From NCBI RefSeq assembly GCF_000002985.6, contig NC_003283.11:5580001-5644000 (forward strand): DNA of 64,000 nucleotides. The letters are read 5' to 3'. Positions 1 to 64,000 of this stretch are shown piece after piece (the stretch's first letter is position 1; every line of letters begins with the position of its first letter). The position numbers and the translations under genes are program-made. The notes below the pieces were generated by a model. The model did no database searches. It saw only the letters and a program-made list of their open reading frames with translations, and was not told where the DNA came from. The DNA is from Caenorhabditis elegans (lineage: Eukaryota; Nematoda; Chromadorea; Rhabditida; Rhabditidae).

Positions 1-1303
1 AGGAGGGCGTCTTAAATAACAGCCCTGCCATTTGCTATTGAAATACAGGAGATCGTGGCGAGACCCCCTGAGAAAATACGCATGTGCCTTTAAAATGACA
101 TTCCACATTTTCACAAAATAACGATAAACTTATTTTACACCGAAACGTTGCTTTGAAATAAGTTGAAATAAAGCAAAAATGTTCCAAATGTTCAACACGT
201 TTTAGAGAAAATAAAAATCATCGTGGATTGATATTTTCTTTTAAAAATTTGTAATTTTTATTTACTCGGTTTTTGAAATTTTTAATTTGAAAAAATCAAG
301 GCTGCACTATGCGCTATAATTTTTGAAAATCAATAGCATTTCGTGGTAGAACTAATATATTTCTTTGATTTTGCTAGGTTGAGTTGCACTAGAACAATTT
401 TGGAAAAACTTTTAGAAAACTGAGAAACTTTTTGGAATATGTCAAAGATAAGCTAAATATGTGCAACACTATAGGTACAAATTTCGCAATATAAGCAGAA
501 ATGAAACCAAATTTTAACTTTCTAATAATTTCTCTCCTGCAAAAGCTCATAAGAAATGGTTCTGAACATAAAGATGCTAATAAAGTGTGGACAAGTAAAA
601 CATAACGTTGTTCGGAAAGAGTGTTTGGTTGTATTAACCGAAAGCCCGCTCTCGTCGTGTCGGCGAATAGACAGCGAGACGTGCGCAGCCACTGATGAGA
701 GATCATAGAAATATTAGAGACAACATAGAAACTATTGATCGTCCGTCCAACATGGAGGAAATGAGAGAGCAAGAGACGGAGGCGAGAAAGAATTGCGAAA
801 CAATTGGAAAGATGCATCCTTTCATAGTTAATTGCAATGTTTGGACACCTGAGTTTTTATGAAGAATACATCTAGGATTTGTTTAGCTTCATATGCAAAA
901 AAGTATCGAAATTGCTTTGTTTCTCAAGAGAAAGGTGGGATTTCAGAAAATATAAAAACCAAAAAATAAAACATATTAACATAAACTTCTCATGAATTAT
1001 TAGAATTTGGGCAAAGAGTTTTGATTCATATATTCACTATTTCTGAAAACTTGTCATAAGATCTTGCAATTTTGAATTAGAGGACTAGGAAAGTAGATTT
1101 CGATTTTTATTTTTATTTTACGGTAGATGCAAATTGAAATTTTTTGAAAATTAGGGTATCCGCTTAGAATGTACTGTACATTTTTTGTTACAGCCCTAGC
1201 GGAAATAACTTTCAAACATTTTTTGATGAGTAATGCATGTGATAAGAAAATGATTCAACACTCTAAATTCCAATTCTCATTTCAAATTAAAAATATAACT
1301 TAC
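1..1303. other. Intergenic or intronic DNA, no gene recognised
   Basis: AT-rich sequence. Positions about 40-110 hold a fragment of a dispersed worm repeat whose hallmark is a GGCGAGACCC-like block followed by GTGCCTTTAAA; further copies lie at 1.9, 25.5, 39.7, 40.7 and 41.0 kb. A 142-codon open stretch on the minus strand (389-817) is CT-rich, lacks splice context and resembles no family I know, so I do not call it a gene. The region may be the 3' intron of the gene whose exon lies at 1304-1401. Confidence 0.5.
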
Positions 1304-1401
1304 TGGCGATATGCCTGAATAGTAGAACCGGCCAAATTCATGATGGTATCCAGCTTGAAAGCTTCCACGAGCACTTTTTCGTATTCGGCTCCAGGATTAG
1401 T
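1304..1401 (-). CDS. Orphan internal exon of an unidentified minus-strand gene
   Basis: Read on the minus strand, an open stretch of about 33 residues (TNPGAEYEKVLVEAFKLD, then TIMNLAGSTIQAYRQ) ends at a strong GTAAGT donor at 1303 and begins after a weaker AAG acceptor near 1404. Only one frame is open. The amino-acid composition (acidic and amphipathic, ending in a plausible helix) looks coding, unlike the flanks. I cannot place it in a family, and I found no partner exon between 1 and 1300 or between 1404 and 3300. The rest of the gene probably lies to the left of the window, with its 5' part in the GC-richer 2.3-3.1 kb region or lost. It could also be an exon remnant. Confidence 0.45.
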
Positions 1402-1403
1402 GT

Positions 1404-3357
1404 CTTAAACTTTTCAGTTTAGATTTATGATGAACAGAAGAAGGAGTTAAAGAGTTTGAAAAGTTCAGGAAATAGCATTTTATTACGAGGTGCATGTATA
1501 AAGCATATATATTTCTACCAAAAAATCAAAGTTTAGGCCTGTTTGTTATAGTTAAAAACGGTTATTTATCTCTAGTGTCAAATATCGAACAATATTTTGG
1601 TTCAGCATGTATTACGTAGACGTCTGTAAATGATAATTTTCGCCATATCTTACGCGCAAGGTCTCACCACGCGGGCAAGGAGTTACTGTAGCTCGTGTCG
1701 ATTTATGAGCCACTATTGCATAATACAGTTATACTCGCTGTTCTCGTGGCGAAACCCTCGACAGAAATGCCCATTTATAAACATCTACATAATAAGGGCA
1801 TATTAAATTGTTTTTGGGAATCAGAAATTTTCTATTTGGCTCAAATTTGCCCGTGAAGTATGCTCGTAAAGTAAGACCAGCAATTTTGTGAAATTTGGAA
1901 CTTGTTGTGATCACTATAGCTGAGATCGTGTCGAGACCCACTCAGAAAAAGATCGTGTGCCTTTAAAGCGGGGTTTGACTGTTCACGAAAAAATAATAGA
2001 CGTCTAAAGAAAACAATTTCCGGCATACTGTGCAACTTACTGTAGCTCGTGCTTCTATTGCACCATGTTTTGAATAAATTTAAATATAATAAAAGAAAAA
2101 TAAAATGTATTTTTTTAGACGTCTAAGTAAAAATGAATAATATTTTCCATTGAATTGAAATTTTTATGAGTAAATCAGCCTATAAGTCGACCGAACAAGC
2201 TTATTTGCAGTTAAAAAAAATTTATTTTCCAAAATTAAATTGACTATTTTTAAATAAACACTTGAACTTTTAAATTTACAGGATATATTTTCTTCAGAAA
2301 AACAATTTCAAGGATAAAAAAATCATTTCCACGAATCAATGTGTGCACTCGGTGCAAAAGTGTTCGAAAACTTGGTCTAAAAGTGAAGAAAAAGTGCTGA
2401 ATAGACCTCGCCTCCTGCCGAAAAGAACATTGTGTGCTGGTGCTGGTGGCGGCAGTGCTTGAAGTGAGGAAACGCACGCCACACAGAGCCGCATGGCCCT
2501 CCGATGCCATTGGCTCGATACAAATTCATTTAAGGGCGCTCTTCTTTTCTCTCTTCGCTTGTCAGACAAATGGCACAAGGAATGAAAGAAGAATTGGTGG
2601 AAGAAACGAGAGAATTCTATTCAGTTCATTCAGAAGCGGCACACACAATGGTGTCGGGCATTGATTGTGGTTCGCTTGGGAAACATTTTTGGTTTTGCTC
2701 GTGATCATAATAAGCAAAACCGCTTGTTAGAAAAACAACTTCCAGTAGATCCGTAAATCCTACTTCCCTTTTTTACCTATTTGTGGATTTTTAAATGAAG
2801 AAAAATGTATAAAAATTGTCAAGAGCTCCAATCGAAAAACAAAAAAAGGCAGAAGTGGGTCGAAGAAAAGAGTTGACTGCGACAAAGAAGATTTCAATCT
2901 CAATTCGACGAAATTTGAAACTCTTCTCTCTTGCATCACACACACTCCTCCCCTTCTTCTTCTTTTGCTCCCCTTTCTTCGCTGATTTACAATTTGAGTG
3001 ATGTAGTAGTGTATGGAACACTGAAGAGAAGAACTATGGAATAATGCCGTGGAGCAGCTCGCCGGGGAATAGCGGAAGACGGCGGGTGCGTGGTGTACTA
3101 CGGCGCAGACATCCATCATTAATGGACAGAAGGCATGGACGCGAATGACGAGAAGTGCTTCCTTTAATGTTCTTTCTGCAACATATACATGACTGTTGAA
3201 CGGAAAAAGGAAATTAATATGTAATCAATCTTTTGGAGCAGGAAAATAATTTAATTCGGGAACGAGAGGGAGATTAACCGGCGATAAATTATACGGGTCA
3301 CATAAAAAAGAAATGGAGACGAAAGTAATTCACATGGTCTGTGATTCAAATTAGAAT
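1404..3357. other. Upstream region with repeat fragments and promoter-like GC-rich stretches
   Basis: 1660-2056 holds pieces of the dispersed repeat (GTCTCACCACG-type block, TACTGTAGCTCGTG block, and the 1915-1975 copy with GAGACCCACTCAG). Positions 2330-3180 are unusually GC-rich for the window, with homopurine and homopyrimidine tracts. Short open frames there run on both strands at once, as composition bias would produce. The stretch looks like promoter or 5'UTR sequence for a minus-strand gene, but no splice-consistent exon is visible. Confidence 0.4.
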
Positions 3358-4334
3358 CTACATTTGCATTGGTTCGGCGCCACCTGGAGCTGCTGCTGCT
3401 GCTGCTCCGCCAGTTGTGCGTGGATGTGTGGAAACTTGGTTGAGATGAACGGCGACTTGAGCATCTTCGAGAAGACTGAATGGAGAATCTTTCCCGACAA
3501 TTCCAATAGACGTATTCTGAGCGTTGAGGTTTTCTTCGGCTGGAAGTGTGTCGCGAAGAGCAAGGAGAGCATGGACAATCAATTGTTCCGGAGTTGCTGA
3601 AAAAAGAAATTGCTCAATTTTATCAATTATATTCCGAAATAAATACATTTCTCGAAGTTATCAACATTTCTCTCGAGGTAAGTGCGCGCAGACTGAGATC
3701 TTGCTCCGATTGAAGTTCCATGCATGCTGACGACTTCAGCAGATGGGTCAGTTTGAATGATGTGTGCTCCATCTTTCTGAACAAAAAAATATTTAAAAGA
3801 ACAATTATATTTATGATGTTCTTACGTCATATCCGGCAATCAGAATTCCAACTCCGAATGGACGACGGCCATAATATTGTGTATTGGCTTGAAGTTCTGA
3901 AATAAGAACAATGTCTTGAGAAAATTGCTTCCAAAATTCGCTTACTCAATTGCATAGATTCAGCGAGCTTCTTGATTGGAACCGCTTGCTTGTAATCCCA
4001 ACGCCAACTCGAGCACTCGGTTTGGAGGTAGCGAGCCAAGATGCGACCATCGGAGAGGAGACCAGCGATGGAAACTCCAGCGTGAGTGTCAATTTCGTAC
4101 ACTTTCTTCTGATGAGACGACAAATCGTTTTGCGCTCTCTGAAACGAATATAATTAATTGAAATTAACATGTTGTTTCGCCAACCTTCAGGGCGACGATG
4201 ACAGCGTGGGTTTCACTCTTGATTCCAACAGTTGCCGAACCTTGCTTCATCGCCTCAACGGCATATTCGACTTGGTGAAGACGTCCCTGTGGGCTCCAGA
4301 CTGTTACATCGCCGTCGTATTGGTTGCGGAACAT
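3358..4334 (-). CDS. pas-6: Proteasome subunit alpha type 1 (PAS-6)
   Basis: Subunit alpha1 of the outer ring of the 20S proteasome, which gates substrate entry in cytosol and nucleus. Five exons join in phase: 4334-4185, 4138-3946, 3896-3826, 3776-3647 and 3596-3358, giving 260 residues, normal for the family. The N-terminus [20 protein letters not shown] followed by [18 protein letters not shown] is the alpha-subunit signature; the alpha1-type GILIAGYD core and an Ala-Gly-Pro-rich tail ending PMQM follow. There is no catalytic N-terminal threonine, as expected for an alpha subunit. The ATG follows a TTTTAG acceptor by nine bases, typical of an SL1 trans-splice site. The name is from recognition of C. 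elegans pas-6. Confidence 0.95.
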
Positions 4335-5038
4335 GGTTCAAACCTAAAAGCTCTTAATTACAATTTATTGAAGTTTTTAGCCATTTTTTGCAGTTTTATA
4401 AGCAGAGAGTGTGATTCAAGATGAACCAAGAGTTAGAAAAACATATGGAGTTTATTTAAATCCACAGAAACAAAGAAAAAATATTTAGAAGTCGAAAGAA
4501 AACCTCTGAAATGAGTTCTAAATTTGAAAGGATGACAAAATAAGCGAGTACGCATACACCACACTTTACGCGCAATTGCTTACCGTATACCTGGCGGCAA
4601 AAAGTGAAAGAAATTTCCAGGCATGGAATTCCATGGAATTATGTAATTCTTCTGGTGAAAACTGCGTAAGATCCTCAAAATAATTTCGAAAAAAAGACAC
4701 TCAAAATCCACGAAGAGAACTGTGAACAAGTAAATATTACACGAAATTGAACGAAAATTGCGAAAACGTGATTGAAAACGTCGAATTAAATTTTGAATCT
4801 AATTTTTGAGGAATTGAATATTTAAAATTTAAAATGTTGTCTACTGATGGTGGTGGCCGATTCCCTGACTTCAATATCTTAGAAATTCCTGTTTAAATCT
4901 GGCAAGGCTATACTACAAAGCTCTGTCTTTGAAAATCTCTAGTTTCATTTTTCAATCATGTCTATTGAATAATAAATATCTTTCCTCTCATTCACTTTTC
5001 TTACCCACTGACCCACTTTCTCTTGTGACTCTCGACAG
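4335..5038. other. Intergenic region between pas-6 and the MAM gene
   Basis: The two genes are divergent, so this stretch should contain both promoters. It is AT-rich with GAAAATT-type motifs and no recognisable TATA or operator. A short open stretch starting with ATG near 4833 ends quickly and has no donor that keeps phase. Confidence 0.4.
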
Positions 5039-8000
5039 TGAAACACCGTACCTAATTAGGCAATTTACCAGTAGTTCATATTCATTCTCGGGAGTACGCA
5101 ATACCACACGCTCATTGAACTTTGAGAAAGGCGATTTGAAATCGAAATTTATATGTTTTCAAACTATTTTCTTCATGAAGTATGGTACTTAATATATATG
5201 TCTTGATATTGCTACTTTATGGTTTGAGTGAGTTTTTAAAAAGTTTTGGATTTGAAATCTTTTTTTCTACCAAATTTTTTCTGTCCTTTTTTATTTAAAA
5301 AATCATGAAAATTTGTTAATGGTCGCTCTTGAGGTTATTCAAAATTTAAAATTTAATTTTTGGGATTTTAGAAAAATCGCTCATTTTGTAGGGCTTTTTC
5401 TATATTGAAAATTGGAACACGGATTAGAACCATTTTGCGTCTAAAATGTAAAAATGCAAAGTGCGGCACAGAAAAATAGGTGTGGTTTAGAGACAAAAGC
5501 GCGGTAATTCAAATCAAAAGTTTAGCTAGATATGACCTTCAAATTAATTCAGATACCAGTTTTGCTTGTCACTCCCTGAGCTCTCAGTACAGTCAATTTT
5601 CATCTCGAAGAGCCAGAGCTCGCGGAGTCTCATCCCTACAACGTACAAGTGAAAATGCAATTGACTTTGACTACCTCACATCAAATCTACCGTACTCCGC
5701 AACTGAAATTCGTTCGATCTCATCTCTTACCCCATTTCCTGTGAAACCAATGCTAACTGTATCCGACGGTGGAAAGCTTACATGTCATTTTGACGATGAT
5801 ATGGAATATTGTGGATGGCATAATGCAGCGGACACTGACATGAAGTTTTTTTTTTCAATTTTAATAGAATTTCAAAAATTACTATTTTTAGATTCTGGAA
5901 ATCAAAGTTAAACTCAGATAATAATTTTGACTCGCAAAGATTTGACTCTGGAAGTCCATTGAGTTTCACACCAGGTAAGAGGAACAAATTGTTTCTAAAA
6001 ATCAATTGAAACATTCCAAAAAGATTGAAAAATTTGAAAATTTCAGCAAAAGTTTTGGTTGATGTTAGTTTGAAAATTCTGTATTTAAAAAAAATCCTAA
6101 CGCTCATATGATGCCAAAATGGCCAAATATCATAGTAAAACGTTCCAAAAAATTTTTTAGATTTTTTCATTGACATGCAAAAAGTGGCAATCACTTAGAT
6201 TTTGCCACTTTTTGAGAAAACTATATCGCTGTCGCATGTCCGAACCCCTACAATGTTTGAATAGGAGTATTTTTAATTGGCTCATTTTCCTATTTTCAAA
6301 AAATCATTTAAACATTAAAAAAAAAATTTATTATTAACTTTTTAATTGGGTAAAAGTACCAGTTGATTTCAACTAATCATAACAATTCAGACAACAATTT
6401 TCTACTGGCTGGCGGCGAACCAATGATTCTTCCACAGACTGCTGCAATTGAAATGGAAATTCCATGTCAATATGGAGATGCTGAAGTGAAATTCGAGTAG
6501 GTCTTCGAGTTCACAGCTACGTTGTAAAATCTCGGATCTTTTAATTTAATTTAATTTAATCTTGATAAAGTTAACTTTTAACTAATTCATCTGAAAAAGC
6601 AAATAAGAAATAGGATTCTAGTTTTTCGATTTTTAATCCCTATTATATTCTCATTAGAAAACAAAACTTTGAAATTTATGTATCTACATTTGGTAAGTTT
6701 CATCACGGATACCATACTTTTTTCAATAAAAATTATTTTTTGAAACCGATAAATCGGAAACTTTATGGTTTTTTAACCGAGATTGCATATCCAATTTAGC
6801 TTTTGACCCTTGCAAGATTCATTCTGAAAAACAGAAAAACAGTGATAAAGTGTTCATATCATGAAAGGGTTAACTTTTAACTAGATTTTCCAAAAAAAAA
6901 CTAACAGAAACCAATTTTAAATCCTTATTGAATTCTCGTTTCAAAAAACCAAAAACAACGGTCAAGTTGGTGTCGATGGGAAGGGTTTGTATTCTGTTAG
7001 GAACACGGGTTTGGCATCACAAGGACACCGGGCTCTCCTGCAAGCAGAAGAATGACTGGGTAACCCATCAACTCCGGACCGATGTGAGAGAATGGAGAAT
7101 CGCAGTTGTTTATATACCCGTTCACGGCCGAGCGGCAAACATGTTCGGGTGAAAGTAAGATATTTTTTCTTGTTACGAAATTTGTCACAATTGCAATCGC
7201 TAGCTGTCTCTCTGCATTTCACATGAACATGTCTGCCACTCGGCCGTGAGCGGGTATATAAGCAACGCCAATTCTTCATTCTCTCACATCGGTCCGGAGT
7301 TGATGGGTTACCAGATTAATTCTTCTGCTTGCAGGAGAGCCCGGTGTCCTTGTGATGCCAAACCCGTGTTCCTAACAGAATACAACCCCTTCCCATCGAC
7401 ACCAACTTGACCGTTGTTTTGTTCTTTTTCAACGATATTCTAACCGGAAAGATGAACTGATTTCATTTGGTTTCTCAGAAGGACTAGAATAATTTGTAAA
7501 CTATAACTTTCTCATGATCTATGAAATTTACCACTATAGTACATAGGTTTCTCTGATTGCAAGGAAGGAATTATTTGTGCATTTCACAAGACAAGATTAA
7601 ACCTGAGGTTTTGAATTTGGAATTTTATAAGGTTTCACATTCCAAATTGCTCAAAAAGGTTGATAATGAATAAAATGAAGATATGTGGTGTCAGAATGTC
7701 CCATGTCGGTTTGATCTTCGAAAAGTTGACACATACATCCTAACCAATTTTGCATGGTTAAGAGCGTGCTGACGTCACATTTTTCTGGGAAAAAATTCCC
7801 GCATTTTTTTGTAGACCAAGCTGATATGGGACAGCCTGACACCACGTGTGAAGATTGTTCACCTAGTTTGGCGGTTTCCCAAAGTCACGATTAGTGTCGA
7901 AACTAAAACGAAACATTTCGGTTGATTACGAAAAGTAACACCCGCAAGATGCAATAATCATCTTGATCCAATGATCCGTGATCAGACAGATCCGTTTGAA

Positions 8001-11000
8001 CTATCTCGTAGTTTCTCAGATTGTGTCGGCCGCTTCATTACTTATTTATACATAAAGACCATAAATTCTCAATATCTTATCATCGGTCCGGTGTTGATGG
8101 GTTATTATCCTGTGGTGCTTGTCGTCGCTGATCACATTCACCGTCCTCTACACATCATCACAAATTTGACCGATGTTTTGAATTTTTCACAAAGTGTTAT
8201 AAGTTTTATACCGTATTTCCTCTATTACAGGGTGGGCCAAAAGTATGGTAACACGTTTGCAGCTCTATAACTTTACTAGTGGAGAGAGTTATTACATCAA
8301 TTTGTACAAGTTTTGTTCTCCATAAAATACTTACCAGATGAACGTTTTGAATTTTCAAAATATTCCCATCCGCATCGCTGCAGGCCTTCAGAACTTTTGA
8401 GATCACGACCTTATGGCACGCAAGTCGGCATTCTGCGGGATTTCTACTTTTTTCTCGAGGAATCCATCAAGTGTCTTACAAGTTTTTATAGTTCAAAGAA
8501 TGCTCTTGGTCTAGAGATTCTTTAAAAACAAAAATCCAAATAATTTCTATCACGGTATTTCTGTCATGGACTGCGGCAGTAGGTTAAGTCTTGAATGGCA
8601 TAGTCGCCAGAAAGATGGATGTGAGCGGCGAGTAGCAGTATGCAGAAAAATTCATTTTAGTATTTTTCGAGACGTTTTGACCTGACTTTCCAGAATTTTT
8701 TTAGAAAATTGAGCTCGGATGATTTTGTGGGTCGTTACGCCTTGCGAAACCAAAAAAACTGAGTAAATTTCGCAAAGTTGAATTCATGAAATATTCTAAG
8801 GTTCTTGCTAGGCGCCAGTGTCGACACAGAAAATTTTTATATGCTACAAAAACAATCAAAAACGCTTCTTCACTTCTTTAACTTTAAATTTAGCATAAAA
8901 ATCATACATCTGAAAATTATTGGCGTGCGTGGGAGGTGTGTTTGTGTGGGAAGTGCCGCGTGCCAAATTACCGTTTTTTCGAAAGGGTTCGCCAAATTTT
9001 CGAGGTGATAAAGATCGCACCTTATTGGGAAACATTACAAATTTTGAGTCAAATTGAAGGAAATTTATTCAGCTATCAGTATTCGATAGAAGAATGTACG
9101 TATGACGTGGCAGTCGCGCGAAAAGCTCATGTAAAAGAGCGCTTCATGTGTTACCATACTTTTGGCCCACCCTGTAGTATGTAAGGCATGCAAAACTAAT
9201 TTTCGGACGCCTAATTCGATGCAAAATTAATGAAGATGCAAAACTAATAGAGAGTGCAAAACTAATATTCGAACAGGGTTTTCTCATGTTTTCCATTAAG
9301 TTATGGCATAATATCATCAATTTCAGTAACAACTTATGAACCAAAAAGAACGAATTTTACGACTGATACGCGAAAATTGTCCGAGTTGTACTCATATTAT
9401 GCCAATTTTGAATTGTTATGCCAAGTCTGTAAAAATTTTCCTGATTTGTAGAAAGATTTTATAATGCAAATTTTGAATTCCAAAAAATAGGGAACAAATG
9501 AAGGGGTGCAAAACTAATTTTCGATTAGTGATTTTTGATGCAAAACTAATAGAGGCGCCTTACTAATAAAATACGGTATATGAATTTCACTGGGGTAGAT
9601 GCATTATGAATAAGAAAATTTTTAAACATATATACCTGCACAAGTTTAAAGATGTCTCATAAAACACTAGAAGTTCTCGAAAGTAATTATATTTTTTGCT
9701 CTATCATTCTCTGACAGGGTTCGTATAAATATACCGAGTTGTAAATTCCAAATCACCTAACCTGCATTAATGATCGTAAAATGCCAGCTTTCTTTTAAAA
9801 AATACCTATCAAAGATTTACCAAAAGCTGAAAAAATACCTTCTCAAAAATTATGACACGTTTAGCCTTTTCGCTATACAAGACATTTAGAATGCCTTCAT
9901 AATTTCTCATCTCTTCAGTTTCTGGACCAACACTCTGAACGTACTTGTTCGCTACTGCATATCAAAAGTTGCTGCCGATTTCACTCAATGCCAAATCATT
10001 CCACGTGCTTCTAACCCAATTAACTTTTCCATTCCAACTACTGCCGATGGGTTGAAAGTTCGCATAGAAGTTACGAATATTGATCCAGATTCAATTGCTT
10101 TAATTGACAATTTGCATTATAATGGACAAATTTGTGAATTGGTAGATTTAAAATAACATCAATTAATTTTTGTTTTTATTTTCAGGTTGATGAAGCCATT
10201 GAACAGTCAGTTGAACCATTTCCAGAGGATACAAACTCATCGTCAACTGTACCGTCGTTGATAACTGGAGATCCATTGCCAACTGATCCAACCATTCAGA
10301 AATTCTTTGAAGAAGATGGTAATGGGTTGGAAGATAATGATGCATCTTCTGCTATTACGGTACAGGTAAAAACTCGTGATATTAATAGAAGTCAAGGTGC
10401 AAGCGCGCTCCGAGGCCAAATAAAAACGATCCGCCCCTAAAGCTTGGGTCTCGCTAGGTATTGGAGAAAAACCGTAAATTGGAACGGTTTTCATTATTTG
10501 TTGCATTGTTTCCGTTGTTTTTAGGTTGCAAATAATATTTAAAATGCATGCAAATTACAAGAAAAAGTGAACAAAACAAATAATTTGATAAATAATTGTT
10601 TTTCCTTAAATTTGGCATTGCACATTGTCATTTCAAAATCAAAGAAAATAATGGAAAAGATACCAAAAATTAAAAAAAAAAAGATTAAAAACGTTTGAAC
10701 TCACTGTTTTGCTGTCAATACCTACCGAGACCAAACGTTTGGAGGCGGAGCGTTTTCAATTGGCTTTCAAGCGCGCTTGCGCCGCTATTTAAAAATACAC
10801 ATTTTTTGTGACCCTATAATATTTTAAATATTTTAACATTAAAATTGTTTCAGAAAATTACCTCTACAGCTTCTTCTATCTTAGAGTCATCTCAAGTAAA
10901 CGTAAAAGAGCTCTCGTCCTGCTCAGCACTGACTTGCACTTTCAACGACGGAGATTCGTGCTTTTTTGGATTAAGTGGAGTTGGCAGCACGTAAATTTCC

Positions 11001-11603
11001 ATTCATACCTTACAACTTGAACCATAATTTCAATTTCAGTGCTGCATGGAGTCTCAGTGATCGTCTCGTTGGAAATAGACATACAGGAATTCAGAGAGTT
11101 AACCTAGATGATCAATCTAAAAGTTAAAATTTAAAACTCTAATCATCAAACTTTTTTATTTTAATTTTTCAGTTGGGTTTGCATATGTCGGCAGTGATTC
11201 CAAATCTGAATCGGAGAATATATTTGTCGCCGAATCGCCGAAATTCTCTCTTTCTCATGATAGTTACTTGATATTTGATGTCTACATACGTTCGGTTTCT
11301 CCAAAACTCAAGGTAATATAATGACTCATTTAAACATTTGAAGTAACTCTATCAGGTATGCATCGATAATTTTGAAAACTGTCCCTACAATTCGCCACAA
11401 CTACGAAAAGATGCGTTTTGGAGAGGCGAACAGAAATTGATTTTGAAGGAAGGATCTAGAAAGGTTAAAAATTTTTTTAATATTTTGAAAAATTCTTTTT
11501 CTGGTTTCAGATATTTTTCGTTGCTGAAAACGTCAAGAAGCATCAATTTCTGGCAATTGATAATATCAGATTGGAAGGCAAAGACGGAGCCAGTTTGTGT
11601 TAG
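5039..11603 (+). CDS. MAM-domain protein, probably extracellular (5' end uncertain)
   Basis: Ten exons join in phase: 5553-5844, 5892-5974, 6391-6496, 9919-10141, 10186-10365, 10854-10990, 11040-11122, 11173-11312, 11356-11463 and 11511-11603, about 481 residues. A phase-compatible upstream exon, 5039 to 5184 (or 5152), is likely; no signal peptide or certain ATG was found. Two MAM modules (extracellular adhesion folds) are visible. The first opens with LTCHFDDDMEYCGW and ends IALIDNLHYNGQICE. The second opens with LTCTFNDGDSCFFGLS and ends FLAIDNIRLEGKDG. An acidic linker rich in Ser, Thr and Pro separates them. The hydrophobic-aromatic DNIRL ending and paired cysteines are classic MAM features. 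The intron at 6497-9918 is very large and holds ncRNA genes and transposons. A cell-surface or matrix role is inferred from the domains only. Confidence 0.8.
6545..6960. repeat. Diverged direct repeat flanking the ncRNA cluster
   Basis: About 6560-6670 and 6850-6950 resemble each other: both carry a GTTAACTTTTAACTA block followed, after some tens of bases, by a TTTTAATCC block and a run ending in TTCTC-T-TTAGAAAAC or TTTCAAAAAACC. The second copy directly precedes the left ncRNA arm. This suggests duplication of the flank together with the RNA gene. Confidence 0.35.
6952..7085 (-). ncRNA. Y RNA / stem-bulge RNA-like gene, copy 1
   Basis: Reading leftward from 7085, the RNA begins CATCGGTCCGGAGTTGATGG. 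The GGTCCG-bulge-GTTGATGGGTTA segment closely resembles the conserved lower stem of Y RNAs (human hY RNAs carry GGTCCGA followed by a GTGAGTTAT-like segment). The 3' end has CCCATCGAC, which pairs with GTTGATGGG over nine pairs, then TTGACCG, which pairs with CGGTC, then a T run suited to RNA polymerase III termination. A TATATA box lies at about 7111-7116, 25-30 bases before the start. Y RNAs bind the Ro60 protein (ROP-1 in worms) or act in DNA replication in other animals. This copy is nearly identical to copy 2 and faces away from it. Confidence 0.7.
7086..7286. promoter_or_regulatory. Shared divergent promoter of two Y RNA-like genes
   Basis: This roughly 200-bp spacer is itself symmetric. 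Each side has a TATATA box (7111-7116 on the minus side, 7254-7260 on the plus side) preceded by a CGGCCGTGA-type block. That arrangement fits a class 3 RNA polymerase III promoter, with a proximal sequence element followed by TATA. The third RNA copy at 8.1 kb also has GTCGGCCGCTTC followed by TTATTTATA at a similar spacing, which supports the assignment. Confidence 0.55.
7287..7420 (+). ncRNA. Y RNA / stem-bulge RNA-like gene, copy 2
   Basis: Mirror copy of copy 1. It starts CATCGGTCCGGAGTTGATGG at 7287, has the complementary CCCATCGAC segment near 7392, a closing TTGACCG at 7407-7413, and then TTGTTTTG. The transcript would be about 130 nt with a long terminal stem interrupted by the CGG-side bulge. 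The TATA box sits about 30 bases upstream. The two copies form an inverted repeat with arms of roughly 200 bp including the promoters, so they arose by inverted duplication and have stayed nearly identical. Confidence 0.7.
7685..7845. mobile_element. Short nonautonomous DNA element (GTGGTGTCAG family)
   Basis: A 161-bp element with imperfect terminal inverted repeats: GTGGTGTCAGAATGTCCCAT on the left, and ATGGGACAGCCTGACACCAC on the right. The interior contains GCATGGTTAAG-GCTGACGTCAC and TTCCCGCATTTTTTGTAGA. The same interior and ends reappear at about 22077-22131 and 23695-23815, where a hAT-like element has split a second copy. No coding capacity. Confidence 0.7.
8081..8179 (+). ncRNA. Y RNA / stem-bulge RNA-like gene, copy 3 (diverged)
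   Basis: Starts CATCGGTCCGGTGTTGATGG and continues GTTAT, matching the Y RNA-type 5' strand. The 3' end GACCGATG (8168-8175) pairs perfectly with the first eight bases and is followed at once by TTTT. An inner CATCATCAC segment can pair with GTGTTGATG. TTATTTATA lies about 35 bases upstream. Length is about 99 nt. The middle differs strongly from copies 1 and 2 while both stem strands are kept. That pattern of conserved pairing with a changed loop is what an active structured RNA family should show. Confidence 0.7.
8209..9578. mobile_element. TACCGTATTT-ended element split by a mariner-type insertion
   Basis: The left end at 8209 (TACCGTATTTCCTCTATTA) and the right end at 9578 (CTTACTAATAAAATACGGTA) are inverted repeats once the 8228-9174 insertion is removed. 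The interior contains repeated GATGCAAAACTAAT blocks (9193-9550). A complete relative lies at 41187-41572. The family is noncoding. Confidence 0.65.
8228..9174. mobile_element. Mariner/Tc1-type nonautonomous transposon, 947 bp
   Basis: Perfect 27-bp terminal inverted repeats start CAGGGTGGGCCAAAAGTATG and continue GTAACAC, with the mirror sequence ending CCCACCCTG at 9174. Both sides are flanked by TA (8226-8227 and 9175-9176), the target duplication of the Tc1/mariner superfamily. Interior frames on both strands are short and broken and I recognise no transposase motif, so the element is nonautonomous or decayed. It sits inside another repeat element inside an intron. Confidence 0.8.
10398..10790. 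mobile_element. Inverted-repeat element in an intron of the MAM gene
   Basis: The left arm GTGCAAGCGCGCTCCGAGGC, then CGATCCGCCCCTAAAGCTTGG and TCTCGCTAGGTATT, is matched on the right by AATACCTACCGAGACCAAACG, GGAGGCGGAGCG and CTTTCAAGCGCGCTTGC. The interior is AT-rich. A related left end (CGCTCCGCCCCTAAACTTTG, then GTCTCGTTAGGTATTTGG) occurs near 36717-36765. Terminal repeats are degenerate; no coding potential. Confidence 0.55.
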
Positions 11604-12706
11604 ATAAGAATTGTGATTTTGACTCATACATTTGTTCGGGTATTAATTGAAAATATTTCATAATTAATAAAAAAGTGTTTTAAGTTCGTATTATCCAGGT
11701 CTCGACACGGCAGGTGTTTGTGAAATGCAGTGCGACTTTGAAGGGTACTGTAGCTCTTAAGCTTTTGTCGCTCGAACTGTGATTATTTTACATTGTTTTT
11801 TTTTAGTCAGTTTCAAGGGTTTAAAAATTATTGTCTAGAATTTTTTAAAGTTTCAAACAAAAAAAAATTATTCATTGAAAAACGCGTTGGAAAAACAACG
11901 AAATTCAGCAGTGATCGGCAAGTACATAATGGTCTTGAATTGTTCTTACTATTTTTCGTTTTTTACCCGACAGTTCTTGTTTCTTGGCCAAAATAGTTCG
12001 TTGCGCATCCCTGCTTTACACTTTCAAAAGAACAATTAAAATATCCTCGTCCTTACTACCAAAAAAATAAAAAAAGCCATCATGGTCAAGTGGCTAAAAG
12101 TTTTGGCTGTCACGCAGACATCCCTAGTTCAATCCCTCCGGTGGCAACATTTTTTGTTTGACGATATTTTTTATCCCCGAAGTATAATTAATAAATTTTC
12201 TCGGAATATAACTGGCAATCGAAAAAAAAGCCCAGTTGTTTTTACAACGCTGTCCGCTAAATATTTAAGTATATTTTATAAATACCTGGAAGCTACAGTA
12301 CTCTTTGAAGGCGAACACCTTTTTGCATTTACCGTATTTTTCCGCACAAAAATCTTAAAATTTCAATTTGCCTGATTATTAATTCTTTTGAAGGGATCCA
12401 AATACAATAAATACAGCATATTTTGAATAAGGAATGTGACTTTTAAAAACCTTCAATTCATTCAATAAATGCGTCGTAAACTTTAATGTTTCCGCAATGC
12501 GCGTAGTTTAAAGTGTTTGCAGAAATATGCCTGCGTCTCTTCAGCGAACCTGATCTTTCATTAAACACATTTCTTGTTGCCATTTCATGAAAATTTCACA
12601 ACGTTTCTTCCTTTTCCATTGATTTCTTAACTTTCTTCAATTATTTTTATCTTCCAAATCATTATTTATGCTCCTGTTTCTTTATTTAATTAATTTTCAG
12701 GGCGAA
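11604..12706. other. Intergenic region with repeat and tRNA-like segment
   Basis: An AATAAAAAA polyadenylation-type signal lies near 11665 for the MAM gene. Repeat fragments with GGTCTCGACACGG (11697) and TACTGTAGCTC (11745) on the left, and GCTACAGTACTCTTTGAAGG (12291) on the right, form a loose inverted pair. The rest is AT-rich; the last 100 bases should carry the operon promoter. Confidence 0.45.
12076..12146 (+). pseudogene. tRNA-like sequence (degenerate, possibly Asp-type)
   Basis: The segment begins GCCATCATGGTCAAGTGGCT and ends in GGTGGCA. Six of seven acceptor pairs form (GCCATC with GGTGGC, one a G-T pair). TGGTCAAGTGG fits box A of RNA polymerase III promoters, and AGTTCAATCCC is a degraded box B. 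The putative anticodon loop CTGTCAC would read GTC (Asp). The T-stem hardly pairs, so this is a pseudogene or a tRNA-derived repeat rather than a working tRNA. Confidence 0.35.
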
Positions 12707-13517
12707 ATGTTTAGTCAAAACCCGTACGAGTCACACGTCGACGTCGCCGTATCTGCAGCTTCAGTGAGTTTTACTTTTTACATTTAGAATTTTTAAAAAT
12801 TCGTTATTCAATTGCAGGCTAATCTCCGGAATATGACAAACGAACAATTAATTTCGTTGCTAGACGATGATGCCCTTTTAGAATCGATTATTGTCAATCT
12901 CCCGCAGGTTTGTAAAAAATATTCAGCAGGTGATTTATTTTAACTGGATAACTTTTCAGGTCCGCTCAATGCCGACTGATAAGGAATCAGCTCTTGCCGC
13001 AAATAAATCATTAGCAGAATGGAATTTAGCTCAAAAGCCGAGAATCGATGCTGCCAAAACGCAAACGGTTGATCTCTACGACCAAGTAAAAAAGCTCCAA
13101 GGAGAAGTTGCCGTGCTGAAAAGTCAATTGGACTCTGTTTCCTCATCAAAATCACTTGATACAACATCGAGCTTGATGCAAGTCGCCGCACAAGAAGCTG
13201 ATGATGATGCAGAAGCCCTATTCACACAATTTGAAAATGGAGAAATATCCGTGGAAATTTTCCTGAAGCAATTCAAAGATAAGAAGACAATTGCTCATCT
13301 ACGAAAAATCAAGTCTGACCGTCTCGCAGCACTTCTTCGTGAACAAACGTATTCTTCATATGCTCAACCAACTGTACCTCCTCCAATGCCACACGCTCAG
13401 CCTGGATACCCAACAGGAAATCACATGCCTGGAATAGGAAATATTCAATTCGGATCTGGCTATTCAGGATATCCAAATATTTCTCAACCTTCTGCTGGTC
13501 GTCATCCATTTTTCTGA
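12707..13517 (+). CDS. vps-37: VPS37, ESCRT-I subunit
   Basis: Subunit of the endosomal ESCRT-I complex (with TSG101, VPS28 and MVB12), which sorts ubiquitinated membrane cargo into multivesicular bodies. Three exons, 12707-12763, 12818-12907 and 12960-13517, give 234 residues. The Mod(r)/VPS37 domain spans roughly residues 25-165: the NMTNEQLISLLDDD start, the coiled-coil region with LAEWNLAQKPRIDAAKT, and the FENGEISVEIFLKQFKDKK segment are typical. A Pro-Gly-Tyr-rich tail follows, as in animal VPS37 proteins. The ATG follows a TTTTCAG acceptor by six bases, consistent with SL1 trans-splicing at the head of an operon. Next gene: 193 bp downstream on the same strand. Confidence 0.93.
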
Positions 13518-13709
13518 ATTCTTTCGCTCGCTTTTATAGATTCTTTAATTCTTTTCCGACAAACTGGTCATCGCTTGTAAATATTTGAAAAAATAAATTA
13601 ATCATCTTGAATAATTCATAAAATTTTCACAAGTTCAGGTTGAATCCGTTTTTATTTGAACTATTTTTTCAACATCCTCTATAAAAATATTTTTGAATTT
13701 TCAAGCAGA
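13518..13709 (+). promoter_or_regulatory. Intercistronic spacer vps-37 / mL48 gene
   Basis: An AATAAA polyadenylation signal lies near 13592-13597, about 110 bases before the next ATG. A U-rich stretch and a CAAGCAG acceptor immediately before the ATG follow. This spacing is typical of worm operons that use SL2 trans-splicing; the use of SL2 itself is inferred. Confidence 0.5.
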
Positions 13710-14423
13710 ATGTCATCCCGAGCGGTCTCCTTATTATCTCGCGTGATCTCACAGAATCGAGGACTCGCATCGCTACGAGAAACTGTTGGAGAGCGTGACG
13801 CCAGTTTGCTCTACGAGCCGAAATTTCAAGATAGTAGAGAGTTTCCAGAGTACGTTCGCCAAGTTCTCAAAAATTTGTTAAATTTAAAAAAAAATTCAGG
13901 TACAACACAATTAACGTCCGAATTCAAGGACACGACTTTGGATCGCTAGAAAAATATCAAGCATACATTCATAAAACTGCGAAACGATTCGGATTTACCG
14001 TGGTGGATAGTTATGCTGTCGCTGCTCAAACACAAAAAGCAATCACCTATAAGCCGTACTCGACGGTTTCCGAATCTGAAATTGATATGTCCACATACGA
14101 TCGCGTCGTCCGTCTCAGTGATGTTGCCGCTCCCCGATTCTCACTTTTCAGTCAAATTATTCGAGCACATATTCCCATTGGAGTTACTGTAGGTTTTAAA
14201 AAAATGTAGATTTCGTAAAATTAGCCAATTTTCGATGTCGTAATAACATGAAATATGATGAAATTTATTTCAATCAAAATATATTCTTCAGATGACGGTG
14301 AAAGAACACGAGAAAGTTGATGAAGACTCCCGATATATTCCTGATTTGTTATTGAAGCAGAAGCAAGAAGAACTCAAAGCATTGGATGATCCGAATGTAC
14401 GCCGCAATCTCGGATGGGAGTAA
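13710..14423 (+). CDS. Mitochondrial large-ribosomal-subunit protein mL48 (MRPL48)
   Basis: Component of the mitochondrial 39S subunit. Exons 13710-13849, 13900-14188 and 14292-14423 give 186 residues. The N-terminal 20 residues (MSSRAVSLLSRVISQNRGLA) are basic and Ser/Arg-rich with no acidic residue, as in a mitochondrial targeting presequence. An S10-like fold follows: INVRIQGHDFGSLEKYQAYI, then HKTAKRFGF. The C-terminal motif TVKEHEKVDEDSRYIPDLLL points to MRPL48 rather than MRPS10. It lies between vps-37 and crn-2 on the same strand with spacers of 192 and 222 bp, so probably cotranscribed. Confidence 0.85.
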
Positions 14424-14645
14424 AATTTAATTTTTTATTTAGTCTATAACTTCCTATAGTCATTTAGTTTTCACTGTTGCTGTTGATAAATTCTTTTTGA
14501 AATTTTCTTGAATATTAATATTCTCTGTTCAATGGACTTTTTTGCCTTTACAATGCCTTTTTCTCGATTTTCGCCTTCATTTTAACGCTTATTTTCAAAT
14601 TGTTATCATATCAGAATTCTCGGAATATCATCAAGAATAACCAGG

Positions 14646-15666
14646 ATGGCGTTGTACGAACTCGTCGACATCGGAGCCAATCTGGGTCATCCTTCATATC
14701 AAAAGGATTTGAATGATGTGCTCGATCGTGCCAAGCAAGCCGGGTTGTCGAAAATTATGGTTACTGGAACCAGCGAAAAAATTAGTCATGAATGTGCAGA
14801 TCTCGTTGAAAAGTATCCGGGATTTTTGTATTTTACTGCAGGTATGTTACCGAAACTTTCAATCACGCCCTCGTTATCAATTTAATAACTTAAAATTCCT
14901 AGGCGTTCATCCGCACGATGCCAAGGATTGGAATGATGGAACATTGGAAGCTCTCAAAAAATTACAAGAAAACCCGAGTTGCGTGGCTGTTGGCGAATGT
15001 GGTCTCGATTTTAATCGCAACTTTTCTCCACAAGATGTGCAAAAAGAAGTGTTCGCAAAGCAAGTAGATATGGCTGTAAAGCTTCAGAAACCATTGTTCA
15101 TTCACGAAAGAGAAGCTCATGAAGATATGGTTAAAATATTAACAGCTGCCGGACCTTCGTAATATTTTTTTCTTAATTTTTCAGCTTGTTCTATAATTTT
15201 TATTTCCAGCCTTCCACCCGCAGTCATTCATTGCTTCACTGGGACCGTAGTGGAGGCGAAGAAATATTTGGAAATGGGGTTCTACATCGGATTGACAGGG
15301 TTCCTCTGGAAAGATAGATCAGATAATGGAGTGCAGGCAGGGCTTCGATCTGGAGAAATTCCGATTGGTATTTTTTAAAAATGAATTATTTCTTAAAATT
15401 ATTAATTTATTTCAGAAAAGCTGGTTCTTGAAACTGATGCACCTTATATGTACCCGAAAATCAACGATAAAAAGATTCCAAAAGAAATCAAAAGCCTAAT
15501 TACCCCGGAAACCGAAGCGCTTCACAATTTCTCTTCGTTCAATCGGAATGAGCCGTGTTCTCTAGCAGCCGTCTGTGAGCTTGTCGCTGCTTTTGCCGGT
15601 CGAGATCCGAAGGAAGTTGCGAAGATTACGACGGAAAATGCGAAGAAAGTTTACAAACTAGAATGA
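14646..15666 (+). CDS. crn-2: TatD-family deoxyribonuclease (CRN-2)
   Basis: Metal-dependent TIM-barrel nuclease of the TatD family. In C. elegans, CRN-2 is known from RNAi screens as a cell-death-related nuclease in apoptotic DNA degradation. Exons 14646-14841, 14903-15158, 15210-15367 and 15416-15666 give 286 residues, normal for TatD. Metal ligands are visible: near the N-terminus LVDIGANLGHPS has Asp where most TatD proteins carry the HxH pair, then AGVHPHD, VAVGECGLDF, FIHEREAHED, AVIHCFTGT and LVLETDAPYM. The region FSSFNRNEPCSLA matches the family's R-NEP motif. It is the last gene of the putative operon and converges on zhit-1, 79 bp away. Confidence 0.93.
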
Positions 15667-15745
15667 TTTTTTATTGGAAATTTTAAAATATTTATTTTCT
15701 GCGTGGAACCCGTTGTTATGATGTATTGTTTGCTATTGTAAATTG

Positions 15746-16476
15746 TTAAGCCAACCATTTCATGCAACGAGTATCATTATGCACGTCTCGACATGGAAGT
15801 GAGCAATATCTGAAAGAAACTGTATAATGTATATCACAGATTAAAAAAAAAACTTACTTGGCACCACATCGCGTACAACAGTACTTGGAAATAATGCCGC
15901 AAACTGCACAGAACTTTCTTGCAGGTTTTTCAGAAGGAGGTGCTGAGCTTAGTTGATAAGCATTCACTCGTCGATAATCCGGCTCTGCTGAGTCTAAAAT
16001 TGCCTTGCTCTGCTCGATTACATGTGCATTGAACGATTTTTTGAATCGTTGCTTATTAAACTCCGGACGGGCGAGTTTTCGTCGACGCGCTTTTTCACCA
16101 TGAACAATTCCTGACTTATCTGAAAAAATTTAAATAATGTTTACATTGATCTTCAATTAGGGAAACCCCACCTTCTTTCACTTTTTTAGCTTTTTTCGCA
16201 GACGGACCACCGATCATTTCATCGTCGAACTTTGGGGCGTTTTTATTCCAGACAAGATTTGCATGTGGATCATCCTAAAATGTTGAAATAAAATTCGATA
16301 GTTTATTGGTACCAACTCACATGAGAATTATCTTGCTCTAGGCCATCCAGCTGTCGATTCCTTCTGTTTCTTCGCGCATTTTCATCAAGAGTCCGATTTC
16401 CTTCGAGATTTGATATTCTGGAGGAAGCACGAAGTTGATTGGCTGTTGCAGCAGGTTTTCGTGAAGGAGCAAACAT
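15746..16476 (-). CDS. zhit-1: HIT-type zinc finger protein (ZNHIT1/VPS71 homologue)
   Basis: Homologue of ZNHIT1, the subunit of SRCAP/SWR1 remodelers that helps deposit the histone variant H2A.Z. Exons 16476-16321, 16274-16172, 16119-15858 and 15809-15746 give 194 residues. The basic N-terminal half (NRRNRQLDGLE, KKAKKVKEG) precedes a conserved KARRRKLARPEFNKQRFKKS segment. A C-terminal HIT finger follows: FCAVCGIISKYCCTRCGAKY, then CSLPCRDVHNDTRCMKWLA, with the expected Cys pairs and final His-Cys. It converges with crn-2 and diverges from the villin headpiece gene at 16810. Confidence 0.92.
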
Positions 16477-16809
16477 TTTTGAGATTAAAATTGTAGATAA
16501 AAATAAAAATATTAATTTAGAAAAAGCACATTTAATGTCAGAAAAATGTCTGCCGCCAACTTCGATGGAGCGCGGTTGCATGCCGTTTGCCTCATTTCGG
16601 CGGCAATTCAAATATGAATTTTTGAATAATTTTGAGGACAACCGATTTTTACCTTGAAATAGTTTACTTTGTGCAATTTTCATTTACGATTGAGCAATAT
16701 AAAACTTCAGAATTGACATGCACAGCTTGAGAGTCTGAAAGAAATGTGTGTGCAGACAAAAATTGCCACACGGTAATGCACATTCGCAATCTAAAGCTAA
16801 CTAAAAAAC

Positions 16810-16956
16810 ATGAGTCGTCTGGAGATCTACTTGACTGACGACGATTTTATGAAAGTTGTAGGAATTGGAAGAAGCGAATTCTATGCTCAAGAAGCTTGGA
16901 AACGAAGTGATGCACGGAAAACAGTTTGGCTATTCAGAAAGCGGCCTTCAACATAA
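16810..16956 (+). CDS. Stand-alone villin headpiece microprotein
   Basis: A single uninterrupted frame of 48 residues starts at ATG 16810 after CTAAAAAAC and ends in TAA at 16956. Almost the whole protein is a villin headpiece: LEIYLTDDDFMKVVGIGRSE, then FYAQEAWKRSDARKTVWLF, which follows the family pattern L-x-x-E/D-x-F-x-x-x-F/V-G-M/I-x-x-x-x-F-x-x-x-x-x-W-K and closing LF. The headpiece binds F-actin and normally sits at the C-terminus of villin, dematin or supervillin; here nothing precedes it. The usual proline before Trp is replaced by Ala. An AATAAA signal follows at about 17009, supporting a real transcript. A splice to an upstream exon cannot be excluded. Confidence 0.7.
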   Translation: MSRLEIYLTDDDFMKVVGIGRSEFYAQEAWKRSDARKTVWLFRKRPST

Positions 16957-17125
16957 AATTTACATAGTAATAATCGTCTTTATTCCGACGAGAATACAAT
17001 TTTTTGAAATAAAACTATAGTACAGAAGAACACTTATGAATAATAATGTTTGACATGGAATTATAAGCTTAAGACGAACGGGAAGGGGGAGTGTTTTACA
17101 CGTTAATAATGTACATTTATATTAT

Positions 17126-19054
17126 TTACATCATTTCTTTGTCGAAACTTCCGACATCGGATTCCAACTGCGGCTCCCTATCCGAATCCTCGAAGTCGGC
17201 GGATACGTCGTGGTCACTTCCTCGGCTCACAAAATCTGTGTCGATTTCCGGGCCATTCGGATGTTTGCTGCAGATCTCGTCGATGTTCTTGCGCTCGAAG
17301 TCGAAGTTGTCGAGCGCGAGTCCATGTTCTGGCCCATTCTGACTAGCAAGAGCTTGCTGAATGGCATTTTCCACACGATCAAATCCCAGAATGGAACTCC
17401 TTGTCTTGATCTCCGTTGAAGACCATGGTCGAGCTGCTTAGCTCAAAAGACTTTTCTTCTGACAAATGAACGGGATCCTAGGGAAGTCTTTGAGGGGGTC
17501 CGTAGATTTGGGGTTCTCATGCTAAAATTCCTACAGAAGAGTGTTAGTTATGATCTCTCCAAAAAATTTAGCTGCCCCGGTCAAGTTTCAGCAAAGTTAT
17601 GACGTTTTGAAATTTCAGTTAAAAACACCATTGAAATCCACTGTCTTACCATGCAATCCACGCAAATCTCAGCTTGCGTGACCACCGAAAATGTGACACC
17701 CACCACATTGAGTTGAAAAATGTCCTCGGTGGCCGAGTTGGGAGTGCGCGCGTCTGATAAGATTTAAGCTTTGGTTCGATTCCTTCTATTTTTGAAATAT
17801 TTTTGTAAGTTGAATAAAGTTGTAAAACAACTCATTCAAACATTTTTGCTCATTTTTAAAGCGATTTTATTCTTATTCGGGAACCTAGAATCATTGTCCG
17901 CACTTTTTGGAAATTTTTATTTTTTTCATTTTTGCTCAAAATTTCTTGATCAACTCCAAGCAAAAAAATCAAAAAATTTCATTTTTCTAAACAATTATGA
18001 AATTGCTATGTTGTTGTTCAGAAATGTATGAAACGTACATTACACAAGTTTTAACTCTCTATTCGCAAGTAAACCGTCGAAATGATCTACATCTCACGAA
18101 CTTTGTGCAAAATATTTAACCAACTTTGAAGTTGCATAACTTCGTTGAGATAAATTATTTTGAAAAATGATCAACTAACAAAATGTTTTTTGAATAACAG
18201 TGAACAAAGCTTTAGTTATAAACTTTTTGATACCTTCAGCCACCAAAAAGTTGTGACCTAATAAGAATAAAATCGCTTTAAAAATGAGCAAAAATGTTTG
18301 AATGAGTTGTTTTACAACTTTATTCAACTTACAAAAATATTTCAAAAATAGAAGGAATCGAACCAAAGCTTAAATCTTATCAGACGCGCGCACTCCCAAC
18401 TCGGCCACCGAGGACATTTTTCAACTCAATGTGGTGGGTGTCACATTTTCGGTGGTCACGCAAGCTGAGATTTGCGTGGATTGCATGGTAAGACAGTGGA
18501 TTTCAATGGTGTTTTTAACTGAAATTTCAAAACGTCATAACTTTGCTGAAACTTGACCGGGGCAGCTAAATTTTTTGGAGAGATCATAACTAACACTCTT
18601 CTGTAGGAATTTTAGCATGAGAACTCCAAATCTACGGACCCCCTCAAAGACTTCCCTTGTAAGGGGATTCTAAGTTGATTCTTCGGGCTTTCCGTGGTCG
18701 TGCTCAACACATCGTCCGAGTCGAAATAGGTAAGATTGTAGAAATCTCGTTTGGTTTCGTCACTGCCGTCCTCCAGAATGATGTGAACGGCTGTAAAACA
18801 ACAAAATGATTAATTTGTTTACAGAAATAATCTCACCTGGAGCTGACGATTTTCCAGTTCAAATCGGACCGTTTTCAACACACGAGGAGGGAATTTGAAT
18901 CCTTTCGGTGGATGTGGAGTCCGTTTGTGATTCTGAGGAAGCTCATCTTGTGCTGGAGTGTTCGATGCTTCCAATACGGAATCTCGTCGTTTTTCATCGA
19001 CGACACAGATTGGCGAATCGTGAAAACCATTGTGCAGCTCCAAAGTAGAAATCA
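17126..19054 (-). CDS. Partial or disrupted nematode gene with three candidate exons
   Basis: Three open blocks on the minus strand look coding. About 19054-18838 reads STLELHNGFHDSPICVVDEK and goes on through KRTPHPPKGFKFPPRVLK. 18789 to about 18665 reads VHIILEDGSDETKRDFYNLT and goes on to YFDSDDVLSTTTESPKN. 17440-17126 ends in an acidic Asp/Glu-rich tail with stop TAA at 17126. The first splice at the obvious CAG|GTGAG donor gives the wrong phase for block two; an internal donor would restore it. A 1.2-kb inverted repeat (17481-18656) sits between blocks two and three. The start region resembles the start of the SPK gene upstream, suggesting a duplicated promoter and leader. No domain recognised. 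It may be live with the repeat as an intron, or decaying. Confidence 0.4.
17481..18656. repeat. Large inverted repeat with tRNA-type arms
   Basis: Arms of about 395 bp (17481-17878 and 18260-18656) are near-perfect reverse complements around a 380-bp AT-rich loop. The outer ends read GGGAAGTCTTTGAGGGGGTC and its mirror. Each arm contains a box A (TGGCCGAGTTGG, 17730-17741) and a perfect box B (GGTTCGATTCC, 17773-17783), the internal RNA polymerase III promoter elements of tRNA genes. The intervening part does not fold into a proper anticodon arm. The arms could also give a long double-stranded RNA. No clear target duplication. Confidence 0.75.
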
Positions 19055-19275
19055 ACCTGAATATGAGATTATTTCAACGTTGGGAGAAAAAAGACAAAAA
19101 GTATTTGTTAATGAAATATACAAGTGAATTATTGATAAGAATTTCGATACTTTAAACAAAAATTCATTCAGAAAAAAAAAACAAAACAAAAAATGGGCAA
19201 ATAACAATTATGAACGAAAAACAACAGAAAAATGGAACAAAGGGAGAAAATGAACAGAAAAAAAAAATTTTTTAA

Positions 19276-21329
19276 TTAGTTTAAAATGAAAAAGAGCAGG
19301 CCTTGAAGAATTTCGCGGACGTCGCTGAAGAGAAGAACCTGTAAAAAATGTTTTATTAAATTTTTTTTCACACGGTTTTCAAAAACCTTCTCTGCCAATC
19401 CCGGCTGATCGATTTTTTCTTGGACCTTCTGCTGGATCACTCGAAGCTCGGAAGAATCCAATCCAAGAAGAAGATACTCGAACTTGAGAAGGAAATCCTT
19501 GACCTTCATAGCAGAGGCATTTGAAGCGGCTGCTTTGATTTTCCGACTGACTGCGATGAGGAATGCCTCGAAAACTCCACGAAGCTCGGGAAATAGGATA
19601 ATCTGAAAATCGAAATTTAAAAATTATTTTTTTCAGGAGAACTGTAAACCTTATCAACATTAGTTCCAATTGATCCTTTGATTTTTTGCTTGAGCTTCTC
19701 GAGTTCCTTACTTTTGAGACCGCAAATGAACTGGGTCAGTTGTTTCAGGAATTCAGACATATTGATGGGTTCAGCTGAAGTGGCTCCATTATTCGCGGAA
19801 AGACTGATTTGTTGACGATCAAAGAGTGGAACACCAGTTTTTTGTTCTTCTTGCACATGATCGCTATTCGAATTATGTGGTGCAAATCCTTCGAAAATTG
19901 GTTCAGGCTTCGACTGTCTCTTCATCGCTCCGATGTATTGCACCTCATCGTCGTCACTGTCCAATTGAAGAGATTTTACATAAGTAGTTGGCTGATTGTT
20001 CTCTTCCATCATCACTTCTTTATATTCTTGCGAATGATCGATGAGCAAATTATAGGTTGAATCTCTATTGAGGAGTTCTTCAAAATCGAAATCAGCTGGC
20101 TCAGGCTTCGGATATCCGTCCACAGTTTCAATAATCTCCAGATCATCGTCGTCGTCACTCGAGCTCCTGAAAATAATCAAATAAAATACTGCGTAATATG
20201 AAATTGACAGGATATACATTTCAGTTCTCGCTCTTTTCGGAGATCTAGGAAGAGAAGTCGCCGAATCTACGCCATCTTCGTCGCTCTCGGCTTGGTTCGT
20301 CGTCTGATTTGCATTCATGACCATGTGCACGTGTCGACCAGCCTTTCGGTGATATGCAGATGTTCTTTTCATTCTTGCCGAATGACTGTGGTCCGCCTCC
20401 AACTTCAGCTTTCCATCACGTGATGCATACTCGCAAATTCGTTTGCCATCATCGAGCACGACAATTCCCTCCGTTTGAACTCTGTAAATCACTATTCGTT
20501 AACTCAAAAACCTTTAAAAAATTTTTTACTGTGTCAGAAAGTCGTCCGAAACTTCTCCAGCAAGCCCAAGCATCACTCGGACACGGCTTTCAATACTGTA
20601 ATTGTCCAGTTGATCCATGTTCGGCGCAAGCTTTTTATGGAATCTAAATCTAAATTTATTAAAGAGAACCAGGTATAATATTCTCACTTTCGATAATAGG
20701 CTCCATCCGAGCATCTGGCATTATCTTTTTTACCGAACTCCATGAAAACGTTTGTTGCCACCAGTGGCTCATTGGCTTCTTTCGTCTTTTCAACAAGAAA
20801 CGTCATCAATCTTACGTCATCGGCGGAGAGCATGATCTTCGTTGACCTCTTTCGTGCTGCCTTAGAAGATTTACTGTGGATTCTTTCCAACGTGAGTTTT
20901 CCGTCGTGTGACTTATAATTGCAGATTCGCATTTTCTCGTCAATCTTAACAGTGCCAGTCGATTTGATCCTGCAACAAACTAAATTCATAAATCTGAAGG
21001 TAACATCTCTCCTCACAATGTCATGAACTTGTCCGACACTTTTGCCGACAAGGCAAACGTCACTTGAATGCGTGACACGACACTGTATTCGTTCATTTGA
21101 TCCATCCTTGGTAGCAGCTTGCTTTGAAATCTGAATGAATAATTTTAAAGATAAGCCAAGAGCGCATTTCTCACCTCCTGTGGTAGGCATCTGCACCAAG
21201 CACGGAACCGTTGCATTCAGCGAATTTCCTGAATATAGTCTTCACCGCCAGCGGCTCAACGTCGACATCCTTCGTCTCATCGATTAAAAAATTCATCAAT
21301 GCTTTTAAATCTGCCTCTTTTAAGACCAT
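19276..21329 (-). CDS. SPK-domain protein, tandem SPK domains
   Basis: Nematode-specific family; SPK domains occur alone or with chromatin modules, and function is mostly unknown. Eight exons (21329-21175, 21130-21017, 20969-20688, 20643-20530, 20481-20218, 20166-19649, 19602-19387, 19338-19276) give about 574 residues. SPK domain 1 covers residues 4-110: LMNFLIDETKDVDVEPLAVK, then YHRRFQSKLLPRMDQMNEYS. Domain 2 (residues about 130-245) repeats the pattern: LMTFLVEKTKEANEPLVATN, then FHKKLAPNMDQLDNYSIESR. Each ends in a YxSxDGKLxLE motif. A Lys/Arg patch (SPKRARTE) that may be a nuclear signal, an acidic Ser/Asp run, and a helical C-terminal region follow. The ATG lies 15 bases after a TTTTCAG acceptor, typical of trans-splicing. 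Confidence 0.82.
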
Positions 21330-22076
21330 TGTGCAGATCCGAAGTCGAAATGGACCTGAAAATGAGAATCTTTAGATATTGGAAGAAATTAGACAAGAAG
21401 TATTCGCGAACGGAACATATACGTGGAATATTAATCATGATTTCGATACTTTTACCGAAATATTCTTTCATGAATTGAAAATAATAATTATTAAATTAAA
21501 AAATCATTTATCAGTAACTGTTTAAGTTAAGCTTAAAGTATATTCAGGAAAATCAACGCAAAAAGATAACTTGAAAAAAATTTTTTTTAGGAACACGAGA
21601 TTTGCACGTTCGGAAATGACGACCTAACACTTGGTTTTCGGCATTTTTCGAGTAAATAAATTAAAAAACCGGAAGATCTTAATTTTTTTGGAAAACAGAA
21701 ACATCGAGATTTTATTAAAAAAGCGCTTTAGAAGCCCGAAATCCTAAAAAATTTAGGCCACAAAATATAAAATTATTCAAAATTCGAAAGTCGATTTGCG
21801 CGTAAGGAACGGTGCATGGTCCGTAATGCACACCATGGCGTAATATTGCACCATTCGAGCGAAAAACAGTTTTCGCGAAATATTTCGGAAATTAATTTGG
21901 TTCCGTGGAGGCTCAGAATTTTTTTAGCTTTTCGAAAATTAAAAGACAATATTTTTTGCGACGAAAGAACAAGTAGTGAAAAAGGCAGGCGAGAGTGGAG
22001 AAAATAATTCAGCGAGTGAAAACACAAATTTTCCGAAGAAAAACGCCAAAGAATAAAAAATGCAACATAAAAGCAT
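21330..22076. other. Intergenic AT-rich DNA upstream of the SPK gene
   Basis: Positions 21360-21470 resemble 19075-19150 (both end with GAATATTA- or GAATTATT-like runs followed by a TTTCGATACTTT motif), so this upstream sequence was duplicated along with the leader. At 21785-21855 there is a small partly palindromic block with GGAACGGTGCATGGTCCG. No coding signal. Confidence 0.4.
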
Positions 22077-22131
22077 GTGGAGTCAGAATGTCTTATTTCG
22101 ATTTGATCTTCAAAAATGCGGGAGGTGAGAC

Positions 22132-23694
22132 CATACCTGTGCGGCATTCGGAATTTTTCGGCATAACGGCATATGCCGCCAAAAATTTTTTTCGGCATAT
22201 CGGCATATGCCGTGAATTTCAAAATCGGCATTTCGGCATATGCCGTGCTCTAAAAACCGGCATTCGGCATCCGGCATTTCGGCATTTTTAACTATTGTTT
22301 TCCAGTAACAAAAAATGAACATGATTTCAATGTTTTCAATCAAACTTTTATGTTCTTCATATCATTACCAATATATTAAAAATAGTATTCGTCTGATTTT
22401 GGTCTGTGACGTAACACTACACTCAAAATAAGAAAACTGCGTGGCGTGTACTGCAGAAAACCTAATATTTAGGCCCCGCCTTTTTCTCGTCCACTCACGG
22501 AGAAAAAGGCAAAAATTCGGGTACCAACCAATATCAGGTCGCCGACATCTCACGGGTTCCGCGCGCCGCTATGTTTAACTCGCAGCGGGCGGAGACAGCT
22601 TGCCGCGCCCACAACGAGTTAAACATAGCGGCGCGCGGAACCCGCAGGATGTCGGCGGCCTGATATTGGTTGGTCCCCGAATTTTTGCCTTTTCATCGTG
22701 AGTGGACGAGAAAAAGGCGGGGCCTAAATATTAGGTTTTCTGCAGTACACGCCACGCAGTTTTCTTATTTTGGGTGTACAGGTATGCACAATTTTCGGCT
22801 TTTGACAAGATATTGAGTTGGGGTTACTGGTTAGATGTTTTTAGGTTTCTATAGGAGTACTTCAATGCGCCCAACTGCTATTAAACCCCCTCCACTTGAG
22901 CTGTATAGGGCATCTGCGAACTTTTTTGGGAAACTAGTATTGGCATCGGATGCAGCATACCAAAAAACATCTGTATCTACAATTTTATACCAACATCTCA
23001 AAAATTGAAAGCAAACGAGCACAAAGTTGGATATCGGCCTTCCAAATGCTATGGGACACCCTGAGATTTTCGATAATTTCACACAAAATTTTCATTTTTT
23101 CGCAAAGCATTAAATTTTCCAGTTTCAAAATCACATTTAATGGAGTATTTTGGTTATGTACTTTTTGTTTTTCATCTCATGAAAATATCTGAAAACATGC
23201 AAAAATCCGATTTTTTACATTTTATGGCTTTTTACCCTAATCTTTCAAGTATACACGCCTTGAAAACATATTGGTGCAATTTCAGACAATTTTCGATTAA
23301 TTTTAAAGTGAAAATTGTTGCAGAAATTTTCAAAATGCTCGAGCAAAAAGTTTCAAAAAAATCATTAGAAAAACTACCTACCTCAGCAAGAACTTTAAGT
23401 TTCATCGGATACAAAAAAATTATGAAAATATGGTTTTTGACAAAAACAACCAAAGCCAAACATGCAAAAAAAAAACGGCATAATGCCGTCATAATGTCGG
23501 CATTATGCCGTTATGCCGGTCATTTTTTTTTTCGGCATAACGGCATTTTCGGCATATGCCGTGAATTTCAAAACCGGCATAACGGCATATGCCGCGCTCC
23601 AAAAACCGGCATTATGCCGGCATATGCCGCGCTCCAAAAACCGGCATTATGCCGGCATCGGCATATGCCGAATGCCGAATGCCGCACAGGTATG
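22132..23694. mobile_element. hAT-like nonautonomous transposon, 1563 bp
   Basis: Terminal inverted repeats CATACCTGTGCGGCATTCGG and CCGAATGCCGCACAGGTATG are perfect over 20 bases. The flanks carry a perfect 8-bp direct duplication, GGTGAGAC, at 22124-22131 and 23695-23702, the target-site length of the hAT superfamily. Both subterminal zones are packed with the palindrome CGGCATATGCCG and variants (about 22160-22285 and 23475-23670), likely transposase-binding arrays. The middle is AT-rich; an open frame of about 60 codons near 23140-23330 does not resemble a hAT transposase. A further palindromic element is nested at 22420-22776. Confidence 0.8.
22420..22776. mobile_element. Near-perfect palindromic element with TA flanks, 357 bp
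   Basis: The arms are nearly perfect reverse complements of about 165 bp, from CACTCAAAATAAGAAAACTG on the left to CAGTTTTCTTATTTTGGGTG on the right, with a loop of about 20 bases near 22600. TA lies on both sides (22418-22419, 22777-22778), as for Tc1/mariner elements. The arms contain the GC-rich block AACATAGCGGCGCGCGGAAC. It is younger than the hAT-like host because it interrupts it and its arms are well preserved. Confidence 0.75.
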
Positions 23695-23815
23695 GGTGAG
23701 ACGCAGACATCTCATTTGATTTCGCATGGTTAAGGGTGTGCTGACGTCACAACTATTCTGGAAATATATTCCCGCATTTTTTGTAGATCAAACTGTAATG
23801 AGAGAGCCTGGCACA

Positions 23816-25879
23816 AAATTCTTTTAAAAAAATAATTTGTTTGATTAAAATAAATACTAATCCATTTGTAGGAGACCTTTCCCGAATTTAAAGCAGCATG
23901 TAGCTTTACATCCACCGTCGAGATCTATTTCGTACTCCTTTTTGTGTCAGAGCGGCTTTTTCTGAAAATTAATTTAATTTTAGATTTTTTTTCTCAGCTT
24001 CCCAGTACTTACTGCTTAACATGCAATCATTGAAACACTACATAAGTGACCATTCTCCAGCTTTCAAAATTCACCAAAGTGCGGACAAAAAACTGTAGAG
24101 CTCTTCCGCTCTGCAGGAGCAACTTACGAGCAACTTAGGTAAGAATCAACTTCGAAATGATTTGGAGTAAACCTCGAATTTCACATCAATCAAATGTGAT
24201 TTTTCACCAGTACTTTCGTGTGCACAAAATTTAGGTACCTTCACATTCTCGGCACCCGTGGGCTCCCAGAGCAAAATCATCAAACCCCGTTTTGATGGCA
24301 ATATTCGGCCACATGTAAGGGATACACAAAAACCGAAAAGTTTGAGCCACTAAAAAAAACAAACAGACTTATAAAAGCCCGAAAACGAAGGGCCTTAAGG
24401 CCTAAATTCTTTTTGGACCGCGACATTTGTAGTCAGCTTCTCAATCTATTCCCTTCGGAACAATATCAATCCTAATAAAAAATTTTCTTGCATGAAACAA
24501 ATTCGACAAATAGTCATAAACTGGACTTTTTCATTTTTCATCTTCTCCCATCATCCATATTATTTTTCTTTGTAGTTCTTCGGTTAAACGTCTCACAGAA
24601 ATCCGAGACTCTTCCACTTTCGAAAAGCTTTAAATCCGACCAGTGAAAAGAAAAAAGCGAATAACAAAAAAAGAAAAGTTCACGTTTCCCAACGTCAAGT
24701 AGTTGAGTCCATTAACCAATTATTGCCCTTTTTCTCGTATTCCTAATGGATAATCAAATTGGAAAAGTTACTCCATCAGCAACTACCAGGTTGGTCATTT
24801 CGTGATTTTACTTCTCTAGTTTTTGATTCTTCATTAGACCCAAAAATGGGGAATTCTAGATTTATGATTTTGCTGTCAACTTCTAGGCAATATGATATTT
24901 TTTTTACGTTTGAAGGAAAAATTACAGCAATTTTGGTACTTCTTTATTATAGGCATACAATAGTTGAACAAATTTGTAGAAATATTAATTAACCCAACAA
25001 ACGACTTCCAAACTGCAGTGATTAAAATCTAATAAACAAATACATATATTATCCAGATGCGGAATATTGCGGTTTTTGAAGTAGAAATACGGTACCCGGT
25101 CTCGAGACGATCTTATATGTTTTAATGAATTCGAGTGTGCGCCTTTAACAAGTACAGTAGTTTCCACGGCTCGATATGTTGCAATTTTATTAGTTTTTTT
25201 TTTTTTTAATTTTTCCTTCGCATAAAAACTTATTTATTTTTATTAGGCGAATTACCAAATGAACTAGAAAAACGAACAAAAATTCTAAGAAAATTTCAAA
25301 AAGCGAAGTGTGGAAACTACTGTGCTCTTTAAAGGCACACACTAGTCTTCATTTTTCCAAGTTTGTTAATTTCAAAAAATAGAGGCATGTATAAAATTTA
25401 TTCTCAAAAGATAATGTGATTGGTAAATTGTAAATTGTAAATTGACACGACTCACAGAAACTCGTTTTTAGCGTGACGAGACCCATGTGCGTAAGATATG
25501 GCGAAAATTCTCATCTCTAAACGTGTCAATAATATCATTTTTTGCGTTTGAAGTGAAACACCACTTTAAAGACACACGCTATTTTTCTGAGTGGGTCTCG
25601 CCACGAACCACGCTTTCCCAGGATTTTAAGAGATCAAATTAAGATGGGTTTCACATCTAACTACACTCTATGTACAAAAGGATCTAGTTAAATTCAACGT
25701 CGCCCAGATTCTATTCAAGAATAGAAGTACTACGCTTCTTCACAACAAAAAAAAAGAAAAACAAAATAATCAGAATGATAGTCAAGTGTTTTTCACATCA
25801 AGATGTGTGCAAAATTCAATAAGTGTCAGTTCTCTTAGAACTTCTTTGCCCCGACGGATTTCATCTTTTTGACAAAAAA
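23816..25879. other. Upstream region of the small membrane-protein gene, with repeats
   Basis: On the minus strand near 23857-23925 an open tail encodes a Cys-rich string (DLDGGCKATCCFKFGKGLLQ) but a stop lies directly upstream and no in-phase partner exon was found; it may be a gene remnant. A possible plus-strand leader exon (ATG 24746 to 24789, donor GGTTGG) would be phase-compatible with the gene at 26.6 kb. 25090-25345 is an inverted repeat with TACAGTAGTTTCCACGG and GTGGAAACTACTGTG. 25555-25615 is the dispersed GAGTGGGTCTCGCCACGA repeat. Confidence 0.4.
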
Positions 25880-28800
25880 ATGAATTTATATTCCGAATAC
25901 TCTGCATATTCTATGAACCGAGAAATTGAATATTCTCCCGGGTAAGTGTTCAAGAAATGAAAAATAAATATCTCATATCTGAATAGCCGACCCCCAAAAA
26001 TTTAATATTTGTTTTTCTATATATGAGGACCCATTTTCTTACATTTATATCCCAATAGTATAACAAAGCGTTACACTTACATCCTGCCACATGACAGATG
26101 TGTTTCGTGTGGGTAGTGTTGGGGTGATCACTTTTTTTTTGTGAAAATTGCTTTGAGCTTCTCCTCTACTCACATTCAGAAACCAGTCGGATTTCTTTTT
26201 CTAGTGCTCACTAGTCATTTGAGACGCCATAAAAGTGTCTAATTTCTTCTTCGAAAATGTATTCTAATTAGGAACCGGATGTGTGAGCCGGAGATTCTCT
26301 TGAATTTCTTACAAACAATTTTTTTATTTCAAAGAAATTTTAAATCCTCTCGTGAATTTTTTCTATATTTAGTCCTTTTTCTCTTAAAAAAAAAGAAGAT
26401 AAATCGTTTAAATTGTTTCCACGACCCCAGTTGTTTTATCGTTGAGTCGAAATAGATTAATGTGTGTTCAACAAATTGATGAAAAGCGTTGATATCGACC
26501 GACCAACTGTCGATGTCTATCCCTTACTTCTCTCTGACAATGAGATTTGATTTTTATAACCCAGTGTTGCTTCGGATTCTTTCAATATTAACCCATTAAT
26601 GAATGATTCTTCATCCAGCTTCCCTACATTCTGGAGAGCCCCAATCAGCAGATCTTCGTCAGCGGAACACGGTTTTCTTCAAAATGTGAGTATGAATATT
26701 GTTGACAAAATATTTTTTTGAAGTGAAATAACGAAATCTAGGTTTTCACCTAGAGAAATTGCACAAAATCTAGTGTATACTTACAATTTTCAGTCTATCG
26801 CAACTACATAGATACCCCGAAACGTTTAAATTTCATCAACATGGCACTTACAACTATGACATTATCAGTGTAATAGTTTTAAACTGGAAGTTTTTAAAGA
26901 AATTCCGCTATCATAAAAGCTGTTACCAAATTTGGTGAAAGTGTGAATTTGGTTTGTAGATATTTTTTGCAAGATCCGCATGGGAACCGGTGGCACATTC
27001 ACAAAAACCTTTTTGGAATTTGTATAAACTTTTAATCAAAAATTTTTGAAAATCAGTTTACTTTAATCAAAAACCTTAAAGTTGCAATGTTCCGATTCAC
27101 TTGCACATTGCGACTTTGAGGCAGTTTTTGGGCAACTTTTCAAAACTTTTGATTGAAAGTAGACTAATTTTCAGGAAGTAAACATATCTATCTATGTTTC
27201 TTGCTACAACTGTAGCTACAATTGGTAAGTTTCAAAGAAGTTTATTAGACGTAATTTTTCCTAATTTCAATTTCGAAATTATCTTCAAAACTATTGCAGA
27301 TGCCGGGATCAACAGATCAAGAAAATCACATGACTGGATATGAACCACCACAAGGGAACTCAGATAGGTATGTCTTTTGGAATTCAATGAACTTTTTCTT
27401 CCGGAATTCCATTTTAAAAAGTGAGAAAAAACGCGCTCGAAAATAAGATGTGCACTTAATCCTTCTGATGGGTTTAGTCCCACTTCGCGTTGCCAATTTC
27501 TGTGTGAAAATGATGTACTTATTTCCAACACGCCCACGATGGACCTATATTCTATCCTTCCAAAAATTGGACATATAAATTCCATTTATTCCATCTTCCT
27601 TCCTTAGCCAGTTAGCATTGAAATGATCCATTCGGTTAGCATTCCAAAAGTTGCACATAGTGAAAACAGTAACGCGTATGTTGAATAAAAAATTTAAAAA
27701 AAGTGCTATAATTGTTAATTGGCTTGATATTTCAGTGGCTTGACGGAGCATCGAACACATCAATATATAAATCGCCCAGAAGGAGAAATGGATATGATGA
27801 TAGGATTCTTCTTGATGAATGGATTTTGTGTTTGTATGTTTAAAAAAAATCGAATTATTAAAAAAATATTAAATACCAATTAGGCAGCCGAAACTCGGCC
27901 AGAAGATGATTTTCGGTTTTGCAGTGATTTGCTTGAGTTGTTCCAATATCAATAACTTAACACTATTCTAGTTAGCAAAATATTTTCAACTGACAAAATG
28001 CTGTATTTTTCTTTTTCAACGCTTTCGTTAACATCAAAATTTTATAACTCCATTCCGAAGAAATTAGTGTAGCTTTTATCTGGCGGATCTGCTTTTTACT
28101 AGAAATTCCAATTGGACCATAATTTCAAAACGAAAACGTAAAAATGTTCTTCACAAAATCTTCTGCACTTGGCAGTTTGTAGCAAACTGACCAGAAAAAA
28201 AATACCCAGAACTTTAACCATGAAACTAAAAATTCGAAGTTTTGAGAATGGTATCAAAACCCATCAATTTTTTTTTCAAAAACAATTTTGACTTAAAACT
28301 TATATTGTGAATTCTGGAAAAAAAAGATGAAACGTTTTTGAACTGAAAATCTGATTTCAAAAAAATTGCGAATTAAAAAAAAACTCTAACATCGTACTCG
28401 TGTTTTATGTTGTGTATAATTTTTCCTGGTCAGTTTTTCACAAAAGGGCAAATTTCAAAATGTAGAAAAGTAGAGAACTGGAAATCGCAGTTTTAAAGTT
28501 GTAGGTATTTCATAAATTCTAGTAAAAACTAGACCAGCCGTATGTCAGCTGCTCTAGACTTTTTTAAACTATTTTGAAAAATTTAATAGCTTTTGAGTTA
28601 TAAGTATTGGAACAAATTATGATTACGTCTCGAAAAATCTCCAAAATCTATATCCAATTTTTTATGTATGGAACTTATTATAAATTCTGAAAATAATACA
28701 GATAATTCCAGCCTTCTTCCTCCTCTTCGGTCTCTGCGTGATATTCTCCTGTCTCCGAAAACGACCATCCTATTTCCGAAGGAAGCAATTTTCCGAGACT

Positions 28801-29246
28801 GAAAATGTGGTCCCAGTTCAAGAAACGTCTTTCAAACCAAAATTGAAATGTATAGTAAATTTTCATCCACCCATAAACTAATTAAATACTAATTTCAGCC
28901 ATTGTAAGTCAAGTGATAAAATCGAACAAAGTCACCACAAAGATCACTTTGGATCCTGAAACGGGAGAAATGGAATCAAGCCCAGACGATAGTCAACAGG
29001 TAAGTGATATTTTTATATCACATTACCCTGACGTTCTTTGTTTTCCAGACAAAACGAAGTGTACCTCACTTTTCTCGTTCACCAACTCCGTCTGCAACTG
29101 ATCGAAAAACAAGTTTGACTGTGAGCAGACAAGCGTCATTTGATCACTCGAGAAGATGTTCGACATCAGTATCACAAGAAAATTCAGCAATGATTCGACA
29201 TAATTTACTGGGACCACTGTCATTCGATGACCTTCATTACATGTAG
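25880..29246 (+). CDS. Small membrane protein, nematode-type, function unknown
   Basis: Seven exons join in phase: 25880-25941, 26619-26685, 27300-27367, 27736-27833, 28712-28849, 28899-28999 and 29049-29246, giving 243 residues. The N-terminus MNLYSEYSAYSMNREIEYSP ends at a strong GGTAAG donor. A second possible start, ATG 26599, would make a 229-residue form. A hydrophobic segment (MDMMIGFFLMNGFCVSFFLL, then FGLCVIFSC) at about residues 97-125 is followed by RKRPSYFRRK, a stop-transfer basic cluster. The C-terminal half is Ser/Thr-rich and probably cytosolic, ending LLGPLSFDDLHYM. I recognise no family. Confidence 0.72.
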
Positions 29247-29413
29247 ATCTCCATAAAATATATTGTTTCAATATGTGAAAAAGGATAACAAAATGAGTAT
29301 AAATATATGTTTACATTTTTATTATTTTTTTCACCGAAAATAGAACATCTCAATAAATTATGATCATCAAAATAATACAATACTGTCAAGGGTTTGAATT
29401 GATTTTCAGCACT

Positions 29414-32400
29414 TCAAAGGCGTGGCTGAAACCTTCGGTGACGTGGTCCGCCACCTTGCATTTCTGATTTTATTATCGTTTCAATTTTTGCGAGTAGTTC
29501 TCTGAAATTAAACATTTTTGGAAAACATGACTACTGTACAAAAAAAAAGTCGCGTTATCATAATTTTGACGCCCCCCCCCCTGTACTAAATTCCTTTTAG
29601 GATCACTCCTTATTCTTGAGTTACATGTGTTTCAAAAGATATTGGCAAACATGGACTCGCAAGCTGTCGGCCGCTGTATCTCTCGAACTCAATGTTTAAA
29701 AATGTTGAAACATGTATTGGCATGTAGACAACATTCTAGGCCACAGCTTGTTAGTTGAAGTTTTCTTTCTAAAGTTCCTGGTTTGGGAGTTATACTTATT
29801 TCAAATCAGCTAAAAACCAGCCTGTAATTGAATAACCAACTGTAATTGAATAAAATTATAAACTCACGGACTCATACCACCATTCATTTGACTGGTGATT
29901 TGTGCAAGAATGTTGTCACTGCTCATACTTGGTACTTTAACAGGCAATGATTTTGAAGCTGGTCGTGAACCAGATGAAGCTCTTGGGAGCTCTTGAAGAG
30001 ATGGTCGAATGGAAGGAGAAGCTGTTACTTGCATTATGAATACTTTTTCTCCTTTTGGTTGAGGTAGGGCTGGAGGAGATCTAGGTGGTTGCACAATGGC
30101 TTGTGGCATTTTCTTTTCGAAATTCGATGTAGTTTGTCGTGCTGGGGGTAGTGTTTGAGAGGTGGTTCGTAGGCTGGTTCGGCTTGTTTCGAGGGTCTGG
30201 AAAATGCCAGTTATAGAAATCCAAAAAATACTGAAAACTCTAACCTTGGGTGGTCTTGTTACTCTGACACTGTTTGTCTGGCTGGCCTTGGAGCTGATTG
30301 TTGGTCTGTTCTGAAACTTCCTTTTCTCAATAAACTACCCAGTTTCCAATCAAATGTCTACTCACGTCATCTGTAGCTGAGATCTTTGGTCTTGGCCTGC
30401 TGAAAGCTGGCTTAGCAACTCTTGTAGCAACTTGTGGAGGTCTAGTCATAACTCGTGTAGTTGGTGGAGTATAAGTGGTAGTGGTAGTTGCGATTGGAGG
30501 TAATGGCCCAAGAGAGATCATTGGGAATGCTGCTGGAGCATTTTCGTCTTTGATTTGCTCGTAGTCGTAATCTTCTTCAGCTTCTTCCTCTGAAACAAAA
30601 AACACTTTTTTTTTCTGATAGCTTTCTTCAAAATTTTAAATTGAAAATAGGTTTCAATAGACAAAACTAATTTTATATTTACTAAAAGAACCTTTATTTT
30701 TCAAGCCAAACTCACCTTGATCAGGTTGTTCTGGTGCTGGTGTTGGTGGAGGTGGAGCTGGTCTAGATTCAGATGCAGGTGTCAAATTTGATGAGAAAGA
30801 GCTGAAAATTTTCAATTACAACTTCTTTGATTTTTAGTTTTAATCACATTGCTGCCTGAGACTTTGGTGAACCAGGATATTCACAATAAGCTTCATCGGA
30901 GCCATCCGGACACTGTGGCATACCATCACATACTTGATTAGTGGGAATTTCATAATCACGAGATTGGCAAGTAAACTTCTTTTCAGTTTCTGGTTTTCTA
31001 AAATTCGAATATTAGCTTCAAGTCCTTTCTTCGATTAACTTACTTGCAGAGCATCTCGTCTTCTCCATGGGGACATTGTCGTCTTCCATCACATCTTTCG
31101 TCCATTGGGATACATTCATTACTTTTTCCGCAATGGAATAGACCATGTCCACAAACTTTAATAAGAGAGTTAGAAAAAGATTTTTGAAAAATTGGTTATT
31201 AAAATTTAGATCCTATATTCGTAAATGTACTTGAATATTATAGGCTAACAATATTTCAAGATTTAAAATATTATAATCAAAATGTGATCAACAGTGTTTT
31301 CCCTTTTTGATTTGCACCCCACACTGATCTACTTTGGCGGCTTATATATTGGTTGTTTTTATTTTCATTAAAAAGGTTTAACAGCCAAAATATAGAAAAT
31401 ATTTCAAACGTGTTTGGTCAGTTGCCATCTTTTGGTAAAGCCAAAGACGAACGAGACATGAGCTGCCAAAATTGAACAATGGAGTGCAATTTTAATAAAG
31501 GAAATACGGTATTGATTTCTGTTTGAAATCAGTAAAATTGTGCAACATTTTTTTTTTGATTTTCATGGGCTCATGGGGCTCTTTTTCTCCTAGAATTTTT
31601 TTTTTGATAAAGCTTCCAACTTGTCGAATCGAAACAAAATCACTAAAACATGAGACAATTTCGAATTGTTCTAGAAAGTTGAAGAAATGGGTTAAATTAG
31701 TTTTTTTAAAAAGTTTTTGGACCTATACCATATGTACTCAAAAAAAAACTAATTTTTTTCCAAAAACATTACCATCGCAATCTCTTTCGTCGGTTCCATC
31801 ATCACACTCAATCAATCCGTTACATCTTCTATCCAGAGAAATACATTGTTCCGAAACTTTGCAAGCGAATTCTCCAGCAGTACAAAGAGCTGAGAGTTTG
31901 AAAATTTAAAATCCAGAATTCTACCATTTCTACTCACGGCAATTCTGTTCATCCTCTTCCATCGAACAATCATAATGTCCATCACATCTTGATGACATTG
32001 GAACACACTGCTCGGATAATGGACAGTGGAAATCTGTACCATTGCATTGAACTGGTCCTGAAACTCTATCGGCTTTTGCTTATCCCTTATCACACCATAG
32101 TCTAGACACTGGAGATTATGTTTGTATTTTGCGTAAAACACAATCTCCCCCCTATTAAGAGTCGTGTTCAAGATCACTGTCAAACACTGAAGGTGAGAAA
32201 AGCAAATACGAGATAAGCGAATTTGGATTTGTTGAATCTTCAGGGGGAGACCATATCCAAAAATACACAATTCCGACTAACCTCCACTTCTCACACCACA
32301 GCTTTTCACATTGTAGTCGTAGTTGCAGTTTTGAGTTCCAAGAACATCGTACACAAGTCCTGGTTTACACTTTTTCCGATATGTTCGGAAGCCATCACTT

Positions 32401-33151
32401 TGCCACCTGGAAGTTAAATTTGCAATTGGGAAAATGCAGAGTTTTCAGGGTAAATAAAAACCATTTCAAGAACTTATACAAGAGCATCTACAACTGAAAT
32501 TCTAATTCATTCTCAAGTTTTATAAATGTTTGAAAATTTCTAAAGCGCCAGTTGGGAAAATGTTTGATACCGCCCGTATGGTACTGAAATGAGCAAATAT
32601 CATTGTTCAACTTTTCGAAAATTTGTTTCAAATTCTTATATTTGTATTCAAAAAATGGTAACAAATCACTTTTCCCCTATCATCTTTTTGGAAGACGTTC
32701 AAAAAAGTTTTTCTAATTACAAGATTTTTATGTTTAAATTATGCATGTTTTGTCAATTAGTTGGATTTGAACATTGCAAGGTATTAAAATTTTTTGTACA
32801 TGAATTAATTGAGAAATTTAACATACATTTTAAAGTTAAAATATGAATTTAGAACTTTGTTTAAAGAAAAAATATTTATCAAAAGCTCACCTGCAGTGAT
32901 AGAATTCTTCACTGCATTCATAACCTAGAAACTGTCCAAGTGTCGATTTGATTAGACCTGCTTCTTCAAGAAGGTCGCTGAAAATAATAACTCGGCATTA
33001 TATAAAAAGCTGAAGCTCGTGCTCACCTGCTGTTACAAAAGTTCTGTGGGATGGGACCTTCTGCAACCATCAACTGCTCAATACCATTACCAGAGACAAC
33101 TAGTAATAAGGCACCACTGATCAAAAAACTGAAGACAATGGGATTAATCAT
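29414..33151 (-). CDS. Secreted protein: chitin-binding domain plus LDL-receptor A repeats
   Basis: Twelve exons in phase (33151-33027, 32977-32891, 32406-32282, 32057-31938, 31889-31773, 31155-31044, 30997-30848, 30801-30716, 30589-30366, 30310-30245, 30196-29868, 29501-29414) give 542 residues. A signal peptide begins MINPIVFSFLISGALLLVVS. A CBM14 peritrophin-like domain follows (FLGYECSEEFYHC, then CKPGLVYDV, then CNYDYNVKSC). Four LDLa repeats come next, each with the Ca-binding C-D-G-x-x-x-C-x-x-x-x-D-E pattern (CDGHYDCSMEEDEQNC, CNGLIECDDGTDERDC, CDGRRQCPHGEDEMLC, CDGMPQCPDGSDEAYC). The last 270 residues are low-complexity Pro/Thr/Ser. In worms CBM14-LDLa pairs also occur in chitin deacetylase-like proteins, but no deacetylase domain is present. 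A cuticle, eggshell or pharyngeal chitin role is inferred. Confidence 0.85.
32058..32281. repeat. Inverted-repeat insertion in an intron of the CBM14-LDLa gene
   Basis: The 224-bp intron carries GCTTTTGCTTATCCCTTATC-like sequence on the left and GAAAAGCAAATACGAGATAAGC on the right, plus AATCTCCCCCCTATT on the left answered by a TTCAGGGGGAGA block on the right. It looks like a small degenerate palindromic element filling the intron. Confidence 0.35.
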
Positions 33152-35042
33152 AGTGAGAAGTCGCTTTTCACAATCGTCGAGCAGATCGTCTTGCGTGCGC
33201 TCCCCCGAGATCAGAAACTGAGAAAGTGCAGATCAACCGGAGGCGGTCTCTTTTTGACGGCACAGGGCGGTAGCCTATGTGTTGCTCCTGTACGCATCGA
33301 GAGAGAGAGAGAGAGATGGAGCAGCCGCGAAAAATACACGGGTTTTCCGCTTTCGAAACATGCGGGCTCGCGTGTCACCTCTACGCAAACATTCTCCTTA
33401 TATGCCATGTTTTCCTGATAGGGAAGAAGAAACAACTTTTGGACTTTGTTTTTGGTGCGAAATGAGGATGGCCAATTAGGTGCTCCGAATAGATTTGTGA
33501 TAAGAGGAGCATGAACTTCTAGGGCTCAAAAGATCAAAGGACGTTTCAGTGAAAGTCCAACGAAGAACCATGGAACTTGCAGAACGCAAACTCAGAGTTT
33601 ATATTTCTGATATGGGATTTTTGTTGAAAATACTACCTAGCTACCCGAAACCTTCTAGCCAATTTCTTTTCTGGATTTTGATTTCAATATTTAAATTTAT
33701 AAAGTTTTCATTTTAACCAAAAACAAGTTTAGGTGTAGTTTATCTAAAAGCGGTAGCGCGGTCTGAGGTTCAGAGCCGGCGGAGGTTGCTTTAAGGCCAG
33801 GCAGACAAGTAGCCAGACAGGCAGGCAGGCAGGCAGATATTTTGTACCTATGTTGGAGCCTTAAAAGTTTCTAAAGAGTAATATGCGCACATTCAGGAGA
33901 TTATGTAAAGTTCGAATATATTACTTCCTTTGTATTTTTATTCCTGAGGTTCCAGGTAGGCGTCAGATCAGTGCCTGATTTGCGCCTGCCTCACGTGGGA
34001 GCCCTAAAAACGTTTAATTTTCAAAGCATAACAATGACCAAAAAAGTTATCTAACTTATATAGGTATTCTGCATAGCGTTCCGCGTGCTTAATCATCACT
34101 TCTGCTTCACAACTGTTTTTGCCAAAAAACAATACGAACTTCTTCTTACTCTTTTGTCTTCCAGTTTCTTTGAAGACGCGCTCTCATTGCCGCTGAGCAC
34201 TCAATGTTTACCGGAAGATTTCTCATGATGCATAGTGTGAAAAGCGGTCAGCCGCAGGCTGCCGTCGTCCATCATCGGCGCAGAACAAATAAAATGACCA
34301 CCACCCGCGTCGGGTGTGGGTGCTCTTCAGGTTTTTTTTGACAGGAAAACATGCGGAAGTGGTTGCCAAAGAGTGAAAAGAGTCTCTTCTGTGAAGATCA
34401 AATAGGTGATGATCAGCAGGATTACGTGAAGTGCCTGCTTTTATCTATTTGATATTAGCGCATATTATTACACAGTATTTTTGATATCCAGGGCTATTGA
34501 GTTTGAGGAAATGGATTGTGTTTTCTGGAGAAGCGTACATACAACGCAGTTCATTCACGATGGACATATCAGGGTGTCGGCAAATTGTTTGCCGTCAAAC
34601 TCGCGAATCGGTAAATTGCCGGTTTGCCTATTTGCCGGAAATTTTCATTTTCGGAAAGTTCATAGGATGCGTACAATTTTGCCGATAGAAATCGAAATTC
34701 TGAAATTTCCAAAAAAAAAACAGAATTAGCCGAAAATTTTCGGCGATTGCCCTTTTCCGGCAAATCGGCAATTTGCCGGTGTGCCGATTTATTAAAAATA
34801 TTCAATTCCGGCAATTTGCCGATTTCCCGGAAATAATCGTTAGCCGCCTGTCACTGAGATATATCACGATCGAAGTTCTTGTACAATGCATTTCGTTGGC
34901 GATGCTACTCTTTACATTGAAAATGAACATTTTCATATTAAAATGGCAAAAGTTGAAATTTTATTTAACACGTTCAAATTATTTTTGATTAAAATGTTTA
35001 TAGCAGTTGTATCGATCAATTTTATTTTCATTTCTAGCAAAA
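33152..35042. other. Intergenic region with repeats
   Basis: 33160-33480 is GC-richer, with a GA microsatellite at 33300-33316, and is probably the promoter of the CBM14-LDLa gene. 33770-34010 holds a repeat with GCAGGCAGGCAGGCAGG (33818-33836) and an inverted partner CGCCTGCC (33984). 34190-34330 is another GC-rich block. 34570-34856 is a hAT-like element listed separately. The leader acceptor of the next gene lies just before 35043. Confidence 0.45.
34570..34856. mobile_element. Small hAT-like element with CGGCAAATTGCCG repeats
   Basis: Left end CAGGGTGTCGGCAAATTG, right end ending TAGCCGCCTGTCACTG, with both subterminal zones built from repeated CGGCAAATTGCCG-type palindromes. The flanks GGACATAT and AGATATAT match at six of eight positions, which fits a decayed 8-bp duplication. 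Organisation is the same as the larger element at 22132-23694, with a different palindromic core. Confidence 0.55.
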
Positions 35043-36181
35043 ATGTATTCTGACGTTAATTTCGATGAAAACCCACTGTGTGAATCCTGCAAGGCAGATG
35101 TGAGTTACAATCTGATCTGCTAACCTATAATTAATTTCTCAGAAAGTTCAACGAAAACCCTCAAACTTTGGCTTTCTCGCCATGTATTGTCTATGGTGGT
35201 TCGGTGGATTCGGACTGGTAATTTTCAAGTTAGTTGGAAATACTTACAGAAAATTAATTCATAAAACTGTAACCAATATATCTATCAATTAATCTTAATT
35301 CTTCATCCTGAATATCTGTTCAGATTAACCCTGTTCGACTATTGTGAAAACTGCTACTACATCAACTTCATGAAAAAGTCTAGACCGAAGAGAATGTTTT
35401 CGGTAAGTGTTTGTTCATTTGCGGAAATGGTGTAATCGTTTGTTAATTAATTATTCAAACAAAACGGGCAAATTATTTGAACAATGCCACAGAAGACACA
35501 AACAATTTTTGAAAAAAAAAACTACGACGGAAACAAATAATTGCCAGACGGCATCATATGTTCTCTATTAGTATTGCACCCCATGGCTCAACTTTGAAAG
35601 ATTATATGTTTGTTCAGTTTGAAGATATCAATAAACAATTAATTACAAAACTATAGAAAATTAAAACATTATTTCTTCAGTTGACAATTTTTTTTATAAA
35701 ACAAAGGACAGCCAAGATGAGAACATCCTAAGTAGAGCAATGGGCTGTAACTTGCCCAGCGCCTACCGTCACATTGCAATTTTGAGGCAGTTTTTGAGCT
35801 ATTTCTAAACATACTTTTATTAAAAGTAGAGCTATTTTTAAAAACTTCAATTGTTTTCCTATATTTCTATATAAATTTCTGTTAAAAACCTTCGACACAA
35901 CCATGAGATATAGAGGATTTTGCAAATGTGCCGCACATGCCTGAACCAGTGTACATAATTCGATATTATGATCTTCGCAATTATCATATTCATATTATAT
36001 GATTACGTGATATGATATGCATATTCAAAATTCATATAGTTTTTTAAGAAAACTTATGAAAATTTTTAAATTTAAAATTTTTCAGCTTGTGGTAGATGAC
36101 AAATCCCAATTGGAAATGCCACCGGTAGATGCAGCCGAAGTGAAGAAAAAGTTCGACGAAAATCTGCTTCAAAAAATTTAA
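35043..36181 (+). CDS. Small membrane protein, 105 residues, function unknown
   Basis: Exons 35043-35099, 35143-35228, 35324-35402 and 36086-36181 join in phase. The ATG follows a TTTCTAG acceptor, consistent with SL1 trans-splicing. The N-terminus has a Cys pair (ENPLCESCKAD), then an aromatic hydrophobic segment (FGFLAMYCLWWFGGFGLVIF) at about residues 26-45 that should span a membrane. A second Cys cluster (FDYCENCYYINFMKK) and a charged tail ending in EVKKKFDENLLQKI follow. Small size, one or two membrane segments and paired cysteines are all that can be said; I recognise no family. The third intron is long (683 bp) and holds a repeat fragment. Confidence 0.72.
35403..36085. repeat. Repeat material within the last intron of the small membrane-protein gene
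   Basis: The left part (about 35566-35590, ATTAGTATTGCACCCCATGG) resembles the outer ends of the TACCGTATTT family at 41.2 kb and a fragment at 31.3 kb. About 35740-35790 has GCAATTTTGAGGCAGTTTTTG, also seen near 27105-27130. 35950-36035 is a run of ATATGAT repeats. Confidence 0.4.
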
Positions 36182-37710
36182 TAAATGAAATACAATTTTA
36201 TCCATGACGTTTTTGCTTCGATATTCTTGTTTCCTCTGCACGTGTTGTTCTTTTTCTGTGGCGCTTAGAATCATCATCACTGAACAGGCAACGGCGTTCA
36301 GTGGAACTAGTTTGCACAACCAAATAAGCTGACTAACCCGTAGAAAGCGAAACGCAAATTCGGGGTATTACGCAAAAAAAAACAGAACTACAGAATTACA
36401 TAAGAGGCACATAGTTCAACTGTGGGTGGCTTAATAAAACTAGAAATGGAGAAATGGGAGAAGCTGAAAAGAAACACGAAGATTACGGTATGACTCATGG
36501 TGCATCGTTTGAATTTATTTCTTTATGTTCGCCAAGTTATGTAGGTACAAATCAGAAACAGTAATAAAACCTTCATTGAATATGCCGGAAAGTTATTGTA
36601 GTTTTCTCAGAGGGTTGAATCAGATATTCACATTTTAATAACAATATTGGAAAATCATGGATCATAGAGAGAACAACTGACCATATTATGGGTGCGCGAA
36701 AAAACTTCGTTTGATAACGCTCCGCCCCTAAACTTTGTGTCTCGTTAGGTATTTGGCGGCAATACCAAATTCAAAATCTTTGGAACAACAATGACATTTT
36801 GAAATTTATAAAACTTTTTTCAATATTTTTTCTACCTTAAAATCATTTAAAAAAAAAAAAAAAAAAAAAAAAACGGAAAAAATAAAAAAGAAGGCAATAC
36901 ATATATTATGGGAACACAAAATTCTGAGAATGCGTATTGAGCAACATACTTGACGCGCAAAATATCTCATAGCGTAAACTACAGTAATTCTTTAAACGAC
37001 TACTGTAGCGCTTGTGTTGATTTACGGGCTCGATTTTCGAAATGAAAATTAAGCAAAACATGAGAAAATAATAAGAAGAAACCAAAGGAAAATGGATTAT
37101 CGATGTCACAATCGAGCCCGTAAATCGACACAAGAGCTACAGTTGTCATTTGAAGAATTACTGTAATTTTCGCTACGAGATATTCTGCGCGTCAAATATG
37201 TTGCGCAATACGCATTCTCAGAATTTTGTCTTTCCGTAATAAATATGATTGAAAAAATTTTGAATTTACAGCTTTACCGTCAAGACACAACGCGACCCAA
37301 CGTTAATGGGTTACTAGAATTTAGTTTGAATATTCATGAATTTATTCAATTTAATTACTATACATTTTAAAGTAGAGATTCCATGGATTACAAGTGACAT
37401 TGAACAATTCAAAGTTGAGGCTTTATTCCCTTTGAACTTCTTCATCTTCCTCCATCCACTCCCGTCTCATCTAATCCCAGAAGTGCAAGGTCTATGACAG
37501 CAGTAGCAGCAGCAGCCCGTCAATTTCGTTAACCGGTTGGATCATCTGCGCTTACTCGACCGAATATCTTCTGCTACCTTTTTTGGAGGAGAGAGAGAAC
37601 AGTCACGCCCATCAGAGCATAACATTAAAAAGACCGACAAACTGGTGTTGTGCAGTCAATTGCTGCCTGATCCAAGTCTACATTCTCGTCTCGTCATTTT
37701 CAAAAATAAA
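36182..37710. other. Intergenic region with nested palindromic elements
   Basis: 36691-36770 is the left end of an element related to the one in the MAM gene intron (CGCTCCGCCCCTAAACTTTG). An A run of about 25 lies at 36848-36873. 36903-37242 is a palindromic element listed separately. 37400-37710 carries a CAGCAGCAGC run and pyrimidine-rich stretches and is probably the promoter of the next gene. Confidence 0.45.
36903..37242. mobile_element. Palindromic noncoding element, about 340 bp
   Basis: The left arm (CACAAAATTCTGAGAATGCG, TATTGAGCAACATACTTGAC, CGGGCTCGATTTTCG) is mirrored on the right (GTCAAATATGTTGCGCAATA, CGCATTCTCAGAATTTTG). The arms include the TACTGTAGC and CGATTTACGGGCTCG blocks common in C. 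elegans repeats. Element ends are TATTA/TAATA, so a TA target is plausible. Confidence 0.6.
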
Positions 37711-38239
37711 ATGCAATTATCCAGTGTTTTTTCTCTTGTATTCTCAAGCTTAATCGCGATTTCAAGGTAAGATTCTGTTTGAAATATTGCTTTTAAATGT
37801 TTTTATCTCAGAAAATTTGGTTAAATTCGAGAAATCGAAACACCTTTCCCCTGAACCTAGAAAATACAGTTTTCAGTGCTCTTCCAGCATCGTACTCCTC
37901 GTCACTCAATGATCCACTTCTGTCAAGCCTCGGGCTAGGTGAGATATTCTTTAAAAACAATTCACACTGCAATATTTTGGAATTTCAGGTTCCATGGGAA
38001 TGGGCATGGGCGGCATGAATGGAATGTACGGAGGAATGCCACCACCGATGCCTCCACCCGGAATGAGCCCGTATGGAATGGGTGGAATGGGTGGAATGAG
38101 CCCATATGGAATGATGGGACCAATGGGTGGAATGGGAGGAATGAGCCCATACGGAGGAGGCATGTCACCATATGGAATGGGATCGATGGGCGGTATGGGA
38201 TCATCAATGTCCTTCCCATTCATGGGTAAGAAGAAGTAA
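37711..38239 (+). CDS. Secreted Gly/Met-rich small protein
   Basis: Exons 37711-37766, 37877-37938 and 37989-38239 join in phase to 122 residues. The N-terminus MQLSSVFSLVFSSLIAIS is a good signal peptide, ending at Ser-Ala. The mature part starts with LPASYSSSLNDPLLSSLGLG and continues as low-complexity Gly-Met-Pro-Tyr repeats built on GMSPYGMGGM, ending FPFMGKKK. The composition resembles small secreted Gly-rich worm peptides (antimicrobial-like or structural), but there is no domain and no dibasic processing site inside the repeat. It converges with the SNARE gene, whose stop is 110 bp away. Confidence 0.75.
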
Positions 38240-38348
38240 CCTCTGAAAAATGTTGAATCTCTTTATTTATCTGTCGAAGAATCTCATATCACATGTTCGT
38301 CTTTCTTCTCCTTGTATAATAAAATTCCATTTAATTTATTTACATTGT

Positions 38349-39196
38349 TTAACAGTATTGCCACCAATAATAGAAGCAGAACATGAATATCAGGCAACAA
38401 ATTACACCGATCATAAAGAGTTTCTTGTCTTCTCGCACACGCTTTTCGATGAGTCGAATTGTGGTATCAGATATTCCCAGCTGAAAGATTTTCATCTAAT
38501 TTATTGAGCGAAACCAGATATACTTACGGATTTGGTCAGAAAATGGAATCGTTTTCGAATGCTCAGCAAGTTGTACTTCTGTTTTTGAAGATCCTCAAAG
38601 ACGCTTGCACCTTGGGCTAGCATTTGATCGATCTGAAATTTAATATTTAATATTAATTTACATTTATCGATTTCACAAAAATTTACCATATTATCCGAGT
38701 ATTTCAGTTTATCATTCAAGTTGAGCTCTTCGTCAAATTCCAGATTCACACGCGTTTCTTGATTTGTTGTAAACCTGGAAAGAGTTATTAAAAAAACTAT
38801 AGATTATTTATTTTAATTACCAACCTCTGTTTCAGAAGTGCTTTCTTTTCTTCTGCTTGCTTCTTTCGATTAGTGTGACGATTTGTCATTGTTCTCAATG
38901 AATTTTTGATAAGACACACATCACTTTTCAATTGATCCATTTTGAACGAAGCTTTCTGTCTAACTGGAGCCGGTTCTCTGCCCAGTTGTGATTCCAGTCG
39001 AAACATGTGTGTTTCAGTTTTCCTAAAAAAAGATTCTTGTTGGAATTAAATAAAATTATCAGTTTTACATAAGACTACTATTTGCATCCTGAATTAATCG
39101 ATCCACTTCGTGATTTCCCGTTTGACGTTCAATCGCAATCAAAAGTAGCTGAACATTGTCGATTTCTTCCCTAGTGGCCTTGAGTTGTGTATCCAT
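38349..39196 (-). CDS. Membrin/GOSR2-type Golgi SNARE
   Basis: Qb SNARE of ER-to-Golgi and intra-Golgi vesicle fusion (GOSR2 in mammals, Bos1 in yeast). Exons 39196-39069, 39022-38825, 38774-38687, 38632-38528 and 38480-38349 give 216 residues; human membrin has 212. The N-terminal helices (MDTQLKATREEIDNVQLLLI) are followed by the SNARE helix, which includes YSDNMIDQMLAQGASVFEDL, then QKQKYNLLSIRKRFHFL. The LGISDTTIRLIEKRVREDK segment and a C-terminal anchor (FMIGVICCLIFMFCFYYWWQ) are close to membrin. C. elegans has genes called memb-1 and memb-2; I cannot tell which this is. Confidence 0.87.
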
Positions 39197-42100
39197 CGAC
39201 TCTAAAATATAAAAATAAAATTCTTCAAAGTGAAAGTACTCACTTTTAAAATTAAAAACAAGAAATGCCAGTGAATATTCAGAAAATACGAAATTAGAAA
39301 ATAAAATCCACGATTTCTCAATGGCATGCCTATGTGACGTCAGCTTACGTTTTTTATGACGTGGAACGGAATCGTAGTTTTTAAAATAATTTTAATAATC
39401 ATTTCTTTTAATTTGAAAGAAAATTATTAAATTGAAACGTTGAAAAATGATTTCGCTGAAAGATAAAATTTGAAAAAAAATTGCCTCGAAAAAATCTAGT
39501 GCAATTGCGCTCTATCGAACATTTGTTAGAGAGTGAGAGACGGCAGAAACCAAAAAGTACGGTAGTTTCTGATTTTTAGAGATTTCAAGTTGAAAAATTA
39601 AAATATAAAAATGAAAATGTGCGGATTTTTTCCGCGTTCTGGACATGGCATAACAAATTTGAATGAAGAATATGAGAATTCAAGGAGTATTCATCTGCAT
39701 CGAAATTTTGAAGTTACAGTACCCTTTAAAGGCACACACCTTCCCGAATATAACAAAAATTAGTCGTTTCGAGACCGGGAACCGAATTATTCGACCTAAA
39801 TTCGTAAAATTTTGCGTCTGGGTGAGAAAATCACTATTATCTAAATATTTGGGAAACTTTTATTGAAAATTTCATTACCCTTGAATATAATTCCTATTAT
39901 TTTTTGAAACCTCCTTTTTTAATATAAAATCCCACATTTCCAATATTTAAGAATCAAAAATCCAACTCACAAATTTCCCGTCGAGAAACATGTTTACAAC
40001 CAGCTATCAACACCCGAAATCCCCACGAGACGTGACCCGATAAAAGTTGAGAGGAGGGTTTATAATGAGCATTTTATGGTCCGGGTGCGTAGCAATGATC
40101 TGGCTCAATGGACGAAAAAAGAGCACAAAAAAGAGAGCAAGAATGAGATTGAGAGAAGGACGGGAAGCTTTTCGGTGAGCTTTCCGTCATTTTTTCCGAG
40201 TTTCCAAGTGTGCCTCATTTTTGGTGAAAAAAGAAAAAAAGTGTTTTTTTAGTTTTGTCTCTGACGTATGAGATATTCCATTTTATTTTTATATAAATAA
40301 ATAAGTTAAGATCTTCGCGCAGAAAAGTAGAAAAAAAAGTGTTCGCGTTCTTAGAATGTATTGAAATTGCAAGCAATTTTCAAAAGAATGACTTTGAAAG
40401 TGCCAGGTAGGAAGTGTAGGCGACATTTTTTGTCTGATGTTTCATAATTTTTTTCTGCTTTGTAAAATTATTGGCTTTGTCGTTTTTCCAAATGTGTATT
40501 GAACCTAGTTTCCATAGCTCAAAATTACGGTTTTTTTTTTTGAAAATTAAAATTAGTTATTAAAAAATAATTTTAAAGTGATCTCTGAAATTTTTAGTCA
40601 GGTTTTCTAGACTTGAAATATAATATGAAAGTTGGAGTTCTGAAAATTGTTAAATATTTACCAAAATTGAAAATAAAATTGACGTTTTAAAGAAATTTTT
40701 GGAATTTCTATTAACTTCTGTGAAAATGTGAAACGTCACTTCGAAGGCACTAGCTGTTCGTCTGATAATGAAAGGGTCTCGCCACGAATTTAGCTTCTAA
40801 CTATAACTATCAAGTTTTGCAAAACTTCTCATTAAAAGTGACAATTGAAATGTTAGAATTTTTTTTGAACGTTTTGTTTTCGAAATATATGTATAAGTTT
40901 TTTTGAAAAATAAGAATAATCGACTTTTTTACTAAATTTTAAAAATCTTGTATCCCTATTGTGCAAAAAGGCTCCCCGCAATCTATTTGCACTTGAATTT
41001 GTTACAAGAAAAATTATATTGTACTTCTGTTAAAAATTGTCACTTCACTTCAAAGGCACGCGCTGTTTTTGTGTGGGTCTTGCCACAACCTCAGCTACAG
41101 TAGTCGCTACAAATTTCAAGCTGTAAATACAGAGAAAACCAGAATTTATCAGATTTTTAGCACCTAAAATCATAAGCAAACTAATTTACCGTATTTCCTC
41201 TATTAGTCTTGCAGCCTCTATTGGAATTGCATGCAAGACTAATAGAGAGCATACGGTATTAGTCTTGCACCCCTATTCTAGGCAGACCAGCAGTATTTTG
41301 TGAAAACTTCAACAATTTCGCCATTTTATAGCTAAATTAAATTTTAAAGTGTTAAAATAATTGATAAAACAATAGAAAAGTATGTATTTTGCATGATTTA
41401 GACTGTTTCGAGTCAAATTTTTTACGATAAATGGCCAATTTTATAAAGCTATTGGATCTTCGAAAATTAGTCTTGCAGCCTCTAATAGTCTTGCAGTCTC
41501 TATTAGTCTTGCACCTCTACGGGTCAATTGAAACTTAGTCTTGCATGCAAGACTAATAGAGGAAATACGGTACAGATAAAAAAATTCAATTTCATTTTTC
41601 GACGTTTCATTCCGTTCCAAAATTTCCGGATTATAAAAACGGGAACCAGTTATTTAAAAAAATCGAAAAACCAAGTTACTCGGATTCTCTTGAATCCGGA
41701 AAAACTGGACGACGGGGGCCCGGTTTATTCCGGTTTACCAGTATTAGCTAAGATAAGTATTTTTAACAGTACGCCTTTTAAGATTACATCAAAAAAGTTA
41801 TTTTTCACCAGTGGCAAAATTTGCGGTCCTACCTTTCCGAATTTCATTCCCAAAAATCTCGCAGCGCTTACGTCACCCGCCGGCGAAATATTCGTGTCAC
41901 CTGCTAGACAGTAGTTGCTCAAACTTCCACTATTATGTTCTCTATTTCCATTTTTTTTGTCTTCAACTCTTCGTTACTAAATACGACCTTGCCTTCTTCT
42001 TCGCCTTCATCTTGGTTTTTTATTCTTGACTCCTTCTTCTTCTTTGCTTTTCCTTCACTTCCTGCCCTGTCTTGTTTCGCTCTCCTTTCGAAGTAAATAC

Positions 42101-42445
42101 CCTCGGGAGGAGAGGTTCTTCTCTCCTTCTTCAGATGTGTCTGTTTTCTGTTTTTGTGTGTATGTATTTGGTGGTGGCGCATCAATTGCCATCGCTTGCT
42201 CTCGATTATTCTAATCCCTTTCGCGGGGGGTGAAATCGTTTCTTTTTCATTTTGAGTGGTGGTGGTGGTGGTGGACGAGTCGCGGGGTGCTCTGAAGTTT
42301 CTCCGAAAGAGAGACCCACAAGTTTTATTTTGAAACAAGTTGAGAGTCTTCAGAGTTGAGATTCTGTCCCATATACTGAATGGGCGCAAGTCCCCAGCGA
42401 GAGAGGTAGAACAACACCACCGACAACATCAGAGAGAAAGGATTG
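39197..42445. other. Intergenic region with several dispersed repeats
   Basis: 39715-39790, 40725-40795 and 41035-41105 are copies of the CCTTTAAAGGCACAC / GTGGGTCTTGCCAC repeat. 41187-41572 is a complete TACCGTATTT element. 41940-42445 is pyrimidine-rich with a GTGGTGGTGGTGGTGGTGG run (42255-42273) and is probably the promoter and 5'UTR of the MSP-domain gene. A 108-codon open stretch around 41.6-41.9 kb has no splice context. Confidence 0.45.
41187..41572. mobile_element. TACCGTATTT-ended element, intact copy
   Basis: The left end TACCGTATTTCCTCTATTAG and right end CTAATAGAGGAAATACGGTA are exact reverse complements over 20 bases, so the terminal repeats are well preserved. Inside, the unit CTATTAGTCTTGCA recurs about seven times near both ends. 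This is the intact relative of the element at 8209-9578. Confidence 0.7.
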
Positions 42446-44637
42446 ATGAGGTCAGTTAACTTTTTTGCAAATTTAAGGTAATTTAAGTGGGGAAATTATT
42501 TAAAACTGCCCATACAGTGAAAAATTTTCCAAATATCACAGTAAACGTTCAAATTTTTTTAATGAATTTATTTTTAATCTACGGTCAAAAAGTGGTGAAG
42601 TCTACCCAGTTTTTACTGATGATAATGCTGAAAGTCTACCAAAAAATAATTGTTTCTAAAAATGTTTTAATTCGATCTAGTGGATCAAAGAAATACTCAA
42701 AACTATTCCAAAAGTCAAAATTTTTTGGAAAAATTGACAATTCACAAAAATTTTTGACTGAAGATTTGAAAAATCTAATCACTTTTGAACTCTTTTGTAA
42801 GATTTGCGGTTAACTTGGACTATAGTTAGTATATCATAAAAACCTTTATATTATAGAAAATGGCAAACATCTGTGTGAATTCAGTTAGGAAAAATATTTT
42901 GTTCTACTAACTTTGCCAGAAACAGAGCAAGATCTCCCAGAATTTTTTTTTCAAAAAGTTTCTGAAAGTAGTGCACTTTGATGTTGTGAAAAATAGTCTT
43001 CTTCTATTAGAAAAAATTGATTCTGTTGGAAATTGGAAGAAATAAAAATTTTTTAACAGTATTCTGAATCGCCAGTACAAAAATCTACAGTTCTCAAAAC
43101 TATTTTGAAAATTTTAAATTAACAGTCAAAAAGTGGTACTCAATGTTTTCCAACCATATTGTTTTCTTGTAATAAAGCTTTTATTTTAGTTGGAACAAAT
43201 GAAATAGTGTTCAAAATTGTCTGAAAGAAACTGAAAGAAATTGTTGAAAAAAAATCTGAAAAATTATAATTTTTCTATATTCTATCACTATATTAAAAAC
43301 ATTTTAGGGTAACATGCCACACTGGCTCATTTCGTAGAATTGCTGATCGGTAAAATTAGCAAAACTTTTATTTTAAAAACTTAAGATTTTTTAAGTGTTC
43401 TTGTATATAAAAATTCCCAATTTACAATGCTTCATTCTCTCTTATCACACTTCAAAAATAATATGGTTTGGAATTAGTGAAAACCCATTGCAATTTCATG
43501 ATTTTTTGAATTTTTTAAACATTCTCCCCCTCAAAAAAAAATAAAGTGCAACAAAACTTGCAAGAATCTCAATGTGACCTACTAAAATATGGATACCCAA
43601 AAAAAGAGAGTAAAAGAATCGCCCTCTTTCTTACTTCATCCATGTCGTCCTCCACCACCGACGACGACTCGTGCTCTTATTTTTTTTTCAGACAAGCCTG
43701 CCTTATCCCAACTCCATCTGTTCCGACTCATCCCTCCGTTTCCATCAAAATCTATCCTCCATTCGCCGAATTCATCGACTTTGGCGGAGCATCGCGTCAT
43801 ATTTTGACGAATAATGGCACGTGCCGAATTGTGTTCAAAGTCAAATGCTCAAATAACTTGGTGTTCAAAGTGTCACCAGTTTATGCTTTTTTAGATCCGG
43901 GAGCTACTGCGGAACTTCAGGTGAGTATTTTTATTAGTTTTGAATCAATTTTAATAGTTCCTATTTCAAAATTCAAAAATTGTACATATTTGGAACGCAA
44001 TTAGAAAATTAAAAATCAGTGGAAAAAACCAACTATTTGTTCGACTTCCAAAATTATGAATGGCGAAAAATGAGTAATCGCTACTTTTCATCTGAGAATT
44101 AGAAATGAATTCAATTTTTTTATCTCACAAAAATAACCCGGAAGGCTTTAATACGATTAGAATAATTTTCTAACTTCTAGTGACATATTCAGTAAATCTT
44201 GAGAGCAATTTTAACGTGATTTTTTTTTAAAATTTTTTAAAGAATCAAATGATTCAGAGATCCACGAAAACATCCAAAAAGTAAAAATAAAAATTGGAAA
44301 CATCATTAAAATAAAAATAAAAATGTCGATAAATATTTAAAAATTTCATATTGAATCATTTGAGCCTCAAAAAAAAAGCCTACTGTTTTCAAAATTAAAA
44401 TTATTATAAGAGAAGTTATTTTTCAGGTTCTCCGCAGAGAAGGTCCTCCGAAACACGACAAGCTAATAATTTCGCTCAAAGAAGCCAAAAAAGGTGACAA
44501 AGATCCACGGGTAACATTCAATGATTCAACGCATACCACACACAAGCACATTCTACCGCTTCTCACTGTACGTTTTTTTTAATTTGAAAATCTGAGATTT
44601 ATTAGCTTGTTTTCAGAGAATAGTCGAGGAGCAGTGA
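42446..44637 (+). CDS. Small MSP-domain protein
   Basis: Single-domain relative of the nematode major sperm protein and VAP families (immunoglobulin-like fold). Exons 42446-42450, 43692-43920, 44427-44567 and 44617-44637 give 131 residues. The coding part of exon 1 is only ATGAG before a GTCAGT donor; it joins exactly in phase after a TTTTTTTTTCAG acceptor. The domain is seen as FAEFIDFGGASRHILTNNGT, then CRIVFKVKCSNNLVFKVSPV, then YAFLDPGATAELQVLRREGP. The length is close to MSP (127 residues), but sequence and tail (HILPLLTRIVEEQ) differ, as in the small sperm-enriched MSP-domain families. An alternative start inside the upstream open stretch (ATG 43639) is possible. It converges with the adenylate cyclase gene. 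Confidence 0.8.
42451..43691. other. Long first intron of the MSP-domain gene
   Basis: AT-rich sequence with no recognisable repeat ends or RNA gene. Open stretches on the plus strand (42487-42813) are composition-driven. Confidence 0.4.
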
Positions 44638-44935
44638 TCCCCTTACTGTAACTCATTTCATCTAGGTTTTCAATTATTCTGGAAATATATCAATGCCTTT
44701 CTTTCATTCTTTCTCTCATTCTTTCTAAATGAACATTTATTCATTTTAACATTTTAATTTCAATTGCAACATTTTAAAGAAATAATACAACGTAAATAAT
44801 ACAAGTAAACATAAGTTAACAATCGTTTTTTGGTTGGCAAGAATTTGAAAATTTTTTGATTTTTCAAGAAAAATGATTGGTTTCTATAAAGTATATTCTA
44901 CCCATATGAATAACACAAAATAACACAAAAATGTA

Positions 44936-47900
44936 TCAATGATAAAGTTGACAATCGAAATCCTCAGGTGGTAATAAGAAGAATGTTTCCATCATGCCTT
45001 TTCCTTTTACATTGATTTGACCGCGACATTCGAAATTGTACCCGAGTGGTTCCAGTATTGATTTTACTTCTTCTGTTACCTGAAATAAATTGATTTTCGG
45101 AGATTCCATTCTCCACGTTATACTATTTTTTTAAAATTTTTTAAAATTTTTCTTGATAAAATTTTTGAAGAATAGTAAGTTAAGAAGAAACTGAATTAAA
45201 AAAAAAAACCGCAAAATGATTTTCAATTCGTTTTCTATACTTTTGTAATTGATTTTTTTTCATCTGTTCTGAATCATGAATGAATTTTGCATTTTTTTTG
45301 GGAACTATATTTCTAATAGTATATTTTTAATTCAACTCACTTGTATTCTTCCAGCAACACCTCCACTATCCATTCGACTCGCAACATTCACACTATTTCC
45401 CCAGATATCATAATGTGGTTTGTCACTTCCAATGACTCCAGCCACGACTGGCCCCACATTGATTCCGATTCGTAGATTGAAATTATTGAAGCTGTGAATA
45501 TTGGTTGATTCCAATTTAACTAGTAGTTCTCTTGCAAACAAGGCGATTGCTTCGACGTGGGAATTGTCTCCGCACTCCTGAAAATAATTACATAATTTGA
45601 AAGTACATAAATTATGCCTACTAACCCTTCCAGCAAGTCCACTTGCCACCATATATGTTGTCGAGATAGTTTTAATCTTCTCGATCTTCTTAAATTCTTC
45701 CCGATCCAAAATCTGATCCAAAATCTGATCGAAATCCGATATAATCTCATTGAGCAGTCGAAGGCATTCCACTCCCTCATTATTCCCATCGCATTCAATA
45801 TAAAACTTATCAAATTCTGTTAATGTTGCAAACATGATACAAGCATTGTCACGAGACTCATGGTAAAGCTTCGAGACACTTGTAGCATCTTCAACAAAAT
45901 GCTTAGCAACATGAGATGGAAGAATATTCTCAAGAACACTTCGATTCTGCTCATGCTTTCGCTTCATTTGAAGTTGTTCGTCTAGAGCCTGAACGAGAAT
46001 GGAAACTGATGACTTGAATTTTTGTTTCAAAAACCAACCTGAAGTTTCCAAATGAAATCGTATCTGGAAATAAGTTCACTTCTTCTGGTACTAAATACAA
46101 CTAATAGCAGTGTCAAACAGGATAAAACACAGAAGTTTGCATAGGTGGATAGCAGTCTGGAACAGGTTTAAGATGAAAAGTCAATAAATTAAAAAAATCA
46201 AATAGTCGACTTACGCTTCATATTGGTTTATACGAATCAATTTCGCAGTTATCAGAACTGTAAACGAGGAAAAATAAATCATTGACATCAGTAACTGAAA
46301 TTAAATTCTTCATTAAAAAATACTTGGAAAATATTCTCACCTTTGTCATGAAATCCACGGAAAGGATTACACAAGTTGCAAGGGTGCAGATCTCGAATAT
46401 TTCAAAAAAGTCTGTGTAGTTGTTCTTGAAACACTTTTCCACGTCGCATGTGAATTTTGATTCGTACATTCCCTAAGACATGTATGTAATATAATATCCA
46501 GCTTTTGAAAAAATCACTTGCCATTAGAATGACAATTTGGATCGAAAGGAGTATGAACAGAACACCAATGACGAGACTGACAAGTCGGGCGTGTTTGATG
46601 AGGGCCTGAAATAATTAGATTAAACGCTCAGTGAAGATTGGTTAAATAAAAATTCTGAAAGTAACTCCAAACTCAGTTTTGCAATATGGGATTCAATAAT
46701 CATGTTACAATTTGAGTTAAGAAAAAACATTTGGTTTGAGGAAAAACTTTAAAAATTCGATCTGAAATTTTTCGAGTGCATTTTTTTCGGATTTTTCGCA
46801 GAACAGGTGTCTAGGTTCAGGCAAAAATTCGGATTCGATTTTTTTATTGTTGAAAAAAACTGAAATGTTTAAATCGAATTGGGCGAAAAAATTTCAGATC
46901 GAAACTTCTGGGTAGGAGATAAATTATCAAGCTTCCAACTTTTTAGACGGATATCTAACTTGATAACTTTAAATTTGAAAAATAAATTCTAGATAAAATT
47001 TCAAAACAAAAACTCACTCTTGTCAAAATAAAAATCATAACACTGGTGAGAACGATGAACATTTGTGGGACAAATGAGAATGATACAAGATTCATCAACC
47101 CGAATTTGATTCCGATGCAAATTGCCACTATTGCCACATACAATGTCACTTGAAATGGAATGTCCTTGTACTTCAGCCGCACAAACTGAAATTTTACTTT
47201 TAATATGGGTTTTTGAAATAAAATTACCTTATTCTCTACTCTAACTTGTTTATACTTCAGTGACCAATTCTTGCAATGCATGGTTTTCCAGTTTTCCTGA
47301 TGAATAGCCTGAATTCCTTGTCGCAAGTGGGAATCCACATTTTCTACAAGCACTTCTTCTTCAGACAGCCCGTTTCTTGTACTTGCTCCTCGAGTTCTTG
47401 TAGACATTCCAGTCAGCCTTTCCTGTTTGCTGATTCCTCTCTGAAAAGGTGATCTTGTTTTCTTGTATAAATGTAAAACTATTACAGTGGATTTCCATGG
47501 AACCATAACTGGATGATTGGTAGCTTCCTGACAAATGTTATCATAATCTGGACTTCTGTCAACAACTAGCCATGTCTTGATTTTTTCTTTTTCCAGAAAC
47601 TTTGATCGACTTCCTCCATTTCCTTCCTCCAATATGTACGCACCTTTGAGGTAACTTCGTGTGGCATCTGTTATGTGAACTCTTCTGGAAAATGAAACAT
47701 TTTAGTAACGGATACTTTTAAATTGAGTAAACTATAATACGTAGATACATATTCTAAAAATCGGAAATATTTATAAAATTCAAGAACTTTAGAGTTCCCA
47801 AAAGATTTTCCAAAGAGTTTTGAATTTTCTAGAATTTTTCAGAAGTTTCTAGAATTTTCAAAATGCTCAGAATTTTTCAGAAGTTTTTCAAATTTTCCAG

Positions 47901-50878
47901 AAAGCTAAAATCTTATACTTTTTAAAACTATAGTAATCCTACAGTAGTACCACTACAACATCCCGACAACGTCCCTCTATATTATTTATATAAGTAATGC
48001 CTGTATTTTCAGGTTGGTGCGAGAACTGACAGGTTGAAATCCCTTACTGTTATTTCACCGTAGACAATTGAATATTTTCACAAAGCTTAAAGAGCTCAAC
48101 GTATTTTCCACGCCTACGCTTTTCCCCTTTCGAACGGAAGTCTAAAACACATAACCCATCTCCTCACAATCAATCTTCCAACACATACCCTGCTAATCCA
48201 CCACTTTCCATTTGGTTTGCCAGTGTCACATCATTACTCCATACATCAAACTGCCACTTTTTCAATCCAAGTACTCCACAATGAGCTTTGCCCGTATGAA
48301 TGCCAACTCTCATGTTCACATTGACAAGTGTCATTTCTCGAACAAGACGAATCGCCTCGATCATATCACGGCCCATTTCGACTGTGTTGATTGCGTGATT
48401 CTTTTGATATTCGGGCACTCCACAAACACAGTAGTAACAGTCGCCAAGAATTTTGATGCGCATGCATTGATGAATCGACGCTACTTTATCGAAACGGGCG
48501 AAAAGCTCGTTGAGCATGAGAACAAGATCTTTCGGGTTATATTCTGACGCCAAGTTGGTGAATCCACATATATCAGCAAACAGAATACTGAAAATTTAAA
48601 TGTTTTTTTAACTGAATACGCAGAGAAAATAACAGCACGAAACAGGAAAATTTAAAAAAAAACAAATACTAAATTCCGGATATTAATCTGAATTTCTAGA
48701 AGCAGTTCCAATAATATTTATTAAAATTTAGTGTCAAAATATAGAAAAAAATCTTGGTTTATCTGAAAATAAAATTTGTTTTAGTTTAAAAGTCTGAAAA
48801 AATTCGCAGAAATTATGTGAAAGCTGTCAATTGCCGAAGGTTTTTTTGTTAATTCAACAATTTTTTTATCGGAAATCGGCAACTGGATACTTGAATATTA
48901 TTTTCACATTTTCACACTAAAATCAAAATTTCAAACTAAAATGAAATAATTTTTCTATGTTTTACATGCCACATCGGTCATCTTGTAGAATCGCCCAAAA
49001 TTTTTACTGCCGTTCTTGGATTTATGATTTAATTTTTTTTTTCATTTCAACTCAAAATAAAAAAAAAACAAATCTCACCTAATATCCTCGTACTTCCTGA
49101 TATAAATCTTATGAAACATTCGTTCTTCGTGTGTCTCCTGCATGTCTTTTTTCACTTCAAACGCTATATTTTTTGGGAGCACGGCCAACAGAATCTTCTC
49201 CTGCCGATGCATTTCCTTGTCCAGTAGCATACGAGATTGTACACATTTTCTGAAATTTTTTTAAAATATTGAATTCAAAATGTATAATACCTTGTCTCAT
49301 GAAAAGTTTTTCTCTGGACAAATTCTGTTGGATAATACACCAAACTGCCCACAACATTTACCAAAATTACCATCATAACTCTGGTTAGAATCTGAAAATT
49401 TTGTAGGTATATTTTTTTTTAACAGAAATAAAAAAATCTTACAATATCAAAACCAACATTGTAATCCATCAAAACACCAATAAAAGCAACGAGAAATGTC
49501 AATGCAAATGTCGAAAAAATCTGAAATTATATGTATATTTCAGAAAATAACGTGTTCCACAAAACAACCTACCATTAACATAAAAGACATTGGTAAAAGA
49601 GAATATGTTGAAAATATGAGAAGATATGTGACAGAGGTACGCATTGATGTACAAGCCGAGATTATCTGAAATTTGAAAAAAAAAACAATTATTTGAATAG
49701 CCTGCTAAAAATCCATTACCACACAAGAAATAATACTTGCGATGCATACAAGTTCTGTCCGTTTAGCATGAAAAAATGATAGTATTGAAATTACAAGCTG
49801 AAATATTTAAGTTATCTAAAATTTTCTCAAAATTAGGAAAACCTTACAGTTAGTATACAAAGTATTAAAGATTTAAGCCATTCAGCACCAAATGCAGAAA
49901 ACGCCGCTTCCGATATACAAATGCTCAGCAGAATTACGAATGAAAACTGAAAGTTATTGAAGTTTGAGTAGACGTTTCCAAAAAGAAAAATTATGAGCTA
50001 CCTGAATTCTTCCACTGTTGACCTGTTCAAAATAAAACGAATATAATGTTGATCTCTTCTTTTTTTGGGAATTTTTTCTGTATCTCAGCTTTTCCCAAGG
50101 AAAGTGGTAGAACGAGAGAATCTCATCAAGCGACGGGCATTCCATTCGATTTTTCATTTCAAGTTCTCGAAGAACCTGGCTTCTGGAAATTTTTTGGGTA
50201 GTTTAGGTTTTTTCTTAAAAAAAAGGTTAACAGCGTAACTATTTGTGGTCAGAACTTTCTTTTTAAAAGTTTGTATTAATTTCCCAAAAAAAAACAAGAA
50301 CACTTAAAAGCATTAAACTCTAAATATCAATTAAAAAAATTTTGGCTACGAATGGCAACAAAAATTGAAAAATATTGGACAAAAAACTATTATTTTTCTA
50401 AACTAATCCACCGGAACTCCAATTTTGGTCACATGAAATCAACTAGGATCAAACTGCAAAATGATTTTACCTTTCTATTTTTAATTTAAACATTTTTTCT
50501 TTGTCTATGAATGTTGAGTCAGAAATTTCCTGTGGATGTTATTTGGACTCTGTAAACTTTGAGCAGAGACATTTGCAAATTAGGAAAACTTGATAAAGAA
50601 AGAGCACAGCAGAATTTTGTTTAAACTATAATACATAAGAATATTTTCAGAAACTCGAACAAGCGAAGATCATATTTTATTCAGATCGTTTCGAAAATTC
50701 TTGAAAAAATTAGCAAACAGATTTTGCAGGTCTTTGGAGCCAATTTTAGGATAGCAAGAAAAACTTCTACTTACCCAAAAGTTTCTCGCATTGTGGAACT
50801 TGTCTTTTTGGAAACAGGTCTTTGTGCAACTCTGGTCTGCTTGTGAGCTCTAATTGAGTTATATGCTCGTTCCACCAT
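44936..50878 (-). CDS. acy-4: Transmembrane adenylate cyclase (probably ACY-4)
   Basis: Makes cAMP from ATP under G-protein control at the plasma membrane. Eighteen exons run from ATG 50878 to TGA 44936; removing a 45-bp in-frame intron (about 47447-47491) gives 1013 residues. A cytosolic N-terminus leads to six membrane segments (exons 49946 to 49291), catalytic domain C1 ([20 protein letters not shown], then [15 protein letters not shown] with both metal-binding Asp), a linker, six more segments (47185 to 46039), and C2 ([38 protein letters not shown] with the ATP-contacting Lys, and [19 protein letters not shown]). All catalytic residues are present. C. elegans has four acy genes, acy-2 and acy-4 both on chromosome V; the length fits what I recall for ACY-4, so the symbol is tentative. 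An upstream noncoding or coding exon is possible, because a TTTCAG acceptor lies 14 bases before the ATG. Confidence 0.88.
46473..46521 (-). other. GC-AG intron in the adenylate cyclase gene
   Basis: The exon ending ATTGTCATTCTAATG is followed by GCAAGTGATTTT rather than GT. Only the GC donor keeps phase with the next exon, GGAATGTACGAATCA, which follows a GTCTTAG acceptor. The only nearby GT, four bases further in, would shift the frame. Confidence 0.65.
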
Positions 50879-52017
50879 ATTTTGTATTTGATCTGAAATT
50901 AATCACATTGAGCAACGTGTAAAAATATGAAAAAGTGCGTGTGACGCCTTGTCGAAAAATGAGCCGTATCCGGGGAAGCGGTGTGTTGCAAAAAGAGCAC
51001 AATGTTTTGAGAAGAGTGTAAAAAGAAAGACAAAAAAAAAGGAAATGTAGGTGTGTTCATGTAATATGCAAAAAAAATGTGAAAATGATGGGAAGAAAAT
51101 GCGGGAAGGAAATGAACAAAAAATAGACAAAAAGACAAAAGAATAAAAAACCCGAAAACGCTTGGGAAAAATAATATTCAAAATTTATGTGTTCTCGATT
51201 TTGCTTTTGATTTCAAAAGCCAACCAGAGAAAAATAAGATTAATCTGATACGTTCAGCATGAAATTTTTCAAAGTTTATACAGAAAACTTTTAAATCAAA
51301 TTGTATCTAATTACACTCTCAGATAGTTTTAGAGAGCATATAAAATTAAAAGCAGATAGAATTTATATTCTGAACTAATTTTGGACAACTACATACAGTA
51401 CTAAAGCTGTTTTTGCCATGGCAGGTAATAATGTTTCCTGGGTGAAGTACCTACCTACGTGCCTACACGCCTGCTTTCTGCCAATTTTATGCATTTGACC
51501 GTAAGCACCCTGTGTCACAATAAATAACTGCGCATTTATGATTTCCTCGTTTTAGTTTTAAAAAAAGGTCTCAATTGAGAAAATGACCAAGCGTTAATTG
51601 GTATTTTGCCGTAGGTAGGTGTAGGCCGTACTTTTGTGCCTATTCGCGTCTAACTAATTTATTATTTGAATCTATGCTCAGCTTACAGAAAAAAAATGCA
51701 ATATCGGAATATAACCATCGGTGGTCAATAAAAGTTTAACATATCCTTTTTGGAATAATTCGTTTTGAAACACAAAGTTCAAAAATCGAATTTATGCGGA
51801 CATTGAAAAATGAAAAATTGGGGAGAAATTGTGTTAGTATTTTAATTTTCAAACGGATATCAGAAGTATTAAGTTTTAAGTAGAAGTTAGAGACCTCGAG
51901 TGAATTCTGATCGAGCAAAGTAAAAATCTCGAATATCTCGAAAACATCTTCCTAAAGTTTCGTACGTCTCAAATTTTAGATTATCTAAAAAAATATGATG
52001 AGCAGAGTCTGAAAAAA

Positions 52018-52120
52018 AATTGAACTCGGCTCTCGGCGCGAGCCGAAAAAAAATTTAGACTCGGCTCTCTGCGCGAGCCGGGAGCCGACTTTTTTCAAGA
52101 GCCGCACAGCACTGGAGCAG
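52018..52120. repeat. CGGCTC/GAGCCG palindrome cluster
   Basis: Two tandem blocks with ACTCGGCTCTCGGCGCGAGC and ACTCGGCTCTCTGCGCGAGC, then GGGAGCCGACTTTTTTC and AGAGCCGCACAGCACTG. The last part resembles the terminal repeat of hAT-like elements (mirror CAGTGCTGTGCGGCTCT). No matching left end was found, so this is probably a truncated element. Confidence 0.45.
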
Positions 52121-55100
52121 ACTACGAGAATGAGTAGGTGAATTGCATGTAAAATGAACTCAAAAATTCCGTAGACAGAAATTTTTTCAGGATTCTTAAA
52201 ATTTCTTAATGAATTTTTTCACAATAATACTAATAGTAAATACATAACAAATGTTGATTGCTTTACATAACGGCTGACATATCGGTTATTTTAATTTTTA
52301 CCAAAAAATGTCACTACTGTAAAACTGTAGAAAAAGATTTTGCACGTTATTTGTCAGTTGGCAATTTTTGATAAAACCGAAAAGTACTGAGATATAAGCT
52401 GTCAAAGTAAAACAGCTGGTGCAAGTATAATATAGAAGATACGGTATATTTCATATCTTTGTTCACCTAAAAGACATGAAAAAATGTATAAAATAAATTT
52501 GGAATTTTGAAACAATTGGGACGAAAACTGTGAAGGTCCAGAAATGCACAAAATATTTTTTTCAAATACCGAGAAGATTATTAAAGATTTCAGCTTTCTG
52601 AAAAGAGCAAAAATATGAACCTCTGTTTTTAGAAGAAGATTACACAGCGATATGATGAATTGCGCCTCCTTGTCTATAACTTTTGATGCATTTTTGAATT
52701 TATTAACGATTAAATACGTGAGAATTAAAGCTTAATTTTTTATCATCAAAAAAGTTTAATTGGTTTTCAATTATTTTTGAAAAAAAATTGTGTGCACAAG
52801 TGCGAAAAGTGCGAAAAAATGTGTGTTCATAAGAATGCAATATACATCGAATTCTCCCACGAGTATGATGTGGTTTCACTTCAGCACAAAAAAGTTTTAA
52901 TATCGAGAGAATGGCGAATATGCTATGAGATGGCAGTTTTTCATAGACATAGAGGGAATTGTTTTTTCGCGTTAAGACAGTTTTCCCAACCAATCCAAAA
53001 ATCGTTGCCTTCTTCGTTTCCTCTTTTCTTCGGAAAATGAAAATTTGTTTGAAAAATGACGGGCGCAACTTTTGAGGGCAGTTAATCCTACTAAGAAGTA
53101 GTCTGTCCCGTGTTTTTCCAACCAGGGTTCCATTCAAAATAAAACGAAGAAAAGAAGCAACCCCCGAAAGTTAGTAAAATGAGAGGAAGAAGGAGGGCGG
53201 AGAGAAGATGTCATCCCTAAATTACATCTTTTCAAAAAATGAAAAAAAACTGGGGCTTTCGTTGTTAGTCTGAAACTGCAGACAGAGCAAAAAACTACAG
53301 AGAGAAGGAAGAAGCAAGTATGAGTTGGGTGTGCCAAGAAGTTGGCTAATTGAGTTAGTTGCCCATCCAACGGATGGGAAGGATCATGTTCTGAATAGAT
53401 GTGAGAGAAATTTCTTAATCTTTGGGGAGAGAGAAAAGACATCAAACTATAATAGAGCAAAATGAGCACCATCCGACATTTTTTCCATTTTTCAATATGG
53501 ATGCTGAGCTGGCAAAGTGAGGAAACGTTAGAAATTTGCAAGTAAATCACATTTTTCATGAATTGAAATACCGTATTTTTCTCGTTTAAGGTTGAGTAGC
53601 GAAATTTAAGACGTTGCTTCAATAGACCTGAAAAGGCCCAAAAATAATGAATTTTTAGTGAGACGTTCCGAAAAGTGTTCAAAAAAAGTTATGGTGGTTT
53701 TAAAATTTGAAAAAAAAACATATTGGCAAAAATTTGGCAAAAATTGACATTTTAGCTGAAAATAAACAACAAAATTAGTTTTGGGATATTTTTTAAGTCG
53801 GCCAAAAAGCTATTTTAACGATTATTGTATTCTCATTATGTCCAAACTATTTTTTATTTGCGTTACACCCTGTAGCAATGTTCAAAATGTCTTAAAAACT
53901 ACAAATTTTTCGAAAATTTGGCGGCTAGCCAAAGCTTTAGCTTGAAATTTAAAAAATTGAAAAAGCCAATTTCATCTTCAATTTCTTAATTCTTAAAATA
54001 AAATTTTTAATCAGTAATTTTCAGCCAAATTAATATGCATTTCTTTCACTTGAAGACATTCGATAGTGTTGCTGGTCGCTTCAAAAATCTACTGTGATTA
54101 ACTTTATGTTTAAACATCACAAAGAAATATTTAAAAAGCTATTTAACAATTTTTTAAAAAAATATTATAGCCAAAAAAATTGCCCATAATTTTCAAAGTT
54201 AATAAAGCATCAATAAACTATTCTGTAAACTCAGAAAATAATAAGTCAAAAAAGAATTGCCAAAATTCAGGTACAATCTACGAAAAATCTATGAATAAAT
54301 CATTAAAAAAAGGAGTAAAGATTCCGGAAGTGTCTCGAAACATTTGGAAATTGAGAATTTCATAAGGGGAAAGATTGGAAATTTAGAGAGATAGATGAAA
54401 AATATTTCAAAAAATGCTTGAAAAATTGGTTGAATACACATAAATGTATGTATGTGTGTCAAATCAATAAACCACAGATTGTTATCATTTGTTGTTCTGT
54501 ACCCTCAAATACAGAGTGCTCTTAGGTCTCTTTTTTCTTATCATTTTTCTCAATTTTTCTCAATTTTTTCTCGAAAAAATCGTGAGAGACTGACGGAAAT
54601 AAACGGCGTGAAACTGTATTTCAGTCATAGTCTCTTTTTGCTCTTTCATCTATTCAAACATGTTGCCAAAGTGTACACCGGAAGGACAAACACTACATCC
54701 ATCTATTAATAAATTGTATACAACTAAAAATAGAATTGCCTGATAAGATCAAAACATTGTGAAACGCTCGATGTGCAGACTTGAAGAATTATTTTAGATT
54801 TTAGTTTTGTTCTCATTTTTGAAACCGAAAAATTGATAAGGAATATGTGAGGGAAGTTGCAATTGTCACCATATTTTTTGGCAAACTGCAATTCTAGAAA
54901 AAGTGGGTTAAAAACCAAAAGTAATTCATTAATTATGTTTTAATTGGTTTGAAATTAATCGATATTTTGATGAGACAGATGTCCCAAAAATTGTGGTAAA
55001 CATGAATATTAAAATAAATTCCCAAAATTACCAAAATGTAACCTACCAAAATTTGAAAACAAATTTGGTCTGTTTAATTATTGAATTTTTGAATTTTTCC

Positions 55101-56698
55101 GCTCACCACTGTTCAAATACAAATAATTAAATACTAATACAATTTTTGAAAACCTGTAGAAAAATTGTATTTTTGTAAAGAAATTGTTTTAACTTTCCAA
55201 AAAGTTTTAATATAAGATTTCATTTCTTTTTAGCGTCATATAACATTTTTAAAATTATTTCCTATTGGTGCATTCGTGAAAAAAGGTAGCTCAAAATTTT
55301 TATTCGACTCAAAAGCAATTACTTTCGAGTCTTTTATTTTTCCGAACCTTTAATTATTAGTCCATTTTCTCTAATGGATCAAAATGCTTCAAAATTTGTC
55401 ACAAAAGACCTAAAACCAAGAAGATCACGTCAGTTTTATAAAATGTATAATATAAGCTCTACAGGAAATAAATTTAATTGCTGCAAAAATTGGATGAAAT
55501 TGCTCTCTGATCATGGAAAAAGTGGCCATTCTCGTATGTTCTTTATTTCTCGCTTCAACCGAAATTCTTCGAAATGTTAATATTTATTACCATTAAAAAA
55601 CCAGTAATTTTTTTTCCGAACAGCTTTGAATAATGGATTCGAGCTGGGAAATTTTTAAGAAAATAATATAGAATTTACAAAAAAGTTAGCAACATACGAA
55701 ATAAAATTTAAAATTTCAACCTTGAATAAAAAATTTAAATTATTTAAAATTCGAGCCCATTCTACGTTGAACTTTGTCTAAAACAATTTATTTTTACGAC
55801 GGCGTGCGTCTATTTGATTGATGGGGTGATAGAATTTGAAATAGCTCTTTTTCATACAAATCAATTGTTTTTCAATTTAGAACATCTGATTTTTCTGCAA
55901 GCTTTGCAAACACACAGCAAAACACGATTTAATTTTGAAACCTTATGATGTTCCCAGCGCATCTGACCTGGCGAATAAGATTCAAAAAATCAAGTGGATT
56001 TTTCTATGCATCATCGGAAAAAAGAGAATAGAATCAAAGAATCAAACCGATCAGCTGTTCTTCATCAAAATTCCTCGCAACTTTTGTTTGAAAAATGCCA
56101 GAAACCTCCAGTTTCCCAAGATTGCACAGTATCAAATTTAGCTTCCCCCAACCACCTACAAAAGTACACATAGAGCGACACATTCGGCAGTTTTTTCAAC
56201 CCAAATAGAAACATTTCCGAGTCTATTGTTCCAAATGTTTCAAATGAGTAAGTAGCCTAACATAAAAAAAGAACCAAAAGGGAGAGCTCGAAAGACAATG
56301 AAATGGGAAAAAGCAAAAAAGCAAGAATAAGAAGAAGAAGGGATGGCAGAGCATCAATAAAAGATGGAAACAATTCCGGAGCTGATTTGATTCGGTTCGC
56401 TCTTCTCTCTTCGATGTATCTCGTTGCTGTTTTCAAAATATGACCAAGGGAAACAACAAATTTCAAGACACGTTCGACATAAAATGATAGTGGTGTGCTG
56501 CAGCTGGATGTGTTCATGTCTGCACATAAATCAAATTTCTCTCTTTGTTTTTGAGAAATTCAGGAAGTCAAGAAACAGTTTTAAGAAAAATTGATTAAAA
56601 TCATGCAGTGAGGCTCTTGAACACATAGTTGTCATAGTTTCGAGCTTAATGGCATATTTCACCATAGCGCGCCCTCAGTTAATTAGCGAAGTGCTCAT

Positions 56699-57028
56699 CA
56701 GGGATGTGCGACAAATTTACCAAATTTGCCGAGCTCGGCTATTATGCTGAAATTGCTTTTATCAAAACTATTGATGCACATAGATGGATAAACATAAAAA
56801 ATAAGAGTAAAATTGAGTATTTTGAATTTTCTGCCGACTGACCGCACAGATCTTATTCAAATGCTAAACGTGTGTTCAGGAGTGAGTAATTGTTGCGCAT
56901 ATATCAGATTATGGCAAATTTGCTGAAATTTCCGAGTTTGCCGAGCTCGGTGAATATTGGAAAACGAGACTTGCCGAATTTGCCGAAAGCGGCAACCGCA
57001 GCTTTCGGAGGTTAGCCGCGCACCCCTG
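56699..57028. mobile_element. Small hAT-like element with TTTGCCGAGCTCGGC repeats
   Basis: Left end CAGGGATGTGCGACAAATTT and right end TTAGCCGCGCACCCCTG give about 12-bp terminal inverted repeats (CAGGG-TG-GCG). Subterminal zones contain TTTGCCGAGCTCGGC and AATTTGCCGAAAGCGGC palindromes. The possible 8-bp flank duplication (GTGCTCAT / GTGCGAGC) is poor, so the copy is old. Confidence 0.5.
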
Positions 57029-58685
57029 GTGCGAGCAGAATTGGCTCATCGGATCACAAAAATTATCGCTCGCAATGTACGCATTGAGGTCGACTGTGAT
57101 GCTTCAATAATCGTGTTCATTTTTTGGTGACGTGTGCATCGCGCATCCATGGTTCCATTACTCGATATGATTGCTAGTTCTCTGCTTACCGTTTTTTATT
57201 TATTTTTCTTGTTCAAATTACCGTATATTTTCTATTTGCATTGCGTATTCATTGTACCCAAAGACACCGAAAGTAAGAAAATTATGATTGCAGTAGTAGT
57301 GTTGCGCCGAGAAGGTAATACTGATAGATGATATACAGTAAATGTTTTTTTTGGTAATATTTAAAATGTTTAACACAAAATCTCACAACACTTATAAATT
57401 TTCAACAACTCGACAAATGTACCCGCGGCAAATCAAAAAGTATCTGAATTTGACTTTTTAAAATGCCCGTTTCTTAGAATTTTGTTTTCCGGATGAAATT
57501 TAAGATGACCGTTCGAAAAGTAATTGAAAAATATTTTATTGGAAGTTGTTCTGCCTCCTTCCTATAACCCCCATCTTGCCACACACACGCGTTTTCGATG
57601 TTCAAAAAATGTTCAAAAAATGTCCGAAAAAATGTAACAACAACTTTGAACGTTTATATCTCGGCTCTCACTGGACCGATTTTTGAAATTCTTTTTTCTC
57701 CACGTTCACAAAATATAGCGACGTGTGTTCATCTAAGAGGGGGTTGATTTTGAAGCATCCTGTCGGCTCCACAAGCGGAAAACCACACCCCGCTTGTTTT
57801 TGCGCACACCGAAGTACTGGCCGAAAACCACTTTAAATTGAAGGAAAATTCGAGTTTATGTTCAAAACGTTTGAAACTCGAAACATAAGTTCTCCTTTTC
57901 AATACCTATCCACTGTATCTAAGTTCATTGTGATATCTCTATTCGTTATTTTAAAAACGATAATTAAAGTTTTGCCAAAATTTCTGCACCTCCCCCCTTT
58001 TCTCACACACACACACCCACCTCCCCTTTTCATATTTGGTTTGTTTTCGGCCACATTTTCACCATTGTTTCGGTCAAATCTCCGTTAGTCTTGCTCTTTT
58101 TCCAAATTTTTTTTTTGGAAAAATGTTCATCACATCGAGAGGAAGCGGAAAACATAATTTTTTGTTTCAAAAAAGGTAAATAATAGTCTCAAAAATAGAA
58201 AAAATGAACACTTCTTTCAAACAATTTACATTTTTCCATAAAATTCACAAACTTTCCACTATCGTCCCGGTTTTTATGTTAAATTTAGAATTAATAGAAT
58301 GATTTAAAATGCAATCTCAAATCACAGCTCGATCCGATCATTTTTCGCAGAGATAGGTTATTTAATTTTTGCACATGGAAATCCAGTTTTCCTCTGTTCC
58401 TGGACAAGTTTTCAACTATCCTTTCGATTTTATGTTTTAATTTTGATAATTTTCATTGAAGCAAGGTAGACAAACTAAATTTGGTCGGTCTTGACAACTT
58501 TCAGCACATTGGTGGAAGTTTTGAGCTTCCAGGCCTTCCCAGAAGGTGATATGTTTCAATTTTTGTTATTTTTAAAAATAATAACCGCCGTATTATTGTA
58601 CTTTTTACGCCAATTTCAAAAATTATTTAATTTTTTTCAAACTTCTACTATGAGCAAAGTTATGACGGATTGAAGTTTTAGTGCA

Positions 58686-59839
58686 TTACTCTTCACAGGC
58701 CGCATCTCCTCACAAGAGGCTGCATGCGTGCGGGTGGCTGGAAAATGTTTTCTTTCCAAAAAAGAAACATAGAAAGGCACTTTAACTCTAAGAAGAAGTT
58801 CACTTTGAACATATACTTCAGGCATTGCAGGCCGGAGGCCTGCTGTCCGATTACAACTGTTTTAAGCCCAGATTGGCTGGATTGAGTGCCGCAGGCACTC
58901 TTACTCTTAGAAGACGCAGTAAACCTGAAATCATTATACCAAGGCAGGCCGGAGGCCTGATATGCGATTACTCTTAGATAAGTTTGATTTAGAAAGCTTT
59001 TATTATTTTCAGTTTTCTAAAACAATCCCCATTCCCGAAGGGCTGGGGGCCCACAGGCGTTCACGATTTTCCAAAAAGTACAACAACACTCTTGGAAACT
59101 ATGGGCTGGCTTTGACCCTATTCTAAGCAGATATGTTATTCACTCAAGCCTAATAACCAGGTTTGAGGGCCGCAAGCCAGAATACTCTTGAAAACTGTGG
59201 GCTGGCTTTAATCCTATTCTAAGCAGAGCAGGCTGTAGGCCTGCGACGCGGTTGTTATTTACTCAAACCTAACAACCAGGTTCGAGGGCCGCAGGCCCGA
59301 ACACTCTTGGAAACTATGGGCTGGCTTTGATCCTATTCTAAGCAGATATGTTATTCACTCAAGCCTAATAACCAGGTTTGAGGGCCGCAGGCCCGAATAC
59401 TCTTGAAAACTGTGGGCTGGCTTTAATCCTATTCCAAGCAGAGCAGGTCGTATTCATGAGTTTTCGTTTTCCTTCACCGTTTTTTGTAGTTCACAGTGAT
59501 GATTGAAAACACGCTTACTTTATTGAATACATTCAAATTATTCTTGAACAAAATCTAAGCCTAAGTTATTCGTACAGTGTCGGTCCTGGAGCAATGAATC
59601 AAAGTTTAAAGAGATTTCACTTTACACAGTAAGAGCTTCGAGGCAAAGCCTCAAACCTGAATAGTCAAGTTTTCTAATCATATACCCCACTCCTGAAATA
59701 ATTTCAAAGAGATCTCGAATAACCCGTTAACAGGTTCGAGGCGAAGCCGAGAACCTGCGCCAGCTACCTTGCTAATAACTTAGAGCGAATTAACCCTATC
59801 CCCATTCCCGAAGGGCTGGCGGGCCCATAGGCCCGCTAG
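58686..59839. repeat. GC-rich palindrome cluster with a Helitron-like 3' end
   Basis: More than a dozen short palindromes interrupt AT-rich DNA: GCAGGCCGGAGGCCTGC (58828 and 58943), GAGTGCCGCAGGCACTC (58884), GAGGCGAAGCC (59729), GAGGGCCGCAGGCCCGAA (59282). At 59092-59450 two alternating blocks, A of about 96 bp (ACTCTTGGAAACTATGGGCT) and B of about 117 bp (ACTCTTGAAAACTGTGGGCT), recur as A-B-A-B'. The cluster ends with GCGGGCCCATAGGCCCGC, a 7-bp stem hairpin, then TAG and T. A hairpin just before CTAG is the 3' terminus expected of a Helitron; no 5' end was identified. Confidence 0.55.
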
Positions 59840-60049
59840 TCTATGGATTCAGTTAAATGTACCATATAGCCAAATGTGACAAGTAGAATTATGCAGGTGT
59901 GGAACAGTCGACATTGAAGTTATCTGGAAATTTTTCGTATCATTAACTATATATAAAAAAATACAGTTCGTCTGTCCGGAGTTTGTAGTCTATGTAGTCT
60001 TTGTAGTCTGTGACGTCACGCCCAAACTCCAGTGAGAATAGTGGGCGTG

Positions 60050-60130
60050 GCACCCTTCGTGGTGAGACCCTTCGTGGTGAGACCCTTCGTGGTGAGACCC
60101 TCCGTGGTGAGACTCTTCGTGGTGAGACCC
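60050..60130 (+). repeat. 15-bp minisatellite, about five copies
   Basis: The unit CTTCGTGGTGAGACC repeats head to tail with one or two changes (CTCCGTGG, GACTCTTCG). It lies directly before the 35-bp array. Confidence 0.85.
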
Positions 60131-60134
60131 AAAA

Positions 60135-61590
60135 TGTTGCGGGAAATTCAAATTTTCAGTAAAAAAAATTTTGGCGGGAAATTCAAATTTTCAGTGAAAA
60201 AATTTTTAGCGGGAAATTCAAATTTTCAGTGAAAAAATTTTGGCGGGAAATTCAAATTTTCAGTAAAAAAAATTTTGGCGGGAAGTTCAAATTTTCAGTG
60301 AAAAAATTTTTTGCCGGGAAATTCAAATTTTCAGTGAAAAAAATTTTGGCGGGAAATTCAAATTTTCAGTGAAAAATTTTTGGCGGGAAATTCAAATTTT
60401 CAGTGAAAAAAATTTTAGCGGGAAATTCAAATTTTCAGTGAAAAAAAATTTTGGCGGGAAATTCAAATTTTCAGTGAAAAAAATTTTGGCGGGAAATTCA
60501 AATTTTAAGTGAAAAAAATTTTTGGCGGGAAATTCAAATTTTCAGTGAAAAAAATTTTGGAGGGAAATTCAAATTTTCAGTGAAAAAAAATTTGGCGGGA
60601 AATTCAAATTTTCAGTGAGAAAAAATTTTAGCGGGAAATTCAAATTTTAAGTGAAAAAAATTTTTGGCGGGAAATTCAAATTTTCAGTGAAAAAAATTTT
60701 AGCGGGAAATTCAAATTTTCAGTGAAAAAAAATTTTGGCGGGAAATTCAAATTTTCAGTGAAAAAAATTTTGGCGGGAAATTCAAATTTTAAGTGAAAAA
60801 AATTTTTGGCGGGAAATTCAAATTTTCAGTGAAAAAAATTTTGGAGGGAAATTCAAATTTTCAGTGAAAAAAAATTTGGCGGGAAATTCAAATTTTCAGT
60901 GAGAAAAAATTTTAGCGGGAAATTCAAATTTTAAGTGAAAAAAATTTTTGGCGGGAAATTCAAATTTTCAGTGAAAAAATTTTTAGCGGGAAATTCAAAT
61001 TTTCAGTAAAAAAATTTTGGCGGGAAATTCAAATTTTCAGGGAAAAAATTTGGGCGGGAAATTCAAATTTTCAGTGAAAAAAATTTTGGCGGGAAATTCA
61101 AATTTTCAGTGAAAAAAAATTTGGCGGGAAATTCAAATTTTCAGTGAGAAAAAATTTTAGCGGGAAATTCAAATTTTAAGTGAAAAAATTTTGGCGGGAA
61201 ATTCAAATTTTCAGTGAAAAAAAATTTGGCGGGAAATTCAAATTTTCAGTGAGAAAAAATTTTAGCGGGAAATTCAAATTTTAAGTGAAAAAATTTTGGC
61301 GGGAAATTCAAATTTTCAGTGAAAAAATTTTGTCGGGAAATTCAAATTTTCAGTGAAAAACAATTTTGGCGGGAATTTTCAGTGAAAAAAATTTTGGCGG
61401 GAAATTCAAATTTTCAGTAAAAAAATTTTGGCGGGAAATTCAAATTTTCAGTGAAAAAAAATTTAGCGGGAAATTCAAATTTTCAGTGAAAAAAATTTGG
61501 CGGGAAATTCAAATTTTCAGTGACAAACATTTTGGCGGGAAATTCAAATTTTCAGTGAAAAAAATTTGGCGGAAAATTCCAATTTCTGAG
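60135..61590 (+). repeat. 35-bp satellite array, roughly 40 copies
   Basis: The unit is GGCGGGAAATTCAAATTTTC followed by AGTGAAAAAAATTTT. Copies vary in A-run length, AGTG/GGTG, TTTTC/TTTTA and GGCGGG/AGCGGG/GGAGGG. An eight-unit block of 284 bp starting near 60401 is repeated almost exactly starting near 60685, so the array also has a higher-order repeat. The core TTTTGGCGGGAAA is a consensus-like E2F/DP binding site. Open frames across it are an artefact of the repeat. Confidence 0.9.
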
Positions 61591-61599
61591 AAAAATCGA

Positions 61600-61775
61600 G
61601 AAATGTCTGCAATGTTCCAGAAGTTTTTAGAAAATTCGAGAAAATTCCGGAATGGTCCAGAATTTTCTAGAAAATTCGGGAAAATTCAGGAATATTCCAG
61701 AACTTTCTAGAAAAATCGGGAAAATTCTGGAATGTTCCAGAACTCTCTAAAAAATTCGATAAAATTCTGAAATGT
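61600..61775. repeat. 41-bp repeats made of heat-shock elements
   Basis: About four imperfect copies of a unit containing TTCCAGAACTTTCTAGAA and AAAATTCGGGAAAATTC. Inverted GAA/TTC pentamers (nGAAnnTTCn) are spaced as required for HSF trimers, and TTCTAGAA is a perfect core. Binding and heat response are inferred. Confidence 0.75.
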
Positions 61776-62310
61776 GCAATTTTGTGGAAAAATTCAAGAA
61801 ACTTCTGCAAAGTTCTACACGGGGTTCTGGCTCAACCCCGCGCTCCATTGGACACTGAAATGGCGGGAAAAAACTTTGAAATCGCAAGAGGAATTTTCAC
61901 GCAGCGCGTTGAAAAAAGTGTATGCATTTGCGCGTGACGGTGCTTCTTCAAGTTTTGATACTCCTAGAATATTCTGAAGTTTCAATAATTTTAAAAAAAT
62001 ATCAAAAATTGTTATAATTTTCAGAAACGCTCGCCAAAAACTTTCGGAAAGACCGGAAAATGTTTCATATGATTTGAAGAACATAGAGAAAATTATACGT
62101 TCAAGAAATTTAGAAATATTTCCAGGAAACTTGAGGTTTTAAGTTGTAATTGCTCAGAACTTAGTTATATAATATTTTTGTTGCTCGAAAATTTCCGGTA
62201 ACCAGGGGAAAAACGTTCCATCTGCAAAGAAGGCTTAGAAAATTTAGAATTTGATTTCAATTTTGAGTACGCCAGACGGAGCACGCGCTTCAGCGCGTGC
62301 GAACGGCTGG

Positions 62311-64000
62311 TTTTCATATATTTTAAGATTTTGTTTTGTACAACTGGGACACTATTTTTCTCAAAGTTGAGTAAAATCATTAAATCAGTTACGTAACTAG
62401 GGGTTTTCTAGTTAAAAATATTGACGGTAAATCCCATTTCAGAGTTATTTTTCTAGTTTTCCAATAAATAGGCTTTCTGGTGATATTTATTGTGAAAATT
62501 CAATTGGGGACAAAGGCACGTTCTCGAGCCAAAATCCCTAGAGTTCCCCATTCCGTTTAAGTTTGGACACTTGCCAATGTTAAAACTGTTTTAAACTTGA
62601 TCGATTCCATCACTTTTACTTTCCATTTCTCAGAACCACTTCAAATGAGATTCTAATAACTTTTCCATTAGGTAACAAGAATCATAAACAGCCAACAACT
62701 AGAATAATTCAATTTACATTGACTCACAAGTAACCACTGATTTCAGAATACTTTGAAAGTAATCAAATTGTAAGATTATTGATATACGGAACAAACAAAA
62801 GTCTTTTTTCCGAGTAAGAATTGAGATAAGGATAAATCTCTATATTTAATTCCAAGAATATGATTTTAACTGTCATAATTGTGATCAAAACTTTCTGTGA
62901 CGCAAAATCGAAAACCTTTGTAAGTTTTTTGAAAATTTTTCTCTTGCATTCAAGTTTCTATTCTCGCATTTTTCGTTCTGAGTTCACTGTTACAAGCCAT
63001 TGACGCGGAAACACAGCTATCTGGACCTTAATTAAATCAGAGCAACCACCAACTTCTCAAATCGTAGTCAGGCATAAATTATGAGTTTCCGCAAATTGCT
63101 TCTATAACTTTTTCCGCATAAAATGCAAAGTCTAAGTACCTAGGTTCAAGTGTTGTTTTCCAAGAACACATTACCTTTTGAAGTCAATTTCTGGTCTCGG
63201 AACTTTTGGATTTCTTTTTCATTTTTTTATTGTTGTGTTTTCAGTTAGTTTTCGATTACTGGGTATATTACTAGCTGGATTTTTGCACATTGATTTCAGG
63301 AAACTTTTGGCTTTAGAGGCTAAATAATATTAATAAATCGACTCTATTTTGAATAGTTTTGGCGGAATTCTACAAATTAAAAAACATTTTCAAAATTACG
63401 AAAAGCTTTTGATTGCATTGCCCTTAGAAACAGAAATTTTGAGAACTTTTTTTCGGCATATTTACAAAATTTCCACTTCTCGTCGTTGTGCCAAAGTTTT
63501 ATTTTAATATACATAGAAAAATCTGTACTTTTCGAAAATACTTACAACATTGAATATTTGAATATTTTGAGAAGTTTCTCAAAAAACTCAAAGTGTCATG
63601 TATTCTACATATTCATCTGCACAGTGATGATTGAATCAGATTTCGAGAAACTTCTCGAAATTTTCAACTGAAAGTGAAATTATTTATGGAAAGTACAAAT
63701 ATTCTTCTACAAATCTATTTAAGTTTCAATTAGCCTTTACGGAACTATAAAATGAATCTAAAAAAATTTCGAAAACATATTTAAAAACTATTTTCAGCTT
63801 TTGGTCGGAATGTTTAAATTGTCTTTGAAACCGAGCACATTCAAAATCACTTTCTTCTTATCGTTCTGTAGAATTTTTTTTTGGAAGTTTATATATAAAG
63901 TTAGGGAAAAATATGTACATTTTGAAAATAATTTTACATTTAATTGGAAGTTTTGAGAAGTTTCTCTTTAAATTTTCAATTAGAAGTTTTTGAGAAATTT
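62311..64000. other. AT-rich DNA without recognised features
   Basis: No splice-consistent exons, repeat ends or RNA genes were found. A recurring motif TTTTGAGAAGTTTCTC (63567, 63645, 63952) is a weak internal similarity. Short open stretches are composition-driven. Confidence 0.4.

Follow-up and report, generated by a model that had tools for sequence, protein, structure and literature searches.

Do three short, similar segments of the Caenorhabditis elegans genome represent working small RNA genes, and, if so, to which family do they belong and how are they transcribed? The segments lie within a stretch of 64,000 nucleotides (C5:5580001-5644000, hereafter the window), and a first-pass annotation made from the raw sequence had read them as a cluster of Y RNA- or stem-bulge RNA (sbRNA)-like genes hosted in an intron. 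This reading is supported in its essentials. The three segments are almost certainly the sbRNA genes CeN73-2 (minus strand), CeN73-1, and CeN72 (both plus strand), each a gene in its own right with a UM3 promoter and a T-run stop. Their identity, structure, promoter boxes, intron position, and duplication have been established in this analysis. The finding is real, though the genes had already been named; three small RNA genes were thus recognizable from raw sequence alone, and no new gene is added.

Family membership and names of the three segments

The three segments start with the CATCGGTCCGG-(A/T)-GTTGATGGGTTA signature at positions 7084 (minus strand), 7287 (plus strand), and 8081 (plus strand), just where the first-pass annotation had placed them. 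When measured from CATCGG, which approximates the 5′ end, to the first TTTT, copy 1 (CeN73-2) occupies 6952–7084 on the minus strand (133 nt), copy 2 (CeN73-1) 7287–7420 on the plus strand (134 nt), and copy 3 (CeN72) 8081–8179 on the plus strand (99 nt). As described earlier, CCCATCGAC and GACCG are present in the 3′ strands of copies 1 and 2, both of which terminate with TTTT, and the T-run end of copy 3 reads GACCGATGTTTT. The proposed kinship to Y RNAs and sbRNAs held up in a covariance search. In an Rfam scan of the whole window, two matches exceeded the gathering score. Both belong to RF01656 (nematode sRNA family ceN72-3_ceN74-2; gathering score, 38 bits) and correspond to copy 1 (6955–7086, minus strand; 127.1 bits) and copy 2 (7285–7417, plus strand; 131.4 bits). 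With permissive settings, copy 3 matched the same family at 8079–8176 (plus strand; 35.4 bits), slightly under the gathering score. The E-values over the 64-kb window (8.6e-29 and 1.2e-27 for the two strong matches, and 0.0016 for copy 3) exclude a chance origin of the three segments.

The individual names follow from the qPCR primers published for 18 sbRNAs and yrn-1 (PMC8477234). The CeN72 primers fit copy 3 at 8079–8177 (plus strand) without mismatch, and those of CeN73-1 and CeN73-2 fit copy 2 at 7296–7403 (plus strand) and copy 1 at 6969–7073 (minus strand), respectively, with a single mismatch in either case, located in the reverse primer. In the primer listing of that paper, each of these two reverse primers is printed with one lower-case letter, presumably an intended change.

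The Y RNA family (RF00019) was also matched, weakly, by copy 3 (29.3 bits), copy 2 (26.1 bits), and copy 1 (24.9 bits), and PMC4726728 mentions, second-hand, that CeN72 gave a gel shift with ROP-1. Both would suit a reading of the three as canonical Y RNAs that serve mainly to bind ROP-1, the homologue of Ro60, during RNA quality control. However, all three scores are below the RF00019 gathering score of 38, and ROP-1 immunoprecipitates, again as cited second-hand in PMC4726728, contained CeY but lacked all 18 sbRNAs. We therefore consider this reading very unlikely. Given this absence of sbRNAs from the published immunoprecipitates, the ROP-1 pull-down put forward in the first-pass annotation is a poor test of sbRNA identity, as far as the second-hand account in PMC4726728 goes. 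A genome-wide search with RF00019 returned no match, and its control likewise returned none.

Host intron and head-to-head arrangement of CeN73-2 and CeN73-1

The exons predicted at 6391–6496 and 9919–10139 join in one open frame, and the segment between them (6497–9918, plus strand; 3,422 bp) has GT...AG ends; all three sbRNA genes thus appear to reside in a single intron of the host gene. The first-pass annotation had spoken of a MAM gene intron, of which the intron part stands, whereas the MAM label found no support from Pfam: no match was obtained for seven open reading frame pieces of the host (E-value up to 1) or for two joined-exon segments of 169 and 155 amino acids (E-value up to 10). 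A PDB sequence search with the second joined-exon segment (155 amino acids) gave one match with an E-value of 4.4. The host segments look MAM-like by eye only; a genome-wide PF00629 search gave no match, with none in its control either, and says nothing on MAM.

Copies 1 and 2 form an inverted duplication (6940–7432) that places CeN73-2 and CeN73-1 head to head with their promoters included. The arms at 6940–7053 and 7319–7432 (114 nt) are 95% complementary, those at 7059–7154 and 7217–7312 (96 nt) are 90% complementary, and 62 nt lie between the innermost arms, in agreement with the duplication inferred earlier. The two copies, described as divergent and nearly identical, indeed share 129 identical columns in their transcribed parts, with 4 mismatched and 2 gapped. 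Identity is lower on both sides: 62 identical, 14 mismatched, and 2 gapped columns over the 77 bases upstream, and 31 identical, 16 mismatched, and 8 gapped columns over the 51 bases downstream. This gradient could have arisen from selection on the RNA or from gene conversion, either of which would be sufficient. An inverted duplication that copied both gene and promoter gave rise to copies 1 and 2, with copy 3 as a more distant paralogue. Apart from the pair itself, the best DNA match to the pair in the genome is Ce3, which is located 10.6 kb upstream of copy 1, outside the window. The intron position and the head-to-head order of CeN73-2, CeN73-1, and CeN72 are described in this analysis.

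The palindrome also accounts for two matches to plant miRNA families at 7112–7261 (MIR6027, 41.1 bits; MIR6462, 34 bits; gathering scores, 95 and 96, respectively), which were rejected. In the host pre-mRNA, the palindrome is predicted to fold with 221 pairs at −386 kcal/mol, as compared with a mean of −139.9 for shuffled sequences. Such a fold would be compatible with an intronic hairpin of about 220 bp that contains sense and antisense sbRNA and is edited or diced, thereby tuning CeN73 levels or host splicing; we give this reading only a slight chance.

RNA folds, promoter boxes, and published activity

The RNA of each of the three copies takes up the family fold, in which a lower stem bearing a bulged C is accompanied by an upper stem and a loop that varies, like vertebrate Y RNAs. 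Over the alignment of the 18 C. elegans paralogues (described below), the sbRNA stems covary. Of the 342 cells that make up the 19 outer pairs of the family, 90.1% are paired (mean of shuffles, 81.7%). Changes on both sides are found in 9 of the 19 pairs, a value reached by 2 of 500 shuffles. The covariation score of 0.338 exceeds that of shuffles (0.176) and those of slid partners (0.124 at most), in a test that is biased towards the structure, because the structure was supplied by the family model and the sequences share descent. When folded singly, copy 2 (z = −2.83; 1 of 200 shuffles at least as stable) and copy 1 (z = −1.95; 9 of 200) form the full lower stem with a bulged C and a GC-clamped upper stem of about nine pairs. 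Copy 3 folded alone has no unusual stability (z = −1.35), with 19 of 200 shuffles folding at least equally well. In the family register it contains four non-standard pairs, and its own fold consists of a perfect lower stem of eight pairs and an upper stem of three plus five pairs around a U–U mismatch. The earlier statement that copy 3 keeps both stem strands is thus correct for the lower stem, but the 3′ strand of the upper stem is altered, reading CACATCATCAC. The loop motif following the upper stem is UUACC in copies 1 and 2 and UUAUU in copy 3, the latter being one base off the sbRNA loop motif UUA(U/C)C given in PMC4450293. In a model built from the 18 paralogues (R1), copy 3 scores 54.4 bits, the lowest of the 18.

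The promoter boxes were located in the 18 genes as the best match to TGTCNGCCGC (PSEB-like) 50–85 bases and to GTATATAA 18–50 bases before the model start. They are found at 7132–7141 (PSEB-like) and 7110–7117 (TATA) for CeN73-2 (7110–7141, minus strand), at 7230–7239 and 7254–7261 for CeN73-1 (7230–7261, plus strand), and at 8024–8033 and 8048–8055, the latter weak and TATA-like, for CeN72 (8024–8055, plus strand). The TATA-like box noticed in the first-pass annotation is situated 31 bases before the model start in each copy, being GTATATAA in copies 1 and 2 and the weaker ATACATAA, not GTATA, in copy 3; the PSEB-like box of copy 3 is a full match at 24 nt from it. This distance of exactly 24 nt between the PSEB-like and TATA-like boxes occurs in all three copies, consistent with the polymerase III-type promoters proposed earlier, and in 18 of the 18 genes, whereas after shuffling of the PSEB-like box stretch (500 times) one spacing was common to at most 4 of the 18. 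The spacing may also serve as an aid to annotators. The boxes correspond to the UM3 arrangement reported for sbRNA genes (PMC2527325), which comprises PSEB and GTATA, with ends at runs of four T. In that paper, upstream fragments of CeN72 and CeN74-2 showed UM3 reporter activity, the two boxes were partly redundant in CeN74-2, and the use of polymerase III was inferred rather than tested. Judged from the sequence, polymerase III is most likely the enzyme acting at CeN73-2, CeN73-1, and CeN72 as well. Because each has its own UM3 promoter and T-run stop, the three genes are likely to be transcribed independently of the host gene.

Expression data on these genes are in print. Measurements by qRT-PCR are reported for CeN72, CeN73-1, and CeN73-2 (PMC8477234, PMC4450293), and PMC8477234 refers, second-hand, to northern blots of CeN72 and CeN73-2 under heat shock. 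CeN73-1 is described as increased under oxidative stress (PMC8477234) and CeN73-2 as increased after depletion of snoRNP proteins (PMC2442092), with CeN73-2 being listed among the three sbRNAs lowest in expression (PMC4450293). Sequencing detected 10 of 10 known sbRNAs, whose names are not given in the relevant passage of PMC3492359. As to function, published tests cover two of the three genes. In a replication assay, six of nine worm sbRNAs were able to replace Y RNA (PMC4450293). CeN72 must be one of the six, because in PMC4450293 the active sbRNAs were those chosen for the design of antisense oligonucleotides, and CeN72 appears in that list. No significant replication activity is reported there for CeN73-1 and CeN76, and the role may therefore not hold for CeN73-1 or its near-twin CeN73-2, for which a role can only be inferred. 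Embryo arrest is reported with antisense oligonucleotides against CeN77, CeN135, or CeN74-2; CeN72, CeN73-1, and CeN73-2 are not among the targets given for worms in PMC4450293. A reading of copy 3 as a pseudogene in decay, and not a functional gene, might be suggested by its RF01656 score below the threshold, its four non-standard pairs, the weakness of its TATA, the lack of a clear gain in folding over shuffles, and its lowest place among the 18 under R1. This reading is scarcely credible in view of the CeN72 qPCR data (PMC8477234), the reporter activity of its upstream fragment (PMC2527325), its choice as a target from among the six sbRNAs with replication activity (PMC4450293), and a PSEB-like box fully matched at the common 24-nt spacing.

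The sbRNA set of the genome and its relation to Y RNAs

The search of the whole genome (100,286,401 bases in 7 contigs) with RF01656 yielded 18 matches, 16 of which are above the gathering score. The two under it are named genes, CeN72 (35.4 bits) and Ce2 (37.7 bits), and it may be useful to annotators that the Rfam gathering score passes over these 2 of the 18 matches. Among the 18 published sbRNA primer pairs (PMC8477234), 17 were placed on RF01656 matches; the pairs for CeN133, Ce4, and Ce5, when mismatches are allowed, also fit close relatives, and each was assigned to its best-fitting place. The forward primer of CeN74-2 as printed fits no place, its last 18 bases fit two, and the reverse primer fits a single place if one mismatch is allowed, namely the RF01656 match at C6:14477544-14477621. 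The remaining match is accordingly taken to be CeN74-2, on the basis of the reverse primer and elimination, and with this assignment the 18 RF01656 matches and the published set of 18 sbRNAs coincide.

No further intact sbRNA gene was found in a limited search, from which genes with a diverged 5′ arm would escape. A 5′-arm pattern allowing up to two mismatches hit 35 places in the genome, as compared with 58 for the reversed control pattern. Named sbRNAs account for 17 of the 35, Ce5 having been missed with too many mismatches, and the other 18 were all scored with R1 (13 + 5). These gave one match (L038; 16.6 bits), which was taken as a chance one; the sequence around it is repetitive, and the 100 bases upstream contain no GTATA. 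When applied to the window and to the named-gene loci, R1 found the 18 plus one weak place (L010:1719-1813; 13.7 bits; E-value, 0.81), which was rejected as an intact gene: its 3′ arm is clearly that of an sbRNA and its 5′ arm is degraded, as would befit a decayed sbRNA copy. An exact promoter-plus-start pattern occurred in the genome at two genes only, both named.

In comparison with the C. elegans genes CeN72, CeN73-1, and CeN73-2 of RF01656, the three segments are the same genes by primer positions, family match, and structure, and no difference was found. They have the stem frame and the 24-nt box spacing in common with the other C. elegans sbRNAs, such as Ce3 (C5:5576220-5576369) and the C6 cluster of CeN74-1, Ce6, CeN74-2, and Ce7, whereas the loops of the latter differ in length and sequence and the C6 genes share a single strand. 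Tandem sbRNA arrays are reported for most of the nematodes studied in PMC5745555, which found no syntenic orthologues. The CeY RNA gene (yrn-1) is assigned to chromosome IV in PMC8477234; the 31 bases with which it starts there have a single occurrence in the genome, on C4, and C5 is accordingly taken as chromosome V. The gene has GGTCCG and a bulged-C lower stem in common with sbRNAs (PMC8477234), but CeY RNA is described as being without the sbRNA upper-stem motif, binding ROP-1, and giving no support to replication in vitro (PMC4450293). Vertebrate Y RNAs (RF00019) share with sbRNAs the bulged lower stem, the upper stem, the loop motif, and the T-run end (PMC4450293), although the gathering score of their family is reached by none of the three copies.

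Sensitivity of the sbRNA family model

At its gathering score of 38, RF01656, the Rfam model of nematode sbRNAs, misses two of its 18 genome matches, both of them named sbRNAs: CeN72 (window 8079-8176, C5:5588079-5588176; 35.4 bits) and Ce2 (C2:14804797-14804869; 37.7 bits). A further sbRNA-like place lies between CeN74-2 and Ce7 in the C6 cluster (C6:14478018-14478112), scoring 13.7 bits with an E-value of 0.81 under R1, a model built from the 18 sbRNAs. Its 3' arm is clear and its 5' arm is degraded, and it is probably a decayed sbRNA copy.

Host gene

The first-pass annotation had named the host a MAM gene. Two segments in its exons (window 5738-11463) appear MAM-like by eye, and a search for a MAM match in Pfam returned none to either segment.

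Repeats in the host intron and beyond

A dispersed palindromic repeat (window 7680-7850; arms, 7685-7724 and 7806-7845) is placed between CeN73-1 and CeN72, with identities of 79-100% across 40 scored places of 2,090 genome candidates (a lower bound). Elsewhere, window 60131-61585 holds a tandem array of a 35-bp unit (~41.7 copies, 91% matches).

Within the host intron, ~40 bases beyond the T run of CeN72, lies a ~950-bp element (window 8223-9179) bounded by terminal inverted repeats with 49-nt arms of 82% complementarity. The best 40 genome matches scored, the element itself among them, show 92-100% identity, and 38 of these span its whole length (a lower bound). The element looks like a mariner-type non-autonomous DNA transposon.
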